Source of the DNA: Longimicrobiales bacterium
GTDB lineage: Bacteria; Gemmatimonadota; Gemmatimonadetes; Longimicrobiales; Gaopeijiaceae
Direction of reading: 5' to 3'
Assembly: GCA_028823235.1 (NCBI GenBank)
Contig: JAPKBW010000005.1
Coordinates: forward strand, 1 to 64,000
DNA: 64,000 nucleotides
Part shown: positions 1 through 64,000 of the stretch, one piece after another
How the letters are laid out: every line of letters begins with the position of its first letter
How positions within the stretch are numbered: position 1 is the stretch's first letter
Made by a program: the position numbers and the translations under genes
Notes under the pieces: generated by a model
The model's input: the letters and a program-made list of their open reading frames with translations, nothing else
Told to the model about the DNA's origin: nothing
Databases searched by the model: none

Positions 1-105
1 CGCGTCGGCACCCCGGACGATGTCGTGGCCGCCGTGCTCTACCTGATCGAGGCCAACTTCGTCACAGGCCAGATCCTGCCGGTTGCTGGCGGACGTTTGC
101 TGTAA
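1..105 (+). CDS. SDR family oxidoreductase, C-terminal fragment
   Basis: The window opens inside a gene. The last 34 codons read in frame from base 1 to a TAA at 103-105. They contain the C-terminal signature of short-chain dehydrogenases: a GTPDDVV-AV-YL stretch, then F-VTGQ-L-V-GG, which forms the last helix and strand of the Rossmann fold. FabG-like 3-ketoacyl reductases and many other SDRs end this way, so the substrate cannot be named. The catalytic S-Y-K residues lie upstream of the window. The gene converges on trxB with a 12-base gap. Confidence 0.75.
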   Translation, partial: RVGTPDDVVAAVLYLIEANFVTGQILPVAGGRLL

Positions 106-117
106 CGACCCCGCCCG

Positions 118-1131
118 TCAGTCTGCGGCGGCGACCGTCTCTTCCGCGTGCGCGGCGGCACCACCGTGTGCGAGCCATCGCTCTGCTTCGAGAGCCGCCA
201 TACATCCGGTGCCCGCAGCGGTGACCGCCTGACGGTAGTAGTCGTCCATGACGTCGCCGGCGGCAAAGATGCCGGGGACCGAGGTCTCGGTGCGCCAAGA
301 AACGGGCGTTCGCACATATCCGTTGTCCTTCAGGTCGACCACACCCTGAAGAAAACCGGTGTTGGGTGAGTGCCCGATCGCGACGAACAGCCCACCCACA
401 TCGAGGTCCCGCTTCTCGCCGGTCGTCGTGTCTTCGAGTTGCAACCCGGTGATCACGTCATCGCCGTAGACATCGGTGACAACGGTGTTCCAGGCGAACG
501 TGATCTTCTCACTCTCCTGAGCCCGCTCGGCCATGATTCGGGAGGCGCGCAGTTCGTCACGACGCACGACGACGACGACCTCTTTGGCAAATTTCGTCAG
601 GTAGAGCGCATCCTCCATAGCGGTATCGCCACCACCGATCACCGCGAGCACCTGCTCTCGGAAGTGAGGTAGAGCTCCGTCACAAACGGCGCATGCGCTC
701 ACACCACCACCCGATTGCGCGAGTCGCTCCTCGTTGGGCAGCCCGAGCCAGTTCGCGTTCGCACCCGTCGCGAGGATCACCGTGTCGGCGAGGATCTCGG
801 TGCCCTCGCTCGTGACGAGCCGGAACGGATGCTGGTTCGGATCTACCTCGACCACATCCTCCGTGAGCACGCGTGTGCCGAAACCGAGGGCTTGTTCCTT
901 CATCTCCATCATGAGGGCCTGGCCATCGACACCCTCTCGGAAGCCAGGATAGTTCTCGACCTCTGTCGTGAACATGAGCTGCCCGCCGGGGATCATAGTT
1001 CGGCTGATCCCGCCCTCGACAACAAAGGGATCCATTTCCGCACGCGCGGCATAGATCGCTGCCGTCCATCCTGCAGGCCCCGACCCGATAATGACGACTC
1101 GCTCGTGCTGAACGGCTCCGTTCTCCGACAT
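118..1131 (-). CDS. trxB: Thioredoxin-disulfide reductase
   Basis: A 337-residue FAD/NADPH flavoprotein that reduces thioredoxin in the cytoplasm. The N-terminal GSGPAG motif (residues 16-21) binds FAD, the redox pair is CAVC at 147-150 followed by Asp, and GGGDTA (about 167-171) is the NADPH site. The GIFAAGDV motif near the C-terminus closes the FAD site. Length and order match low-molecular-weight bacterial TrxB with a short C-terminal extension. An AGGGA-like ribosome site precedes the ATG. It lies directly downstream of a related flavin reductase on the same strand. The redox pair is two cysteines, without selenocysteine. Confidence 0.95.
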   Translation of the reverse strand: MSENGAVQHERVVIIGSGPAGWTAAIYAARAEMDPFVVEGGISRTMIPGGQLMFTTEVENYPGFREGVDGQALMMEMKEQALGFGTRVLTEDVVEVDPNQHPFRLVTSEGTEILADTVILATGANANWLGLPNEERLAQSGGGVSACAVCDGALPHFREQVLAVIGGGDTAMEDALYLTKFAKEVVVVVRRDELRASRIMAERAQESEKITFAWNTVVTDVYGDDVITGLQLEDTTTGEKRDLDVGGLFVAIGHSPNTGFLQGVVDLKDNGYVRTPVSWRTETSVPGIFAAGDVMDDYYRQAVTAAGTGCMAALEAERWLAHGGAAAHAEETVAAAD

Positions 1132-1154
1132 GTGATCCCTGTCCCTGTCCGGTG

Positions 1155-2162
1155 TCAGTCTTCTTTGAACACTTTCATGTTCGTCGAATGCCCCGGGTTC
1201 ACCCGGGCGCTCGGGTCGACGAAATGCACTGCGTTGTTGACTGCGACCGCAGCCTCAGCAAAACCCGTCGCGATGAGGTCGAGTTTCCCCTCGTAGTTGA
1301 CCAGGTCACCCGCCCCGAATACACCGGCCACCGAAGTCGCCATCAAGGCACTCACCTGGATGCGGTTCTTCTTGACCTCGAGTCCCCAGTTCTTGATTGG
1401 ACCGAGGTCAGGCTTGAAGCCCAGACACGAGAGTACCTGGTCACACTCCAGCACGAGGTCCTCGTCCGTCCGGTTGTCAAAGACCGTGAGGCGTTCAACT
1501 CGGTCACTGCCGTCAATGGCCCGCACCTCGTAAAAAGTCTTGAGGTCGATCTCTCCAGCGGCAGCCGCTTCCTCGACCTGCGTGACCGTTGCGGCGTGTG
1601 CGCGCCAGCCGTCTCGCCGATGCACGAGCGTCATCGACGCGGCCATGTCCTTCAGCATCATTACGAAGTCCATGGCGCTATCTCCACCACCGACGACGAC
1701 GACGTGCTTGTCACGGAACGCTTCGGGGTCCTTCACGGCGTACTCGACCCCGGCGTGCATGAACTGCTCGTATCCGTCGCACTTCAAGGGCATGGGCTCA
1801 AAGGCACCCTTCCCTCCGGCGATCACGACGGTCCGCGTCCGGTAGACCCCTCCGCTGCAACGCAGCTCAAAGTGGTTCCCCATCCATTCGAGATCCTGAA
1901 CCTGCTCGTCGAGAACGACTTCCGGATCGAACTGGAGGGCTTGCTCAACCAGACTGCTCACGAGGTCCTTGGCGAGAACCTTGGGGAAGCCACCCACGTC
2001 ATGGATGTACTTCTCCGGATAGAGAGCAGTCAGCTGTCCCCCCAAGTCCGGCAGCGAATCGACGATGCGACACGAGGATCCTCGCATGCCTGCGTAGAAC
2101 GCGGCGAAGAGGCCCGTCGGGCCCCCGCCGATAATCGTGATATCCCTAATGTCGTCAGCCAT
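1155..2162 (-). CDS. Ferredoxin/flavodoxin-NADP+ reductase, YumC type
   Basis: A 335-residue TrxB-fold flavoprotein with the FAD motif GGGPTG near the N-terminus, an LGGQL stretch, the NADPH motif VGGGDSA and the C-terminal GAGDLV motif. It has no CxxC in the central domain, which separates it from trxB and places it with YumC-type ferredoxin-NADP+ reductases. These pass electrons between NADPH and ferredoxin or flavodoxin. I chose the ATG at 2162 because MADDIRDITIIGGGPTG is a normal family start. An upstream ATG at 2246 would add 28 residues that look non-coding. It is 23 bases upstream of trxB, so the two may be co-transcribed. Confidence 0.85.
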   Translation of the reverse strand: MADDIRDITIIGGGPTGLFAAFYAGMRGSSCRIVDSLPDLGGQLTALYPEKYIHDVGGFPKVLAKDLVSSLVEQALQFDPEVVLDEQVQDLEWMGNHFELRCSGGVYRTRTVVIAGGKGAFEPMPLKCDGYEQFMHAGVEYAVKDPEAFRDKHVVVVGGGDSAMDFVMMLKDMAASMTLVHRRDGWRAHAATVTQVEEAAAAGEIDLKTFYEVRAIDGSDRVERLTVFDNRTDEDLVLECDQVLSCLGFKPDLGPIKNWGLEVKKNRIQVSALMATSVAGVFGAGDLVNYEGKLDLIATGFAEAAVAVNNAVHFVDPSARVNPGHSTNMKVFKED

Positions 2163-2252
2163 TGCGGCCTGCAATCGTGGGTGCGTCGGCCCTAGACATC
2201 GGCCGCCGGAAGACCAGAAGTTTAACCGCTCGGAAGGGCCGAGCAACGGGGA

Positions 2253-3515
2253 TCAACCCGACTCGGCCGACCCCTCTCCACGATAGAAGTCCGAGTCCCG
2301 GTAGAGCTCGATTGCATAACCCAAAAGCAGTTTCAGGATCGCGGCGGCTGGGACCGCAACCAGCAGTCCCACAACACCGAAAAAATACCCACCGACCGTC
2401 ATCGCAAGGACCATCCATACCGTGTGAATGCCTACGGAGTCACCCACAACCCTGGGAGAAATCACGGATTGATCCAGGATTTGAATCGTCCCGAAGACGA
2501 CTCCGACCTTAAGCAAGGACACCAGCACGTTCCCACTGACCAGCGCGATGAAGATCGCGGGGACAAGCGTGAAGACGACGCCGAGATACGGGACCACAGA
2601 GAAGACCCCGGCGACGAGACCCAGAGACGCCGCATATGGAAAACTCAGCAGCGCGAAGCCGATTCCAGTCAGGCAACCGATGATCGCAGCCACAGTAAGC
2701 TGCCCCCGGAGATATCTCGACACCAGCACGTCACATGCGGACCCGAAGTTCACGACCTGGTCACGGGAGTCGACGGGGATCAGGTCGACCATCCGCTCCT
2801 TGAGTCGATCCCAGTCACGAATCAGGTAGTAGGAGAGCACCGGGGTCAGCACGAGGTAGCCGACAACGGTCATGACCGATCCAAGGCCCCGCCCCAAGCC
2901 CAGGACGCCTCCCCAGACGTAGGCCGTGAATGCTGACTGACGCTCCTGGAGAAACTCAACCACCGCGTCCGCATCGAGCTGGCGCAACTGGGCTACTACT
3001 TCGGCACCATCGAAGAACGGCACGTCCAGTCCCAGCAGTCGCCCCTGGCTCCTTTCGAACCATTCACCAACGCGCTCGATGAGCACCGGAACGGACCCTA
3101 GAATCTCCCTGCCATGCTCGAACGCTGCCGGCACAAACACGAAGAGGAGCAGGCAGATAATCCCAATGGACGGCAGGATGAGCGACAACACCGCAATTCC
3201 GCGTGCGAGCCCCCGTCGCTCCAGCTTATCGACGAGCGGGTCGAGAACGTATGCGAGCACAACGGAAAGGACGAACGGTGAGAGTGTCGATCCGATGTTC
3301 GACAGAATCCAGAACAGCGTGAGGACCGCAGCAATCCCGAGGAGCGCCATGTGGCCCGGACGGCCTCGAAACGGAAGCAGAACCGCCCACAGCAACACAA
3401 AAAGGAGGACCGGATTCAGAATCGTCAAAGTCTCAAGCAGGAAGAAGCCCATGACAACCACAACGCCGGTGGCTTGAACCACTCTCCAGACGCTGAACTC
3501 CCCTCGCTCAGTCAT
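2253..3515 (-). CDS. AI-2E family (PerM-like) membrane transporter
   Basis: A 420-residue integral membrane protein. Hydrophobic segments occur at about 10-60, 65-90, 115-140 and in a cluster from about 205 to 400. A central soluble stretch carries LLGLDVPFFDGAEV. The conserved block with GSACDVLVSRYLRGQ, and PYLGVVFTLVPA in the C-terminal half, are typical of this permease family. Members have been linked to export of AI-2 or other small solutes and to ion exchange, so the substrate is open. The start codon lies inside the proximal copy of a 50-bp tandem duplication and is overlapped by the stop of a 17-codon upstream reading frame, which suggests translational coupling to the Nudix gene. 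Confidence 0.85.
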   Translation of the reverse strand: MTERGEFSVWRVVQATGVVVVMGFFLLETLTILNPVLLFVLLWAVLLPFRGRPGHMALLGIAAVLTLFWILSNIGSTLSPFVLSVVLAYVLDPLVDKLERRGLARGIAVLSLILPSIGIICLLLFVFVPAAFEHGREILGSVPVLIERVGEWFERSQGRLLGLDVPFFDGAEVVAQLRQLDADAVVEFLQERQSAFTAYVWGGVLGLGRGLGSVMTVVGYLVLTPVLSYYLIRDWDRLKERMVDLIPVDSRDQVVNFGSACDVLVSRYLRGQLTVAAIIGCLTGIGFALLSFPYAASLGLVAGVFSVVPYLGVVFTLVPAIFIALVSGNVLVSLLKVGVVFGTIQILDQSVISPRVVGDSVGIHTVWMVLAMTVGGYFFGVVGLLVAVPAAAILKLLLGYAIELYRDSDFYRGEGSAESG

Positions 3516-3603
3516 GACACGCCTTCAATACGCAGTTTCGTCCGAGGTTTCGTCGAATCAGTCATGACACGCTCTCAATCCGCAGTTTCGTCCGAGGTTT
3601 CTT
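3509..3603. repeat. 50-bp tandem duplication at a gene junction
   Basis: Two copies start at 3509 and 3559, with a period of 50 bases and about 45 matching positions (start CAGTCATGACACG, end CGTCCGAGGTTTC). The distal copy holds the true C-terminus and stop of the Nudix gene. The proximal copy holds the start of the transporter gene. The junction between the two genes has therefore been duplicated in place. Confidence 0.85.
3512..3565 (-). CDS. Possible 17-residue leader peptide created by a tandem duplication
   Basis: The reading frame starts at an ATG that is the duplicated copy of the transporter start codon. It reads MTDSTKPRTKLRIEGVS and stops with a TGA that overlaps the real transporter ATG (TCATGA). 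It begins 9 bases after the Nudix stop and has a GAGAG ribosome site. Its last codons are the duplicated end of the Nudix gene read in another frame. It could carry ribosomes from the Nudix gene to the transporter gene. I see no domain in it, and it may only be a by-product of the duplication. Confidence 0.3.
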   Translation of the reverse strand: MTDSTKPRTKLRIEGVS

Positions 3604-4063
3604 CCAACAGGAGCTGATGGGCAATCTGTATGACTTCACTTGCGTTTTCGTATGAGATTCGCTGGTGTGCCATGTGCAGGGGTACCCACTCACATTCCGT
3701 GATCCCTTCTCTTGTCTCCGGCACCGGCTCACCCGTGTCCGAGTACATGAGAAAGAAGGTGGTGTACTTGTGAACCTTTCGCCCCCGTGCCCGAAAGTGC
3801 CAGTCGATGGTCACCAGCTCTTCCGACGGCCTCAGGTCGGTGAGTCCCGTCTCCTCCGTCACTTCTCGAACCGCCGCCTGTTCAGGGGTCTCCTCGCCTT
3901 CCACATGCCCCTTCGGAAGTCCCCATTTCTTGTATGGGTCAAGGATGATCAGGACGTGCCGAACCCCTTCGATCATCCTTATCACAACGCCACCCGCGCT
4001 GGTTTCGATGGTCGTGGGTTGCGGCTGTGCGCCACGCTCACGTGCGGATTCGGGTCGGGCCAT
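3575..4063 (-). CDS. NUDIX hydrolase
   Basis: A 162-residue protein with a complete Nudix box at 52-74 (G-x5-E-x7-REVTEETGL), whose glutamates bind the divalent metal used to cleave nucleoside diphosphates linked to another group. WGLPKGHVE just before the box resembles the diadenosine polyphosphate hydrolase (MutT/ApaH-like) branch, but the substrate is not decided by this. A 20-residue polar N-terminal extension precedes the beta-strand that starts the fold. The C-terminal EETSDETAD lies in the 50-bp duplication shared with the transporter start. Confidence 0.88.
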   Translation of the reverse strand: MARPESARERGAQPQPTTIETSAGGVVIRMIEGVRHVLIILDPYKKWGLPKGHVEGEETPEQAAVREVTEETGLTDLRPSEELVTIDWHFRARGRKVHKYTTFFLMYSDTGEPVPETREGITECEWVPLHMAHQRISYENASEVIQIAHQLLLEETSDETAD

Positions 4064-4110
4064 GGGAGGGAGCGGAGGTAGTTATAGGGAGCCTGTGCGA
4101 GTGCCTGCAG

Positions 4111-4464
4111 CTATTCGTCCGGCACATCCTCACTCTCAAGCGTGAATTCCACTTCTTCGAATCGCCCGGTCTCGCCGAGTACTTCGTACGTGATTCGGAT
4201 TCGCTTCACGGCAGACCGCTGATCAGTCAGAGCGACTTCAAAGTCGACCGCCTGGTCGGACGAGAGAACGCGCGTGCGAATCCTGTCTCCGCGTGCCGCT
4301 TCCGGGCCCGTGGCCGGATTTCGGAACAACGTCTTTGTCGACTGTCTACCCGACTCCAGCTGGCGTGTCACCTTCACACGCTTCAACCAGTCGGGCTGAT
4401 AGCTGATGCCATACTCGAAGCCACGCTGGTCGGCCCCGGTCCCCTCTCGGTTGTGTCTTGCCAC
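4111..4464 (-). CDS. Conserved hypothetical protein
   Basis: A 117-residue soluble protein I do not recognise. It starts at a GTG with an AAGGGG ribosome site. The first half is basic and aromatic (FEYGISYQPDWLKRVKV). The second half alternates charged and hydrophobic residues in a beta-rich pattern (AVDFEVALTD, KRIRITYEVL) and ends in an acidic tail, ESEDVPDE. It has no signal peptide or membrane segment. It lies 47 bases upstream of the Nudix gene on the same strand and may be in its operon. Confidence 0.6.
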   Translation of the reverse strand: MARHNREGTGADQRGFEYGISYQPDWLKRVKVTRQLESGRQSTKTLFRNPATGPEAARGDRIRTRVLSSDQAVDFEVALTDQRSAVKRIRITYEVLGETGRFEEVEFTLESEDVPDE

Positions 4465-4647
4465 GCCTGTCCCCTTCGAGCAGTGTCTTCATCACCTCGC
4501 GAACACTCCGCACAGGAATCGAGAAAAACCTGTGTCTTTGAATGTTTTTATCAGGTATCACAATGTCAAGAATTTTCACCTCACGGGTGGCATAAAAGCT
4601 TTTAACACTTAGACAAATCGGAGTCACGCCTGACGCGTTTTCCGTAA
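4465..4647 (-). promoter_or_regulatory. AT-rich intergenic segment, probable promoter region
   Basis: These 183 bases between the site-2 protease stop and the hypothetical gene are much more AT-rich than their surroundings. On the minus strand they contain TTGACA followed by an A/T-rich TGATAAAAAC, though spacing to a good -10 box is not ideal. This is the likely promoter area for the 4464-to-2253 gene group. I saw no coding frame with convincing composition. Confidence 0.35.
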
Positions 4648-5808
4648 TTACAGGTCGATTGGGACCAAGACAAAACAGGCTACAAAAACGAGAATTAGCA
4701 CCCAGGCCAGGCCCGAGCGGACCCGACCCAGTCCTGGCTCGGGCTGCAGAACGGGTGGATGAACCACTTTTCCGCGGTGGAGGAAAAAGACCAGCACCGC
4801 CCATGCCCACCATCCCCACCATCCCGTGCCCAGCACGACTAGGATGCCCAGGAAAAGACGAGCCAGTCGCCCGTGTTTCGCCGGCGTCAACGCATACAAC
4901 ACGTGGCCGCCATCGAGTTGACCCAAAGGGAGAAGGTTCAGCGCAGTGACGAACAACCCGAGCCAGCCAGCGAGGGCGAGGGGATGCAAGAGGATCGCGG
5001 CCTCACCAACCGGGCCCGGACCAAACCAAGTAGTGAGCACATGCGTCAAGCCTCCGTTACCGAGCCATATGGGCTGTCCGGTAAAACGGACGACGAAGGG
5101 ACTGGCGATCGAAGCCGGGACAGGCACAGTCCGCGACAGGCCCAACCCTGCGATGAACAAGGGCACCGACACAATGAATGAGGCAAACGGGCCCGACGCA
5201 CCAATATCGAACAGGATCGATCTTCGAACGCTTGGCCCCCGGAGACGGATAAAAGCTCCGAGACTCCCGATGACCGATAGATACGGCGGGCACGGGATGA
5301 AGTACGGGAGGGTCGCCCGAACACCGTGGTATCGAGCGGCGCACCAGTGTCCCATTTCGTGAGCCAGAAGAACCGTGAGGAAAGGGATCGCGAACGCGGC
5401 GCCTCTCCAAAGGCGAGAGAGATCAAGACCAGTCGGATAGGGGAGCTGAAACGATCCCAGTTCGAACAAGTGCGTCCGGAAGGGATCGGCACCCGTCATC
5501 ATAGCCCCGGACCCGAGAGTGGTGATCAGCGTCACGAACAAGAGCAACGCATGAACCCACGGAAATTTCCACGGCTCATTCTTCAACTGATAGACCAGCA
5601 CGACCTCTGTACCGCCCGCCGTCTTCGAGATATACGCTCGAGCTGGCCACTGTCGTAAGACCTGGGCGACCTCAGGAGAATCGGAGCCAAATCCAGGCTT
5701 CAGGCGACCCTCCAGCACGGTGTCGTGCGGGAGCGAAAGCACCCGGTAGTCTTCCAGAAGCGACAGCCAAACCTCGGGATCAGCCTTGACCCCCTTTTCA
5801 GCCGCCAT
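4648..5808 (-). CDS. Site-2 protease family (M50) membrane metalloprotease
   Basis: A 386-residue polytopic membrane protein. The zinc motif HEMGH is at 150-154 inside a membrane segment, and the third ligand motif LDGGH is at 298-302 in another. Together they define the intramembrane M50 fold. An 80-residue soluble N-terminus precedes the first membrane helix (about 84-105). Helices follow at about 137-155, 205-225, 270-295 and near the C-terminus. There is no PDZ domain, which places it near the plant EGY/short S2P branch rather than RseP. Such proteases cut membrane-tethered substrates, and the substrate here is unknown. It is divergent from rho across about 95 bases. Confidence 0.88.
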
Positions 5809-5903
5809 TAATCGTTCCTAGCAACGAATTCGTTCATTCTAACGAAGCCCCCCGACCGCGCGATCCCGTCAGCTCGTCCGAGCGACACGTGCGGGAGCCC
5901 CTC
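5809..5903. promoter_or_regulatory. Divergent promoter region, site-2 protease / rho
   Basis: These 95 bases separate the start of the protease gene (minus) from rho (plus) and must hold both promoters or leaders. GGGAG at 5893-5897 lies 6 bases before the GTG at 5904 and supports that codon as the rho start. I could not assign -35/-10 boxes with confidence. Confidence 0.4.
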
Positions 5904-7163
5904 GTGGACATCGCTGAACTCAAGAGTAAGAACGTCGGAGAGCTGCACGATCTGGCTGAGGAGTTGAACCTCAGCTCGTTCACAGGCCTCCGCAAGCAGG
6001 ATCTTCTATTGAAGATCGAGCAAGCCATGCTCGATCGCGGAGAGAGGCTCACGGCCGAGGGCGTCCTCCAGCTGTTGCCGGAAGGGTATGGGTTCCTGCG
6101 CTCGCAGGCGTGGAACTATATCAACAGCCCGGACGACATCTACGTCAGTCCCTCCCAGATGAAGCGGTTCAATCTGAGAACGGGCGATACGCTGATCGGC
6201 GAGGTGCGGCCGCCGAAAAAGGGCGAGCGCTACATCGCCCTGCTTCAGGTCGACTCCATCAACGGTCTCGACCCCGAAAAGACCAGCGACCGTGGGGAGT
6301 TCGACAGCCTCAGGCCGATGTACCCGGAGAAGCGACTGAATCTCGAAGTACCCGGTTCCGAAGGGTCGATCCCGATGCGAATGGTCGACCTGATCGCACC
6401 CATTGGGGAAGGCCAGCGCGGCCTGATCGTCTCGCCGCCGAAAGCCGGAAAGACAACGATCCTTCGACAGATGGCCAACGCCATCGCTACGAACTCTCCG
6501 GACGTCCACCTGATCGTCCTGCTCATCGACGAGCGGCCGGAAGAGGTGACGGAGATGAAAGAGAGCGTGAACGGTGAAGTGATCGCGTCCACCTTCGACG
6601 AACCTGCGCAGAGGCACGTACAGGTCGCAGACATGGTCCTCGAAAAGGCCAAGCGACTGGTTGAGCACGGCAAGGATGTAGTGATCCTGCTCGATTCGAT
6701 CACGCGACTGGCGCGAGCTTACAATTCGATCATCAAGCACTCGGGTCGAATCATGTCCGGCGGCGTCGACGCCAAGGCCATGCAGCGCCCCAAGAAATTC
6801 TTCGGCGCTGCGAGGAATATCCAAGACGGGGGGTCACTGACGATCGTTGCGACCGCGCTGATCGACACCGGAAGTCGAATGGACGAGGTGATCTTCGAGG
6901 AGTTCAAGGGCACCGGAAACATGGAGCTCGTCCTCGACCGGGAGATATCCGACCGGAGGATCTGGCCAGCGATCAACCTCAACCGTTCGAGCACGCGAAA
7001 GGAAGAACTTCTCTTGAGTGACGTTGAGCTCAACCGCGTCTTCCTGCTTCGGAACTTCCTCGCCCACATGGATCCAGTCGAAGCGATGGAGTTCCTGATC
7101 GAGCGGATGCAGCTGTCGGAAACGAACGCCGAGTTCCTCGACGACATGACGCGAGGCGTCTAG
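5904..7163 (+). CDS. rho: Transcription termination factor Rho
   Basis: A 419-residue hexameric RNA helicase that ends transcription at unstructured C-rich RNA. An N-terminal Rho_N helical domain (1-42), a cold-shock-like RNA-binding domain (about 45-120) and a RecA-type ATPase follow in order. The Walker A motif PPKAGKTT is at about 178-185 and the Walker B region reads [16 protein letters not shown]. The Q-loop and R-loop regions ([21 protein letters not shown]) are intact. I use the GTG at 5904 because MDIAELKSK is a common Rho start and a GGGAG site precedes it. A GTG at 5889 would add five residues. The stop codon overlaps the stop of a pseudogene on the other strand. Confidence 0.96.
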
Positions 7164-7697
7164 TCGTCGATTACTCCTTCGTAGCGCGGATTCAAGACCA
7201 GATCATCTCCATCGAAGACCTTTCGGTCCCACGGAAGGATGACATTCGCATCCATGGTCAGAGCTGAGTAATCAGGCTGATAACCCGTCGTGCGCACAAA
7301 CGACGTTGCCGTGCGCACCTCTTCCGGATGGACATCACGCGCGGCTGCCTGGGCCAGCCTAAGGGTATCTCCCGAAGTCGTGATTTCTTCCCAATAAGGA
7401 AGCGTCGCCCGCCAGCCTCACGCGGAGCCGCACTCATGATCTCCGGTCGCTCACGAACAATTCCATCGCCGTCTCGGCGGAAAATTCTTAGAAGTAGAAG
7501 TCGACGCGCAAAATCGACACAACTACTGCCGCCGGAATCACGCCGGCGCGAGCGATCCCCACGATGATCTCTGGGTCTTAGTCTCGAGGGACTTTCAGCG
7601 CGAGAGCCCAGCACAATTCGCTGAACATCGCCCACTCGACCTCGATGCGTTCGTTCGCCGTCACTTCGGCCTAGCCGAAAGCACGTGGATAATCCAT
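7160..7697 (-). pseudogene. Purine/xanthine-type phosphoribosyltransferase, decayed
   Basis: Joining three frames gives a continuous protein of about 179 residues from MDYPRAFG to [10 protein letters not shown]. The PRPP-binding loop reads EEITTSGDTL and an upstream block reads VGIARAGVIPAA. Both are diagnostic of the phosphoribosyltransferase fold, probably the xanthine/guanine branch. Lesions are a TAG at 7671-7673 (codon 9), a TAA at 7578-7580 (codon 40, in VPRD*DPE), a one-base loss near 7488-7495 after DFYF, and another near 7389-7396 just before EEITTSGD. Adding the two lost bases makes the length an exact multiple of three. The stop at 7160-7162 overlaps that of rho. It cannot make a functional enzyme as read. 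Confidence 0.85.
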
Positions 7698-7778
7698 GAC
7701 TCAACCCACCAAGGGATTCCAGCCGGGATACTATGCGGCGCGTTGACGCTCCGTGCATACGTCGCAACTCTTTGAGCC

Positions 7779-8219
7779 ATGCCCGACGACGTAACGAAAC
7801 AGGCCGACCAGATCCTCCAGGCAGCCCTCGAGGCGACGGGAGCCCGCGATCCCCGCGAATTCTATCGCGACCGGCTCCAGGAGCTCAAGCAAGCGAACCC
7901 CGACGGCTACAGGGAGGCAGTCGCCTACTATCGGGAGAGGCTCCTTCCCAGCATCGCCAAGGGCACCGCTCCAGCCTTGGAAGCGTGGACCGAGTACGGT
8001 CGGCGACTGGCCGAGGCCGTGACGCCGGGACGGACCGTATCGGTAGACGACACGGGCCTCGCTCACGAATACGAAGATCCCGACCTGGACCGGCTCCACC
8101 TGCATATCCCTTCAGGCAAGGGCCGAGCCCTTCTCGTCGGACTCCCACCCAACCTCTCCGCCGCCCAGCGAGCGACGTATGACGTGCTCGTTGCCGGAAA
8201 GCAGAAATTTAAGAAGTAG
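7779..8219 (+). CDS. Conserved hypothetical protein, helical N-terminus
   Basis: A 146-residue protein I do not recognise. Residues 1-85 are predicted helical and charged (DPREFYRDRLQELKQ, YREAVAYYRERLLP). The second half is a short beta/loop region (HLHIPSGKGRALLVGLPPN) ending in a basic KQKFKK tail. There is no signal peptide or membrane helix. It is divergent from the phosphoribosyltransferase remnant (81 bases) and converges on the FakA-DegV gene with a 15-base gap. Codon use matches its neighbours. Confidence 0.65.
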   Translation: MPDDVTKQADQILQAALEATGARDPREFYRDRLQELKQANPDGYREAVAYYRERLLPSIAKGTAPALEAWTEYGRRLAEAVTPGRTVSVDDTGLAHEYEDPDLDRLHLHIPSGKGRALLVGLPPNLSAAQRATYDVLVAGKQKFKK

Positions 8220-8234
8220 GTCGTTCCAGCGGGG

Positions 8235-10058
8235 TCAATCCTCGACCATATAAGCGATGCCCCACGCCCCGACTCCGAGGTGCGTGGCGATGACGGGCGT
8301 CGCCGGGGCAGAAAGAATCTCCACCCTATCACCGTATTCGGACCGAATCCGGTCCGACATTTCGGCCACGATCTCCGGCATCCCGACGTGAACCACCCCG
8401 AACCGCACCTTCTCTGTGCCAGTAGGGATCTTCGTTCGGAGTACGCGTAGCATTTCACCACGCGCACGCCGAACTCCGAAGGCCTTCCCGAACGGGACGA
8501 CTCGTCCCTCAGCCGACATGCCCATTATCGGCTTCACTCCCAGAAAACGTCCGACGAAGGCCTTACCTCGACCAACCCGACCAGATGCGATCAGGCGCTC
8601 GAACGAACGAACCGTGAAGAGAATTCCCGAGTGGGTCCGGATGCGCCCTAGCTCCTCAACGATCTCGTCGAGAGAACGACCCGCCTCCGCCAGTTCCGAG
8701 GCCTTCAACACTAGGAGGCCGAGCAGGAGCGAGGCCCCCAGTGAGTCCACGACTCGGAGTGGCACTGCGTCGAAGCGTTCGGCAGCCGCCTCAGCCGAAG
8801 TCACGGTACCCGACAGTGTCGAGGAGAGGAAGACGCCAACCACGGCCTCCCCTTCCTCTGCGGCACGGGCCAAGCCTTCGAGAATTGCAGCCGGGGTCGG
8901 TTGGCTCGTGGTAGGTAGCGATTCGGCGGACCCGAGGCGGTCATGGAACTCGGTCGCTGAGATGTCGACTCCATCCCGATAGGTCGTATTCCCATCGACG
9001 AGGGACATAGGCACGACATTGATACCGTGTGCCCGCACGATCTCCTCGGAAAGGTCACACGCAGAGTCTGTGACCACGGCAACTGGACGGCGAGCGAGTT
9101 GTATGTGCCCTGCTCCTGCCCCGATCGCGTCGTGCTGGGCCTTCATATCTTCAGCTTTGTGGGTGACCAACGACCCGACCGTACGGAGGTAGTCGAAGAC
9201 ATCTTCCGGCTCATCCGTATGGATGTGCACCTTCAGAATGTCTTCCGATCGAATCACGATAAGTGAATCACCGAAGTCGCGGAGGATCTCCCGCGCGGCC
9301 TTCTGGTCAGGAAGGGCATCGCCACGGACGAGCGCCTCCGTGCAGAACTGATACTGCTCCTCCGCGCTCGGATAATCGACCAGCCCCGCAGCCGCTGCCA
9401 ACCCTCCGTCCTGCTCTGCATCCGCCGCCCCGGATCCCACCGCAATCGTCACTCCTTCGACGAAAAACAGCACGCCCTCGAGCATGCTGACGAATCCCTT
9501 CGCGCCCGCATCCACCACGCCAGCCTTCTTGAGAACCGCGAGTTGATCCGGTGTTCGAGCGAGAGAGTCTCGCGCCTGCTCCACGACATGGCTGACGAGC
9601 GGTACGAAGTCGGACTCGGCGTGACCGGACGCCGCAGCTGCATCGCGCATTACGGTGAGAATCGTCCCCTCGACCGGATCCTCAATGGAATCGTAAAGCT
9701 TTTCGAATCCAGTCGTCATCGCACTAGCGAACCCAACCGAGTCCACTCGATCCTGGCCTTCGAGACTTTCCGCAAAGCCGAGGAGAAAATGCGAGAGCAT
9801 CATGCCACAATTCCCACGTGCGCCGAGCACCGCGCCCTGTGCCGCTTCGTGCGCAACGATACCCACGGACCGATCCCTGACAGTGCGCAGGTGGTCGGCC
9901 ACGGCCCTCACAGTGAGCGCCAGATTAGTGCCTGTGTCTCCGTCTGGAACGGGGAACACGTTGATGCGATTCAGCTCAGCGCGCTGGCGCTGCGCGTGGT
10001 CGCACGCGGCGAAAAGAGACCGCCTCAACCGTGGCCCATCAAGGTACCGTATCTGCAT
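8235..10058 (-). CDS. DAK2-DegV fusion (FakA/FakB-like fatty acid kinase)
   Basis: A 607-residue fusion. Residues 1-210 are a DAK2 kinase domain with the nucleotide/metal motif VFPVPDGDTGTN at about 34-45. Residues about 225-315 match the FakA middle domain (RSEDILKVHIHTDEPEDVF). Residues about 320-605 are a DegV/FakB fatty-acid-binding domain (VVTDSACDLSEE, TTSQPTPA, FLSSTLSGT, SGRVGRGKAF). In Firmicutes FakA phosphorylates fatty acids held by a separate FakB, and the acyl phosphate feeds membrane lipid synthesis. Here the FakA C-terminal domain is replaced by the lipid carrier. Role inferred from the two families. Confidence 0.88.
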   Translation of the reverse strand: MQIRYLDGPRLRRSLFAACDHAQRQRAELNRINVFPVPDGDTGTNLALTVRAVADHLRTVRDRSVGIVAHEAAQGAVLGARGNCGMMLSHFLLGFAESLEGQDRVDSVGFASAMTTGFEKLYDSIEDPVEGTILTVMRDAAAASGHAESDFVPLVSHVVEQARDSLARTPDQLAVLKKAGVVDAGAKGFVSMLEGVLFFVEGVTIAVGSGAADAEQDGGLAAAAGLVDYPSAEEQYQFCTEALVRGDALPDQKAAREILRDFGDSLIVIRSEDILKVHIHTDEPEDVFDYLRTVGSLVTHKAEDMKAQHDAIGAGAGHIQLARRPVAVVTDSACDLSEEIVRAHGINVVPMSLVDGNTTYRDGVDISATEFHDRLGSAESLPTTSQPTPAAILEGLARAAEEGEAVVGVFLSSTLSGTVTSAEAAAERFDAVPLRVVDSLGASLLLGLLVLKASELAEAGRSLDEIVEELGRIRTHSGILFTVRSFERLIASGRVGRGKAFVGRFLGVKPIMGMSAEGRVVPFGKAFGVRRARGEMLRVLRTKIPTGTEKVRFGVVHVGMPEIVAEMSDRIRSEYGDRVEILSAPATPVIATHLGVGAWGIAYMVED

Positions 10059-10193
10059 CGCGGTAATCTACCAAACCCCGCGGGCCGAGGCACCTGAGAG
10101 TCCTATGTTACACCCGCCCCGCGAGCTTATACTTGTGGCCTGTCGCCGCGCAGGACTTGTATTGAGCCTCCCCTAAATGCACCGCTGAACGCC

Positions 10194-10539
10194 TTGTCGC
10201 CTGACGCACTCTTCGGAAACTGGATGGTCGCGGTCGAGAGCCGCCGCCTTCGTCGGTGCGTCGGATCTCGACGACGCCTCGGCGAGCCAAATGACGAAAG
10301 CGTGGCGACTGGTCCAAAAGACGGCTGACATATCGCTGGCGCAGCTTACCTCAGACATCGCGGCGGAGTCCCATATTTCCGTCGTGGATCTCGACCAGAC
10401 GGATCTGCAATCTGCGGTTCTGATCCCTGCAGAGGTCGCCCACAGGCGGAACGTGCTTCCAATATCCTGCACAGAGAAGAACGTCTCGCTCGCGACGGCC
10501 AACCCGCTGGGCCAAGAGACCAAGAAACAGTTCGTCTGA
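10194..10539 (+). pseudogene. Relict N-terminal domain of a GspE/PilB-type secretion ATPase
   Basis: The frame from 10291 to 10539 has the look of the type II/IV secretion ATPase N-domain (MshEN/T2SSE_N): a helix-rich region, then SVVDLDQTDLQSAVLIPAEVA, HRRNVLPISC and VSLATANPL. This is the IP-x-x-x-A-x-x-x-x-VLP pattern followed by a short strand and DP/NP turn. It stops at TGA where the domain should continue, and no ATPase domain follows. An upstream stretch from a TTG at 10194 (LSPDALFGNWMVAVE) appears to join it by a frameshift near 10230. I call it a fragment. A stand-alone domain read from the ATG at 10291 is the alternative. Confidence 0.5.
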
Positions 10540-10591
10540 TTCAGGGCGTATAGTGACTCTCAGTCCATCCACCGGAAAGCGTTCGTCTCTC

Positions 10592-12802
10592 ATGCCAATA
10601 CGTCTCGTTTTTCTCTGCCTTCTGTTCGTCTTTTTTGGAGGCCTGCCGGCAATCGGCACGGCCCAGGAGTCATCTGACCCACTCTTGGGGGCGAGTGCAT
10701 CCGGTCAGGTCGCTACGGCGCACCCGATCCAGGTCGCCCCGGATATCGACGGGATGCTCGACGAAGCGTTTTGGGACTCCATCCCGGTCATAAGCGGCTT
10801 TCTTCAGCGCGATCCGGTTGATGGAGCCGCCGCCTCGGAGCGAACCGAGGTGCGCATCGCCTACACACCTACCGCGCTGTACTTCGGCATGACGATGTAC
10901 GACTCCGAGCCCGACCTCGTTCTGGGCAACATTCTCCAGCGCGGTGGATGGATCGACAAGGACGACAACGTCCGGATTGCGATCGATACGTACCACGACG
11001 GCCGCAATGCCTACCTCTTTGAAATTGGGGCGCTAGGTGCCCAGGACGACGCCCTCATATCCGACGAAGGCGGCCAGGACTGGAACTGGGATGGGATCTA
11101 CACGACCGAAGCGAGGATCACCGACGAGGGATGGGTTCTGGAGGCCGAGATCCCTTTCACGACACTGAGGTTCGACGACCCGACTTCGCCCGAGATGGGT
11201 ATCGCGATGTTTCGGTCGATCCGACGGAAAAATGAGTCCGTGTACTGGCCTCACATCGGCCAGGAGTACCGGGCGGGAATCTCGCAGGTCTCCCGCTACG
11301 CCACCCTCACGGGCTTCGAGAATCTCGAGAAGGGTCGGCAGATTCAGGTAAAGCCATTCGGCATCGCGGGAGCGACCAACACCTCGGCAGACGGCACCGA
11401 CACCGAGGTCGATGCCGGCCTAGACGTGAAAGCGTCGATCACATCGAATTTCACGCTCGACCTGACCTACAACACAGACTTCGCTCAGGTCGAGGTGGAC
11501 AATGTTCAGATCAATCTGACCCGATTCAACCTGTTCTTTCCCGAGAAGCGAGAGTTCTTCCTGGAGCGGGCAGGGCTATTCCAGTTCGGCGCACCGAAGG
11601 AGTCTGAGGTCTTCTTCTCAAGGCAAGTCGGGCTCGACGCCGACATCGTTGGAGGGGGTCGCCTGACAGGCCAGGCAGGCCCCATCTCGATCGGAGCCAT
11701 GAGCCTGCGGACCGACGACGCTCTCCCGAACGGAAACACCGATCCAAACGACCCGACCGCTGTACCCGCCGCATGGAACTCAGTCGCCCGGCTCCGTGGT
11801 GATCTGATGGGGCGAACGACGCTTGGCGGCATCGTAACGAGCAAGGAGACGACGTCCGGTCACAACCGCGTAATCGGTGCCGATATCGAGTCTCGATTTT
11901 GGACGAGCAGTTCGTTTTTGCTGTGGGGCGCGAACGTCTCTGACACCAAACACATGGAGGGTGACGGCGAATCCTACGCCGCTCAGGCCGAGCTCATTCT
12001 GCAGAACGATCTGTACATCGCAGAGATCACCCGTACAGTGACCGGCGAGGCGTTCAACCCAGCTCTTGGATTCGTGCGCCGACCGGATCAGAAACGATGG
12101 GGCGGGCAGCTCGGCTATCGGCCTCGCTTCGAGCAGAGCGAGTGGGCCCGCCAACTCTCTCTGACGGCGGGAGCGAATCACATCACGGGTATCGACGGCG
12201 CTAAACAATCTCACCTCGGCCAGTTCGTGACCAACCTTTCGTTGCAGTCCGGCGACAACACCAGCGCCACGGCCCGAGAGCGCTTCGAGAGACTGACCGA
12301 GCCGGCCTTTATCAACGGACGTGAGATTCCGGTGGGCGACTACACCTTCCGGACGGTGTCGGCCAACTTTCGTCCGAATCGCGCCCGATCGCTCGGAGTC
12401 CGCTTCAGCGGCTCCTACGGCGGCTTCTGGTCCGGGACGCGCGCCGAGATCGGGGGCGGTCTCGTCTGGATCGCAAACAAGCATCTGACTGTGGATACGA
12501 ACGCGAGCTGGAACAACGTCTCCCTTCCGGTGCCCGACGGTGACTTCTCGACCACGCTCGTCAGCACCCGCCTCGAGGCTGCACTCAATCGACGGCTCTT
12601 CGCGTATGCGCTGGTCCAGTGGGACGACGTGTCCAACACACTTCAGTCGAACATCCGGATCGACTGGATTCACACACCGGGAAGCGACCTGTTTCTGGTC
12701 TTCGACACCGGGTATATCACCGGCACGCTCGACGATCCACGGGACACGCGTTGGAATCGACGGACCGGGGTGGTGAAGCTGACGTACCTGAAGGCGTTCT
12801 AG
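10592..12802 (+). CDS. Secreted DUF5916 protein with CBM9-like domain
   Basis: A 736-residue envelope protein. A signal peptide (MPIRLVFLCLLFVFFGGLPAIGTAQ) is cut after AQ. The first domain (about 45-230) has the CBM9-like layout IDGMLDEAFWD, ALYFGMTMYDSEPD and LEAEIPFTTLRF. The rest is the DUF5916 region with NFTLDLTYNTDFAQVEVD and FFPEKREFFLE, then beta-strands that look like an outer-membrane barrel ending in an aromatic tail. These proteins are common in Gemmatimonadota and Bacteroidota, and their substrate is not established. I prefer the ATG at 10592. One at 10553 would put 13 polar residues before the signal peptide. Confidence 0.82.
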   Translation: MPIRLVFLCLLFVFFGGLPAIGTAQESSDPLLGASASGQVATAHPIQVAPDIDGMLDEAFWDSIPVISGFLQRDPVDGAAASERTEVRIAYTPTALYFGMTMYDSEPDLVLGNILQRGGWIDKDDNVRIAIDTYHDGRNAYLFEIGALGAQDDALISDEGGQDWNWDGIYTTEARITDEGWVLEAEIPFTTLRFDDPTSPEMGIAMFRSIRRKNESVYWPHIGQEYRAGISQVSRYATLTGFENLEKGRQIQVKPFGIAGATNTSADGTDTEVDAGLDVKASITSNFTLDLTYNTDFAQVEVDNVQINLTRFNLFFPEKREFFLERAGLFQFGAPKESEVFFSRQVGLDADIVGGGRLTGQAGPISIGAMSLRTDDALPNGNTDPNDPTAVPAAWNSVARLRGDLMGRTTLGGIVTSKETTSGHNRVIGADIESRFWTSSSFLLWGANVSDTKHMEGDGESYAAQAELILQNDLYIAEITRTVTGEAFNPALGFVRRPDQKRWGGQLGYRPRFEQSEWARQLSLTAGANHITGIDGAKQSHLGQFVTNLSLQSGDNTSATARERFERLTEPAFINGREIPVGDYTFRTVSANFRPNRARSLGVRFSGSYGGFWSGTRAEIGGGLVWIANKHLTVDTNASWNNVSLPVPDGDFSTTLVSTRLEAALNRRLFAYALVQWDDVSNTLQSNIRIDWIHTPGSDLFLVFDTGYITGTLDDPRDTRWNRRTGVVKLTYLKAF

Positions 12803-12841
12803 GGGGACAGACTACGCAGCCGGGGCGACGATAGCTCGAGG

Positions 12842-13336
12842 CTACGACAGCCCTTCGAAGACCCCCGTGGCGTGGTTCTTCTTTACACCATCCCACGCGA
12901 AGACTCGGCCGTTCATGGTGATGTATACACCGGGTGGGAGCACCTGAACGACGGCGAGTGCACCGCCCAGATTGAAGAGGCCATCTGAGCTTCCAAACGC
13001 GATAGGAATCATCGCGCCAGTCAGGACCACCGTTTTGTTCGGCACAACCTCTACGAGTGCTCGGGCCGTGTCGACCATGGTGTCGGTCCCGTGCGTGATG
13101 ACGATATGTGGCTCAGGAGCGTCACGGCAATTGCTCGCGATCAGCGCACGATCCGCATCACTCATGTCGAGCGAGTCCACCATCATGAGCGTCCGAACCC
13201 GAACGTCGAGCTTCGAGCGCCCCATCTCGAGCATCTGAGGAAGATGGGTGTCGCGAAACTGTAGAGAGCCATGAATCTCGTCGTACTCTTTGTCGAACGT
13301 TCCACCCGTCACGAACAAACGAATGGCTTCGCTCAT
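12842..13336 (-). CDS. Single-domain asparaginase
   Basis: A 164-residue protein with the two threonine motifs of type I/II asparaginases: VTGGTFDK near the N-terminus (nucleophile loop) and HGTDTMVDTA in the middle. Full asparaginases are about 320-340 residues, and this one ends after the N-terminal Rossmann-like domain. Short proteins of this kind occur in other bacteria, so it is not clearly a truncation. If active it would hydrolyse asparagine or a related amide in the cytoplasm. It begins 13 bases after the phosphoesterase stop and is the third gene of an operon with a radical SAM gene. Confidence 0.8.
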   Translation of the reverse strand: MSEAIRLFVTGGTFDKEYDEIHGSLQFRDTHLPQMLEMGRSKLDVRVRTLMMVDSLDMSDADRALIASNCRDAPEPHIVITHGTDTMVDTARALVEVVPNKTVVLTGAMIPIAFGSSDGLFNLGGALAVVQVLPPGVYITMNGRVFAWDGVKKNHATGVFEGLS

Positions 13337-13349
13337 CGGAGGATCGGCG

Positions 13350-14141
13350 CTAAAATCGCCCGGCAGCTCGCTCTTTTCCCGGCAAGATTTCCAAACATGT
13401 GGTCCACCAACCCGTAAGAATCGTCTCGACGAATTCCTCCGGAAGCTCTTCGTCTCGCATCTCCTTGGCCAGTGCCAGATGGTCATACGCGACGGAGACG
13501 AACTCGACGTCCATGTCGCGCGCCTCGGCCTGCAGGATCGCGTACCAAACGGCCGGGCTCCCATCGTTCGCCGGCCGGCCCAGGGCACCGACGTTTACGA
13601 AAGTGCGTTGCTCGCCCCAGCTCCGATTCCAGCGCAGACCCGTATGCGTACCCACGACGACATCGGCGGAGTAATCGGTCGCCAGCTTGTCGAGAAAGTG
13701 CGTGGGCGTGGTCGACTCCCACAGGAACTCATTTGTCTGCCTGGGGCTCCCGTGGCAGGCCAGGACGTCGAGATCGCCCAGTCGAAATCGGATCTCATAG
13801 GGAAGGTTGGACATCCAGACGCGATTTTCAGGTGACGTATTGTCGAACGTGTACCGGTACGAGATCCTCGCGAAGTGATTGTCTCGCGGGTCGGTATACC
13901 CGCACTGACAGTCATCGAGGCCTCTCGCGATTGAATCGTCGTAGTTGCCCTTCACCACCTCGATGTCGTGTTCGCGCAGCAGCGGGAAGACCCGATCAGG
14001 ATGTGGACCAAACGCGCCCAGATCACCCAGGCACATCATTCCGTCGACGTCACGGCCGAGCGCGTCTTCGATGGCAGCCGAGAGTGCCAGATGGTTCGAG
14101 TACACACCGCCGAAGAGCGCTATGCGCCGATAGCTTCTCAC
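13350..14141 (-). CDS. Metallophosphoesterase (YfcE/ApaH-like)
   Basis: A 263-residue calcineurin-fold phosphoesterase. The metal-binding motifs appear in order: a degenerate GGVYSNHLAL in place of GDxHGNxxAL, MCLGDLGAFGPHPDRV, KGNYDD (GNxD), ACHGSP (GH-like) and VVGTHTGLRW (GHTH). The first Asp of the usual D-x-H is replaced by the V-Y-S-N-H arrangement. The substrate is unknown; relatives cleave phosphodiesters or dinucleoside polyphosphates. The start is a GTG that overlaps the radical SAM stop as GTGA, so its translation is coupled to that gene. Upstream frame extension would run into the other gene. Confidence 0.82.
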   Translation of the reverse strand: MRSYRRIALFGGVYSNHLALSAAIEDALGRDVDGMMCLGDLGAFGPHPDRVFPLLREHDIEVVKGNYDDSIARGLDDCQCGYTDPRDNHFARISYRYTFDNTSPENRVWMSNLPYEIRFRLGDLDVLACHGSPRQTNEFLWESTTPTHFLDKLATDYSADVVVGTHTGLRWNRSWGEQRTFVNVGALGRPANDGSPAVWYAILQAEARDMDVEFVSVAYDHLALAKEMRDEELPEEFVETILTGWWTTCLEILPGKERAAGRF

Positions 14142-15112
14142 GTCTGCTCCATCGCGAAGCCAGGCATGTTCGAGCAGATCGCCCCGTTCACCCAGCACGT
14201 ATAGCAGGCCTGCTCCGCAAGGCGGGCGGGCACCGCGACCGCTTCGTCGAGCGTATCCGCCAGGCGACCCGATGAGTAGTCGAGGAGAATCGGACAAGCC
14301 CAGACTCCGGTCGACGTCACCAGTCGTGCGCTCGAACAGAGCAGTAAATCGGAGGGATATTCCGCCATCATGTCGACGGTTACGGCCTCAGCCTCATCAT
14401 AGGGGCGATCTCGGCTCGCCTCGGACCCGATCCGCAGCGGTGGCAGAACCTTCAAGCGCGGCCGGTCATACCCGACGTCAGCGAGTACCTGGTGGAAGTC
14501 CTGGAGCATGGGGTCAGTTTCATGATCAGGCCACGACTGCATCGTAGTGATAATTGGAAGGAAGCCCGCGGCCGCGAGCCTCCCGACGGCTGCCACGGCG
14601 CGCTCGAAAGACCCAGGGCCTCGGATCGCGTCGTTCATATCTGCAGTGACGCCATCGATACTCACTCTGAGTTCAAGCGTGTAGCGTGAGGCTCGAGAGA
14701 GTTCTGCCAGGCGATCGACGACTCTTTGCGGCAGCAACGTCGCATTGGTCAGGACGGTGGCAGGGCCAATCTGTAGCGTGTCCTCGAGAATCCCCAGCAT
14801 GTCGCGGTTCATGAACGGCTCCCCACCGGTGAAGTAGTACTCCTTCACCCCCAAGCGCACCGACTCAGCGAGCGACGCAGCGACCTGGTCACGGGACATG
14901 AACCAGAACGAGTGGTTCTCGGGGGAGCACGAAATGAAGCAGTGCTGACAGCGGAGGTTGCACACCGTCCCGGACACCTGGAACCAGAGTTGGTCGAGCG
15001 CCCGCAGTTCGACTTCCGGTACGATATCGGTACCGTTTCGAGCTGCGGGTCCAGCAGGCAAAACCGCGATCGCATGATCTCCCGGTCTGACCGTCGGTAA
15101 TGCCTTCGTCAT
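14138..15112 (-). CDS. Radical SAM protein with SPASM-like C-terminus
   Basis: A 324-residue radical SAM enzyme. The cluster motif C51-x3-C55-x2-C58 (CNLRCQHC) follows QLWFQVSGTV, then FTGGEPFMN for SAM binding and LELRVSIDG in the barrel. A second cysteine group at the C-terminus (WACPIL and ACYTCWVNGAIC) suggests an auxiliary Fe-S cluster as in SPASM/twitch enzymes, which act on peptides, cofactors or sugars. No precursor peptide is visible nearby. The ATG at 15112 follows GGGGTGTT. An earlier ATG at 15229 would add 39 residues encoded partly by repeats. First gene of an operon with the phosphoesterase and asparaginase. Confidence 0.85.
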   Translation of the reverse strand: MTKALPTVRPGDHAIAVLPAGPAARNGTDIVPEVELRALDQLWFQVSGTVCNLRCQHCFISCSPENHSFWFMSRDQVAASLAESVRLGVKEYYFTGGEPFMNRDMLGILEDTLQIGPATVLTNATLLPQRVVDRLAELSRASRYTLELRVSIDGVTADMNDAIRGPGSFERAVAAVGRLAAAGFLPIITTMQSWPDHETDPMLQDFHQVLADVGYDRPRLKVLPPLRIGSEASRDRPYDEAEAVTVDMMAEYPSDLLLCSSARLVTSTGVWACPILLDYSSGRLADTLDEAVAVPARLAEQACYTCWVNGAICSNMPGFAMEQT

Positions 15113-15145
15113 AACACCCCCGTTCGTTGACGGCATCGTACGCAC

Positions 15146-15162
15146 CGCAAGGAATCCTTGCG
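15146..15162. promoter_or_regulatory. 17-bp perfect palindrome, possible operator
   Basis: CGCAAGGA-A-TCCTTGCG is a perfect inverted repeat with a single central base, 34-50 bases before the radical SAM ATG, in the divergent region shared with the aldehyde dehydrogenase. It has the shape of a dimeric repressor site. Just beside it CTCCGGGTTCCGC occurs twice (15169-15181 and 15189-15201) with a 20-base period. No regulator gene is adjacent. Confidence 0.4.
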
Positions 15163-15262
15163 AGGGCGCTCCGGGTTCCGCGAGGCCACTCCGGGTTCCG
15201 CCAAGGCTACCGGGAAGTAGGTTGACCATCTACGGATCGATTCTCCCACCCCGACCGCTCCT

Positions 15263-16630
15263 ATGCACTTCGAATCAGTGAACCCCGCGACGGGAGAGCG
15301 CTTCGCCGAGTACGCACAGGCGTCACCACCCGAGATCGAAGCTCAAATCCAGAGGGCTCATGAAGCTCATCTCGAGTGGAGGAACGTGTCCGTCGAAGCC
15401 CGCACCGACCCCCTGCGGACCCTGGCCAGGCTCCTTCGAGAGCAAAAGGAGTTACACGGTAAGCTCATGACTCGGGAGATGGGCAAACCAATCACGCAGG
15501 CGATCGCCGAGGTCGAGAAGTGTGCCCTCGTGTGTGAGTACTACGCAGACATTGCGTCCTCCGCGTTGGCACCCGTTCCGGTCGAGACTGATGCATCGAT
15601 GAGCTACTGGACCTATCGGCCGCTCGGCGTCGTTCTCGGCATCATGCCGTGGAACTTTCCTTACTGGCAGGTCATTCGATTCGCCGCCCCGGCACTCACC
15701 GCTGGGAACGCTGTCCTTCTAAAGCACGCCCCGAACGTACCAGGGTGCGCGTTCAGTATCGAGCGCCTGCTCTGCGAGGCCGGCTACCCGGAAGGGTTGT
15801 TCGTGCAACTCCGGCTCGATGTCGAAAACACTGGAGAGCTCATCGACGACGCTCGCATCCAAGGCGTCAGCCTGACGGGAAGTGTACGAGCCGGACGAGC
15901 CGTGGCAGCGAGAGCGGGAGCCGCCATCAAGAAATGCGTTCTAGAGCTGGGCGGAAGCGACCCGTCGATCGTGCTGGCCGACGCGGACCTGGATGCCGCG
16001 GCTGCAAGCTGCGCAACCGGACGCTTCATCAATTCGGGTCAGAGTTGCGTCGCAGCGAAACGGTTCGTGGTGGTCGACGCGGTGCGCGAATCCTTCGAGG
16101 AGAAACTGCTTCGGGCGATGGACGCTTGGCCACTTGGTGACCCACTCGACCCCTCGACAAGGGTCGGTCCCATGGCGCGGACCGATCTGCGCGACGCGTT
16201 GCATGGCCAGGTCGAACGCTCGGTCGAGGCCGGAGCGAGACTGATCGCGGGCGGGGTCGTCCCCGAAAGGCCAGGAGGGTGGTATCCGCCGACCGTGCTC
16301 GCAGATGTGGGTCCCGGGATGCCCGCCTACTCAGAGGAGTTGTTCGGACCGGTCGCCTGCATCGTACCGGTGGCGGATGAAGCTGAGGCGATCCGGGTGG
16401 CGAATGACACGGTGTTCGGCCTGGGTGCTTCGATCTACACCACGGACGTCGAGCGGGGTGAAGTCATCGCCGCAGATCTGATCGACGCGGGCAGCTGCTT
16501 CGTGAACGGAATCGTAAAGTCGGACCCCCGCCTGCCCTTCGGCGGCACGAAGGAGAGCGGCTACGGTCGAGAACTGAGCCCCTTGGGACTCCTCGAGTTC
16601 ACGAATGTGAAAACGGTCTGGGTGAAGTAA
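15263..16630 (+). CDS. NAD(P)-dependent succinate-semialdehyde dehydrogenase family
   Basis: A 455-residue aldehyde dehydrogenase. Key residues are present: MPWNFPYWQ near 128-136, K154 in LLKHAP, the general base E228 in LELGGSDP and the catalytic C262 in NSGQSCVAAKR. FGGTKESGYGRELS closes the family signature. The short, N-terminally trimmed form resembles GabD/Sad-type succinate-semialdehyde dehydrogenases, which finish 4-aminobutyrate breakdown to succinate. It stands alone, divergent from the radical SAM operon, and converges on thyX with a 3-base gap, so the pathway is inferred from family only. Confidence 0.88.
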   Translation: MHFESVNPATGERFAEYAQASPPEIEAQIQRAHEAHLEWRNVSVEARTDPLRTLARLLREQKELHGKLMTREMGKPITQAIAEVEKCALVCEYYADIASSALAPVPVETDASMSYWTYRPLGVVLGIMPWNFPYWQVIRFAAPALTAGNAVLLKHAPNVPGCAFSIERLLCEAGYPEGLFVQLRLDVENTGELIDDARIQGVSLTGSVRAGRAVAARAGAAIKKCVLELGGSDPSIVLADADLDAAAASCATGRFINSGQSCVAAKRFVVVDAVRESFEEKLLRAMDAWPLGDPLDPSTRVGPMARTDLRDALHGQVERSVEAGARLIAGGVVPERPGGWYPPTVLADVGPGMPAYSEELFGPVACIVPVADEAEAIRVANDTVFGLGASIYTTDVERGEVIAADLIDAGSCFVNGIVKSDPRLPFGGTKESGYGRELSPLGLLEFTNVKTVWVK

Positions 16631-16633
16631 CCG

Positions 16634-17653
16634 CTACTCGAAGCTGTCCGGTACCGCCTCGAACATATCCGCTGCCATCTCATCGGCAGACTTCATCCTG
16701 CTCATGTCCAGCTCGAAGTCGGGGTGTCCCGGCGCTTCAAGCTTCTCAAGGAGCTCGCGAATCTCCCGTGCCGACAAACCCGCTGCCTTCATTTCGTCAG
16801 TTGAGACCGAAGCGCCATCGACTACCGTGATACCGTCATCGGCTCCCTGCACGAGCTTGGAGAGGACTTCCCGCTCCACTCGAGTTACCGGCTCAGCGCC
16901 GAGGTCATAGTCAATCCAGGCTTCGTAAGAAAGCGGCGCGACTCGCTTCACCATTGCTGCAATGACCTGAGCGAACTGCTGGATCTCCCATTGAGCTCTC
17001 GTATCCACACGCAGAGACAGGAAGTGGAGGAGATTGTGCAGATCGATTTTCCAGTACCATTGAGTATACGTCGATACAGGCAGGTCGATACGGGCGATCT
17101 CACGAGCTACGTCTTCTTCGAGCATCCACCGATACGCATCCCCTGAATCTGCGCGAAGCTTCTCCCAGCGCGCCGAGGCTTCACGATACACCTCTTCGGG
17201 CGCCCCACCGTCGCGGCCCTGATTGTTCGACTTGCTCTGCAGCGAGAACTGCTCCTGGTCCGGCATATAGAAGAGAAGCGGCATCAACGAGTAACGAGCG
17301 GACAGCTCGTTGACCGAGGCGGTCCGATGCCGAATCCACTGGCGTGCTACGAACATGGGCATGGCGCAGTGGAACTTGAACTCGACCATTTCCGACGGCG
17401 TCGTGTGTTTGTGCCGTCGGAGATACCGCACAAGTCCCCGAGTCGCCGAAACCTGTCGGGTACCGAATCCGTAACTCACCCGAGCCGCTCGCTCGACGTC
17501 TTCATCGGATCCCATGTAATCCACCAGCGACACGAAGCCGTGGTCGAGAACGGGGAAATATCCGCCGAGAATCTCCTCGGCCGCCGGGCTGGTGGGTCTC
17601 TTCGTTTCCATGACTATTCGTTCGAGGGTCTCTGGCTGATGCAGAATATACAC
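16634..17653 (-). CDS. thyX: FAD-dependent thymidylate synthase
   Basis: A 339-residue ThyX that makes dTMP from dUMP using methylenetetrahydrofolate, FADH2 and NADPH. The diagnostic motif RHRTASVNELSAR occupies residues 108-120. It is longer than the usual 220-260 residues, with an acidic helical tail of about 75 residues (STDEMKAAGLSAREIRELLEKLE) after the core. An alternative start at Met15 (17611) would remove a short N-terminal segment. It lies 19 bases downstream of the selenoprotein gene on the same strand, so the two may be co-transcribed. Confidence 0.93.
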   Translation of the reverse strand: MYILHQPETLERIVMETKRPTSPAAEEILGGYFPVLDHGFVSLVDYMGSDEDVERAARVSYGFGTRQVSATRGLVRYLRRHKHTTPSEMVEFKFHCAMPMFVARQWIRHRTASVNELSARYSLMPLLFYMPDQEQFSLQSKSNNQGRDGGAPEEVYREASARWEKLRADSGDAYRWMLEEDVAREIARIDLPVSTYTQWYWKIDLHNLLHFLSLRVDTRAQWEIQQFAQVIAAMVKRVAPLSYEAWIDYDLGAEPVTRVEREVLSKLVQGADDGITVVDGASVSTDEMKAAGLSAREIRELLEKLEAPGHPDFELDMSRMKSADEMAADMFEAVPDSFE

Positions 17654-17672
17654 ACGGTGGCCAGCTCCGCTC

Positions 17673-18260
17673 TCATGCCGGCTCTAGGCCCCATGCTTGG
17701 AGGAAATCCTCCGGCTCGACGCCCAGGCCATCGGCCACTCGGGTGATATAGTTGAAGTAGCCGATGACCTGTGTCGCGTCATGAATCGCGCGGTCATCGA
17801 GCCCGAGTGAGCGGAGTTCGTCGATGTCTGGCTGGCCCGCGTCCTGTTGGTGGTGGGTCAGCTTCTCCGCATAGCGGCACAGTGCTTCTTCCGCCGCGCC
17901 CAGATCAGCAGTTCGCCAATCGCGAGTGACTGCGTGCACGAAAACATCCCGCTCCGAATCAGTCGCAAACAACTCCTCGACCTCTTCCCGGAGGTCATGC
18001 GCATGCGCCTGAGTTCAGTAAAAGCAGTCGTTCGCTTTCGAGGTAACGACCGCGAGCAGCTCTCTCTGCCAGCGCGTGAGCGGCGACGTCCCGAACATGA
18101 TCGCGGCGTAGAACTTCATCGACGCATCCATCGCCGGGGGGTTCTGGCTCATTATGTGGACGATGTGCCAGATTCGACCCGCGCGTTCGAGCGCCTGATC
18201 GAAGAGCTTCTTGAGAAGGCCGGAAGCCTCCCCCACAGGGACCTGTTCGATGTAGGGCAT
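17673..18260 (-). CDS. AhpD-like peroxidase-related selenoprotein (CxxU)
   Basis: One 195-residue protein is encoded if the in-frame TGA at 18015-18017 is read as selenocysteine 82. The halves share one frame. The first ends KANDCFY and the second starts TQAHAHDLREEV, giving C79-F-Y-U82-T-Q-A-H86, the C-x2-C-x3-H centre of AhpD-type carboxymuconolactone decarboxylase folds with Sec in place of the second Cys. The C-terminal half keeps family features (LGLDDRAIHDATQVIGYFNYITRVADGLGV). A SECIS-like hairpin follows the TGA directly. The family reduces hydroperoxides or acts in thiol relay, and AhpD-like selenoproteins are known from marine metagenomes. Without Sec insertion the product is an 81-residue stub. 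Confidence 0.85.
17971..18015 (-). promoter_or_regulatory. Bacterial SECIS-like hairpin
   Basis: Directly after the UGA the mRNA can fold with an outer stem AACTC (18015-18011) / GAGTT (17975-17971) and an inner stem GACCTC / GAGGTC (17996-17991 / 17984-17979) closing the six-base loop CGGGAA. The loop has G at position 2 and begins 24 bases after the UGA. Bacterial SECIS elements usually place a small G-containing apical loop about 16-37 bases after the UGA. SelB binding is inferred. Confidence 0.75.
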
Positions 18261-18283
18261 GGCGGAACGTAGGGCGCGGAAAA

Positions 18284-18316
18284 GGCCGCGCCACCCTGAG
18301 AAAGGGTGACTCGGCC
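18284..18316 (-). terminator. Strong hairpin with T-run on the minus strand
   Basis: Outer arms GGCCG / CGGCC and inner arms CACCCT / AGGGTG form a two-part stem. On the minus strand it is followed by TTTTCC, and the selenoprotein ATG is 24 bases beyond the hairpin. It may end transcription from upstream, or act as a 5'-leader structure of the selenoprotein-thyX unit. Confidence 0.45.
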
Positions 18317-18759
18317 TAAGTACTCATGGGCCGTCGTCTGTCAGCCCGCCTGAGCCACATGTGAAGGCTCACGGCTGATTGTTTGGATGCGGGCTCCTGC
18401 GCGAGGTTCACGATCGCACGCTCGACGACGACGGCCGCGTCGATGCCACCTTCAGCTAGGGTCACGGGGCTTTCCACTCCGCAGCCTTGCAACCCCGCGG
18501 GGACCGCCAGAAGAGTGGGCGCATGATCTACCGAAGAGGGCTTTCTCCCGCATCGGTCCGTTCCGTGAGAGGCGCGTAGCGGTGGGTCCGCCCCTCCCCA
18601 GTGTGACCGCCACAACCCTCTCCTCGAGAATCCGGAAGACGGAGATGAGTGCCGCCGATTACAGGCCTCCGCGCGACCACTGAACCGAATGGGTCGTCGA
18701 CCCGAAGTAAGTCTTAGGAACGCGAGCGGTCGACGGAGCGTGCAACGGAGAGGGCGATC
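18317..18759. other. Intergenic stretch without a gene I can name
   Basis: About 440 bases. A minus-strand open frame ends at the hairpin at 18316 and includes LAEGGIDAAVVVERAIVNLAQE, which looks protein-like. The rest of that frame is arginine/proline-rich and resembles out-of-frame GC-rich DNA. A plus-strand frame overlaps it. Neither has a good start or recognisable motif. It may contain remains of a lost gene. Confidence 0.3.
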
Positions 18760-18956
18760 ATGGCTCAAAGAGCAAGAAGGGTGAGCAGTGCAAAAGGGAC
18801 GCGAGCGGATCCGGCTCTTTCTGCACCATCCATCTAGAACAGGAAATTCGCGCTCGAACCGAGCTCACCGGCGACTTGGACAAGGATGCGATCATGAAGG
18901 CCGCGATCGGCTTTGTGATCGTGGGCGCACTTTTTCTCTTCCGGTTTCGCCGCTAG
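18760..18956 (+). pseudogene. Small Cys/His plus single-membrane-helix protein, frameshifted
   Basis: A GGAGAGG ribosome site lies 6 bases before the ATG at 18760-18762. Restoring one base just after that start gives about 65 residues: GSKSKKGEQCKR, GSGSFCTIHLEQEIRARTELTGDLDKDA and a C-terminal membrane helix, AIGFVIVGALFLFRFRR. The C-x9-C-x2-H spacing suggests a small metal site, and the R-A-R-T-E-L-T-G-DLDK stretch resembles DUF3618-type membrane proteins. As read, the ATG frame gives only 25 residues. A 20-residue membrane peptide could still start at 18894. The stop overlaps that of the porin gene opposite. Confidence 0.5.
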
Positions 18957-20737
18957 AAGTTGGCGGCGCCAAGGTCGAAGCGCCGACTCCTTAGTACGTC
19001 GGGCGTGTAGAATCCGGCACGCATCCGATTCAGCTCGAGGGTGACGCGAAAAATCGGACTACCTCCCGTGGGACCGACCGGGAAAGCGATGTCAGTCCGC
19101 CAGACATGACGCGTGTTGGCCGGCAGTCCGATCCGGAGACCGAAGCCTACTGCAGCCTTCCAGCCGGACTCGACCCCATACGGCGCATCGCCTTGCCAGA
19201 CACGTCCCAGATCTCCGAATAGTGTCATGCCGAGATCGGCAGCGCCGCGGCTCGGCCAAGGGAAAAGGATTCGCTCCTCAACCACAAAGCGAGCCATTCG
19301 TCCGCCGGGGAACTGGTCCTCGACGAGGGACCGCACCCCTTCCCTGCCGCCTAGATTCAACTGGAAGGGAAGCGTGGTATTCCAGCCGCCTGCTACCGTC
19401 GCGCGAAGAAAAAGCGTGTGGCTCCGAAAGTTCTCGGACCGGACATAACCTACCAGGCTCGCATCACCGAGGACGTCCTTCCAGGCACCGTCATCCCGTC
19501 GAGTCTCGACGTTCACACCCCCGTGAAAGAACGACGACCCTAGTGGTGCCGTGAAGCTTCCGTAGGCGCGGCCGAAAAAGTCCTCGGTGCCCTGCACGTC
19601 GTTCGGGACGAGAAGCGCGAGGCCGGTGCCGATAGAGACGCCCGCGACGAAGCCAAGCCCGATGAGTCCACGATCTCGAAGCCCGTCGATGCCTTCGTAC
19701 TCCTGAAAGCGCAGGCGAGTGGTACCAACATGCAGCGACACGCGAGTGGCTCCGGACTCCTGAAGATGATCGGAGAGCAGCGATGGAAGCTGGCCGGGGA
19801 AGTCCTGAAGCCCCTCGAAATCATCCTCAACTACGACCTGAGGCGTGCCGGGGAAGCGAATCACATCTCGCATTAGCGTGATGCCGGCAATGATGCTCTG
19901 TCCAGGTGATCCAAAACGCCGCGCTGCCGAGAGCTCGACGATCTCGCGAAACGAAGGGACGAGGACCTGGCTATAGGTCTCCTGTCCGTCGGTCGAGTAC
20001 GCGAAGAACCGAGTCCCCTTCGAGTAGCCCTGTCGGATCGAGAACCGACCCGTCTCTCCGATGAACGGATAACGGACGAATTGATCAAAAACCTGGCCGG
20101 GTCGATCCCTCCCCCACCGAATACTGGCATCCGCCCGGCCGAAGAAACGTGGAGTCGACAGACGGACCGACTGGGCTCGAGTCTCCCGCCGCTCGCGATG
20201 ACTGAACTCGGCAACGATGCCCTGGCCAAGGAAGTTCTTCTCGGCAATTGATAATTTTTCAAGATTCAGACTCGCGTCGTCATAGGTGACGCCGACATCG
20301 ACCTGGGTCGACCATTCATCCTGTGTCTCGACCAGGACGGCCCGTCCGCCGCTGCCATCGTCTTCGCTGGTGATCCGGGCGCCGGCGAGAAAACCGTAGC
20401 TGTCGAGGAGCCGTTCGGATTCTCCGACCAGGAACGGATCGAAACAGTCTCCCACCTCGAACAGCAATTCGCTCCGGATGAACCGTGGGGCGGTACGGAC
20501 GTGGAGCAAATTCATGAACCTGTACGTCCACGCCAGCGCTCCGACCTTAGTGGACTCCGGATCGAAGACGTCAGCCCGAGCCAGGTCGACGGACGTGACA
20601 ATGCCGTCCATGCACTGCACGGGGGTGGGTTGAAGCTCCTGGGCCGCGGCCGGCTTCGGGAGTGCTAACAGCATCGCGACCACCCACGTACCAGCCAGCC
20701 AGGCCGGACGGCGCAAGGCGCGGTATCTCTCGATCAA
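18953..20737 (-). CDS. BamA/TamA-like outer-membrane protein
   Basis: A 594-residue Omp85-family protein. A signal peptide (WLAGTWVVAMLLALPKPAAAQ) is cut after AAAQ. A POTRA-like periplasmic region (about 60-150, FIRSELLFEVGDCFDPFLVGESERLL) is followed by a beta-barrel. The motif GGREGVRSLVEDQFPGG near 470 corresponds to the GG-x-RG region of the family, and the C-terminus ends in an alternating strand finishing in F. The single POTRA sets it apart from BamA proper, which has five. It may place proteins or lipids in the outer membrane. It is divergent from the glycosyltransferase gene by about 85 bases. Confidence 0.82.
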   Translation of the reverse strand: MIERYRALRRPAWLAGTWVVAMLLALPKPAAAQELQPTPVQCMDGIVTSVDLARADVFDPESTKVGALAWTYRFMNLLHVRTAPRFIRSELLFEVGDCFDPFLVGESERLLDSYGFLAGARITSEDDGSGGRAVLVETQDEWSTQVDVGVTYDDASLNLEKLSIAEKNFLGQGIVAEFSHRERRETRAQSVRLSTPRFFGRADASIRWGRDRPGQVFDQFVRYPFIGETGRFSIRQGYSKGTRFFAYSTDGQETYSQVLVPSFREIVELSAARRFGSPGQSIIAGITLMRDVIRFPGTPQVVVEDDFEGLQDFPGQLPSLLSDHLQESGATRVSLHVGTTRLRFQEYEGIDGLRDRGLIGLGFVAGVSIGTGLALLVPNDVQGTEDFFGRAYGSFTAPLGSSFFHGGVNVETRRDDGAWKDVLGDASLVGYVRSENFRSHTLFLRATVAGGWNTTLPFQLNLGGREGVRSLVEDQFPGGRMARFVVEERILFPWPSRGAADLGMTLFGDLGRVWQGDAPYGVESGWKAAVGFGLRIGLPANTRHVWRTDIAFPVGPTGGSPIFRVTLELNRMRAGFYTPDVLRSRRFDLGAANF

Positions 20738-20821
20738 GTCGGGTGCCTCGATGGATCCTCCAGAAGAGCACGATTCAGAGTTGAAAAGTAGCCGTCTGAT
20801 TGGGGTTGAAGCGATAGGCCC

Positions 20822-22429
20822 GTGAGGTGGCTAGGCCAGTCCACATCGTCGCCTGAAAACCAGGGGGTGCCATCAATCTCCGAATTTGCATACCGTTTTT
20901 GGCTTCCTGTGTTGTGCCTAGTCACACCCTGCCTCAGCCTGATGCCCCAACTGATTACTGCGCTGTACGGCCTCGCCGCCCTCTTTGGAGCAGCGTTTGC
21001 CGCCGTAGAGTTGCGGATGCTCATCCGTTTTCTTCGTAACCGTAATGAGATCCGTGCGGGGACAACTTCCCGCGGAAGCGCTTCAACCTCTAGTGACGAC
21101 CGCAAGGCCCCGCCAGTCACAATCCAGTTGCCTCTGTACAATGAGCGGACGGCCGCGAGTCGAATTATCCGTGCGGCGGCAGACCAGGACTACCCGAGGG
21201 ATCGCCTCGACATCCAGGTCCTTGACGACTCCACTGATGAAACGACGGCGATCGTGGCAAAGGTCGTTGAAGAGGTGCGCGCGGAAGGGATCCAGATCGA
21301 GCACCTGCATCGCGAAGACCGAGTCGGCTACAAGGCCGGAGCACTCGCAGTGGGGCTTCAGCATTCTGAGGCAGACTTCGTCGCCGTGTTCGACGCAGAC
21401 TTCGCTCCAGAACCGAGATTCCTGGCACGACTCCTCATCGATGACGCCCCGTTCGATGATCCCAAGGTCGCGTTCGTCCAGGCACGCTGGGCATGGGGGG
21501 CGGCAGAAACAGAAGGATGGCTGCCATCTGTCCTCGCGCTACTACTCGATCGACACTTCCAGATCCAGAAGCCAGTCAGGGCCTGGATCGGGAACGTCAC
21601 GACCTTCAATGGCTCGGGTGGAGTTTGGCGCAGAGCGGCGATCGACGATGCCGGCGGATGGGCGGCAGACACCCTGACCGAAGACCTGGACCTGAGCTAC
21701 CGAACGGCCCTGGCCGGATGGAAGGGACGTTACCGTCACGACGTGAAGGTCTTCAACGAGCTGCCCGGGCACATGCGTGCCCTAAAGCTGCAGCAGAGAC
21801 GCTGGTCGAAGGGCAACGCTCAGTGCTTCAGAAAACTGACGCGCCAAGTGATGAGCGCCGGAGATGTCGTCGAGGACAAGTTGGACGAGGCCTTCATGCT
21901 GGCAGGGTACGCGATCCATCCCCTGCTGCTGGCCTCGTTGCTCCTGTGGCCCTGGGCCGTGATCCATGTGAACCGGGGGCTGTTCTGGGTGCTCCAGGGA
22001 ATGATGTCACTGGGAATCGTCGCGGCGGTCTTCAGTTTCCTTCTGACGATTCGCGAACGTGAGCCGGAGTGGCGGTCCGGCGCCCTCTTCGAAGTGTTCA
22101 TGGGCGTATTGGTGGGAATGGGCCTGATGGTGAACAACACCGTGGGACAGGTTCAGGGCTTCCTTTCAAACGGGGGCGAGTTCGTGCGGACCCCAAAGCT
22201 GGCAACCGTGAATGAGGACGAATCCCTCAGCGAACTGGGTGCCGATCTTCCTTATTCAAGTCCGCTCCACTGGACCTTCTTCCTCGAGCTGTTGGTCATG
22301 GGATATTGCGTCGCCGGCGCAGTATTTCTCGTCCAGCAGGGCCAGGGATTCTGGTCCGTCGCGATGATTTTCTGGGCGCTTTCGCTCGGACTGATGGTTC
22401 AGCAACAGGTCGCGACTCGGTCCGCCTGA
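20822..22429 (+). CDS. Membrane glycosyltransferase family 2 (cellulose synthase-like)
   Basis: A processive-type GT2 enzyme of up to 535 residues. One or two N-terminal hydrophobic segments precede a GT-A domain: PLYNERTAASRII, DDSTDETT, the metal-binding DADF, the acceptor motif TEDLDLSYR and QRRWSKGN (QxxRW). Four C-terminal membrane segments follow. It resembles ceramide glucosyltransferase-like and beta-mannan/glucan synthase-like enzymes that use nucleotide sugars at the inner membrane. The product is unknown. The GTG at 20822 is the longest choice; the ATG at 20942 (MPQLITALYGLAALF) is a plausible later start. Confidence 0.88.
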   Translation: MRWLGQSTSSPENQGVPSISEFAYRFWLPVLCLVTPCLSLMPQLITALYGLAALFGAAFAAVELRMLIRFLRNRNEIRAGTTSRGSASTSSDDRKAPPVTIQLPLYNERTAASRIIRAAADQDYPRDRLDIQVLDDSTDETTAIVAKVVEEVRAEGIQIEHLHREDRVGYKAGALAVGLQHSEADFVAVFDADFAPEPRFLARLLIDDAPFDDPKVAFVQARWAWGAAETEGWLPSVLALLLDRHFQIQKPVRAWIGNVTTFNGSGGVWRRAAIDDAGGWAADTLTEDLDLSYRTALAGWKGRYRHDVKVFNELPGHMRALKLQQRRWSKGNAQCFRKLTRQVMSAGDVVEDKLDEAFMLAGYAIHPLLLASLLLWPWAVIHVNRGLFWVLQGMMSLGIVAAVFSFLLTIREREPEWRSGALFEVFMGVLVGMGLMVNNTVGQVQGFLSNGGEFVRTPKLATVNEDESLSELGADLPYSSPLHWTFFLELLVMGYCVAGAVFLVQQGQGFWSVAMIFWALSLGLMVQQQVATRSA

Positions 22430-22439
22430 CCGCCGTCTT

Positions 22440-23309
22440 ATGACGCTACAGCCGCGCGGCTACCTGACGATGGCGACCGGCCCCCGGGGCTTCCTCGAGA
22501 TGGCCGTGGACATGGCTCTCTCTCTTCGAGAGCACACGACGTACCCGATCGGCCTAGCATGTGACGAGGGCCTCGCGGGCACCGTGAGAGACGAGTACGC
22601 CGGGGTCTTCGATGCGGTCACCAAGGTCCACCCACGATTTCTCGCGGGTCGAGTTCGGAAGTACGGTGCCGCGGAGGCGAGTCCATTCGAAGAGACGGTC
22701 TTCCTGGACGCCGACTGCATCGTCCTGGGATCGCTCGACCATCTGTTCGATCCTCTCCGGGAACACGGCATGGCGATGCTGGGTGAGCAGCTGACTCGCG
22801 ATGATGACGAGAACCACCATGGGTTCTCCACGCGTCGCCTCATGACGCAGTTCGGACTCGACCGTTACCTGAAAACGAACAGTGGTATCTTCAGCTTCCG
22901 TCGCGAGGTGGCCCTCGACGTCATGGAGGATTGTCGTCGGTGTTTCCTAGAGGAAGCTCAGCCCCGACTGAAATGGTCGATCCTACTCGGGCGTTGGCTT
23001 GGGGACGAGATTGCGTTTGGGATCGTCGGTGGCCGGCGGGACCTCGGGACGATCCCGCTCCCCCACCCCATATACTGGCCTCCGGAGTTCGAGGGCATCG
23101 ACCTCGCCGCACCGACAAAGCCACTCCTCCACTTCATCTGGCCGCCGAGGCCAGATCTGCTGGAGCAGCTCCTCACCGACATGCACACGCGACGAGAATC
23201 GGCAGGCATCGCAATTGACCGGTCGGAAGAGGTTTGGCGGGCGGAAGTCGTGAAGCTCGAAGCGATGAAACGGCGCCGTGCGTGGGCTGAGCGGTTGGGG
23301 TGGTGGTAG
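22440..23309 (+). CDS. GT-A-fold glycosyltransferase-like protein
   Basis: A 289-residue soluble protein. The N-terminal part alternates strands and helices as in GT8-like enzymes (GYLTMATGPRGFLEMAVDMALSLR), and VFLDADCIVLGSLDHLF provides the DxD metal site at about 92-94. KTNSGIFSFRR and a late HFIWPP stretch fit acceptor and sugar sites. I cannot name the donor. It starts 10 bases after the membrane glycosyltransferase stop, so it is probably co-transcribed and works on the same glycan. It converges on the large glycosyltransferase gene. Confidence 0.7.
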   Translation: MTLQPRGYLTMATGPRGFLEMAVDMALSLREHTTYPIGLACDEGLAGTVRDEYAGVFDAVTKVHPRFLAGRVRKYGAAEASPFEETVFLDADCIVLGSLDHLFDPLREHGMAMLGEQLTRDDDENHHGFSTRRLMTQFGLDRYLKTNSGIFSFRREVALDVMEDCRRCFLEEAQPRLKWSILLGRWLGDEIAFGIVGGRRDLGTIPLPHPIYWPPEFEGIDLAAPTKPLLHFIWPPRPDLLEQLLTDMHTRRESAGIAIDRSEEVWRAEVVKLEAMKRRRAWAERLGWW

Positions 23310-23362
23310 GGGACTGGTCCTAGGCCCACGAGTGGATCATACAGCGGGCCGAGCGTTCTTAA

Positions 23363-26300
23363 TCACGCCCCGCGACCCACCACCTCTCGAAAGCATTCGG
23401 CATACTGCGCTGCGATCCGTGAAGGGCCGAGGCTCTCCCTGGCAAAGGAACAGATCCCTGGTCGCCGCTCCTTCCAGGCCGAGGCAGCCTCAGCGATTCC
23501 AACCAGCGCGTCCGCGACCGCGGCCTCATTCACCTCTCCTGCCAGAGAGGACGGGTCACGCATGGTGTCCTGTGTCACGTCGAACAACGAGCCGCACGGA
23601 TTGGGCACGAGAATGCCACGCTCCCCATGCTCACCAACCAGTTCAGCACTTCCGCCCGTCTCGCTAAGGACGAGCGGCAGTCCTGACCACGCCGCCTCGG
23701 ACGCGGCCACGCTCCAGCCTTCGTAGAAGGAATTGGACACGAAGCCGTCGGCTGCTGACAACACAGTCCCGACATCCTCGACCGGACCGATGTGACGGAC
23801 AGCGCCTGACGAGAACAGGTCCGGGAACCGGCGCTTGAGTGTGTTAACTCGAGCGCTCTTGTCGTCGGGTCCAACCAAGAGGAGGAGGAGCCCGGGAGAT
23901 CGTACGACTGCCTGCTCGAAGCCGGCCAGCAAGCCAAATGGATTCTTCTGCTCCGTCACCCGGCCGATCGAGCAAAACACCACGTCGTCCGGCGACAATC
24001 CATACCGGCGGCGGGCGAACGCTCGGGGCGCCGAAGCGACTCGCCCTGGATGGATCGCATTGGGGATCACCCGGAGCGATTGACGATCGGTGTGTCGCTG
24101 ATAGTACTCCGCGACTCCCTCACTCACGGCCACGACTCCTGCGAGCCGATCGATACGACGTCGTTCCTCCTGCCACTCCGAGTCCCGGAACCACGCATAG
24201 GTGTTCTGAATAGTCTCGACCACGGGCACGCCTGTGTCCGCTAGGGCGCTGACGGTCTCGAGCGGTGCGAAGTGGCTCGAAACCACATCCAGATTCCTAC
24301 TCTTCGCCCATTCCGCACACGAGGACGCTCGCCCTCCTCCTATCGTGACATCGACGCCGGCGTTGGTCAGACGATCCGCGATCGGCCCGCCTTCGTGGGA
24401 GCAAAGCAACGACGCCGACACCCCCGCCGCCGGCAGGGCCTGGGCTAGTAAGGCGACCACTTCCTCCAGCCCCCCTGTCCCCAAGGAACGCACGACGATG
24501 CCCGCCCTAAGTGCAGGCTTGGGTACACTTGCATCCGTGTATCGCGGAAGGCTTAGTAGAGAATTTTTCTCCACTGCCACACCGATGGCTCGAGCGGACG
24601 CGCGGCGCCCCACTCGACTCATGATGCCTCGACCCGACTGAGCCACAGCCCGGAACATCTCCCGCCGCTCTTCGTCGCCTCGGGCCTGACTCTCCAAAAT
24701 CGTGTTCGAAGCATGAACTCGGTAGCGCACGTCGGTCAGCGAGTCTTCGTATACAACTCGCTCGGGGCACAGCTGCATGGCCCGCAGAAGAAAGTCGTAG
24801 TCATGCGTGTACCGGTACGCAGCAAAGCCTCCGAGTGCTTCCCAAAGCGCACGATGGAAGAAAAAATTGGAGGTGGTCACTGCCACGTTGTGTTTCTTCA
24901 ACGCCGCGGCGAATGAAGGGGCGGTCTGCGCGAGCTCCCGGGCCTCGCGGTACCAGCGAGAGATCGGATGGGCCGGATCGACCCCGGCTCCGTCCGCGCC
25001 GACGAGACGGACAGAACCACACAACAGAGCCGCACCTGTGGCACGTGTGACTCCCCAGGCATGCTCGAGCCGTTCGGGCTCGAACGCATCGTCGGAGTTC
25101 AGGACCGCAATGTAGTCGCCCTTGCTCAGCGCGATCGCACGGTTGAGCGCGAAGTGGGCGCCTCGATTTTCCTGATAAATACTTCGGAGCCCAGTGAATC
25201 GATGAGCCTCAAGGACGTCTCGGCTGGAGTCCAGCGAGCCATCGTCCACTACGATCAGCTCGCTGGCCGGCAGTGTCTGATCGCGAACACTGTCGATCGC
25301 CTCGCCGATCCATCGCTCATGGTTGTACAGAGGAATCACGGCAGAGAGTGTCGCCCCGGTGTGGACTGCGGGTGCCTCGACGACGCGGTGTTCCGTCATC
25401 TCCAGAATCCGTTCGACACGAGCGCCCCAAGAATTTGCGGCCGAGAATCTGTGCATTTTAGTCGCCACGGCAGGGGTCGTCGTCGACCTCCGCACACGAC
25501 CGACCAAATCGACAAAATCCATCTCATCGGTGGCTCGACGTACCCCCGGGATGCCTCGCAGAGGCTCTATGTCGGGACCTGCGACCGGCAGGCCTGCGGC
25601 AACGAATTCGTAGATCTTCAACGGACTCGTAGCTCTCGTGACGTCGCTCACACGCCACGGGAGAAAGGCCAGATCTGCGTGACCGAGGTAGGAAGGGAGA
25701 TCGGTCTGCGGCTTGAGTCCCAAAAAGTGACAGTTCGCAGGCAAGCCTCGTCCTTCGCGTCTACGGTCTCCGACAAAGACGAAGGCAGTCCTCGGATGCG
25801 CCTGGGCCGAGCGTTTGACTAGGTCCCAGTCGAGCCAGCTTCCCCAAAGTGCTCCCACATACAGGGCGATTCGCTCTGCCTCGGGAAGGTCATCCGGGCG
25901 CTCGGCACGGAGGGCCTCCTTGGTGAACAGGCGCGCGTTGAAGGCATTGGGAAGCAACTCTGTCTCACGACCACTCAGGCGCTCGATGTGATCGACCAGC
26001 TCGTATGCCGAAGCCACCAGGTACTCGGAGTCGCGTGCCAACTCCGCCTCATTCTCAGACTGATACCAGCCCCACCCCAGCTCCGAGTCCCAACGATCAA
26101 TGCAGTCGTACACCGTGGCCGCGCCCTTCTCCCGAGCCGTAAGAACGAAGGGAGTCCACTCGCGGACGGGGACCTGCGTGATCACCAGTGACCCGGGCTC
26201 AGATACGAACGTGTTGAGGGCTGAGACCACATCCGGGTCAAGCGCAGTATCCAGGCTCATCTCGACCAGGCGAGGCTGCTCATAGCAGAGAGCGAGGTCG

Positions 26301-26485
26301 ACCGTCTCTGTGACTCGACCGTGACTGACGAAGACCACAGCGTAGTCTCGGGCCACGAGTTCCAGAGCGAGTTGGGCGCTCCGCTGACCTCCCCCCGTGT
26401 CATGCATGGGATTAGCCGAGAGAATCACTGCCCGGCGCCGTGCTCCGCTAGCAGCAGCCGCCAACCTGTCCAGGAGAGTGTTCAC
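23363..26485 (-). CDS. Three-domain glycosyltransferase, GT4-GT2-GT4
   Basis: A 1040-residue protein with three glycosyltransferase modules. Residues 1-370 are a GT-B (GT4-like) unit (GGGQRSAQLALELVARDY; ELLPNAFN; FVAAGLPVAGPD). Residues about 378-620 are a GT2 unit (SAVIPLYNHERWIGEAIDS, VVDDGSLDSS, LNSDDAFEP). Residues about 680-1040 are a GT4 unit (VIPNAIHPGR, CSIGRVTEQKNPFGLL, the E-x7-E region SEAAWSGLPLVLSETGG). No membrane helix or signal is seen, so it acts in the cytoplasm, probably building an O-antigen, capsule or glycoprotein chain in several steps. A 40-codon reading frame precedes it by 9 bases. Confidence 0.9.
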   Translation of the reverse strand: MNTLLDRLAAAASGARRRAVILSANPMHDTGGGQRSAQLALELVARDYAVVFVSHGRVTETVDLALCYEQPRLVEMSLDTALDPDVVSALNTFVSEPGSLVITQVPVREWTPFVLTAREKGAATVYDCIDRWDSELGWGWYQSENEAELARDSEYLVASAYELVDHIERLSGRETELLPNAFNARLFTKEALRAERPDDLPEAERIALYVGALWGSWLDWDLVKRSAQAHPRTAFVFVGDRRREGRGLPANCHFLGLKPQTDLPSYLGHADLAFLPWRVSDVTRATSPLKIYEFVAAGLPVAGPDIEPLRGIPGVRRATDEMDFVDLVGRVRRSTTTPAVATKMHRFSAANSWGARVERILEMTEHRVVEAPAVHTGATLSAVIPLYNHERWIGEAIDSVRDQTLPASELIVVDDGSLDSSRDVLEAHRFTGLRSIYQENRGAHFALNRAIALSKGDYIAVLNSDDAFEPERLEHAWGVTRATGAALLCGSVRLVGADGAGVDPAHPISRWYREARELAQTAPSFAAALKKHNVAVTTSNFFFHRALWEALGGFAAYRYTHDYDFLLRAMQLCPERVVYEDSLTDVRYRVHASNTILESQARGDEERREMFRAVAQSGRGIMSRVGRRASARAIGVAVEKNSLLSLPRYTDASVPKPALRAGIVVRSLGTGGLEEVVALLAQALPAAGVSASLLCSHEGGPIADRLTNAGVDVTIGGGRASSCAEWAKSRNLDVVSSHFAPLETVSALADTGVPVVETIQNTYAWFRDSEWQEERRRIDRLAGVVAVSEGVAEYYQRHTDRQSLRVIPNAIHPGRVASAPRAFARRRYGLSPDDVVFCSIGRVTEQKNPFGLLAGFEQAVVRSPGLLLLLVGPDDKSARVNTLKRRFPDLFSSGAVRHIGPVEDVGTVLSAADGFVSNSFYEGWSVAASEAAWSGLPLVLSETGGSAELVGEHGERGILVPNPCGSLFDVTQDTMRDPSSLAGEVNEAAVADALVGIAEAASAWKERRPGICSFARESLGPSRIAAQYAECFREVVGRGA

Positions 26486-26494
26486 GTTAGCTCC

Positions 26495-26617
26495 CTATCC
26501 AACCGGGATGAGACCTTCTCTGCCGAGGTAGATCGACTCGGGGTCGGGAATGAACGAATAGCCATCGCGGACGTGCTCCAGATGTTCACGAACATGCGAA
26601 AAGTGCGGAATTTTCAT
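26495..26617 (-). CDS. 40-residue conserved-looking peptide before the glycosyltransferase
   Basis: The ATG at 26617 has a strong AAAGGA ribosome site 5 bases upstream. The product begins MKIPHFSHVREHLEHVRDGY and ends with SIYLGREGLIPVG, and the stop is 9 bases before the large glycosyltransferase start. Composition is protein-like, with a basic/histidine helix and no signal peptide. I do not recognise it. It may be a small partner of the glycosyltransferase or a coupling leader. Confidence 0.55.
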   Translation of the reverse strand: MKIPHFSHVREHLEHVRDGYSFIPDPESIYLGREGLIPVG

Positions 26618-26814
26618 GCAATTCCTTTCTGGGGTCCGCGGCTTAGGCGGGAGCTTCGCTGGTGGGCCCGGTCGAGAATCAGAACACGACCCTAAACCTT
26701 GCAGGACTCGGGCCACAAGCCCATTCCCGCTTGCGATCTGATCGGGGACAACGTTTGTTTCCGGTGGCCGCCTGCCGTACGACAACTCTCGACCCCATAG
26801 ACGCTCCTACGCAC

Positions 26815-28317
26815 GTGATAGAACTCGTCGAGCGAGCCGGACGCTACCCCGACCGTACAGCCCTCCTCGCTCCCGAGGGGGCGTTCTCTTACGACGACTT
26901 GCTGAGGGTGTCGGGTGCAGCGGCAACCCGACTGCTCGCTGGAAGGGACGACTTGGCTGGAGCGCGGGTCTGCTACCTGGTTCCCCCGGGCTGGGACCAC
27001 ACAGTCGCGCAGTGGAGCATCTGGCGCGCGGGTGGTCTGGCTGTACCCCTCGCGACTTCACACCCGCCCGCGGAACTGAGACACGTCCTTGACGACGCCG
27101 AACCCGAGGCGATGATCGTTCACCCAACGCTGCTCGGCCGCGTGGAGGCCGTGGCCGCCGAGCGACGCCTCCCTGTACTTCAGACGCCGGCCCTGCTCGC
27201 GGAAGGAGCCGCGGCCCCCCTACCGCGGGTCGACGAGTCTCGACCCGCGTTGATGCTTTACACATCGGGCACGACAGGCCGACCGAAAGGAGTCGTCCTA
27301 AGTCACTCGAATGTTCGTGCTCAGATCGAGTCGCTGAGCGAGGCGTGGGGATGGCAGGAGGACGACCACATCATTCTGCATCTCCCGCTCCATCACGTGC
27401 ATGGCATCGTGAACGTGCTCTGCTCCGCGCTCTGGAACGGCGCCACGTGTGAGGTGCTGCCCAGGTTCCGGGCGATCGACGTATGGGAGCGCCTGGCTCG
27501 GGCAGATGCGACGCTCTACATGGCGGTCCCCACCGTGTACCGACGTCTTATCGACGCATGGGATGCTGCGGACCTCAATACACGGGAGGCCTGGACGGCT
27601 GGCGCGCGCGCGTGCCGCTTGATGGTATCGGGATCGGCTGCATTGCCCGTCCCGACGTTTGAACGCTGGGAGACGCTGACGCAACATCGGCTCCTGGAGC
27701 GTTACGGAATGACCGAAATCGGGATGGGACTTTCGAACCCACTTGAGGGTGAGCGTCGGCCGGGGTACGTCGGAACGCCGCTTCCGCAGGTCGCGGCTCG
27801 ACTCGTGGACGATGACGAGCAACCGGTGGAGGACGGCGCCTCCGGCCACATTCAGATCCGTGGCCCGGCCATATTTTCGGAGTACTGGCGTCGTCCAGAA
27901 GAAACGAACGATGCCTTCACCGCCGACGGCTGGTTCAGAACCGGCGACCAGGCAGTAGTTGAGGACGGCGCCTGGCGTATTCTGGGACGGAGCAGCGTCG
28001 ATATCCTGAAAACGGGTGGAGAAAAGATCTCAGCACTTGAGATCGAAGAAGTTCTCCGCTCCCACGATGCGGTGTCCGATTGCGCGGTGGTGGGCATCCC
28101 TGACGTAGACTGGGGCGACCGGGTCTGCGTGGCGGTGGTGTTGACCGATCAGGCCACGATCACCCCTGAGGAACTTCGATCATTTGCGAAGAGCCGCCTC
28201 GCACCCTACAAAGTGCCCAAGGACGTTCAACTCGTGGACGGCCTCCCACGCAACGCCATGGGGAAAGTGACCAAACCCGCGGTGCGTGACCTCTTTGCTC
28301 CGGAAAACGACGAATGA
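26815..28317 (+). CDS. Acyl-CoA synthetase, MatB/ACSF3-like
   Basis: A 500-residue ANL-superfamily enzyme that activates a carboxylic acid via acyl-AMP to acyl-CoA. Motifs in order are YTSGTTGRPKGVVLSHSN (P-loop), LPLHHVHGI, RYGMTEIGM, WFRTGDQAVVE, GRSSVDILKTGGEKIS (hinge) and PRNAMGKVTK with the catalytic lysine. LPLHHVHG and RYGMTEIGM match malonyl-CoA synthetases, so a malonate-type substrate is likely but not proven. I prefer the GTG at 26815 (HVIELVERAG): it gives the usual length and leaves 197 bases for divergent promoters. The stop overlaps the symporter start as ATGA. Confidence 0.83.
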   Translation: MIELVERAGRYPDRTALLAPEGAFSYDDLLRVSGAAATRLLAGRDDLAGARVCYLVPPGWDHTVAQWSIWRAGGLAVPLATSHPPAELRHVLDDAEPEAMIVHPTLLGRVEAVAAERRLPVLQTPALLAEGAAAPLPRVDESRPALMLYTSGTTGRPKGVVLSHSNVRAQIESLSEAWGWQEDDHIILHLPLHHVHGIVNVLCSALWNGATCEVLPRFRAIDVWERLARADATLYMAVPTVYRRLIDAWDAADLNTREAWTAGARACRLMVSGSAALPVPTFERWETLTQHRLLERYGMTEIGMGLSNPLEGERRPGYVGTPLPQVAARLVDDDEQPVEDGASGHIQIRGPAIFSEYWRRPEETNDAFTADGWFRTGDQAVVEDGAWRILGRSSVDILKTGGEKISALEIEEVLRSHDAVSDCAVVGIPDVDWGDRVCVAVVLTDQATITPEELRSFAKSRLAPYKVPKDVQLVDGLPRNAMGKVTKPAVRDLFAPENDE

Positions 28318-29792
28318 TCGAAGCCGTTCTGGCAAACCTGCGTGAGTACTGGATGGTTTACACCCTCCTCGTGCTCTATTCGGTCATGCTCGCGCATCAT
28401 GCGTGGACCGGGAAAAAAGAAACCAAGAACCTGGCCGACTACTACGTCGGTGGGCGCAACATGGGTGGCTGGACCATCGGTCTCTCGTTCTTCGCCACCT
28501 ATGCCAGCACAAACTCATTTGTGGGCTTTAGCGGTCGCACCTATGCGTGGGGCCTGCCATGGCTCCTCTTCATTCCCACCGCCGTCGCCTTCAGCCTGTT
28601 CTCGTGGATCGTAGTCGCACCACGACTTCGGAGCTTCACTGCGGCGATGGACTCGCTCACGATCCCGGACTTCATTGGCTTCCGCTTCGGGAGCACCCCG
28701 GCACGGGTCTTCGCCGCCCTCATCGTGATCGCGGCTTCGTTCTTCTACATGACCGCCGTCTTCAAGGGGATTGGCAACCTTCTCGAGGTCTTTCTCGAGA
28801 TCCCCTACAAGGTCTCCATCGTCATCGTCTTCTTCGTGGTCATGACCTACACGATGATCGGCGGCTTCATCAGTGTGGTGAAGACAGATGCGGTCCAGGG
28901 CGTGGTCATGATATTCGCAGCGCTCCTACTCTTCTTCGGAACTGTGGACGCAGCCGGTGGTTTCGCCTCCGCGCTGGAGGTCAGAAATCAGCCCGGTGGG
29001 GAGGAGCTCTTCACTTGGGGAGGCGGCGTCACGATTCCGCTTCTCATTGGCACCATGGTCGCCGGGCTCGTGAAGTTCGCGGTGGAGCCCCGACAGCTGT
29101 CGCGCTTCTTCGCCCTGGAAGGGGAGAAAGCCATGCGTACCGGGATGTGGGTCTCGTCACTCACGTTCGCCGGAGTTTTCTCTCTCCTCATTCCCGTTGG
29201 CATTTACGCACGAAAAATCTTCCCGACGGGGATCGAGGATACCGATCTGGTGGTGCCCACCCTCCTCTCCGAGGTCTTCGGGCAGGGCACGAGTTCATTC
29301 CTTCTCGTCGCTATGGTCGCGGCTGCCATGTCCTCCCTCGACAGCGTTCTGTTGGTCATGGCGTCGACCACCGAGCGCGACGTGGTGTCCGTCGTGCGGC
29401 CGGGGCGAACAGAGGCTCAGGAGATGTTCTGGACGAAGGGCTGGGTCGCACTCTTCGCATTCATCACGATGCTGATCTCGCTGAACCCACCGGGAGGCAT
29501 CGTCGAACTGACAGCCTTCAGCGGCGCTCTCTACGGTGCGTGTTTCTTCCCAGCGCTCGTCCTGGGGCTGCACTGGAAGCGCGGAAACGGGCAGGCCGTG
29601 ATTGCTTCGTTCATCGTTGGGATCGTTGTACTCCTTGGATGGACGTTCCTTCCGGGTTCGGAGGTGATCCACCAGATCTTCCCGGCCATGCTCCTTTCGA
29701 CTGCGGCATATGTCGGCCTCTCAATCTCGGGAGAAGACGGCGCGAACGATCAGGTCGCGCAGCTGTTGGATGAAGCTGGAGCTCGACCATGA
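28314..29792 (+). CDS. Sodium:solute symporter (SSS family)
   Basis: A 492-residue transporter with about 13 hydrophobic segments. The N-terminus has LADYYVGGRNMGGWTIGLSFFATYASTNSFVGF, typical of SSS TM1-2, and GGFISVVKTDAVQGVVM is the characteristic mid-family signature. AAAMSSLDSVLLVMASTTERDV is the TM8/Na2-site region. It imports an organic acid, amino acid or similar solute with sodium. It overlaps the acyl-CoA synthetase stop by 4 bases, so the pair probably imports and activates the same carboxylate. Confidence 0.9.
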   Translation: MIEAVLANLREYWMVYTLLVLYSVMLAHHAWTGKKETKNLADYYVGGRNMGGWTIGLSFFATYASTNSFVGFSGRTYAWGLPWLLFIPTAVAFSLFSWIVVAPRLRSFTAAMDSLTIPDFIGFRFGSTPARVFAALIVIAASFFYMTAVFKGIGNLLEVFLEIPYKVSIVIVFFVVMTYTMIGGFISVVKTDAVQGVVMIFAALLLFFGTVDAAGGFASALEVRNQPGGEELFTWGGGVTIPLLIGTMVAGLVKFAVEPRQLSRFFALEGEKAMRTGMWVSSLTFAGVFSLLIPVGIYARKIFPTGIEDTDLVVPTLLSEVFGQGTSSFLLVAMVAAAMSSLDSVLLVMASTTERDVVSVVRPGRTEAQEMFWTKGWVALFAFITMLISLNPPGGIVELTAFSGALYGACFFPALVLGLHWKRGNGQAVIASFIVGIVVLLGWTFLPGSEVIHQIFPAMLLSTAAYVGLSISGEDGANDQVAQLLDEAGARP

Positions 29793-29868
29793 GGTCCGGG
29801 ACCCCGAAGCAGTTTTCGCAGGTAGCAGGTAGCTCTGTCGCGACACCGCCGAACTTCCCGGATGCACC

Positions 29869-31479
29869 GTGAGCACGCTCGCACTCGCTGATCAGCAATC
29901 CACGATTCTGGCCTCACTACGACGACTAAAGGGTCGTGGTACCGTAGGCGATGTCATGGCAGATTCCGGCCTCGGCGCTGAACCCGCCCGGGCTGGCCTG
30001 AAGGCCCTTCTCGAGACTCATCGAGGGCATCTCGCCGTCGCTGACTCGGGCGAACTCGTATACGAGTTTGACCCCAAACTGATCGAACGCGGCACTGAGC
30101 CCGTCCTGTCGCGGATTGCGGGAAGCTTCAAACGGGCTGTGCACGTCGCGTTCAAGGTTTCGATCGTAACGATGCTCGTCGTCTACTTCGTAATTTTTGT
30201 GGTCCTCATGATCATGGCGCTTACGAGGGGTGGGGGACGCGGGTCGAACAACCGGGGGAGCGGGGGCTTCGGAGGAGGAGGAGGAGGAGGACACGGCATG
30301 GGCTTACACTCCTTCTACTGGATCTGGGGACCCCGCTGGCGGGTCGACAGACCCTATTACGGGCACAGATGGGAGAGCACACTCGACAAGGAAGATAGAG
30401 TGCCGTTCTACAAGAAGGTCTTCGCATTTGTCTTTGGGCCCGATCGCCCGACGCCTACCCAGCAGCAGCTCGACCGCGCCAAGCTCAGGCTGATACGTGC
30501 ACGGCATGGCGTGCTCACGACCGCAGAGTTGGTAGAGCACACGGGTTCGACCTTCGACGAGGCAGAAAGCGATCTGGCCCGGATGGTCGGCGCCTATGAC
30601 GGTGAGCCGCTCGCGTCACCGAATGGTGAGGTGGTCTACGTCTTCCCGGGCATCATGGCGTCGGTCGACGACCGTCGCCCGGCTCGGGAGCCGAATCCCG
30701 CCTGGTTGCGGCTCGAACACCCCCAAGAGCTTACAGGCAACACTGCGAGATCAAATGCTATGGTCGCCGGTATGAACAGCTTCACGCTCGCGGCCGCCGC
30801 CAGCGCACCGTTGTTCATATTTCCGCGCTTAGGTATCGGCGGCCCAGAAGCATTCGTCGCCCTAGTCTTGGTTCCTGTCGGCTACAGCTTTCTGTTCTTT
30901 GCGGGGCCGCTCATGCGTATGACTGGGGTGGTACTGGAGAACCGGCGACGGCGGCTTCGAAACGTGCGTCGCCTGCTGGTCGGCCTGATCTACGGCAGAG
31001 CGCTGGACGGAGACAAGCCGGTTCGTGAGTCCGAGGTGTTCAGTTTCCTCAAGAGTCGCCTGCCGGTTCGGTCCGTTTCCGAGGCCGAAGCCACGTCGGT
31101 GCTCCGCTCGATCACAGCAGAAGTGGATGCCAATGTCTCCACGGATGACAAGGGCGCACTCCAATACACATTCGGTGAGATACGTGCCCAATTCGCTGCC
31201 AGCGAAGCCCTACGAAGCAAACTACGCCTAGAGCGGAAAAGTATCGGTGACATCGTATTCTCGACCGCTGATACAGAGGAGACCGAGGGACAGCGCGACC
31301 TAGCTCTGTTCGACCAAACCCTCCTCGAGCTCGACGTGTCGCTTGATCGCAACCTGCCCAGCTTGGATCGCGTCTCGTTCGAGGACGACTTCTCGCTTGT
31401 CGATTTCGACGAGCAATTGAGGAATCGCGATAAAACCCGACTACTAACCGCTGATCAAGCGCAGGACCTCTATGGGTGA
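29869..31479 (+). CDS. Membrane protein with three winged-helix-like repeats
   Basis: A 536-residue protein I do not recognise as a named family. Three similar modules occur at about 8-68, 200-260 and 372-436. Each has helices with a basic or polar turn, and they end in GELVYEFD, GEVVYVFP and GALQYTFG, like winged-helix folds with a terminal wing. A membrane helix (95-117) and a glycine-rich linker (121-143) separate modules 1 and 2. Two hydrophobic segments (303-318 and 328-346) separate 2 and 3. The acidic tail lies on a 43-base direct repeat whose second copy supplies the stop codon. The start is GTG without a clear ribosome site. Possibly a membrane-anchored sensor or scaffold. Confidence 0.7.
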   Translation: MSTLALADQQSTILASLRRLKGRGTVGDVMADSGLGAEPARAGLKALLETHRGHLAVADSGELVYEFDPKLIERGTEPVLSRIAGSFKRAVHVAFKVSIVTMLVVYFVIFVVLMIMALTRGGGRGSNNRGSGGFGGGGGGGHGMGLHSFYWIWGPRWRVDRPYYGHRWESTLDKEDRVPFYKKVFAFVFGPDRPTPTQQQLDRAKLRLIRARHGVLTTAELVEHTGSTFDEAESDLARMVGAYDGEPLASPNGEVVYVFPGIMASVDDRRPAREPNPAWLRLEHPQELTGNTARSNAMVAGMNSFTLAAAASAPLFIFPRLGIGGPEAFVALVLVPVGYSFLFFAGPLMRMTGVVLENRRRRLRNVRRLLVGLIYGRALDGDKPVRESEVFSFLKSRLPVRSVSEAEATSVLRSITAEVDANVSTDDKGALQYTFGEIRAQFAASEALRSKLRLERKSIGDIVFSTADTEETEGQRDLALFDQTLLELDVSLDRNLPSLDRVSFEDDFSLVDFDEQLRNRDKTRLLTADQAQDLYG

Positions 31480-31513
31480 CATCGTATTCTCGACCGCTGA
31501 TGCAGAGGAGACC
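31242..31513. repeat. Pair of 43-bp direct repeats, 229 bp apart
   Basis: TAT-GGTGACATCGTATTC (one variable base after TAT) and a CGACCGCTGAT-CAGAGGAGACC continuation appear at 31242-31284 and 31471-31513, with two mismatches. The first copy is coding. The second is out of frame and supplies the TGA of the 536-residue protein and a GAGGAG upstream of the next lipoprotein gene. Confidence 0.85.
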
Positions 31514-31524
31514 CGGCGATCCTG

Positions 31525-31920
31525 ATGATTCGAGTGCTGGCATTAGTGGCATTTTCATTAGTGTCTCACGCGTGTGGGGTAGGGAACACAGTGCGAAACC
31601 CATTCGATGGCCCCGCGGTAGCGGGCTCTAACGCCACCGACAATCCGATTCGCATCGAGGTCCAGAACCGCAATTTCAATGACGTAACGGTCTGGACCAG
31701 CCGCACGGGCCGCCGCCTCCGACTTGGCCAAGTGACGGGCAAGACCGATAAGACTTTCACGGTCGGATGGAACGTGGCACTGCCCATTCAGTTCGACATT
31801 GATGTCACCGGTGGTCGAGCCTGCACGACCGCCAGCATCCCGGTAGATCGGAACGCAGTGGTGTGGATCGCCATACCAACTGCTGTAGGGAATCAGCCAT
31901 GCAGGGTCGGGAGGCGATGA
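31525..31920 (+). CDS. Lipoprotein, paralogue 1 of a tandem pair
   Basis: A 131-residue predicted lipoprotein: n-region MIR, hydrophobic core VLALVAFSL, lipobox VSHAC. The mature part has a beta-sandwich-like pattern, IRIEVQNRNFNDVTVWTSR and LGQVTGKTDKTFTVGW, with a Cys pair (ACTTASI ... QPC). I know no function. The downstream gene encodes a relative with the same order: VQNRNF-DV, LG-VTGK-D, FT-W, CTT and a final C. The stop overlaps that gene's start (ATGA), so both are translated together and exported to the envelope. Confidence 0.75.
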   Translation: MIRVLALVAFSLVSHACGVGNTVRNPFDGPAVAGSNATDNPIRIEVQNRNFNDVTVWTSRTGRRLRLGQVTGKTDKTFTVGWNVALPIQFDIDVTGGRACTTASIPVDRNAVVWIAIPTAVGNQPCRVGRR

Positions 31921-32306
31921 TGAGGATCCCACAAATTGCTGCGGTTCTTTGCGCGGCGCTCATTGTAACCTTGGCTGCGTGCGCTTCCCCGAAAAGGAGC
32001 GATGCACCACGGCCTTTTGTCGAAGCTCGGCCGAGTACGGTCCAACTGCTCGTCCAGAATCGGAATTTCTCCGATGTACGGCTGTATGCGGAGCGCCACG
32101 GCACGCGGAAGGCACTGGGGACAGTCACGGGGAAGCAAGATGCCGAATTCACCCTGGACTGGCCGGGACACGACCCGCTTCAGATCGTCATCGACATGGT
32201 AGCGGGCCCGAGGTGTACGACCCCCGAGATGCTCGTGGACCCAGGAGACATTCTCGAACTTCAAATCGCGGTTGTCTTTTCAGACACGACCTGTCGACGG
32301 GGCTAG
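31917..32306 (+). CDS. Lipoprotein, paralogue 2 of a tandem pair
   Basis: A 129-residue predicted lipoprotein starting at ATGATG, preceded by GGGAGG. The signal peptide is MMRIPQIAAVLCAALIVTLA and the lipobox is LAAC. The mature domain aligns with the upstream paralogue: LLVQNRNFSDVRLY, LGTVTGKQDAEFTLDW, IVIDM-GPRCTT and a C-terminal C. The shared core of about 85 residues suggests a small beta-sandwich stabilised by one disulfide, made twice by tandem duplication. Function unknown. I prefer 31917 to an in-frame upstream ATG at 31863 that overlaps paralogue 1. Confidence 0.75.
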   Translation: MMRIPQIAAVLCAALIVTLAACASPKRSDAPRPFVEARPSTVQLLVQNRNFSDVRLYAERHGTRKALGTVTGKQDAEFTLDWPGHDPLQIVIDMVAGPRCTTPEMLVDPGDILELQIAVVFSDTTCRRG

Positions 32307-32334
32307 GCACTCGCAAGGTCAGTCGTACGACAAG

Positions 32335-33522
32335 TCAGTCATACAGCAAGTAGGGCTCGACCGAGGCTTCAAACGCCTCGATTTCAGTCTCCACCCCAGC
32401 GAAGATGTCGTCGACCGAAGCCCCCGCATCGATTCCGAGTCGCAGCCCATCGTTGCCCCACAAGATATCGATCGGGGGGGTCACTTCTTCGTATTCGTAC
32501 GGGGGGGACCGCCAGGCAAACGCATCGCCCGCCAGGCGACGGCACGCAGAAAAGAGGGCCACGGTCGCGCGAACCGAACGGAACGAATCGCGATCGGTAA
32601 CATGGAGCTGGCCTCCTCCACACACTTTGCCTGCGTACTTCTGGAAGGTCGGTTCAAAATGAGCCGGCCGCAGAACGACTCCCGCACCCAAGTGACTGCC
32701 AGATTGGTCCTGAAGCTCAGCCGCGAGAGCCTGGGGATTCAGATAAGGTGCTCCGAATAGTTCAAACGGGCGGGTCGTGCCGCGCCCCTCTGACAGATTG
32801 GTACCCTCTACCAGAACCATCCCTGGATACACGTCGCAGGAGTCAGGTGTCGGCAAGTTCGGACTCGGAAGCACCCAAGGCAGCCCTGTGTCCGTCCAGT
32901 GCATCCATCGACGCCACCCCTCGCACGTCACGACCTCCAGTTCGCAGCCTATGCCACGCTCCTCATTCAACCATCGGGCCAGTTCACCGGCGGTGAGCGC
33001 GTGACGCAGTGGAATGGGGTGGAGCCCCACGAACGACTCAAAGCCTGGTCGCAAGATGGCCCCCTCTCGAACGATCCCTCCAATGGGGTTCGGACGATCG
33101 AGTACGACGAAGCGCACACCCGCCTCGGCACACGCTTCCATCGCTAGCGCCATGGTCCAGACAAACGTGTACACGCGCACCCCTACGTCCTGCAGATCGA
33201 AGATGAGTGCATCGAGTCCGTCCAGCATCTCCGATGACGGCTTACGCACTTTGCTATAGAGAGAGTGCACCGGCAGATCCGTCACTGGATCTCGGTAATG
33301 ATCGGACTCGATCATATTGTCCTGCTTCTCACCTCGGGCGCCGTGCTGGGGGCCAAATAGTCGGTCGATCTCGAAACCCGACGCCGAAAGTGCATCGACC
33401 GAGAAGGCCAACTCCGACGTCACGGACGCCGGATGGAGCACGAGTCCGAGCTTCAGATCGCGCAGGCTCGCTCCGTCGGAGAGAACGCGATCCACGCCGT
33501 GGCGCACTTTGGCCCTAGTCAC
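32335..33522 (-). CDS. DUF1343 protein, NamZ-like exo-N-acetylmuramidase
   Basis: A 395-residue protein with DUF1343 hallmarks: LGLVLHPASV, LFGPQHGARGEKQDNM, LIFDLQDVGVRVYTFVWTM, VLDRPNPIGG, LPWVLPSPNLPT and EGTNLSEGRGTTRPFELFGAP. NamZ of this family removes terminal N-acetylmuramic acid from peptidoglycan fragments. I see no clear signal peptide, so it may act in the cytoplasm on imported muropeptides, or its secretion signal is atypical. The GTG start overlaps the stop of the cyclophilin gene, making it the third gene of a coupled unit. Confidence 0.87.
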   Translation of the reverse strand: MTRAKVRHGVDRVLSDGASLRDLKLGLVLHPASVTSELAFSVDALSASGFEIDRLFGPQHGARGEKQDNMIESDHYRDPVTDLPVHSLYSKVRKPSSEMLDGLDALIFDLQDVGVRVYTFVWTMALAMEACAEAGVRFVVLDRPNPIGGIVREGAILRPGFESFVGLHPIPLRHALTAGELARWLNEERGIGCELEVVTCEGWRRWMHWTDTGLPWVLPSPNLPTPDSCDVYPGMVLVEGTNLSEGRGTTRPFELFGAPYLNPQALAAELQDQSGSHLGAGVVLRPAHFEPTFQKYAGKVCGGGQLHVTDRDSFRSVRATVALFSACRRLAGDAFAWRSPPYEYEEVTPPIDILWGNDGLRLGIDAGASVDDIFAGVETEIEAFEASVEPYLLYD

Positions 33523-34115
33523 GATAGACGCCGGATCGATTCAATTTGGACCGGCTCGATCAGGCGCTGTCCTTCGATGGCCCCGGCCTGGATTTGTCGA
33601 ACGATATCCATTCCCTCTGTCACTCGACCGAAGACGGCAAAGCCCTGACCGTCGAGATTTCTGTGACCCGCAAAGTCGAGCGAGGGTTGCTCACCGATAC
33701 ACACAAAGAACTGCGAACGAGCGGTATCAGGGCCGGCACGCGCCATGGAAAGCGCCCCGTCCGTGTGACGGAGCCCGGTGTCACTCGTGCGCTCGAGCGC
33801 GATCGGGTCCCGGAGTCGTCCTCGGGTCGCAGGGCCATTCGGCCCACCCTGAATCACCTCGATCCGCACCGAATCGTTGGGCTGATTGTCCATTCTCACC
33901 GCGCGGAAGAAGGATCCTCCATCGAACAGCGCGTCATCGACATAGGTGAGGAAATTTTCGACGGTGACCGGGGCGTGATCAGGATACACCTCAGCGTGAA
34001 TCATTCCGAGAGAGGTCTCGATCTGGACCCTGACGACCGTTCCTTCATTCTGGGCAGCAGCGGGGCTCAACACGCTGGCCCCGGCGACGACGGCCAGGAA
34101 GAGGGACCGAATCAT
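33519..34115 (-). CDS. Secreted cyclophilin-type peptidyl-prolyl isomerase
   Basis: A 198-residue protein with a signal peptide (MIRSLFLAVVAGASVLSPAAAQ). The cyclophilin fold is recognisable: IHAEVYPDHAPVTVENFLTYV, FDGGSFFRAVR (the F-R catalytic region), QGGPNG, GALSMARAGPDTARSQFFVCIGEQPSLDF and FAVFGRVTEGMDIV. It should catalyse proline isomerisation in the periplasm. Both ends overlap neighbours: its ATG overlaps the BNR-protein stop (ATGA) and its TGA overlaps the NamZ start (GTGA). It could help fold the co-translated secreted proteins. Confidence 0.88.
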   Translation of the reverse strand: MIRSLFLAVVAGASVLSPAAAQNEGTVVRVQIETSLGMIHAEVYPDHAPVTVENFLTYVDDALFDGGSFFRAVRMDNQPNDSVRIEVIQGGPNGPATRGRLRDPIALERTSDTGLRHTDGALSMARAGPDTARSQFFVCIGEQPSLDFAGHRNLDGQGFAVFGRVTEGMDIVRQIQAGAIEGQRLIEPVQIESIRRLS

Positions 34116-36823
34116 TGGATGCTCGCCTCAACAAGGAGCGGTGTGACCATCTCGTGGCCATCGACCCGGAGCACGGCGTTGTAGGTGCCCGCCGGAACGA
34201 ATGCACGCCGTGAGAAACGACCAGACCCTTGGCCATCACCTCGGTCGAGGGACCATTCGACGCGATTCAGTCCGGCGCGGCCGCTCGCCGCGAGTGTCCT
34301 AATGACCTGGCCCGCCGTGTCCCGGATCTCAAGCGAGACCTCAGCTTCGGCTCCCAGCCAGTAGTGAACAAATGCACTCTGTGGCGCACCCCGTCCGAAT
34401 CCGCCGCGGCCCCCGGAGGGAAGGCGACCTCCCTCTCCTCCGAAGAGATGAACACTCTCGGCCAGCACTTCTGGAGTGAGTTGCTGAAGCTGACGCACAT
34501 CCAGAGCGAACATGCCCTGACCGTGTGTGGCAGCGATCATCAGGTCCTCTTCGGGATGAATCACCAGGTCGTGCACATACGTGCTGGGCATACCGTTGGA
34601 GAGTGCCTGCCAGCTATCTCCTCGATCGAGTGACACGTAGACCCCAACGTCAGTGCCCAGGTAGAGAACGTTGGCGTTCTTCGGGTCCTCTCGCAGAATG
34701 TTCACGGGCCCGAAGGGCACTCCGTCCGCCAGGCTTTCCCAGTGCTCGCCATAGTCCTCGGACCGCCAGACGTATGCCGCAAAATCATCATTTCGACGGC
34801 CGTTTTGCGTCACGTAAGCGGTCGACTCGCTGTATGCCGACGCGACGATCTCCGATGTGAAGCGATCTGCGTGAAGACCTGATGTGATCTCCTTCCACTC
34901 GGTCTCGGGATTCCGCATGACGTGGACGTGACCGTCGTCGGTCCCTGCGTAGAGCAGCCCTCTCGTGAGCGGTGACTCAGCCAGCGCAGTGATCGTCTGG
35001 AACTGGATATCCCCCATTCTGTCGACGTCGTTGCTCGACAGATCTGGGGAGAGCCTCTCCCAGTCATCGCCCTGATTCGTCGACCTGAAGACGTAGTTCA
35101 TCCCGTGGTATAACGTGTTCGGGTCATGCGGGGAGAGAATGAAATGAGCCAGCCACTGACCTCGGAGCGGCGGCTCTCCTGGATCCGGCAGTGGAACGAT
35201 CGATCGCGTCTCGTTGGTCTCGACGTTTGTGCGACTGAGGCTTCCGTAGAATCCAGTCGAGTAAACGATGGCCGGATCTCGCGGATCGATCGCATGGTGG
35301 CTCCCCTCACCGCCCGGGGCGCTCTGCCAGGTGACGGCAGGAATGGCCTGGCGACCGGCGCTGAGGTCGACGACGCCACGATACGACCCGTGGTCCTGAA
35401 TCGACCCGTACACCCTGAAGGGCGAGCCGAGGTCATGATTCACATTGAAGAAGGTCACCATCGGAAGCTCGACGAAGAACCTCCAGTTCTCGCCTCCGTC
35501 ATAAGACACATAGGCGCCCCCGTCGTTGTTGTTGACCATGTAATCCGAGTTGTTCGGATCGATGTAGAGGCCGTGATGGTCCACGTGCATTCCTAGGAGA
35601 CGCCGGTACGTCCGGCCACCGTCCTCGGACACATGGAGCTGCACGCCCATCACGTAGATCTTCTCAGCATCGTTGGGGTCGACCCGAATCTGACCGAAGA
35701 CCCAGCCGTAGGTCCCGCCGAGTCCCTCCATGTACTGGTTCTGCTCGCTGCGTTGCTGCCATGACTCCCCGCCATCGTCCGAGCGGAACACGGTGGCCCC
35801 GCGGATGACCCCACCTCGGGGACGCCCGTACGCATCGGTTGACCCGGCCGGCGCCTCGCGAGCGATCTCATAGTTGTCCACGAACGCATACACCGTCTCG
35901 GGCGAGGAACGTGCGATGTCGATTCCGATACGCCCGCGATACCTGGCCGCAGGAAGGCCTTCGTTGACCTCCCTCCAGCTCAACCCGCCATCCGTCGACT
36001 TCCACACGCCCGATCCCGTGAAGTCTTCGTCCGAGCCTGTGAACGCCGGTTCGTTCCGCGGATCGTTGAAGGCTGCACGCCGTCGCTGCCATGTCGCAGC
36101 ATAGAGGGTCTCTGGATCCTGCGGATGGATTACGAGGTCGATACCTCCGGTCATCTCGTCGACGAACAGGACCTTGTCCCAGCTTCGCCCACCATCGGCT
36201 GTCCTGTAGATGCCCCGATCCGGACTGTCCCGATACTCGTGCCCACCAGCCGCCACCCAGACGACGTCGGGATTCGTTGGATGCACGACGACCCGGGCAA
36301 TGGTCTGGGTTTCCGTAAGCCCCATGTGCGCCCAGCTCTCGCCTGCGTCTTCGGACTTGTATATACCAGACCCCGCGTGCGAGCTGCGGAAAATGTTGGC
36401 TTCTCCCGTACCGACCCACACCTGCGACGGAGCAGATGGGGCAATCGCGATGTCCCCGATGGAAGCAGTGACCTGGTCATCAAAGACGTTCTCCCATGTG
36501 ACACCCTCATTGCTCGTCTTCCAGACGCCGCCGGCAGCGCCCCCCACGTACATCGTGTAGGTATCGCCCCGGGGCTCGGCAACGGCGACATCCGTCACCC
36601 GCCCGCTGATGTTCGTCGGACCAAGGTGCTGCCAGGGCAGGGTTCCGAATGGAGACGCCTCCGTCAGTGCGCGGTGGGACTCGAAGCGATCCAGCCGCTC
36701 GGTCGCAGACATGCGCTCCACTTGGCCGACAGCAGGTGAGGTCACGACGACGAAAAGCGCAGTGACGAGCGAGGCACGGTAAAAGGATGCTTCTCCGGCG
36801 GTCGGCCGTCGCATTGATCTCAC
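34112..36823 (-). CDS. Secreted BNR-repeat/sortilin-type beta-propeller protein
   Basis: A 903-residue exported protein. A signal peptide (YRASLVTALFVVVTSPAVGQ) is followed by many Asp-box/BNR repeats of the form S-x-D-x-G-x-x-W (SNEGVTWENV, SEDAGESWAHM, DGGRSWDKV, SDDGGESWQQ, EDGGRTY). They would build one or two VPS10-like propellers. The last about 100 residues are a beta-domain (VSLEIRDTAGQVIRTL ... GLNRVEWSLDRGDG) like FlgD/Por-type C-terminal Ig folds. Such proteins are often called glycosyl hydrolases, but no catalytic site is established. The start is GTG 36823 or ATG 36814. First gene of the cyclophilin-NamZ unit. Confidence 0.85.
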   Translation of the reverse strand: MRSMRRPTAGEASFYRASLVTALFVVVTSPAVGQVERMSATERLDRFESHRALTEASPFGTLPWQHLGPTNISGRVTDVAVAEPRGDTYTMYVGGAAGGVWKTSNEGVTWENVFDDQVTASIGDIAIAPSAPSQVWVGTGEANIFRSSHAGSGIYKSEDAGESWAHMGLTETQTIARVVVHPTNPDVVWVAAGGHEYRDSPDRGIYRTADGGRSWDKVLFVDEMTGGIDLVIHPQDPETLYAATWQRRRAAFNDPRNEPAFTGSDEDFTGSGVWKSTDGGLSWREVNEGLPAARYRGRIGIDIARSSPETVYAFVDNYEIAREAPAGSTDAYGRPRGGVIRGATVFRSDDGGESWQQRSEQNQYMEGLGGTYGWVFGQIRVDPNDAEKIYVMGVQLHVSEDGGRTYRRLLGMHVDHHGLYIDPNNSDYMVNNNDGGAYVSYDGGENWRFFVELPMVTFFNVNHDLGSPFRVYGSIQDHGSYRGVVDLSAGRQAIPAVTWQSAPGGEGSHHAIDPRDPAIVYSTGFYGSLSRTNVETNETRSIVPLPDPGEPPLRGQWLAHFILSPHDPNTLYHGMNYVFRSTNQGDDWERLSPDLSSNDVDRMGDIQFQTITALAESPLTRGLLYAGTDDGHVHVMRNPETEWKEITSGLHADRFTSEIVASAYSESTAYVTQNGRRNDDFAAYVWRSEDYGEHWESLADGVPFGPVNILREDPKNANVLYLGTDVGVYVSLDRGDSWQALSNGMPSTYVHDLVIHPEEDLMIAATHGQGMFALDVRQLQQLTPEVLAESVHLFGGEGGRLPSGGRGGFGRGAPQSAFVHYWLGAEAEVSLEIRDTAGQVIRTLAASGRAGLNRVEWSLDRGDGQGSGRFSRRAFVPAGTYNAVLRVDGHEMVTPLLVEASIQ

Positions 36824-36938
36824 GAGCTCAGTCCAGTCGAATCGGCCACCTCTGAATGTGTGCTCAGCGGCGACCGGACCTGTTGGTGTGCGTGGACGCC
36901 GAAGCTAATGAGCGGCAACACGCTCCGGCCAGAAGGAC

Positions 36939-38657
36939 CTAGTTTCGCCCCACCTCAAGCACTCTGAGCTGCCCGGTTTCGTAGTCGGGGATCTGTACTT
37001 CATAGTTCTCTGACTCCGAGTCCGACGTCGCTGCGTAAAGTCGCATGCGAATATTCGCCGGGACGCCGCAAAAGCGGAAGAAGCCGGTCTCACTGGCAGA
37101 GGTTTCGAAGCCGTCCGACGTCTCCGTCAAACCCGCGATATCACCATCCCTTGGGTTGATGCCACCTCCACCCATGACATTGTATCCGGTCCAGCTCACG
37201 CGCACGGTCGCACCTGGGACGGGGCGGCCTCGCGCGTCAACGACCGTCCCTGCGAGCAGAACCGATCTCTCGTTCCGCTCGATGCCCCGGCACGCTTCAA
37301 ACAGCACATCCCCAATCGAAGGCATGTGGTATTCCAGTGCGGCGACTTCCCCACGAATGACGTCCTGAGTAACGGGCTCCGGGATGTAGCCGGCCTGCGC
37401 AAGGAGCCTGTCGACAAAGCGGACCTGATACCGCCCCTCGGTCAGGCCAATAATGCTGAATTCACCCAAGGCGTTCGAGAAGACCTCCTGGTTCGACCCA
37501 ACGACACCGATGCGAACACCGGCAAGCACGGCACCGATACTATCCAGAACGACGCCCTCTATACCTCCGGTCTCCGCACGCTGTCCCAGACTGCGGCCGC
37601 CGGCTTCACGGACCTCGAGTACAAGTCCACCCGTCTGGTGATACTGCGCGATGTAGGGGCGTGGTCGGCCCTCGAAGTCGGTCTGGGTGGTCATGATGGG
37701 CATCCGAATCCACCACTCTGGCACGATCCAGCTCCCGTCAGGCATCCGGCGAAAATCAACCCGGCCACCAACCTCGTCCGATGTCATCTCAGGATCGAGG
37801 TACCGGTACTGATATTCGAGCCACCGAAGCTCGGCCGTCTCAGGGTCGAGCCACATGGTCCCCGCGATGTCCGGAACACGCTTGGTCTCGCCAGTCGGCT
37901 CGAACCCCAAACCGATCTCGCCCGCCTCACTCCTCCCACTTCTGTGCATCTTAAAGCAGTGAGTGTCGAGGAAGAAGTCCGATAGGAGAACGGTAGCATC
38001 CGGGGCGTAGTAGACGAACTCGCGGCCATCGCGCTGGACGAAGCCATTCATGGCCAGGTCCTCAGCCGGCCGACTCTCGAAGGGCGTGCTCATGTACCCA
38101 TCTCGGCTACTCTGATCTTCGCTAAGTATGACGCCTGATCCTCGGTCGATCCGCCGGTCGTAGCGCATAGTCTCGTAGCGGTACGCGCCTCGTTGGTCCG
38201 TCAGAGCCGCGGCTTCCAGCGCCTTTCGGGCCTCATCCCAAACCGTGGCAACGAGCAATCCCTCTCCGTCCGGGCGAATTTCGCAGCGACCGGAATCGAG
38301 CTCGACCTCGATTCCTTCGAGCTGAATTGCACTCGATTGGAGACGCAATTCCTCGGTAATCGTCGCTCCAGCTGAAACCGAGAACATTGCGGTTTCAGCT
38401 GTAGCCATGCCGATCATCTCAGCCCGGACGATGTAGCTACCCGCTGGTATATTTATAAAGAGGGCCCTGCCCCGTTCATCTGTCAGGGCATTTTTCGCCA
38501 TCTTGCCAGACCCATCGACCAGGTAAGAGATGGCCCCTACCATCGGCTCCGACCCCTCCGCGTTCATCACCCGGATGAGCACCGTCTGGGCGGAGCCAAC
38601 GCCCGGTAACATGACGAGCGCCACGGTAAGACTGAGGAGGAGACGAAAAAAATTCAT
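36939..38657 (-). CDS. Secreted protein with carboxypeptidase-regulatory-like domains
   Basis: A 572-residue exported protein with a signal peptide (MNFFRLLLSLTVALVMLPGVGSAQ). Three CarboxypepD_reg/CNA-B-like beta-sandwiches can be seen: residues about 25-115 (VGAISYLVDGSGKMAKNALTDERG), about 370-440 (GIEGVVLDSIGAVLAGVRIGVVGS) and about 465-572 (LAGTVVDARGRPVPGATVRVSW). Between them a region resembles outer-membrane surface domains. No TonB box, barrel or metallopeptidase site is visible. I prefer the ATG at 38657; 38732 would put 25 residues before the signal. The function is unknown, probably in surface binding or adhesion. Confidence 0.75.
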   Translation of the reverse strand: MNFFRLLLSLTVALVMLPGVGSAQTVLIRVMNAEGSEPMVGAISYLVDGSGKMAKNALTDERGRALFINIPAGSYIVRAEMIGMATAETAMFSVSAGATITEELRLQSSAIQLEGIEVELDSGRCEIRPDGEGLLVATVWDEARKALEAAALTDQRGAYRYETMRYDRRIDRGSGVILSEDQSSRDGYMSTPFESRPAEDLAMNGFVQRDGREFVYYAPDATVLLSDFFLDTHCFKMHRSGRSEAGEIGLGFEPTGETKRVPDIAGTMWLDPETAELRWLEYQYRYLDPEMTSDEVGGRVDFRRMPDGSWIVPEWWIRMPIMTTQTDFEGRPRPYIAQYHQTGGLVLEVREAGGRSLGQRAETGGIEGVVLDSIGAVLAGVRIGVVGSNQEVFSNALGEFSIIGLTEGRYQVRFVDRLLAQAGYIPEPVTQDVIRGEVAALEYHMPSIGDVLFEACRGIERNERSVLLAGTVVDARGRPVPGATVRVSWTGYNVMGGGGINPRDGDIAGLTETSDGFETSASETGFFRFCGVPANIRMRLYAATSDSESENYEVQIPDYETGQLRVLEVGRN

Positions 38658-38974
38658 CGGACGTGGATGGTCAGAAACATGGGTGCTTCTTGATACGGAC
38701 ATCAGGGTTCTCGGTTCCGCTGCACCACACAACCCTCTATGCAGGCGCCTCGATTGTCACGCTTAGACTCGGCATTGGAGGCACGATCGCGGTCACCTCA
38801 CTGGCCATGAAGATCCTGCAGCTTTTCCCTTCCTGGACGCTCAGAATCTGGTTGCGGGGTGGGAAACATGCCAAGGCGTCCGCCGATCGGTCGCGCCGGC
38901 GAACTACCTTGCCTGGAATAGAATCCGTTGTGCCGGTGGGTCAGGCCCGCCGGCACAACGGATATTAGTTCAGA
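38658..38974. other. Intergenic stretch with a hairpin and no certain gene
   Basis: About 317 bases between the carboxypeptidase-regulatory gene and the remnant at 38975. A minus-strand frame reading RNQILSVQEGKSCRIF and ASEVTAIVPPMPSLSVTIEAP looks protein-like but has no start or named family. It may be more of the remnant gene next door. Promoter signals for 38657 should lie here, but I could not fix them. Confidence 0.3.
38923..38963. terminator. 14-bp perfect hairpin, probable terminator
   Basis: ATCCGTTGTGCCGG (38923-38936) and CCGGCACAACGGAT (38950-38963) are perfect inverted copies around a 13-base loop that can add three G-C pairs (GGG/CCC). There is no long T-run on either side, so it may act as a factor-assisted terminator or processing site after the M20 peptidase unit on the minus strand. 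Confidence 0.55.
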
Positions 38975-39097
38975 TCAGCAAATGTCGAAGCCGAGGTGCG
39001 CCTGAACCGTGAACGCCCTGTCCCTGTGCTTGAATCGGCGTCGAGAGTGCCGCCGTTAGCGCAACCGCTGCCCCAAGGCGCGCCTCATCGTCTTCAT
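38975..39097 (-). pseudogene. Remnant of a small exported protein, two compensating frameshifts
   Basis: The ATG at 39097 overlaps the M20 peptidase stop (ATGA). Joining frames gives MKTMRRALG, then AVALTAALSTPIQAQ, then DRAFTVQAHLGFDIC before TGA. That is a complete signal peptide and the first strand of an outer-membrane or secreted beta-protein. The first shift avoids an in-frame TAA (CGC TAA), and the second restores the starting frame. The product ends after about 40 residues, and the rest of the gene is missing or unrecognisable. Confidence 0.5.
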
Positions 39098-40542
39098 TGT
39101 GCAATCCCGCCTCCGCTAAGCGCCTTTACCAAGCGATAGAGGAATTCTTGTCCCTCGTAGAAGTGCTCGATCAAAATGCGTTCATCCTGACCATGAGCTC
39201 GGACGTCGTCCATTTCTCCAAAGATGCCACTGACGCCGTACACCGGGATGCCAGCGCGGCGCAGGTAGAGGCCGTCGGTCGCTCCGGTCGACATGATCGG
39301 GAGCACCCTGACGCCAGGCCACATCTGCTCCGTAACCCTCTCAATCGGCCCGAGAACCTCAGCCGTCAGCGGCGAGGGGGGGCTCGGCCGGGCCTGCCCC
39401 TGCGCAACGACCTCCACATCGAATGGCGCGGCGATCTCCTGCAGACTCGCCTGCACATCTTCCGGGTCGTGGGTCGGGAAGATCCGGCAGTTGACCGTGG
39501 CTTCGGCGAGCTGAGGCAGAGCGTTGCCCGCATGCCCACCTGAAAGCAACGTGGCAACGCATGTGGTGCGCAGCCTTGAGTTATATCCAGGCTCCTCGGC
39601 CAGAACGGCCAATGCCTGCTGATCTGCCGGATTCTCCACAATGCGTCGCATCGCCTCACCCATCTCACCACCCACGATATCGGCGGAGCCTACGAAAAAC
39701 GCCTCCGAGATCTCGTGCATCATGACCGGGAATCCGAAGTCCTGCACCGCCAACAATGCGGACGACAGGTCGTAGATCGCATTCTTCCGGACGGGCAGCG
39801 ATGAGTGTCCTCCGGGGTTCGTCCCACGGAACGTGAACGACTGGAATTTCTTCTCGGCGGCCTGAACGTTGTTCGAGATACGACGTCCGTCCTTCGCCAT
39901 CCCGCCCCCGCCCTCATTCAGCGCATACGCAGCGTCGATGAGTTCAGGGTGTTCAGCAAGAAGAAATGCAACGCCATTATTGCCACCACCCTCCTCGTCG
40001 GCCGTCAGCGCCACGACGATATCGCGATCGGGCACGAAGCCTTCCTGCTTCATGCGAATGAAGTTCGCGGCATAGATGGCGGCTTCGTCCTTATCGTCCG
40101 TCACGCCTCGACCGTAGTAGTACCCGTCGCGCTCGGTGAAGGCGAAGGGGTCGAGATTGCTGCTCCAGTCCTCTGGGAGCGCCTCGACCACATCGATGTG
40201 AGCCAGAAGCAGAATCGGCTTCAACGAGCTGTCTCGACCCCGGTAGCGCGCCACGAGGTTTCCCTTCGTCGGAGCTTCCGCGGGCCATAGAACGTGAACG
40301 TCTTCGTCCGGAAAACCGGCCGCGAGCAGATGACGTTCGAGCGCCTGAGCTGCCAGCGTATTGTTCCCGCGATCGGACGCCGTCGTGTTGATCTCAATGA
40401 GTTCGGAAAAGATCTCCCGAGCGAGATCCATATACTCCGAGGGGGGCAGCGTCTGTGATTGAGCGGTGGCAGGTACCACTGCGAGTAGAGCTGAACACAG
40501 AGCGATCCACAGAATCGCAAGTTTACTCGTGATCTTGGTCAT
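39094..40542 (-). CDS. Secreted M20/M25/M40-family metallopeptidase
   Basis: A 482-residue exported amidohydrolase-type peptidase with a signal peptide (LAILWIALCSALLAVVPATAQ). The M20 di-zinc motifs are present: LLAHIDVV (His-x-Asp), YYGRGVTDDKDEAA, LTADEEGGGNNGVAFL (catalytic Glu-Glu) and GTNPGGHSSLPVRKNA in the dimerisation domain. GATDGLYLRRAGIPVYGVSG carries late zinc-site residues. It should cleave dipeptides or acylated amino acids in the periplasm. I use the ATG at 40542; an ATG at 40578 would add 12 residues before the signal. Its stop overlaps the start of a decayed exported gene. Confidence 0.88.
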   Translation of the reverse strand: MTKITSKLAILWIALCSALLAVVPATAQSQTLPPSEYMDLAREIFSELIEINTTASDRGNNTLAAQALERHLLAAGFPDEDVHVLWPAEAPTKGNLVARYRGRDSSLKPILLLAHIDVVEALPEDWSSNLDPFAFTERDGYYYGRGVTDDKDEAAIYAANFIRMKQEGFVPDRDIVVALTADEEGGGNNGVAFLLAEHPELIDAAYALNEGGGGMAKDGRRISNNVQAAEKKFQSFTFRGTNPGGHSSLPVRKNAIYDLSSALLAVQDFGFPVMMHEISEAFFVGSADIVGGEMGEAMRRIVENPADQQALAVLAEEPGYNSRLRTTCVATLLSGGHAGNALPQLAEATVNCRIFPTHDPEDVQASLQEIAAPFDVEVVAQGQARPSPPSPLTAEVLGPIERVTEQMWPGVRVLPIMSTGATDGLYLRRAGIPVYGVSGIFGEMDDVRAHGQDERILIEHFYEGQEFLYRLVKALSGGGIAQ

Positions 40543-40596
40543 GAAAGTCGTTCCACTGAAGAAATTCGCTGTTCCCACCCCTTCATGCAGCTCCGC

Positions 40597-41157
40597 TCAC
40601 GGCACCCATGTGGTAAAGTCCGCCGCGCTCTGTCGGGATTTCGGCGCCGGCATATCGGCCGGTTCGCCAAGACTGATCGTTGCCACGATACGCTCGCCCT
40701 CGCCTGCGCCGACGGCCGATCGACCGTTCGGGTCATCCATGATCGCGCCAGTCTTTACATGTGTTCCAAGGCCCATCGCGCACGCCGCGAGACAGAGGTT
40801 CTGAATCGCCATATACGTCGCGGCGTAATCCTCTTCGAGGATCTCCGGATTCTCGTCGCGCATCATGCTGACGGCCAGCATGGCGGGAAGAGCGCAATGC
40901 GTCGCCGAGACCTTCTCCACCACGTCCTGAGCAGCTTGAGGATCCTCGACTCGTTTCGCCTTTCGGAGCCCAAGCGCATGGCCGTACGCCGCGCGCGCTT
41001 CGGGGCCGAGGACATAGAAACGCCACGGCTCAGTCATGCGGTGGTTCGGCGCCAGGACGGCCATCGACAGCATCTGCTTAATGGACTCTTCGGAAATGGC
41101 TCGGTCGGTGAACCTCTTGATCGAGCGACGAGCTGTGATGGCGTCGAAAATATCCAT
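40597..41157 (-). CDS. Nitroreductase-family flavoprotein
   Basis: A 186-residue FMN-dependent oxidoreductase. AITARRSIKRFTDRAI is the N-terminal FMN phosphate-binding motif. LAPNHRMTEPWRFYVL resembles the putative NAD(P)H nitroreductase YdjA branch (SAPNH-x-x-x-P-W-x-F). The mid-region ATYMAIQNLCLAACAMGLGTHVKTGA gives the helix that packs on FMN, and ISLGEPA closes the fold. The natural substrate is unknown; such short members reduce nitro compounds or quinones. It stands 54 bases upstream of the M20 gene on the same strand and is divergent from the amino-acid permease. Confidence 0.88.
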   Translation of the reverse strand: MDIFDAITARRSIKRFTDRAISEESIKQMLSMAVLAPNHRMTEPWRFYVLGPEARAAYGHALGLRKAKRVEDPQAAQDVVEKVSATHCALPAMLAVSMMRDENPEILEEDYAATYMAIQNLCLAACAMGLGTHVKTGAIMDDPNGRSAVGAGEGERIVATISLGEPADMPAPKSRQSAADFTTWVP

Positions 41158-41280
41158 GCAGTCTGAGTCCAGTCATGTTGAGATACGGGAGGGTAAGGTT
41201 GCCAATCTGCAGGGAGCGCCCCGACTGGAAAAGTCGCCGACCGTCACCTACTGTCGCCCATCCCGATTCGAGGAGTAACT
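41158..41280. promoter_or_regulatory. Divergent promoter region, nitroreductase / permease
   Basis: These 123 bases hold the promoters of both divergent genes. GAGGAG at 41268-41273 is the ribosome site for the GTG at 41281. A CGACT-GGAAA-AGTCG stem-loop near 41222-41236 could be a small operator or leader fold. No clear -35/-10 pair was found. Confidence 0.35.
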
Positions 41281-42633
41281 GTGTCGTTCCGCAAGGAGCT
41301 GGGCCGCTTCGATACGGCGATGGTTGTCGTCGGCGGAATTATCGGTGCGGGGATCTTCATCAATCCCTATATCGTCGCGCAGCGACTCGACTCCCCGGCC
41401 CTGGTCATGGCCGCGTGGATCGCCGGCGGAGTCGTAGCTCTGGCCGGTGCACTCACCTTCGCGGAACTGGGTACGCTCTTCCCTAAGGCTGGCGGACACT
41501 ACGCCTACCTGCGGACCGCCTACCACCCACTGGCAGGATTCCTCTATGGATGGGGCCTTCTGCTGATGATCGAAGGTGGAGCCATCGCGGCGGTCGGGAT
41601 CACCTTCGCGGAGTACACACTCCGCCTCGTCGGCAGGCCTGAAACGGATGGTCGCGTGCTGACCGCATTGGCCATCGCCGTCGTCGCCGCGATCAACTAC
41701 GTCGGGGTGAAGCCGGGAAGCAGGGTGCTCAACACATTCGTAGTCCTCAAATTGCTCCCACTCGGACTGCTCATTGGAGCGGGCCTGTTCCTCCCGCTCG
41801 GCGCGGAGGCACCCGGAGCTGTCGGAGCGGTGACCGGCAGCGGCGCCACGGGCGACCCGCCGCTACTTCTCTTTGCGTTTGGGGCGGCGATGATTCCCGT
41901 GATGTTCTCCTATGGTGGATGGCAGAATGCCAACTACGTCGCCGAGGAGATGAAGGACCCGGTCCGGGACCTCCCGATCGGACTACTGGCCGGGACCGGC
42001 CTGGTCGTAGTCGTCTACGGCCTCGTGAACGTCGTCTACCTGCGAACGCTGGGGCACGCCGGATTGGCGGCCACTCAGACGCCGGCGTCCGACGCGGCGC
42101 GGCTCCTGTTCGGAGACACTGGCGATAATCTGATTACGCTGGGCATCGCCGTATCCACGTTCGGATTCCTCAATCTCACCATGCTTGCACCGACACGAGT
42201 GTACTACGCCATGGCGAGGGACGGACTCTTTCCGGAGAGCGTCGCTCGACTCCACCCCAGATTCGCCACGCCGTCCGTGGCAATTGTGATCCAGTCCGTA
42301 TGGGCAGTCGTGCTGGTCTTCACCGGGACCTACGGCCAGCTCGTCGACTACGTCGTGTCGGCGGACTGGATCTTCTTCGGAGCCGCGGGCGCGAGCCTGT
42401 TCGTGTTCCGGCGGAAATTCCCACTGGAGGATCGAGCCGAAGGCGTGTTTGTCACGCCACTCTATCCACTCGTCCCGGGCTTATTCGTTGCGGTGTCCAT
42501 TCTGATCGTGGCCAGCGTCCTGTGGACGAACCCGGTGCGATCCGGTATCGGACTCGGCCTGCTCGCGGCCGGGGTGCCCGCTTACCTTTTCTGGAGTAGC
42601 CGGATCCAGCCCTCTTCGGGACACTCGGAATGA
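41281..42633 (+). CDS. APC-superfamily amino-acid permease
   Basis: A 450-residue transporter with about 12 membrane segments. TM1 carries VVGGIIGAGIFINPYIVA, the unwound glycine-rich helix that binds the amino-acid backbone. LTFAELGTLFPKAGGHYAYLRTAYHP is the TM2/TM3 signature, and FSYGGWQNANYVAEEMKDPVRDLP is the TM6 region. The LAT/yeast-type pattern suggests uptake or exchange of a neutral amino acid. The gene starts at GTG and its stop overlaps the aminotransferase start by 4 bases (ATGA), so transport and transamination of the same amino acid are probably linked. Confidence 0.9.
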   Translation: MSFRKELGRFDTAMVVVGGIIGAGIFINPYIVAQRLDSPALVMAAWIAGGVVALAGALTFAELGTLFPKAGGHYAYLRTAYHPLAGFLYGWGLLLMIEGGAIAAVGITFAEYTLRLVGRPETDGRVLTALAIAVVAAINYVGVKPGSRVLNTFVVLKLLPLGLLIGAGLFLPLGAEAPGAVGAVTGSGATGDPPLLLFAFGAAMIPVMFSYGGWQNANYVAEEMKDPVRDLPIGLLAGTGLVVVVYGLVNVVYLRTLGHAGLAATQTPASDAARLLFGDTGDNLITLGIAVSTFGFLNLTMLAPTRVYYAMARDGLFPESVARLHPRFATPSVAIVIQSVWAVVLVFTGTYGQLVDYVVSADWIFFGAAGASLFVFRRKFPLEDRAEGVFVTPLYPLVPGLFVAVSILIVASVLWTNPVRSGIGLGLLAAGVPAYLFWSSRIQPSSGHSE

Positions 42634-43736
42634 GCGACAGCAGTTGGCCCACCACCTGGGCGCCCTACATGACCTGGTCGAAGCATCATTCGAAGGCATC
42701 CTGTGACCTGACCGGATCGAATCTCCTGCCGTGTACACTGGACGAGCTTCCCGGGGCCCGGGAGGCCATGGATCTTTATGGTCGAAACGACGACGGGTGG
42801 CCACCGCTCGTGCGTGCGATCGCGACCCGCTACGGCGTCGACGAGGCCCAAGTCGGAACAGGGCCGGGGGCATCGGGCGCGAACTTCTTGGCACTCGCGG
42901 CTCTGCTACGCCCGGGCGACACGCTGCTCGCTGAGTGGCCGGGGTACGACCCACACATGGGTGCAGCGCGTTTTCTAGGAGCTCAGGTCAACACCTTCGA
43001 GCGCGGATGGGCACAGGACTTCAGCCTCGATCCAGCTCAGGTTGAGGCAGCTCTCACGAGTGATACCAAGGCCATTATTCTGACGAATCTACACAACCCA
43101 TCGGGCGTGTACGCCGAGCCTGAAGCCTTGAGCGCAGTGGGTGATCTCGCGCGCTCCGTCGGTGCGAAGGTCATCGTCGACGAGGTCTATCTCGACGCCC
43201 TCGAGGGTGTAGAGCAGTCACCGGCCGCCACCCGAGATGACGTCTTTATTTCGACGAACAGCCTCACCAAGTCCTACGGCCTCGCCGGAGTTCGCGTTGG
43301 ATGGATGTTGGCAGATCCTGAGACGACGGAGCGTGCGCTGCGTATCCGCGATGTGGTCGACGCAGTCGGATCGATTCCCTCTGAAACGATCGGGGTCCTG
43401 GCCTTTCAGCATCTCGACGCGCTTCTGGATCGAGCACGGGGCATCCTCGGACCGGGAGCGACTCTGTTTCGGACCTTCGTCGAAGGACGCGACGAGCTCG
43501 AATGGGTTCCTCCCTTGGGCGGATCGGTCGGGTTTCCAAGACTTAAGGGCGCCACAGATGCTACTCCGTTCGTCGACATGGCCATGTCCGACTTCGATGT
43601 GGGGGTGACGCCTGGGAGATTCTTCGGCGCTCGCGAGCACTTCCGTGTTGCCGTCGCCGGGGAGTACGAAGTGCTGGAACGGGGTCTGGTGGCCTTGGGC
43701 CAGGCGCTGGACCAATGGAGTGACCGAGGCGCCTGA
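42630..43736 (+). CDS. PLP-dependent class I/II aminotransferase
   Basis: A 368-residue fold-type I aminotransferase. GPGASGANFLALAALLRPGD binds the cofactor phosphate, ILTNLHNPSGV carries the conserved Asn-Pro, KVIVDEVYLDA holds the Asp that pairs with the PLP ring nitrogen, and TNSLTKSYGLAGVRVGW contains the Schiff-base lysine. The sequence is somewhat short and lacks a recognisable substrate signature, so I cannot choose between alanine, aspartate or aromatic types. It is coupled to the permease gene and converges on a small membrane-protein gene with only 5 bases between. Confidence 0.87.
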   Translation: MSDSSWPTTWAPYMTWSKHHSKASCDLTGSNLLPCTLDELPGAREAMDLYGRNDDGWPPLVRAIATRYGVDEAQVGTGPGASGANFLALAALLRPGDTLLAEWPGYDPHMGAARFLGAQVNTFERGWAQDFSLDPAQVEAALTSDTKAIILTNLHNPSGVYAEPEALSAVGDLARSVGAKVIVDEVYLDALEGVEQSPAATRDDVFISTNSLTKSYGLAGVRVGWMLADPETTERALRIRDVVDAVGSIPSETIGVLAFQHLDALLDRARGILGPGATLFRTFVEGRDELEWVPPLGGSVGFPRLKGATDATPFVDMAMSDFDVGVTPGRFFGAREHFRVAVAGEYEVLERGLVALGQALDQWSDRGA

Positions 43737-43741
43737 GGACG

Positions 43742-43972
43742 CTACCCCGCGGTCGCGTCCGGCGAGCTCTGGATCGCTGCAACGGTGAAGCCAGCCGCGA
43801 CTGACAATACAGCGCTGTAGAAGCCCCGGCCCAGGAGCATCGGCGCCGCCTTGATGGGCTCATCCATGGTGATGATATCGGGAAACGCCTCGGCGAGACC
43901 GTAGTTCCCCCCGTTACAGAGAACACCCCAGAAGACCGTGCCGGCCATGACTGCTCCGATCGTCTTACCCAT
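43742..43972 (-). CDS. Small two-helix membrane protein
   Basis: A 76-residue protein with two hydrophobic segments (IGAVMAGTVFWGVLCNGGNYG and GRGFYSAVLSVAAGFTVAAI) joined by a short acidic loop, PDIITMDEPIKAA. The start is set by GGAGAG 8 bases before the ATG at 43972; an upstream start at 44083 would add 37 polar residues of uncertain origin. No family is recognised. It has no obvious operon partner. Confidence 0.6.
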   Translation of the reverse strand: MGKTIGAVMAGTVFWGVLCNGGNYGLAEAFPDIITMDEPIKAAPMLLGRGFYSAVLSVAAGFTVAAIQSSPDATAG

Positions 43973-44230
43973 CCTGTTCTCTCCAACTGCGGAGCCCTTG
44001 GGTCCGCGGACGGCTTCTGCAGCCAAGCCTCCTCCGTCGTTGAACGCCTTCAGAGCCCGACCAAGTTCGCGGTCATGCGGCACCTGAAGGTCCTCCCGGA
44101 AACCGGCCGGGTCGTCGCTATCCGAGCCAGGATTTCCGTTCCGGACTAGCTGCTGAGTTTGACGCGCTGAGCATGCATGGAATACCGTGGCTCTCCACTG
44201 ATACAGCGGGACAAGCCCGCGGAGAGGATC

Positions 44231-45922
44231 ATGGACACGTCGGGAAAAACGACCCGCGCTGTCGGACCCTTGGGCGATTCGCGTTGCCTGGGGCTCTGTC
44301 TGGGCATCGCCCTTAGCTCGGCCTGCTCAGATTATCGAGAACCCGTCGACTTGATTCTGACCGGCGGCTACGTGGCGGTCGTAGACGACTCGTTCTATGT
44401 GGCGGAGACGGTTGTCATCCGCGATGGCCGGGTGCTCGCAGTTGGTGGGAACGAACTCACCAACACGTACGTAGCCGAACGCACGGTAGAGCTGCTCGGA
44501 CGGCTCGTTGTCCCCGGCTTCAACGACTCCCATACCCACATTCGAGGCAGCGCACCTAGACATATCGACCTCGGTGGTGTCGAGTCCATTGCAGCCATCC
44601 AGTCGCTGATCAGGGCAAAAGCCACCGAACTCGGTGAGGGAGAGTGGATCACTGGCTATGGATGGAGCGAGGATGAATTGGTTGAGGACCGGCGACCTCT
44701 GCGAGGGGACCTCGATGCGGCGGCACCCGCAAACCCGGTCATCCTCACCCGGGCTGGTGGTCACAGCGGCGTCGCGAATTCTCTCGCCCTGTCTCTCGCG
44801 GATATCGACGACAGCACGCCTCAGCCTGAAGGCGGAGTCATCGAGCTCGGCGACGACGGACGACTCAACGGTGTCATTCGAGAGCGGCATGGACTGGTCA
44901 GCCGCCACGTACCCGATGCGACGCCCGAGGAGATTCGTGCGAGCCAGATCGAGATGCTGAGGAACCAACTTGAGCTCGGGATCACGAGTTTCATTCAGGC
45001 CGGAGAAACGCCCAAGGGATACGCGCGGTGGAAAAGCATCTACGACGAGGTCGGAGAAGGACTCCCGCGTGCTACCGTTCAGATTCGATGGAGCAGTGCT
45101 GCCCGCCTCGCAGAGTTCGGTCAGATCACCGGAGACGGCAACGATCGCCTTCGCGTAGGCGCTATCAAAGTGCTCGTCGACGGTGGATTCACGGGACCCG
45201 CAGCATACACCCTTGAGCCCTACAAAGGAGAGTCGGAATACCGCGGTCTGCTCAATGTGCCGGAGAGCGAGTTACGGGCGTTGATCAGCGAAGCGCATGC
45301 CCTCGGCTGGCAGCTTGGATTCCATGCAATCGGAGATGCGGCGATTGAGCTCACCGTCGATGCCCTTACCGACGCACTCGACGAGAACCCTCGCACAGAC
45401 CATCGGCACTACCTGAATCACTTCACCGTGCCGCCACCCGTTGAGACCCTGGACCTCATGGCTCAGTACAACATTGCCATCGCCCAGCAACCGAACTTCA
45501 CCTACACGCTGGAGGGCCGGTACGTCGCGAACCTCGACGGCGACCGCCTGGCCCACAACAACCCGGTCCGCGGCCCCATGGACCATGGCATCTTCATGGC
45601 CTTGGGAAGTGACATTCTCCCGATCGATCCGCTTGTCGGCCTTTACGCGGCGGTGACACGAAAGGGAATGTCCGGCGAGGTGTTCGGTCCGGAGGAGGCG
45701 ATCAGCATCGAGGATGCCATCCGAGGGTATACCGCGAACGGAGCCTGGCTGACCTTCGAGGAGGAATCCAAGGGCACTCTCGAGCCCGGGATGCTCGCCG
45801 ATGTCGTCGTGCTTTCGGAGAATCTTCTCACCCTCGATCCGGAGAACATCATGGAGGTCGAAGTAGACATGACCATCGTAGGAGGTCGAGTCCTGTTCGA
45901 GAGGCCGGACGGCAACCAGTGA
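44231..45922 (+). CDS. Amidohydrolase family lipoprotein (YtcJ-like)
   Basis: A 563-residue exported amidohydrolase. The N-terminus holds a lipobox, LALSSAC-like (IALSSAC), after a hydrophobic stretch. The amidohydrolase signature is complete: VVPGFNDSHTHI (metal His-x-His), LTRAGGHSGVANSLAL, IKVLVDGGFTG (metal lysine region), LGFHAIGDAAI, RHYLNHFTV and FMALGSDILPIDPL (catalytic Asp). ENVVILSENLL-type ends and GGRVLFERP finish the small beta-domain. YtcJ-like enzymes hydrolyse N-acyl or imide bonds. GGAGAGG precedes the ATG. Its last 4 bases overlap the CRTAC1 lipoprotein start. Confidence 0.87.
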   Translation: MDTSGKTTRAVGPLGDSRCLGLCLGIALSSACSDYREPVDLILTGGYVAVVDDSFYVAETVVIRDGRVLAVGGNELTNTYVAERTVELLGRLVVPGFNDSHTHIRGSAPRHIDLGGVESIAAIQSLIRAKATELGEGEWITGYGWSEDELVEDRRPLRGDLDAAAPANPVILTRAGGHSGVANSLALSLADIDDSTPQPEGGVIELGDDGRLNGVIRERHGLVSRHVPDATPEEIRASQIEMLRNQLELGITSFIQAGETPKGYARWKSIYDEVGEGLPRATVQIRWSSAARLAEFGQITGDGNDRLRVGAIKVLVDGGFTGPAAYTLEPYKGESEYRGLLNVPESELRALISEAHALGWQLGFHAIGDAAIELTVDALTDALDENPRTDHRHYLNHFTVPPPVETLDLMAQYNIAIAQQPNFTYTLEGRYVANLDGDRLAHNNPVRGPMDHGIFMALGSDILPIDPLVGLYAAVTRKGMSGEVFGPEEAISIEDAIRGYTANGAWLTFEEESKGTLEPGMLADVVVLSENLLTLDPENIMEVEVDMTIVGGRVLFERPDGNQ

Positions 45923-47424
45923 CGACTTCTCGACTGCTTCTGCTCAGCGTGCTTATGACCGCGTGCGGCGGGGACCGAGAGCCTGAGCCGCTTCACTTTG
46001 CGCTTGTTCAGCCAGCGCTCTTCGAAGCAGGCGGTGCCCTGACTGACGCGTGGGCCGACATCGATCTGGACAACGACCCAGATCGTTTCGTCGGCTTCAA
46101 CGACGCTCCGAGCCGACTCTACCGGAACGACATGATCGGCGGGTTTGCGGATATCGCACCCGAGATCGGACTCGCGATCGACCGCTCGATCCGCACATCG
46201 GCGTGGGGGGACTTTGATGCCGACGGGGATCCAGACCTGCTTCTCGGTTTTGCAGGAGACGCGCCGGTGACGGCCCTCTATCGCAACGACCGCGACGATG
46301 GATTCGTGAACGTGGCGTCCGAAGTGGGACTTGAGCTTGAAGAAGGCACGACGCGCCAGGCTTCCTGGATCGACTTCGATGAAGATGGAGACCTGGATCT
46401 GTTCCTTGGCATGCGTGATCGGGAGAACCATCTGTTCGAGAACAGAGGTGGCGACGGATTCCTGGATGTCGCCGAGGCAGTGGGCGTGGCGGACACTCGA
46501 CGCACGGTGGGGGCGGTCTGGTTCGATACGGGTGGCGGACGACTCGACCTCATGGTCGCAAACATGAACGGCGACGCAAACGCTCTGTACTTCCAGACTG
46601 AGGATGGCTTTGTGGAGGCGCTTCATCTGTCCGGCCTGCGGGAAGGAGGGAGGGCCCTGGGCGACGAAGCTCAAGGGTCGGTTCGTCCCTGTGTCGTCGA
46701 CTTCGACGGGGACGGCGAGCTCGATCTCTTCTTTGCGAACTATGGCCCGAACGGGCTTCTCGTCCTCCAGACCGATGGGACCTGGCTGAACGTGGCTCCC
46801 CGCTTCGGCCTCGCGATCGACTCTCGGTACGACACCTGTGCCTGGGGCGATTTCGACAACGACGGCTCGATCGACCTTTATGTGAACGGCACGGTAGGCG
46901 TGGAGCACTATCGGGACTGGCTCATGCGCAGGAACGACGGAGAAGCGTTCGTCGACGTCACTCCCCCGGAGATCCTAAACCTGAACGCGAGTCACGGGGC
47001 GACCTGGGTAGACTACGACCTCGATGGTGATCTCGACCTCGCACTCGCCGGAGCGGCCGAAGATGGAATGCATCACTTGGTCCAGAATTTGCTGCGGCCC
47101 GAATACTCCTGGCACTCGCTCAAGGTGCGGATTCTCGACGGTGATGGGCACGCGACCCGCGCCGGATCAGAGGTTCGGCTCTATGCGGCCGGGTCCGATC
47201 GCGTGCTAGGCACGCGTATCATGGACACCGGCTCGGGCTATGACTCGCAGTCCGATCTTCCGGTTCATTTCGGCGTTCCGGGCGGCCAGCCTGTCGATGT
47301 CGAGATCACGATTCTCGTTGCCGGACAACGGCGCTCGATTCGACTCGAGGGCATCGATCCACGTGACTTCAGAGGCGTTCCACTTTCCATCAAGATCGGT
47401 CCGAACGGTGTGATCAGCCCGTAG
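45919..47424 (+). CDS. CRTAC1-type FG-GAP/VCBS repeat lipoprotein
   Basis: A 501-residue exported protein starting at a GTG that overlaps the amidohydrolase stop (GTGA). A short hydrophobic signal and LMTAC lipobox are followed by repeated calcium-binding loops of the D-x-D-x-D-x-D type (DIDLDNDPDRFVG, DFDADGDPDLLLG, DFDEDGDLDLFLG, DFDGDGELDLFFA, DYDLDGDLDLALA). These build an integrin-like beta-propeller. The C-terminal ASPIC/UnbV-type domain (DGHATRAGSEVRLY, SDLPVHFGVPG) completes the CRTAC1 layout. Function unknown, probably surface binding; its partner is the amidohydrolase. Confidence 0.88.
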   Translation: MTTSRLLLLSVLMTACGGDREPEPLHFALVQPALFEAGGALTDAWADIDLDNDPDRFVGFNDAPSRLYRNDMIGGFADIAPEIGLAIDRSIRTSAWGDFDADGDPDLLLGFAGDAPVTALYRNDRDDGFVNVASEVGLELEEGTTRQASWIDFDEDGDLDLFLGMRDRENHLFENRGGDGFLDVAEAVGVADTRRTVGAVWFDTGGGRLDLMVANMNGDANALYFQTEDGFVEALHLSGLREGGRALGDEAQGSVRPCVVDFDGDGELDLFFANYGPNGLLVLQTDGTWLNVAPRFGLAIDSRYDTCAWGDFDNDGSIDLYVNGTVGVEHYRDWLMRRNDGEAFVDVTPPEILNLNASHGATWVDYDLDGDLDLALAGAAEDGMHHLVQNLLRPEYSWHSLKVRILDGDGHATRAGSEVRLYAAGSDRVLGTRIMDTGSGYDSQSDLPVHFGVPGGQPVDVEITILVAGQRRSIRLEGIDPRDFRGVPLSIKIGPNGVISP

Positions 47425-47752
47425 GCGATCACGACGCAGGGTAATCGACTTCCCGCGGCACTAGGCCTAAAAGGATCCCGTGACGCTCATGTGCCTCAGC
47501 CTAGCGGCACCGGAGTTCTCTCCCGTGTTCATGAAGAGAGCGGCCAGTCGACCCAAGGGAGTCGGAGGACCTGGCTCCGCGGTACCTACCCAACCGTGTC
47601 GGGCGAGTGAGAGCGCCCTGGGTGCGCTCGAGTCCTGGGGGAGGCCACCGCAGACCAGAACTCACGGCATCCGCAGAGGAGCCCGACAGACCTTTCGATA
47701 CCTAGTCGTTCACTTCCATCCCCACTCCAGATCTCCACCTCTGTAGTCGGCT
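47425..47752. other. Intergenic stretch, no gene identified
   Basis: About 328 bases between the CRTAC1 and AddA-like genes, which converge here. A minus-strand frame without a start includes GRLAALFMNTGENSGAARLR and ends in SVTGSF. I do not trust it, because composition and length are within what GC-rich DNA gives by chance. No tRNA-like or long hairpin structure was seen. Confidence 0.3.
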
Positions 47753-50700
47753 CTACCAGCTGTCGGTACGCCCCTGTGCCGTATAGAACAGTACCCGTTC
47801 CTTGACCGGCTCCCCTGTGAGTCGCGTCCACGCCTCCGCGTACAAGTCCACCTGTCGCCGGTACGACTCCGTCCGTGACGCAAAGTCAGGGTCAGTACCG
47901 ACATCTGTCTTGTAGTCCGCGATCACCCAGCCACCGCGCTCGCGGAACGCGAGGTCAACGACCCCCTCCAGCACCACCACATGGTCGCCCTCGGCCGGCA
48001 ACTCATCTGCCCTGGCCTCTTCGGCCAGCAGCTCTTCGCCGTCCTCGAGCCCCCCCTCGGTTGAGCGGCCCTGCTCGTGTGTGGATTCAGTCGGCGCCGC
48101 GAACATGTCCAACTGACGCCTACCCAGGCCTCCTCCACCGGCTGTCCCAGGCACGTGTCGCATCACCTGAGACGGCCGATCGACAGAGATGCCCGGTACG
48201 GCAAAGGCAACCTCGACCAGCTTGCGATCCGCCGATTCCGAACGGGCCCACAGCTTCGAAGCACGGACCGTCTGCACGAGGTCCAACAACTCCTTAAGCT
48301 CGATTGGCTCGCCGTGGTCGTCGAGCGGCCTTTGATGCTCCACTAGCAAATCTCGACACGCGGCGCGCAGTGCAGGGTCACCGGGGTCCGTTGCGGTAAC
48401 AGCTAAGGCTCCGTGCACTGCAGACCCCCATGCGAATCCCCTGTAGTCACGAGAACGCGGGGCGCCGCTGGCCTCCGGAGTGTCCCCTTTCGAGGAAGCC
48501 GTGCCACCCGATTTCGCCAGATGGGTAACCGTGGTGTGCTCGTGCGTCGGAGTTCGTCTGGATTCCAACCGTTGCGTCGCCGCGGAAACCGCTTGTTCGA
48601 CCGCGGTCGGATCCAGTTGGACTTCCTCTCGCTCCGGGGGAGGCTTCGGGGTCAGCTCCAGCCGCACGGCGTTGTCCAGAAGCCAGGGGTCCAGAGCGGC
48701 CCACACCGACCTGCCCTTCCCGTCCGGCCACTGTCCGATCACCAGCTCTTCTCGGGCGCGTGTGACCGCGACATACAGGAGACGAACCTCTTCCGCTCGC
48801 TCGAACGCAGCCTCGGTCGCTTCGAAACCAGACCAGCCCAACGGACGCGCCAAGTCGCGCGACCTAAACGCACCGCCCGACTCCGATACGCGGAGAAATC
48901 CTTCAGCAACGCCCGCCACGGACCGAGCCATGTGCTCATCGGGCGGGAAGATCCTTCGCTCGGTCGGATTCGCGAGAATCACGACCGTCCCCTCGAGCCC
49001 CTTGGCCTGGTGAAGATTCATGAGCCGTACTGCATCAAGCCGCCCCGGCTCGAGAGGGGCTTCGGCCTCCTTCAGTTCGAGCGCAGCGCGAAGGGCCGAG
49101 AGAGCTCCGGGCAGGGATGTATCTCCTGCGAACGCCGCCGCTCGGACAGCGTCCAGCGCATATAGAAGAGCGCCCGCACGCAGAGAGCCTAGCTCACCGG
49201 CCGCAGCGAAAGGCAACAGACCCAGCTCGCTCACCAGCCTGCCGACGAAGACGTCGGCTGGATCGGACACTGATGCACGCCACCAGGCATGAAGCGTTTT
49301 CAAGGCCTCGACCACCTCCGGATATCCCTTTTCCCCAGGCCTCATAACGTCAAAATTCCCATCATCGAGTCGATGGGCCACAAGCTTTTCGTAGTCGAGG
49401 CCAAAGAAGAGACCAACGAGTGCCGACACGACCTTCACTGGGTTGGTCGGGTCGATCATGCACTCGAGCAGTACTGCCAGCTCGTGAATCTCAGCTTCGA
49501 CGCCGATTCCTGCCCCCGTGACCTGCACCGGCAGATCGCGCGCCTCGAGCTCACGGGCATACACATCCAGATTCCCTCGCTGCCGCGTGAGAATCAGGAA
49601 GTCCGCAGGCCGACGTTCACCGGCCTCAACCCTGTCCCGAATCCAACTCGCGATCCGCCGCGCGTCGTCCGTCGCCGCAGAGAACTTGTTTTTCTGCTCC
49701 GGATCGATGGCATATGTGAAGACGCCCTCGCACGGAACAGGCCCGTCGGGTGGGCGTGTGTCGAGTCGTTCGAAGGCTGCCTGAACCTCGGTCGCTTTCG
49801 TTGGGAAAAAGTCGGCGCCCCGAAACAGGCCATTTACCAAGTCGCCGATCGGCGGGCGGGAGCGAAAGTTCGTCGACAAGGTCAGGACTTCGCCGAAGTC
49901 CTCGAACCGATCCCGAACGAATCCGTAGAGCTGAATGTCGGCGCGCCTGAAGCGATAGATACTCTGTTTTGGATCTCCGACCACGAACAACGCACCCGGG
50001 CGGGGACGCTGGATACGCCAGTCTGCCGCCTCATCGCTGCCCCCCCCTTCTTCAGCGCTCCCTTCGGAACCCGCATCCGGGTCCGCCGAGAGCAACATCA
50101 TGATCTCGGCCTGAAGCGGGTCCGTGTCCTGAAACTCATCAACGAGGAGCCTGCGATATCGTCCCCCCAGCTGAGTCCTGACCCGAGAATTCTCTCGCAG
50201 CAACCGAGCAGCGAGCACGAGGAGGTCCTGGAAATCGAGTTTTCCTATTCGGAGTCTGTGATCTGCAAAAGCGTCAGCTGCTGACTCGCATAGACGAAGC
50301 GCCAGCGCATACCGATGCGCGTACCACCGATCTACCAGTCGCCGGGCCGGCGTATCCCCGACGGCAAAGGCGTTCACATCTTCAGCCAGCGATCGAGTGA
50401 GCTCCTTCTCGCGCCAACGATTGAAGGTCGTCTTGTGCGGCGGCGGCGACTTGCAGAGAACGGCCAGTGCCTCGAGCAGGTCGGCCGGCTGCTTCCATGC
50501 CGTGATCTCACGCTCGAAGTGGAGTCGCCGAAGCTTCTTCTGCAGCGAATCCCATCCCTTCGCGGGGGGCATGTCGTCCATCAACTCCCAAGCGCGACTC
50601 ACGAGGTCGTCGAGTTTCTCGCGAACAGGTCCGATGTCGCCGCTGACGGGCACGGTAACGGACTCGGCTGGGAAGTCGACATCCGGGTTCTCGACCAAGG

Positions 50701-51262
50701 TGTGGAACAGCCGATCCAGGCGGGCTGGGCGCAGACCCGCCGCTGACAATTCCTCTAGGATCGGATCACTGTCCCTCGCCAGACGCTCGAGGTAGGACTC
50801 CCAGAAGATCCGCCGAAGCACGGCTCGCTCCTCGACCGGCAGCTCCTCGAATCCGGGATCCAGTCCCACGTCGAGCGGGTGCTCTCTCAGCAGGCGTCCA
50901 CAAAACGAGTGGATCGTGCCAATGAATGCCCGGTCGATCTCGTCGAGGGCCTGACCCAGCCGATCCGTCTCGAGTTCGTCAGCGTCAGGGTCGGCACGGG
51001 CTTCCCGCAATCTGGCCTCGAGGACCGCCTGGAAGCGTTCGCGTAGTTCAGCTGCGGCCTTCCGCGTGAATGTGACCGCAGCGATCTCCTCGACGGTCGC
51101 CGTGCCCGTGCGGATGAGCGCGACGAGTCGCCCAACGAGCGCAGTCGTCTTTCCCGACCCCGCACCCGCCTCGACGAGGAGGTTGGTATCGAGGTCAGAA
51201 GCGATGCGTTCGCGAGCGCCGTCGTCAGGAAGCGGCATTCGGATCACGGCAGATTCGGTCAC
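47753..51262 (-). CDS. addA: AddA-like UvrD/Rep helicase-nuclease
   Basis: An 1169-residue double-strand-break resection enzyme. SF1A helicase motifs occur in order: GAGSGKT (33-39), TFTRKAAAELRERF, LLVDEFQDTDPLQ, VGDPKQSIYRFRRAD, STNFRS, MNLHQAKGLEGTVV and LYVAVTRAREELV. The C-terminal 200 residues are a RecB-like PD-(D/E)xK nuclease: GSAVHGAL (His), EGVVDLAFRER (Asp) and VIADYKTD (the D-x-K pair). It would act with an AddB-type partner; one lies 8 kb away. I prefer the GTG at 51262; an ATG at 51238 is possible and one at 51430 would add 56 residues of doubtful origin. Confidence 0.88.
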   Translation of the reverse strand: MTESAVIRMPLPDDGARERIASDLDTNLLVEAGAGSGKTTALVGRLVALIRTGTATVEEIAAVTFTRKAAAELRERFQAVLEARLREARADPDADELETDRLGQALDEIDRAFIGTIHSFCGRLLREHPLDVGLDPGFEELPVEERAVLRRIFWESYLERLARDSDPILEELSAAGLRPARLDRLFHTLVENPDVDFPAESVTVPVSGDIGPVREKLDDLVSRAWELMDDMPPAKGWDSLQKKLRRLHFEREITAWKQPADLLEALAVLCKSPPPHKTTFNRWREKELTRSLAEDVNAFAVGDTPARRLVDRWYAHRYALALRLCESAADAFADHRLRIGKLDFQDLLVLAARLLRENSRVRTQLGGRYRRLLVDEFQDTDPLQAEIMMLLSADPDAGSEGSAEEGGGSDEAADWRIQRPRPGALFVVGDPKQSIYRFRRADIQLYGFVRDRFEDFGEVLTLSTNFRSRPPIGDLVNGLFRGADFFPTKATEVQAAFERLDTRPPDGPVPCEGVFTYAIDPEQKNKFSAATDDARRIASWIRDRVEAGERRPADFLILTRQRGNLDVYARELEARDLPVQVTGAGIGVEAEIHELAVLLECMIDPTNPVKVVSALVGLFFGLDYEKLVAHRLDDGNFDVMRPGEKGYPEVVEALKTLHAWWRASVSDPADVFVGRLVSELGLLPFAAAGELGSLRAGALLYALDAVRAAAFAGDTSLPGALSALRAALELKEAEAPLEPGRLDAVRLMNLHQAKGLEGTVVILANPTERRIFPPDEHMARSVAGVAEGFLRVSESGGAFRSRDLARPLGWSGFEATEAAFERAEEVRLLYVAVTRAREELVIGQWPDGKGRSVWAALDPWLLDNAVRLELTPKPPPEREEVQLDPTAVEQAVSAATQRLESRRTPTHEHTTVTHLAKSGGTASSKGDTPEASGAPRSRDYRGFAWGSAVHGALAVTATDPGDPALRAACRDLLVEHQRPLDDHGEPIELKELLDLVQTVRASKLWARSESADRKLVEVAFAVPGISVDRPSQVMRHVPGTAGGGGLGRRQLDMFAAPTESTHEQGRSTEGGLEDGEELLAEEARADELPAEGDHVVVLEGVVDLAFRERGGWVIADYKTDVGTDPDFASRTESYRRQVDLYAEAWTRLTGEPVKERVLFYTAQGRTDSW

Positions 51263-51514
51263 GCCGCCAATCTGCGTTGGAGAGTTCGTTGAGGGAAGGT
51301 GTTCCACCACCGAAAACACCAGTCCCGGAAGCGAACAGTCCACGGTATCCACACAAACGTCATCAAATTGAATACATGCCCCTAAACGGCTTGGTGACAG
51401 CTTTTTACGGCCTTTCACTAACCGTGGCATGCGGCGTACTCTTACAGAAAAGAACGACGGGCCCGTCGCGCAGCGAGTCGACGGGATGTGCCGACGAGGT
51501 TGAGATCATGACGT

Positions 51515-51990
51515 GTGGACCCCGACCATCACCGGCCGCTCCACGCGCACGAGCACCCATTCTTCTAAATCCTTGTTCACGGGACTTTCCGAGAAGACTA
51601 CGAGCAAGGGACGAGGCCGTGCGCCTCCACTTCCCTCATTTTCTAGCCCGATTTTCTATCCCGAGCATGAGTTACCCAAAGAAGCCTTTGTCGCTGACTG
51701 GCTCCGACAGATGCATGCCGAGCGCATGTCCTATGGCGCTGGATACACGGAAATCATGACGGGACGCCTCAATCTCTTCATGATGCGGCTCAATACCTCG
51801 TTTCTCACCCAAGAGCTGGAGATCGAGGCCAAAGAGATCGTCCTCGAGATGCGTGCCTACGTTGCCTCCTCCGAGCACCTCCGCTCAGAGGCGGCCGCCC
51901 CACCGTGGCTTGAGAGCCTTCACGAAATCCTTCACGAGAATTGTTGTGATCCGATTCACGTCTCTGATCAGGCGAACGAAGCGGGCGGGC
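51515..51990 (+). pseudogene. AraC-family transcription regulator, decayed
   Basis: Reading across frames gives a cupin-like sensor, DPDHHRPLHAHEHPFF then ILVHGTFREDYEQGTRP then SLIF, and a C-terminal part YPEHELPKEAF to PWLESLHEILHENCCDPIHVSD, which is the start of an AraC helix-turn-helix. Lesions are a TAA at 51566-51568, a 13-base tandem duplication (51638-51650 and 51651-51663) that shifts the frame and adds a TAG, and loss of the second HTH half after NEAG near 51985, where the sequence runs into the aldo/keto reductase gene. It cannot bind DNA normally. Confidence 0.8.
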
Positions 51991-51996
51991 GACCAG

Positions 51997-53055
51997 CTAG
52001 CCGACCCAGTAATCCTCTTTCTTGTTCAGATCGTATTTCATGATCCGGCCATGAGGCCCGTTGCGATCACGTTCGAGTTCGAAGACGTCGCCGAGGGGAC
52101 CCGGCGCGGCGTCCACGAGCAAGCGGAGTCGCTCATGATCTTCGGCCGCGAGCTCACACGACAAAGCGGCGGCGTTTCGAGCCATCTGCCCGAACCGCGT
52201 CGCCCCGGTGATGACTGCCGCCACCATGGGCTGATCCAGAACAAACCGGACCGCCACCGCCGATGCCTCGACCCCATGTGACGTTCCGATAGCCTCCAGC
52301 TCGGCGAGCAGCGCTTGGTAGGCCGCCCACCCCCCGAACTCGTCGATGATGAGACGGTACTTCGTCAGAGATCGATTCTCGTGCTCATTGGGCGCCGAAG
52401 ACGCCGTCCAGCGATCTGTGAGAAACCCTCCGGCGAGTGTCCCGAAACAGATCAGTCGTGTCTGGCCGTTTCGGCACCAGTCCGCGAGCCCGTGCTCGGG
52501 GCGCCGATCGAGCGCTGAATACTGGACCTGATTCGAAACGACCGAGACCCCCGCGTCGACGATGCGTTGAATACGAGGTGCGTCGAGGTTCGTCACTCCG
52601 ATATGTCGAATCTTACCAGCCGTCTGCAAGTCGGCGAGCCATAGCGCGGCATCCTCCATGCCGGGCACGTCGTCCCGCCACCAGTAGTACTGGACGAGAT
52701 CGAGGCACTCGACTCCAAGTCGAGTCAGAGACCGGTGGATGATCCCTTCCACGTACGCCCGGTCCACGCTCTCGAGGTCGGCATAGTCCGGAACGAACTT
52801 CGTGTGAATCTGAATCGGCGCGGCGATCGCCGTCGAATTCCAGCGCGTGAGAAACCGACCGCACAGCTCCTCAACTCCGGTATAGATGTCGGCACAATCG
52901 AAGGTGGTCATACCAGCTTCGGCAGACTCGATCAGAACTTCGACAGCGTCATCGAGTGCCGGCCCGGACATGCGGTGCCCTGCAGAGAATTGCCATCCCC
53001 CGTGGATCAGTCGGGAGATCGAATAACCTGGAGCGAGTTCAAATCGATCGCTCAC
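51997..53055 (-). CDS. Aldo/keto reductase
   Basis: A 352-residue TIM-barrel oxidoreductase. FDCADIYTGVEELCG carries the catalytic Asp-Tyr and the family spacing. HTKFVPDY supplies the Lys region, and YYWWRDD replaces the usual catalytic His region. IGVTNLDAPRI, NQVQYSALDRRPEHGLADWC and ITGATRFGQMARNAAAL (NADPH binding) complete it. The substrate is unknown, perhaps an aldose or a small carbonyl. The GTG start overlaps the stop of the small TIGR04076 gene (GTGA). Confidence 0.88.
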   Translation of the reverse strand: MSDRFELAPGYSISRLIHGGWQFSAGHRMSGPALDDAVEVLIESAEAGMTTFDCADIYTGVEELCGRFLTRWNSTAIAAPIQIHTKFVPDYADLESVDRAYVEGIIHRSLTRLGVECLDLVQYYWWRDDVPGMEDAALWLADLQTAGKIRHIGVTNLDAPRIQRIVDAGVSVVSNQVQYSALDRRPEHGLADWCRNGQTRLICFGTLAGGFLTDRWTASSAPNEHENRSLTKYRLIIDEFGGWAAYQALLAELEAIGTSHGVEASAVAVRFVLDQPMVAAVITGATRFGQMARNAAALSCELAAEDHERLRLLVDAAPGPLGDVFELERDRNGPHGRIMKYDLNKKEDYWVG

Positions 53056-53393
53056 GACGGGTCGAGCGGCACGAGCGTGATATCGGAGTGCCGAAACGTG
53101 GTCGTACCCGTGCGCGTGATCCTGAAGCGGGCCCCGCAGAGTGGATCCGGACAGGCAATTTCCATATCGGTGGTCATCCAGTCGTTCGGAGCGGTCTCTC
53201 GTTGCTTCGCGGGCAGGACCGGCAGAATCGCAGCGAGCGGATAGAGCGGGAACGTCTGTCCGGCTGGGAAGCTAAGGTTCTCCCCGGAAAGCTCGAAGTA
53301 GTCGCCCTCAGCGTGATTGCACACCATCGGGGCATTACTGCGTACGACCTCGACCCGCAGATCGTACAACTGGAACTCGTCTGAATGTGCCAC
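53052..53393 (-). CDS. TIGR04076 family protein
   Basis: A 113-residue protein with two Cys groups: MVCNHAEGDYFELSGENL and IACPDPLCGARFRITRTG. The spacing and the PAGQTFPLYPLAAILPVLPAKQRE core match the TIGR04076 family of small, uncharacterised, probably metal-binding proteins. I use the GTG at 53393 because sequence upstream looks non-coding and overlaps the antiporter region on the other strand. Coupled by GTGA to the aldo/keto reductase, so it may supply or regulate that enzyme. No function is established. Confidence 0.8.
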   Translation of the reverse strand: MAHSDEFQLYDLRVEVVRSNAPMVCNHAEGDYFELSGENLSFPAGQTFPLYPLAAILPVLPAKQRETAPNDWMTTDMEIACPDPLCGARFRITRTGTTTFRHSDITLVPLDPS

Positions 53394-53466
53394 GCGTGGC
53401 CTTCCGTTTTCGATGGGGGCGCCTGAGCCGTCTCGACGGATCCAGTTGAGGGAGTCCGTGCGATCA

Positions 53467-54933
53467 ATGAAGGACGAACGTAGGATTGCACCGACTTCAG
53501 ATCGACCCCTGCACTTCTTTTTCCTAACATCCAAAGGCACCGTCCTGAGCGTCACTTCCAATTCCAACGACCGATCGCCCTTGGCCTTTCATGGAGACTG
53601 GATCGGTGCTCTCGTGCCCTTCGTGGTCTTTCTCAGCGGGGTGTCGTGGCTCGGCCTTTCCGGCGCGCCCGACGAGACCGGCTTTGGACCGGTTCTGCTG
53701 ACTGCGATCGGGGCGGGGCTTCTTCTCTCTCGGGACCGCGCGCGCTACGCGGAGGCCATCGTCGATGGTATGAGCAATCGCATCGTCATGCTGCTCATCC
53801 TTGCTTGGCTCCTCGCAGGTGTACTCGGTGCGCTGCTTCAGGCGAGCGGCCTCATCCAGTCGCTGGTGTGGGCGGCTGAGGTGTCAGGCGTCCAGGGCGG
53901 CGGATATGTCGTCGGGGTATTCCTGATATGCGCCGTGTTCTCGACGGCGACGGGAACGAGCCTCGGAACCATTCTCGTCTGTGCCCCCCTGCTCTATCCG
54001 GCCGCAGGAGCGCTGGGCGGCGACCCCGCTTATACCATCGGCGCAATCCTGGCGGGCGCCACCTTCGGAGACAATGTGTCACCGATCTCCGACACAACGA
54101 TCGCCTCGGCAACGACTCAGGATGCAGACCTCGGCGGGGTGGTGCGTTCTCGGATGCAATACGCGCTTCCGGCCGCAGCAGTGGCGATCGGGGTCTTTGC
54201 CCTGTTCGGAAGGGCGACGGCAGGCACGCCTCTGATCGTGGCGGCCGGAACTCCTGATTCCCTGGGACTGATCATGCTCACCGTCCCCGCGTTCGTGCTC
54301 ACACTACTCCTGCAGCGGCGCCATCTCATCGTCGGCCTCTTCTCAGGAATCGCTGCCGCGGTAGTGCTCGGCTTCGCCTTGGGCCGTTTTGGCGTTAGCG
54401 ACCTGCTCTCGATTGATGGCGACAATTTCATCGCGTCCGGCATCCTTCTCGACGGAATGCGCCGAGCCTTCGGAGTGTCGATCTTCACACTGCTTCTCAT
54501 GGGCCTCGTCGGCGGACTGGAAGCTTCAGGGTTGCTCGACCGACTGATCGAGTGGCTCCGCGGACGAGCCAAGGCGACCAGGGCCGCGGAATGGTGGATC
54601 TTCGGATCGATCTCGACCGCAACGATCCTCACAACACACTCGGCCGTCGCGATTCTCGCGGTAGGCCCCGTCGCCAAGAGCGTTGGGTCATCAGCCGGGG
54701 TCGGCGCCTATCGCCGGGCCAACATCCTGGACGTGGCTGTGTGCACATACCCCTTCCTGCTTCCGTTCTTCATTCCCACGATTCTCGCCGCGTCGATGAC
54801 CGCCGGAGTGGAGGGTATGCCGCGTGTCTCCCCATGGGACGCCGGCCTCCACAATATCCACTCGTGGGGCCTGCTCGTCGTCCTGGTCTTGTCGATTGCG
54901 TTCCGGCGATCAGGCACAGTGGACACGAGCTGA
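53467..54933 (+). CDS. NhaC-family Na+/H+ antiporter
   Basis: A 488-residue membrane protein with about 11 hydrophobic segments. ALLYPAAGALGGDPAYTIGAILAGATFGDNVSPISDTTIASATTQ is covered here by the shorter signatures GATFGDNVSPISDTTIAS and TGTSLGTILVCAPL, the antiporter motifs of the NhaC/ion-transporter superfamily. FGSISTATILTTHSAVAIL is the second repeat. It would exchange sodium (or an organic cation/acid) for protons. The ATG at 53467 gives a usual length with a cytoplasmic tail of about 45 residues. It is divergent from the TIGR04076 gene. Confidence 0.88.
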   Translation: MKDERRIAPTSDRPLHFFFLTSKGTVLSVTSNSNDRSPLAFHGDWIGALVPFVVFLSGVSWLGLSGAPDETGFGPVLLTAIGAGLLLSRDRARYAEAIVDGMSNRIVMLLILAWLLAGVLGALLQASGLIQSLVWAAEVSGVQGGGYVVGVFLICAVFSTATGTSLGTILVCAPLLYPAAGALGGDPAYTIGAILAGATFGDNVSPISDTTIASATTQDADLGGVVRSRMQYALPAAAVAIGVFALFGRATAGTPLIVAAGTPDSLGLIMLTVPAFVLTLLLQRRHLIVGLFSGIAAAVVLGFALGRFGVSDLLSIDGDNFIASGILLDGMRRAFGVSIFTLLLMGLVGGLEASGLLDRLIEWLRGRAKATRAAEWWIFGSISTATILTTHSAVAILAVGPVAKSVGSSAGVGAYRRANILDVAVCTYPFLLPFFIPTILAASMTAGVEGMPRVSPWDAGLHNIHSWGLLVVLVLSIAFRRSGTVDTS

Positions 54934-54989
54934 CTCGGACGACCGAATGGTTCTACGCACAGGGCTACAGGATCACCGAGAGTGGTGAC

Positions 54990-55406
54990 TCACCCCACCC
55001 GGATCGTGCCGTCTTCCTCGACGCTCGCGGACGCCCCATCGGCCAGTTGTCCGAGGACCTCGGCCGACACTTCCACGATGGGCACGGGGGCATAGCCTAG
55101 CTCGATCCCGACCACGACGCCGAGAGCCAGGATAGCGTCGGCCTTCCCCATGAGAATGGCCGATGGAGCACGTCGCTCCCGAAGCAGCTCGAGCATGATC
55201 GCACTCGACGAACTCGACCCCACCGCGGATGGAATCACGAGTACCGTGTCAGTTATCGACGCTTCAAACTGAGGGTGACGGGGATCCACGATCCGACCGG
55301 CCACCGGATCTACCCCACCCCAGAAACTGATCGGATGGGTGAGGTACAGGAGCGGCCCGCTCGCAGAACCTGGAATCAGAGGTCGACCGGTGACTACCAC
55401 GCCCAT
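54990..55406 (-). CDS. Aconitase X swivel-domain subunit (DUF126)
   Basis: A 138-residue protein with the DUF126/AcnX small-subunit layout: GRPLIPGSASGPLLYL, GGVDPVAGRIVDPRHPQ, VLVIPSAVGSSSSSAIMLEL and APSAILMGKADAILALG. It forms the swivel half of the aconitase X fold, with the catalytic serine of the PS-x-VGSSS loop. AcnX enzymes dehydrate cis-3-hydroxy-L-proline in bacteria or phosphomevalonate in archaea. Here it overlaps the large subunit stop by 13 bases, so the two are made together in a heterodimer. Which substrate is used cannot be told from sequence alone. Confidence 0.88.
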   Translation of the reverse strand: MGVVVTGRPLIPGSASGPLLYLTHPISFWGGVDPVAGRIVDPRHPQFEASITDTVLVIPSAVGSSSSSAIMLELLRERRAPSAILMGKADAILALGVVVGIELGYAPVPIVEVSAEVLGQLADGASASVEEDGTIRVG

Positions 55407-56713
55407 ACCTCCTGATTCCGGACTATGTCACCTGATACAGCCGAATCGACGCAATCCTCCAGGCTGCCGTACACCACCTCATACCCAGTATTCGATGGGC
55501 CGTAGTGCGCAAACTTCCCGGAGTTCGTCATGAGAACGCCGTCTTTCGCCGGCAGGATCGGCGTTACCACGACACACGTGTCTGCCACGATCTCGACACC
55601 AGCTTCTACAAGGCGACTCGTCCATCCGAGGTCGTCGACTTCAGCCAGCGTATCTCGCGCCGTACACACATAGAACGGCACGGAGAGTGTCTTGCCTTCG
55701 AGCAGGCGATGGAGGTCGGAAAACTCGTCGACGGAAAAGTGGGGACTCCCCACAGCAACGGCATCAATCCTCTCCGCACGCTCCGCGGTACTGAGCCGCT
55801 GAAGCGCGTCCCTCATCGCATCCGCACGGAGCTTGATGGTCCTCGGCAGCTCCACGACCGGCTGGCTCATCCATCCCGGGGGGCCACCCGCCGGCGCACC
55901 TTCGCCCACATCGCTCACAAACCCCAGCGCCGCGCCCAGTGTGGGGGCCTCCGGCGTGACTCCAATGACGTGAAATAGCGCGACCGCGCCGGTAGACGCC
56001 GCGGCGGCGCCGAGAGCCTTGAGCTGATCGCGGGTCGTCGTGACGGGGAGTCCCTCGATCGCCGCGATCTCCTGCCCCACCTCCAGCCCCAACCATGTGC
56101 CGAGTACTGGATAGAACACATCTCGGTGCTTCAGCGCCTCAGGCACTTCGGATGTATCGATCACCACAGTGGCGATCCGGTTCTTCGGAAGGTGTAGCCC
56201 GTATAGAGGGGCTCGGCCGGTTATCGCACAGCACGCGTCGAGGAAGTCGCCATAGCGTTCAGTACGCGCACCCAGGACCGAATTCACGAAAGCGATTGCG
56301 TTCGATTCACCCCACGCCACCTGCTCACCGAGCCCCGGTTCGTGTCCCACCTGATAGGGAGCACATGTGAAGGTCGGGGCCGCCCCCATGGCCACATAGG
56401 CTTCCATCTGACGTCGGGCCATATCGGTCTTGTGAGCATCCGCCTTCACAAGACCTGGGTGGAGAAGATCGAGCGCGCCCACATTCAGGGTGGTCGGTAC
56501 GGCCATCTGCCCGCCTCCATTCATCAACGACTCGGCAAACTCCACACCCCCATCTCCGTGGTGGAGGCAGCCGTCGATGTGTGCGGACGAGATCTCCACC
56601 AACGACTCGGCGCCAAGGAGTTCGCCCGAAGCAACGACGATGCGCATGGCCATCGCAGCGGCTTCGCTTTTTGTGCCCGCGAGGAGGTCTTTGTCGCTGA
56701 GGGAGAGATTCAT
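55394..56713 (-). CDS. Aconitase X catalytic subunit (DUF521)
   Basis: A 439-residue protein with the DUF521/AcnX large-subunit pattern. Early residues SSAHIDGCLHHGDGGVEFAE give the substrate pocket. Cluster or metal ligands come from CAPYQVGHEPGLGEQVAWGESNA, ACCAITGRAPLYG and DTCVVVTPILPA. The late motif SGKFAHYGPSNTGYEVVYGSLEDCVDSA matches the family. Together with the small subunit it would be a hydro-lyase using an Fe-S cluster or metal. No mevalonate genes or proline racemase lie beside it, so hydroxyproline or another substrate is open. Confidence 0.88.
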   Translation of the reverse strand: MNLSLSDKDLLAGTKSEAAAMAMRIVVASGELLGAESLVEISSAHIDGCLHHGDGGVEFAESLMNGGGQMAVPTTLNVGALDLLHPGLVKADAHKTDMARRQMEAYVAMGAAPTFTCAPYQVGHEPGLGEQVAWGESNAIAFVNSVLGARTERYGDFLDACCAITGRAPLYGLHLPKNRIATVVIDTSEVPEALKHRDVFYPVLGTWLGLEVGQEIAAIEGLPVTTTRDQLKALGAAAASTGAVALFHVIGVTPEAPTLGAALGFVSDVGEGAPAGGPPGWMSQPVVELPRTIKLRADAMRDALQRLSTAERAERIDAVAVGSPHFSVDEFSDLHRLLEGKTLSVPFYVCTARDTLAEVDDLGWTSRLVEAGVEIVADTCVVVTPILPAKDGVLMTNSGKFAHYGPSNTGYEVVYGSLEDCVDSAVSGDIVRNQEVWAW

Positions 56714-56857
56714 GCGGAGAGGCTACCGAACCAGAGACTAGATGGCGAGAGGCGTCGAGGTGCGCTGACGCCCGATAGCTCGCACTCCCGGGCTCGCTTC
56801 AGAGAGGGTAGGATGGACACTCACTCTGTCCGCTGGATTCCTGACTCTCACGAGACC

Positions 56858-57313
56858 ATGCCGAAGCTATTCACCATCGACGAACGAGTACGTTGGTCCT
56901 CGGTCGACAAGGCCGGAATCATCTTCTATGGCGCGTATGTCCGCTTCTTCGAACTCGCAGAGATGGAGATGTTCAGGGCCGCGGGCGTGCCGTACAGCGA
57001 AGTGTTCGACCGCTGGAACATGTGGCTGCCTCGCGTCCACCTGGAGTCGGACTTCCACTACCCGACACGGCTCGACGATAAACTGCGGGTCGCCGCCTAC
57101 TTCACGCGATTCGGCACCAGCTCGCTTCAGATCAACTTCGACATTTTGCACCTCGGTGCAGGAGAGCTCGCCGTCACTGGACACGAGGTCCTCGTTTGCA
57201 CGACGCAGGACACGCTCGAGTCCCGCCCCCTCCCCACCGAGCTCATCGACATCCTCCGGCCCTACCAGCTCACGCCGGAGGAGGCACGCGCACAGCTTGG
57301 GGTTGGCGACTAA
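56858..57313 (+). CDS. Acyl-CoA thioesterase (4HBT, YbgC-like)
   Basis: A 151-residue hot-dog-fold protein. VRWSSVDKAGIIFYGAYVRFFELAEMEMFRAAG has the core Asp-x-x-G-x-x-Y-x-x-Y-x-x-F-E pattern with the catalytic Asp, followed by LPRVHLESDFHYPTRLDDKLRV. It should cleave acyl-CoA, with substrate range unknown. The ATG at 56858 is favoured by MPKLFTIDERVRWSS as a normal start; longer frames to 56342 lack coding character and overlap the AcnX gene. Its stop overlaps that of the DUF819 gene opposite. Confidence 0.85.
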   Translation: MPKLFTIDERVRWSSVDKAGIIFYGAYVRFFELAEMEMFRAAGVPYSEVFDRWNMWLPRVHLESDFHYPTRLDDKLRVAAYFTRFGTSSLQINFDILHLGAGELAVTGHEVLVCTTQDTLESRPLPTELIDILRPYQLTPEEARAQLGVGD

Positions 57314-58521
57314 CCCGTGAGACCACGCACGACCTGTGCAACGGCGAGACCCAGATAGTTTCCACCCGCATAGCCGAGTAGCCCGACCGCCACACCCGGA
57401 AGCAACCGGTCCGTGTATCCTCGCGCCGTGGCCAAGGCCATTGCCGATGCCGGCCCGCCGACGCACGCCTGTGATGCGACGGCGAGGGTCGGTAGATCGA
57501 GTCCGACGAGTCGGCCGACTCCAAAAATGACGACGCCGTGCAAGCCAACCGTGATCGCCGCAAAGTATACGATGGGCGGTCCGATCACGACGATGTTTGC
57601 GAGCACGGACATCGCCCCGTTGCCCGCGAGGAAGATCAGGACGATGTAGTTGCCGATCACACCCGCCCCGTGGAGGGCCCGCACTTTCGGAATCTGAGCG
57701 AGGCCCAGGGCGATCGTCGTGAGGAAGAGAACGGACGGCATGGGAGCAAGTGTGCTTCCCAACCACGCCGACGCCCAAAGGGTACCCAGTACCACCATCA
57801 CCATGAAGGCGAGATCCTGAAGCTTGATCGCACCCACGCTCGAGTACAGCATCTCGTGAAGGCCAGGGCCCTCTTCCTCGTCTGCTGTACTAGCCGTGCC
57901 TTCTTCCCCGCCACTCGCTCCTACCGGGTCGATCGAGTCCGTCGCCGCTCCGCTCCCATCCACGGCGCCCTTCCTTCCCAATCCATCCGCCACGAACAGC
58001 ACCGGCACGGCCAGGCATGTCGCCATCCAGATCGCGGTCATCGTGACGTCTGCCGCGATCCCGGCCGCGAACAGGTCGCCACTCGTGTCCAGAGCCGACC
58101 CGACCGCAGCGAAATTTACTCCTCCCCCCGTGTACGTCGCCGTATACTGTCCAGCGAGCTTCCACGCCTCGGGGCCGATGGCGTCGGCGAGAATCACCGC
58201 AGCGATCGAACTTCCAATCGCAGAGCCGATTCCCCCGAGTGTGAAGGCCGCAAGCATTCTAGGACCTGCCTTCACGACCGAGCGCACATCGACAGTCAGA
58301 AGGATGAGGATGATGCCCGCATTCACGGCCGGCCCGCCGAGAAACTCGTAGGCCGGGGACTCACCGGGGATGATACCCGTGTTGGACAGCAACATCCCGA
58401 ACAGGATGCCGAGAAGGGCGGAACCGAGGGCTCCGAAAATCTTGGTCTTCGCCTCGAGAAAAAGTGCGGCAGCTACGCACGTCGCAAGAAGGAAGAAGAC
58501 AGCAGTCGGGTTGGTGATCAT
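57310..58521 (-). CDS. DUF819 family membrane protein
   Basis: A 403-residue polytopic protein with about 12 hydrophobic segments. GSALLGILFGMLLSNTGIIPGESPAYEFLGGPAVNAGIILILLTVDVRSV contains the family start, and GQYTATYTGGGVNFAAVGSAL and SQACVGGPASAMALATARGY are the two re-entrant glycine-rich stretches of the YjcL/DUF819 family, related to gluconate- and keto-acid-type transporters. A cytoplasmic acidic loop (about residues 195-225, GGEEGTASTADEEEGPG) is long. Transported substrate unknown. It is divergent from the threonine dehydratase-like gene by 60 bases. Confidence 0.85.
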   Translation of the reverse strand: MITNPTAVFFLLATCVAAALFLEAKTKIFGALGSALLGILFGMLLSNTGIIPGESPAYEFLGGPAVNAGIILILLTVDVRSVVKAGPRMLAAFTLGGIGSAIGSSIAAVILADAIGPEAWKLAGQYTATYTGGGVNFAAVGSALDTSGDLFAAGIAADVTMTAIWMATCLAVPVLFVADGLGRKGAVDGSGAATDSIDPVGASGGEEGTASTADEEEGPGLHEMLYSSVGAIKLQDLAFMVMVVLGTLWASAWLGSTLAPMPSVLFLTTIALGLAQIPKVRALHGAGVIGNYIVLIFLAGNGAMSVLANIVVIGPPIVYFAAITVGLHGVVIFGVGRLVGLDLPTLAVASQACVGGPASAMALATARGYTDRLLPGVAVGLLGYAGGNYLGLAVAQVVRGLTG

Positions 58522-58581
58522 CGCGCGAAGGTATCACGGGCAGACGCTGGACGCCTGACGACACTCGCACCATCGTCCGAC

Positions 58582-59601
58582 ATGGAACCCATTCAGTCGA
58601 TCCCCCTCTCTGCGATAGAGGCCGCACGCTCGCGCATATCAGGCGCAGCGATCCGCACGCCCCTCCTCCGACTTGATCGACCGGAGTCCACTTCAGAAGC
58701 TCGGGACAGATTTTCCGGACGAAGCGCTTCAGACGCGGTCCGCGGAGGCATCTGGCTCAAGCTCGAGTGCCTCCAGCCGATCGGCTCTTTCAAGATTCGA
58801 GGGGCGGCCAACGCGATGGCATTGGCTGACCCAGCGGCGTTGAGCAATGGCGTGTACACCGCGAGTGCGGGCAACATGGCCCAGGGAGTCGCATTTGCCG
58901 CCCGGCGCCAGGGCATTTCCTGCCGGGTCATCGTCCCAGATTCCGCGCCGAAAGGGAAGCTGGCAGCCCTGGCCCGACTTGGTGGCGTCGCAGTCCCGGT
59001 ACCCTTCGACGAGTGGTGGGCAGCGATTCTCGATCACGGGCACCCGGACGAATCGGGATTCTTTATCCATCCCGTCAGCGATCCAGCCGTCATCGCGGGC
59101 AATGGCACCGCAGGCCTCGAGATCATCGAAGACCTGCCTGACGTCGACACAGTAATCATCCCATATGGTGGCGGAGGCCTGTCCGCCGGGATCACCTCCG
59201 CAATCAAGAACGTCAAACCTGATACGCGGGTCTATGCCTCCGAGGTGGAGACGGCGGCACCGTTTCAGGCATCGCTCGAGGCAGGGCGAGCAGTATCTGT
59301 CGAGCGGGTCCCGACGTTCGTCGACGGCATCGGTGGTAGCAGCGTGCTCGAGGAAATGTGGCCCCTCACATCATCCCTGCTCGACGGCTCGCACGTTGTT
59401 TCGATCCCGGAGATTTGTGATTCGATTCGAATGCTGGCCTCTCAGGCTCAGGTCATCGCCGAAGGAGCTGGCGCGAGCTCAGTTGCAGCCGCGCGTCGAG
59501 AGTTCATGTCCGACGAAAAAATCGTCGCGGTGGTGTCGGGCGGGAACATCGACACGGACGTTCTCAGTCGCATTCTCACGGGCGACAATCCGCTCCTGTA
59601 G
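58582..59601 (+). CDS. Threonine dehydratase/serine racemase-like PLP enzyme
   Basis: A 339-residue fold-type II PLP enzyme. ECLQPIGSFKIRGAANAM carries the Schiff-base lysine K71. ASAGNMAQGVAFAAR gives the substrate loop (S-x-G-N), PYGGGGLSAGI holds the cofactor phosphate and VVSGGNID lines the pyridine end. It would deaminate threonine or serine to a 2-oxo acid, or racemise serine. It has no ACT regulatory domain, so it resembles the catabolic or racemase type. The ATG at 58582 gives the usual start. It is separated from the AddB gene by about 40 bases, tail to tail. Confidence 0.85.
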   Translation: MEPIQSIPLSAIEAARSRISGAAIRTPLLRLDRPESTSEARDRFSGRSASDAVRGGIWLKLECLQPIGSFKIRGAANAMALADPAALSNGVYTASAGNMAQGVAFAARRQGISCRVIVPDSAPKGKLAALARLGGVAVPVPFDEWWAAILDHGHPDESGFFIHPVSDPAVIAGNGTAGLEIIEDLPDVDTVIIPYGGGGLSAGITSAIKNVKPDTRVYASEVETAAPFQASLEAGRAVSVERVPTFVDGIGGSSVLEEMWPLTSSLLDGSHVVSIPEICDSIRMLASQAQVIAEGAGASSVAAARREFMSDEKIVAVVSGGNIDTDVLSRILTGDNPLL

Positions 59602-59604
59602 GGT

Positions 59605-59640
59605 GGTGACGTCACCTCGGTCAGCGCCGGTACCGGTGAC
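59605..59640. terminator. Inverted repeats between convergent genes, possible terminator
   Basis: GGTGACGTCACC (59605-59616) is a perfect 12-base palindrome. GTCACC (59611-59616) can instead pair with GGTGAC (59635-59640) around a CGG/CCG inner stem. The segment fills the 40-base gap between the convergent dehydratase and AddB-like genes. No T-run is present, so a terminator role is tentative. Confidence 0.3.
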
Positions 59641-59641
59641 T

Positions 59642-62600
59642 TCACTTCTCGAAAGTGCGGGTTCGCTTCAGGTGCTCGAAATGGGGAGAAGATCCGAGCT
59701 TGGTATGCTCCGCTGACCACTCCGCCAGCGGCGAGGAGTGAGCATTGAAGTCGCCCCGGCCGACCCGACAGATTTCGGAGAAGTCGCAAAACTTGCAGTC
59801 GTCCTTCGAGTCCGTCGGCACGAAGTGTCCATGGGCGACACCATCGAGCATGATGTCGAGCAGGCCGTTAACGGCGCCGAGGCTCCCCCGATCGTAGCTG
59901 AACTTTTGGTTCTCCCCCCGACGAGTCGGAAAGTGATACTGGCCATCGACCACGTCTGTCTTGAGTCGGACCTCCGCGGCGTGTGCGTAGATCGCGTGCT
60001 GCAGCCTGCGCCCACCGCGGAATACCTCCTGGTCATACCCGTAGGCAGTCCCGGTCTTATAATCGATAACGTGCAACCCAGAGAGATCTTGGTCGACGCG
60101 GTCGATCGCACCGCGAAGCCGAAGCGTTCCCCCATCGAGCTCAAGCAGTATCGGCTCGTCATCGCCGACGCCGAATTTCATTTCAAGGGCAACAGACTCG
60201 GGATTCTGCTCCCGTATCATGCGGACGAATGACCGCACGTCCTCCCGCAGGGCCGCGATTTCGCGAACGAGCGTTCCCTCGCCAGGAATAGGCACCTCGC
60301 GGCGCAACACCTTGATGCCGCGTGAGAGTGCCTCGAGTGCCAGATCTTCAAAACCACGGTCCTCGGGCTTTATTCCGCGAGTCTTTGCCTCTCTGAGCAC
60401 GAGGTCGTACACCTCGTGCAGAAGACTGCCCCGCAGCCGAGCGTCCAGCCACGCGTCGGGGTCGAGTTCGGGATCGTCCGGCGCATAGATCCGCAAAACG
60501 CTGCTGTGCAGATACCTCAATGGGCACGCCCCAAGTGCCTCGAGCCGGCTGGCTGAGAGAATCGTCTCCTCGTTGCGACGCGGGTCGAGTTCCTCGGGAC
60601 GAGCTTGAACCACACCGTGCACCGGCCCTGGAGCGCCCGCGTGACGCTCTTCCCTGGCCGCCAGACCGACATGTAAAGGTCCAAACGAACCACGTACGGC
60701 GGCGACGCCCCGACGCATGACTGAGCCGGAACCGAGGGCAGTCATCCAGAAGTCATCTCCGTCGAGCGCCGGCCGACCGGGGCCCGGGATCGCACTCACG
60801 ACCGGCCCCATTCCTGAATGCAGATCTGCGAAGGTCAGGCTAGGATCTCCGACGGAGGCGCGCAGCGCCTGCAACAGAACGGATGAAGGTCCAACGACTC
60901 GTGCTTCCGTAGCCTGCCAGGCCCCGTAGCTCATCGTCACTCGTCCCCGGAGACGCGCGAAAAGTGCCGCGAACCCGAAGACTCGCTCCCTGAGTAGCTC
61001 TGGCGCGGTCGCCAAATTGTTTCCCAGCACCCGACGATCGCCATCGAGAAGCACCGAATCCTGCACCCCACTCCCCGGGATCCGCTCCGCATCAAGGCCC
61101 ACCAGAAAAAACGCCTCGCGCCCTGAGAACCCTCCGTGATCCAGATCTGCGAGGTGGAGAGCGCCCCCCATGGAAGACCACGGCGCCCCTACTCCATCTG
61201 CCTCGTCGCCGAAGATCTCAGGTCGGACACGCATATCGAGGTGCTGTCTCAGTATCGATACAGCAGATCGGAACTGGGTGCGCCGATGCAGTGTGCCCTT
61301 CACCCTCTCGAGTATCCGGGAGACCTCTTCGCGCGCACTACGATCTGGTCCGCGCCCCTTGGGTACGCGGCGCAGGAACGCCTCAAGCCCCCGAGCAAGC
61401 TCAGCTGGCGAAACGGGATCAGCGCCCTCGCCCATTCGGTCGGGAACCGCCGGAGTCTGCTTCAGCACTGGAAACAGAATCGACTTCAATGCCTCAAGCT
61501 CGGTGATCGACCGCTCGCGCCTCCGAGCGAACGAGGCATCAGGCTCCGGCTTTCGCTGCTCCAGTTGTTCGGCACCAGCCAGCGCCTCACGAATCTGACT
61601 CCTGTATCGTCGACGACCCCAGCCGACGCGAAGGCCTCGGAATCTACGCGCCAATGCGGCCGGGGCGTGGTAGCCCTTCGACTTCGGCGCGCGCAGGTCG
61701 CCTGCTTCGAGCAACCGGCGAATAACGTGCGCTTGGAATCCCTCCTCGATCCAGTCGAGGTAGGCCTGCACGACTCGGCCAGTCCTCGTCCGGCCGACCG
61801 GAAGTCCTACAGCATATGTAATCGGAATCTCGAGGCGTTGGCCCAGCACATGCAGCGCTGACCCATACGCAGCCGGATCGGTCGTGATGATCTCCACCTG
61901 ATCCCAGGACAGGCCGGCTTCGATCACACGACGTAGCACTTCCCTCAACTCTGCATCGATCGAGGCGGCGCTGAAGAACTCCACTTCGGGTAAGGGGACC
62001 CCCTCTACCTGCTCGTCGGATGCGTAGAGGAATGACCCCGGTACCGGCGGCCCGCCCCGCCCCCAGAGGATCTTGCTCGGCACCTCGAGCCCTTGGACAG
62101 GATCAGTCTTCAAAAGCTTCGCGCCCCGTGCGCCGAGTTCCGCAACCAGTCGTCCTTGGAGACCGCGTGTCCCGATGCCTGGCATCATGACAACGACATC
62201 AGTGTCCAGCGATGCCGGTAACTGGCCGCCGGCCTCGTCCAGAGCCTTCAGTGCAAGTCGCGTGACAGTCGCGACGTCGGCCCGCCTACGCTCCGTGAGG
62301 AGTCGTTCGTATCGCTGAAGTACCCGGAGCAGAAAGAGCTTCTTCTCCCACTGCCCGAAGCGGGCCGCATCGAGATCTCGAGGACCGATTCCCGCAGCCC
62401 TTAACTCGCCGACGGCCCTGTGCACGTGCTTACGGAAGCCAACGCCTTCCGCGAGGTCACCGAGTGTGCCCCCTTCCGCTCTCAGGGCAAAGTCGAGGGC
62501 CTCGTCGACGATCGCTTGCTGCTCGAAATTATCGAGAAGCGAGAGACCTGCCTGCTCCATACCCGCGAGCGCCACACGTTGCGCAAGTCGTTGTGGTGTA

Positions 62601-62773
62601 GTGACTTCAAAGCCTATCCACCCATCTCCCACAAGAGCGAGACGCCGTAGAAGCTCGCGCCCTGCCGAGAAATTCGGGGCAAGCACAAGCTTGCGGGCAA
62701 CTCGCTTCTGACGTGCGATGCGAGCGAGCGAGTCGACGAGTCGGGGGACAGCTCCCGTGGTGGTGTCGGTCAT
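59642..62773 (-). CDS. addB: AddB-like Fe-S nuclease/helicase-like protein
   Basis: A 1043-residue partner-type protein for AddA. The N-terminal helicase-like part begins KLVLAPNFSAGRELLRRL, where a Walker A P-loop would stand but is degenerate, as in non-motor AddB/RexB subunits. The C-terminal nuclease is RecB-like: LRLRGAIDRVDQDLSG (Asp) and LHVIDYKTGTAYG (D-x-K). Four cysteines, one in LGACPLRYLHSSVL and three in DDCKFCDFSEICR, match the 4Fe-4S staple of AddB nucleases. It should trim double-strand breaks with AddA for RecA loading. Two smaller domains around 600-740 are unassigned. Confidence 0.85.
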   Translation of the reverse strand: MTDTTTGAVPRLVDSLARIARQKRVARKLVLAPNFSAGRELLRRLALVGDGWIGFEVTTPQRLAQRVALAGMEQAGLSLLDNFEQQAIVDEALDFALRAEGGTLGDLAEGVGFRKHVHRAVGELRAAGIGPRDLDAARFGQWEKKLFLLRVLQRYERLLTERRRADVATVTRLALKALDEAGGQLPASLDTDVVVMMPGIGTRGLQGRLVAELGARGAKLLKTDPVQGLEVPSKILWGRGGPPVPGSFLYASDEQVEGVPLPEVEFFSAASIDAELREVLRRVIEAGLSWDQVEIITTDPAAYGSALHVLGQRLEIPITYAVGLPVGRTRTGRVVQAYLDWIEEGFQAHVIRRLLEAGDLRAPKSKGYHAPAALARRFRGLRVGWGRRRYRSQIREALAGAEQLEQRKPEPDASFARRRERSITELEALKSILFPVLKQTPAVPDRMGEGADPVSPAELARGLEAFLRRVPKGRGPDRSAREEVSRILERVKGTLHRRTQFRSAVSILRQHLDMRVRPEIFGDEADGVGAPWSSMGGALHLADLDHGGFSGREAFFLVGLDAERIPGSGVQDSVLLDGDRRVLGNNLATAPELLRERVFGFAALFARLRGRVTMSYGAWQATEARVVGPSSVLLQALRASVGDPSLTFADLHSGMGPVVSAIPGPGRPALDGDDFWMTALGSGSVMRRGVAAVRGSFGPLHVGLAAREERHAGAPGPVHGVVQARPEELDPRRNEETILSASRLEALGACPLRYLHSSVLRIYAPDDPELDPDAWLDARLRGSLLHEVYDLVLREAKTRGIKPEDRGFEDLALEALSRGIKVLRREVPIPGEGTLVREIAALREDVRSFVRMIREQNPESVALEMKFGVGDDEPILLELDGGTLRLRGAIDRVDQDLSGLHVIDYKTGTAYGYDQEVFRGGRRLQHAIYAHAAEVRLKTDVVDGQYHFPTRRGENQKFSYDRGSLGAVNGLLDIMLDGVAHGHFVPTDSKDDCKFCDFSEICRVGRGDFNAHSSPLAEWSAEHTKLGSSPHFEHLKRTRTFEK

Positions 62774-62920
62774 GCCCTCGGAGTGTGGGTGTGGCTACCG
62801 CGCCGTCGCGTGGAGGATGGTGGCAAGATAGGCGACGCCGGGCCGTCCGGGGAGTGCGTTCGGCTCGGCCGTCACGTACCCTTCCCGGCAGAAATCTGTA
62901 GCCAACCGGAGGTTAAGCCG

Positions 62921-63212
62921 ATGCTGCGTGAAAACCAGTGCCACTCTGTGCTGACACGACTCTTTTACATCGCGGCGGCAACAGTCGCGCTCACCGCACC
63001 CTCGGTAATCGAGGGTCAGGCCTACTGGCTAGGGCAGCAATTGGACTGGGACCGAAGGGCGCCGGATCGAAGTCCGTCCTGGATCTGTCCTCTATTTAGC
63101 GAAAGAGAAGGAGCATCGATTTGTGGACATCACCGAAGACCTGTCACTGCTCATCTTCTTCGCCACGCCCGGCCGTGAAGAAGATGCAGAAGGAGGCAGT
63201 TCGGATGCCTAG
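62921..63212 (+). pseudogene. Small exported protein, frameshifted
   Basis: A near-perfect GGAGG site precedes the ATG at 62921. The first frame reads a signal-peptide-like stretch, SVLTRLFYIAAATVALTAPSVIEGQ, then AYWLGQQLDWD. A second frame continues as GTEGRRIEVRPGSVLYLAKEK, EHRFVDITEDLSLLIFFATPG and REEDAEGGSSDA before a TAG at 63210-63212. The shift lies near 63040-63055, and 292 bases is one more than a multiple of three, as expected for a single-base insertion. As read, frame 1 runs to 63178 with poor composition. No family recognised. Confidence 0.6.
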
Positions 63213-63239
63213 ACGTGGCACTGGAACCAGGGTCAGCCC

Positions 63240-63746
63240 ATGAAGATCTGGATCGATGCGGACGCGGCCCCCAACGACGTGAAGACTATCGTTGCGAAAG
63301 CCGCGCTGCGGCTCGAGGTCGAGACCGCGCTGGTCGCAAACCAGCGACTTCAACCCCCCGCGAATAATCCCTTCGTGTCCTCTGTGCGTGTCGAGGGTGG
63401 GCCCGACGTAGCCGACGACCACATCGCTGAGCATGCTGAGCCGGGTGACCTCGCCATTACGGCAGATATCCCACTCGCGGCACGACTCGTCGAAAAAGAC
63501 GTGAGTACGATCGACCCACGTGGGACGGAGTACACACGGGAGAACATCGGCGAGCGCCTCTCCGTCCGGGACTTCATGGATCAACTTCGCTCCACAGGCG
63601 TGGAGACAGGGGGGCCGCAGGCATGGAATCCACAGAACAAGCAGGCCTTTGCGTCGACCTTCGACAGGGTGCTGACGAAGCTGATGCGTGCGGCACAGAA
63701 GAAGGTGGCAAAAAAGGGGCCGATGGATCTCTCCTCCGGCCCCTGA
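63240..63746 (+). CDS. YaiI/YqxD family protein (DUF188)
   Basis: A 168-residue PIN-like-fold protein with MKIWIDADAAPNDVKTIVAKAA (metal-binding Asp pair at the start), then GPDVADDHIAEHAEPGDLAITADIPLAARLVEK, where further acidic residues follow, and RGTEYTRENIGERLSVRDFMDQLR. This matches the YaiI/UPF0178 family of uncharacterised, possibly nuclease-like proteins. The basic C-terminus (AAQKKVAKKGP) may bind nucleic acid. It begins 27 bases after the frameshifted gene and converges on the glutamine synthetase gene. Confidence 0.88.
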   Translation: MKIWIDADAAPNDVKTIVAKAALRLEVETALVANQRLQPPANNPFVSSVRVEGGPDVADDHIAEHAEPGDLAITADIPLAARLVEKDVSTIDPRGTEYTRENIGERLSVRDFMDQLRSTGVETGGPQAWNPQNKQAFASTFDRVLTKLMRAAQKKVAKKGPMDLSSGP

Positions 63747-63794
63747 TCACTTCGACGAAGCTGGCGCGCCCACAGTCCCGACTGGCCCCCGTCG

Positions 63795-64000
63795 TTACTT
63801 CACAAAGAGCATGTCGCGGTAGGTCGGCACCGGCCAAAGGTCGTCCGGCACGATCCGCTCGAGCCTGTCGGCCGCGTCACGCACCGACTTCATCGCGGGA
63901 ATGATGTTGACCCGCATGTGCTCTGCCTTTGACACGACGTCGTCACCACCAAGCTCCTGATTCTGATTCGCCAACACGTCGATCGCGTCGGAAAGCTGGT
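63795..64000 (-). CDS. Type III glutamine synthetase, C-terminal fragment
   Basis: The last 68 codons of a gene whose start lies beyond the window. They read QLSDAIDVLANQNQELGG, then VSKAEHMRVNIIPAMKSVRDAADRLERIV and PDDLWPVPTYRDMLFVK before TAA. The end DDLWP-P-Y-x-x-ML-F-K is the recognisable tail of GlnN-type (GSIII) glutamine synthetases, which join ammonia to glutamate in about 700 residues. The catalytic domain is outside the window, so activity cannot be judged. GSIII occurs in Bacteroidota, cyanobacteria and several other phyla. Confidence 0.8.
   Translation of the reverse strand, partial: QLSDAIDVLANQNQELGGDDVVSKAEHMRVNIIPAMKSVRDAADRLERIVPDDLWPVPTYRDMLFVK

What the first reader, a model, noticed from the sequence alone, without database searches (positions are those of the whole stretch)
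17673..18260. Probable selenoprotein of the AhpD/peroxidase-related family next to thyX
Two halves of one family protein share a frame separated by a single TGA exactly where the AhpD motif C-x2-C-x3-H needs its second cysteine (C79-F-Y-[TGA]-T-Q-A-H86). Every other part of the protein is intact, unlike the nearby decayed genes with several lesions. A SECIS-like hairpin follows. AhpD-like selenoproteins have been described from ocean metagenomes (established), but one in this setting, co-oriented with a flavin-dependent thymidylate synthase, would merit description. If confirmed, the organism must carry selA/B/C/D outside the window.
Basis: partly seen in the sequence, partly recalled or inferred. 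Interest (0 to 1): 0.9.

Follow-up and report, generated by a model that had tools for sequence, protein, structure and literature searches.

The report
AhpD-like selenoprotein in a Gemmatimonadota genome
A bacterial peroxidase-type gene that looks broken by a stop codon is almost certainly intact: the genome has the full machinery for reading that codon as selenocysteine, and every close relative carries the same codon, so this is a well-supported new example of an already catalogued selenoprotein family.

Summary
The second was also passed: all 80 homologous loci from the genome collection have TGA at this codon. In a survey of 298 genomes of the phylum, genomes whose homologue has TGA nearly always have selA (91/93). 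Genomes whose homologue has a real Cys codon there never do (0/8). A 6-bp hairpin 24 nt after the TGA is weak evidence alone (18% of synonymous recodings give it), but 38/38 aligned relatives keep it with compensatory changes. Sequence and fold place the protein in the "peroxidase-related" AhpD-like family (TIGR01926), with all five AhpD proton-relay positions present and Sec at the second Cys. AhpD-like CxxU selenoproteins have been catalogued since 2005. The thyX neighbour is local synteny, not a conserved partner. Verdict: real, ordinary in kind, new member of a known kind. Peroxidase function is inferred.

The parts
17673..18260 (-). ahpD-like selenoprotein gene, 195 aa, ATG start, one in-frame TGA read as Sec
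   Evidence: Translation with TGA=U; TIGR01926 above cut-off; PF02627 above cut-off; AlphaFold2 pLDDT 95.4 and PDB fold matches
18015..18017 (-). TGA codon 82, selenocysteine at the position of the second Cys of CxxC
   Evidence: TGA in all 82 loci examined, i.e. this gene, its own-genome paralogue and 80 loci from the genome collection; TGC/TGT in all 9 homologues taken from selA-less genomes
17979..17996 (-). Bacterial SECIS-type hairpin GACCTC-CGGGAA-GAGGTC: 6 bp stem, 6-nt loop with G at loop position 2
   Evidence: 38/38 aligned relatives pair at all six positions, 12 cells with compensatory changes, 0/500 shuffles as high; other offsets average 0.9-3.5 of 6 pairs against 5.75 here
18266..18271 (-). 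Upstream of ahpD: TACGTT (TANNNT) 5 nt before the ATG, a possible -10 box of a leaderless mRNA
   Evidence: TANNNT ends 5-9 nt before ATG in 17 of 41 close relatives, 0-4 of 41 in every other 5-nt bin; the consensus sigma-70 scan found nothing
16634..17653 (-). thyX neighbour, same strand; probably starts at the ATG near 17611, not at GTG 17653. Context only, not part of the system
   Evidence: ORF; adjacent in 8 close relatives, absent near most others; start judged from the aligned relatives

Best explanation
The gene encodes an intact AhpD-like (TIGR01926, peroxidase-related) selenoprotein. The UGA at codon 82 is decoded as selenocysteine by SelB with tRNA-Sec(UCA), directed by the hairpin just downstream of it (decoding inferred from genes, conservation and RNA covariation, not measured). 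The product is an all-helical AhpD-fold protein whose C79-F-Y-U82 pair sits in the AhpD proton-relay site (Glu67, Cys79, Tyr81, Sec82, His86). By analogy with AhpD, the selenolate of Sec82 would reduce a hydroperoxide (or a related electrophile), a Cys79-Sec82 selenenylsulfide would form, and a cellular thiol donor or AhpC-type partner would reset it. The chemistry and partner are inferred; the confidence given is for the selenoprotein reading, and about 0.6 for the peroxidase role.
For: Complete Sec machinery in the same genome: selB, selA, selD with its own in-frame TGA in GUACK, tRNA-Sec (70.9 bits, ARAGORN anticodon tca). TGA at the same codon in 82/82 loci, and one TGA in all 61 phylum matches of 200 bits or more. 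TGA tracks selA in the phylum: 91/93 TGA genomes have selA, 0/8 Cys genomes do; the Cys homologues have TGC/TGT at that codon. Covarying hairpin. Invariant E67, C79, Y81, residue 82 and H86 match the spacing of the PA0269/AhpD proton relay (36, 48, 50, 51, 55) described in PMC3141380. Fold: pLDDT 95.4 and nearest PDB structures all AhpD-like.
Against: No protein-level evidence. The hairpin alone is not exceptional for this peptide. Two TGA-bearing genomes lack a selA hit (G131, G211), though both are fragmented. The TGA/selA association is phylogenetically clustered: the tree needs only two label changes, and 8 of the 9 Cys rows form one distant clade, so the Fisher p-value overstates independence. 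Peroxidase activity has not been shown for this subfamily.
Confidence: 0.96

Rival explanations
1. Nonsense mutation in a decaying gene: the TGA is a true stop and the gene is a pseudogene.
For: An in-frame TGA splits the ORF.
Against: TGA at the identical codon in all 80 relatives from several phyla, with the frame open on both sides and the active-site residues invariant; a full Sec system in the genome.
Confidence: 0.01
2. Sequencing or assembly error turned a Cys codon (TGC/TGT) into TGA.
For: The window lies in a 90-contig assembly.
Against: The same TGA is in dozens of independent assemblies and in other genomes of the same genus.
Confidence: 0.01
3. It is a Sec protein but not a hydroperoxidase: an AhpC-resetting adaptor, or a reductive enzyme acting on another electrophile, as in the AhpD-fold debrominase Bmp8.
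For: The fold search also returns Bmp8 (6ohi, 6ohj; E about 3e-5) at lower identity. No substrate is known to me for the TIGR01926 structures listed. PA0269, with the same Tyr in the relay, has only weak H2O2 activity (PMC3141380).
Against: The closest structures are the AhpD-like peroxidase-related ones (6k40, 2oyo, 3c1l), and all five AhpD relay positions are kept.
Confidence: 0.35
4. ahpD and thyX form a functional operon that links selenium redox chemistry to thymidylate synthesis.
For: Same strand, short gap; adjacency kept in 8 close relatives.
Against: Seen in only 10 of the 80 loci from the genome collection, with 2 of those separated by kilobases, and together with a longer shared block including an aldehyde dehydrogenase gene. 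A TATATT-like motif lies in the gap in all nine sequences, which suggests thyX has its own promoter.
Confidence: 0.05

Closest known systems
AhpD-like selenoprotein, TIGR01926, CxxU (listed in PMC13188914, credited there to the Sargasso Sea survey PMC1088965)
   Same: Same NCBIfam family above cut-off, Sec at the same place of the CxxU motif, SECIS-type hairpin just downstream
   Different: The catalogue example is another protein that I could not retrieve; this one is in Gemmatimonadota and belongs to a clade in which all 95 sampled members have Sec
NF041238 AhpD_rel_CFYUT, alkylhydroperoxidase-related (seleno)protein (Sargasso Sea hypothetical protein 1)
   Same: CFYUT motif and homologous core (75 bits over residues 59-187)
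   Different: Longer family (357 positions); this protein is far below its cut-off of 175 bits, so not a member
Cys-type peroxidase-related proteins with solved structures: D. radiodurans AhpD 6k40, D. geothermalis 2oyo, M. loti 3c1l
   Same: Whole-chain fold, TM 0.83-0.84 on the query, 27-33% identity, same motif
   Different: CxxC instead of CxxU
P. aeruginosa PA0269 and M. tuberculosis AhpD
   Same: Five-residue proton relay with identical spacing; Tyr at the relay position as in PA0269
   Different: Cys, not Sec; M. tuberculosis AhpD has His132 at the Tyr position; different chain topology, weak overall match (1me5 at E 0.067)

Membership tests
TIGR01926 peroxidase-related enzyme | Score above the curated cut-off over the whole protein | tested here: met
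   124.2 bits against 81.8; residues 4-185 to profile 3-177 of 178
AhpD-like family (PMC3141380) | Two-helix motif with the relay residues Glu, Cys, Tyr/His, Cys, His at fixed spacing | tested here: met
   E67, C79, Y81, U82, H86, spacing as 36/48/50/51/55 in PA0269; helices 63-76 and 80-93. The second Cys is Sec
AhpD-like family (PMC3141380) | Hydroperoxide reduction | not testable with these tools
   Needs enzyme assay
Bacterial selenoprotein | In-frame UGA aligned with Cys of homologues | tested here: met
   TGA here; TGC/TGT in L135-L143 from selA-less genomes; CxxC in PDB relatives
Bacterial selenoprotein | Host genome has selA, selB, selD and tRNA-Sec | tested here: met
Bacterial selenoprotein | SECIS hairpin just downstream of the UGA with G at the start of the apical loop | tested here: met
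   Hairpin 24 nt after the TGA, loop CGGGAA with G at loop position 2; covariation in relatives. SelB binding itself not tested
Bacterial selenoprotein | Selenium in the protein | not testable with these tools
   Needs 75Se labelling or mass spectrometry
NF041238 AhpD_rel_CFYUT | Score above the curated cut-off | tested here: not met
   75 bits against 175
ahpD-thyX functional pair | Neighbourhood conserved across the family | tested here: not met
   thyX near the gene in 10 of the 80 collection loci, adjacent in 8, all close relatives

The most novel reading that the evidence does not exclude
This gene belongs to an old clade of AhpD-like proteins that uses selenocysteine in every member sampled, across Gemmatimonadota, Planctomycetota, Verrucomicrobiota, Chloroflexota, Actinomycetota and others, with no Cys version found. 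If that holds, the chemistry may require selenium and the gene may help keep the Sec trait in these lineages, disappearing or being replaced by a distant Cys homologue when selA is lost.
Probability: 0.3. Interest if true: 0.45.

Novelty: new member of a known kind. Interest (0 to 1): 0.25.

Why it matters
Annotation pipelines that treat TGA only as a stop would split or discard this gene and its relatives. The survey indicates that selenocysteine use is common in the phylum (selA match in 226 of 298 genomes), and that this AhpD-like clade is a good marker of it. It extends a known family to a little-studied phylum and does not change ideas of how selenoproteins work.

Tried and rejected
Rfam scans of the window and of the gene region gave no SECIS or other RNA family. 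Consensus promoter and terminator scans found nothing. A codon-usage scan for further in-frame TGA candidates in the window gave this site and two others (44329 minus, 9264 plus); from their sequence I take the latter two for antisense of real genes and did not test them further. Minimum free energy of the hairpin region is no better than that of synonymous recodings, so energy was dropped as evidence. The thyX operon idea was rejected on synteny. The library searches turned up no paper on AhpD selenoproteins in Gemmatimonadota; subscription journals are mostly absent from it.

Full report
OBSERVATION. The feature is real and on the minus strand. Read from ATG 18260 with TGA as a residue, the gene gives 195 residues, MPYIEQVPVGEASGLLKK...ANDCFY-U-TQAHAHDLREE...LQAWGLEPA, ending at the TGA 17675..17673; the internal TGA is codon 82 at 18017..18015. 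Read conventionally it falls into ORFs of 81 and 99 aa in one frame.

FAMILY. The read-through protein scores 124.2 bits against TIGR01926 'peroxidase-related enzyme' (cut-off 81.8) over residues 4-185, and 75 bits against NF041238, a curated (seleno)protein family whose name contains CFYUT (cut-off 175, not met). PF02627 is also above cut-off. PDB relatives by sequence are AhpD-like proteins with C-x-x-C at this place. An AlphaFold2 model from 29 relatives has mean pLDDT 95.4, pTM 0.91, nine helices. Foldseek's best PDB matches are D. radiodurans AhpD 6k40 (E 4.6e-11), 3c1l, 2pfx, 2prr and 2oyo; the debrominase Bmp8 and sestrin follow further down.

ACTIVE SITE. In 29 aligned relatives E67, C79, Y81, residue 82 and H86 are invariant. 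Their spacing equals that of the proton relay Glu36, Cys48, Tyr50, Cys51, His55 of P. aeruginosa PA0269, which corresponds to Glu118, Cys130, His132, Cys133, His137 of M. tuberculosis AhpD (PMC3141380). Sec82 therefore sits at the second catalytic Cys. That this residue attacks the peroxide is inference from AhpD.

SEC MACHINERY. The window's genome (G000, 3,138,754 bases, 97.16% complete) has selB, 324.6 bits; selA, 515.8 bits, full length; selD, 387.1 bits with one internal TGA, which lies in ...GAGUACKLG..., the usual Sec motif of SelD (that it is the usual motif is my own knowledge); and a tRNA-Sec, 70.9 bits, with anticodon tca by ARAGORN. The only other PF02627 hit of the genome is a second AhpD-like gene with CFY-TGA.

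CONSERVATION OF THE CODON. A scan of one genome per species with the protein (Cys written for Sec, so not biased towards TGA) gave 80 loci. All 80, plus this gene and its paralogue, have TGA at the codon, TGY at Cys79 and CAY at His86. In 298 genomes of the phylum, all 61 matches of 200 bits or more contain one TGA. Of genomes with a listed match, 91 of 93 with TGA have selA, and none of 8 with an open frame does. Nine open homologues were read from those 8 genomes and all have TGC or TGT at the codon. The two TGA genomes without selA (G131, G211) are assemblies of about 620 and 830 contigs. On the tree, 8 of the 9 Cys rows form one distant clade and the ninth joins the paralogue group, while the 95 rows of this gene's own clade are all Sec. 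The association is therefore clustered and the Fisher p is not to be taken at face value, but its direction is exactly as expected.

SECIS. After the TGA come 24 nt, then the loop CGGGAA closed by GACCTC/GAGGTC. Across 59 sequences assigned to the 6-nt loop register the mean is 5.75 of 6 pairs at this offset against 0.9-3.5 elsewhere, and 23 others pair 6 of 6 in a 5-nt loop register. In 38 aligned sequences every cell is paired, with 12 compensatory cells at two positions; no shuffle of 500 reaches the paired percentage, the compensatory cell count or the covariation score, while the number of covarying pairs (2) is not unusual. One compensatory change also alters the protein (Val to Ile), visible. 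The Cys homologues show 3-5 of 6 pairs at that place.

CONTEXT. thyX follows on the same strand directly in 8 close relatives and kilobases away in 2 more; it is not found near the other 70 collection loci. Where it is present the block usually includes an aldehyde dehydrogenase gene and further shared genes. The thyX start is more likely the ATG near 17611, and a TATATT-like motif precedes it in all nine sequences compared, so separate transcription is plausible. This is local synteny.

PRIOR KNOWLEDGE. AhpD-like CxxU selenoproteins were reported from the Sargasso Sea in 2005 (27 sequences; PMC1088965) and from the Global Ocean Sampling data in 2008 (AhpD-like 1 and 2; PMC2398784). A 2026 inventory lists 'AhpD-like protein, TIGR01926, CxxU' (PMC13188914). 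This is a new member of that kind. Shown here: gene structure, machinery, codon conservation, covariation, fold. Inferred: Sec insertion in the cell, catalytic role, substrate and reductant.

Noticed in passing
L024 (G000:C8:110766-111299, minus strand): A second AhpD-like gene in the same genome with CFY-TGA-INHH, about 38% identical to this one, making two AhpD-like selenoprotein candidates plus Sec-containing SelD.
   Followed up: partly
window 18266..18271, minus strand, and upstream regions of close relatives: A TANNNT box ends 5-9 nt before the ATG in 17 of 41 close relatives, against 0-4 in other bins, suggesting a leaderless mRNA for this gene.
   Followed up: partly
window 17611..17653: The thyX ORF as listed from GTG 17653 probably begins at the ATG near 17611; a TATATT-like motif lies in the ahpD-thyX gap here and in all eight relatives compared.
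   Followed up: partly
L146 (G136:C5:37769-38539) and G035:C5:62705-63370: In one genome of the same genus and one of the same family the homologue is split into two overlapping pieces, as by a frameshift: assembly error or true decay.
   Followed up: no
L065, L066, L070, L072, L082, L084 and others, 23 loci: Planctomycete and verrucomicrobial relatives keep a 6-bp hairpin at the same place but with a 5-nt loop, a shifted pairing register.
   Followed up: partly
Phylum survey, 298 genomes: selA gives a match in 226 of 298 genomes of the phylum, so selenocysteine use looks common in Gemmatimonadota.
   Followed up: no
L144 (G219:C149): A homologue with two in-frame TGA codons, one at residue 82 and one aligned with residue 22.
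   Followed up: no
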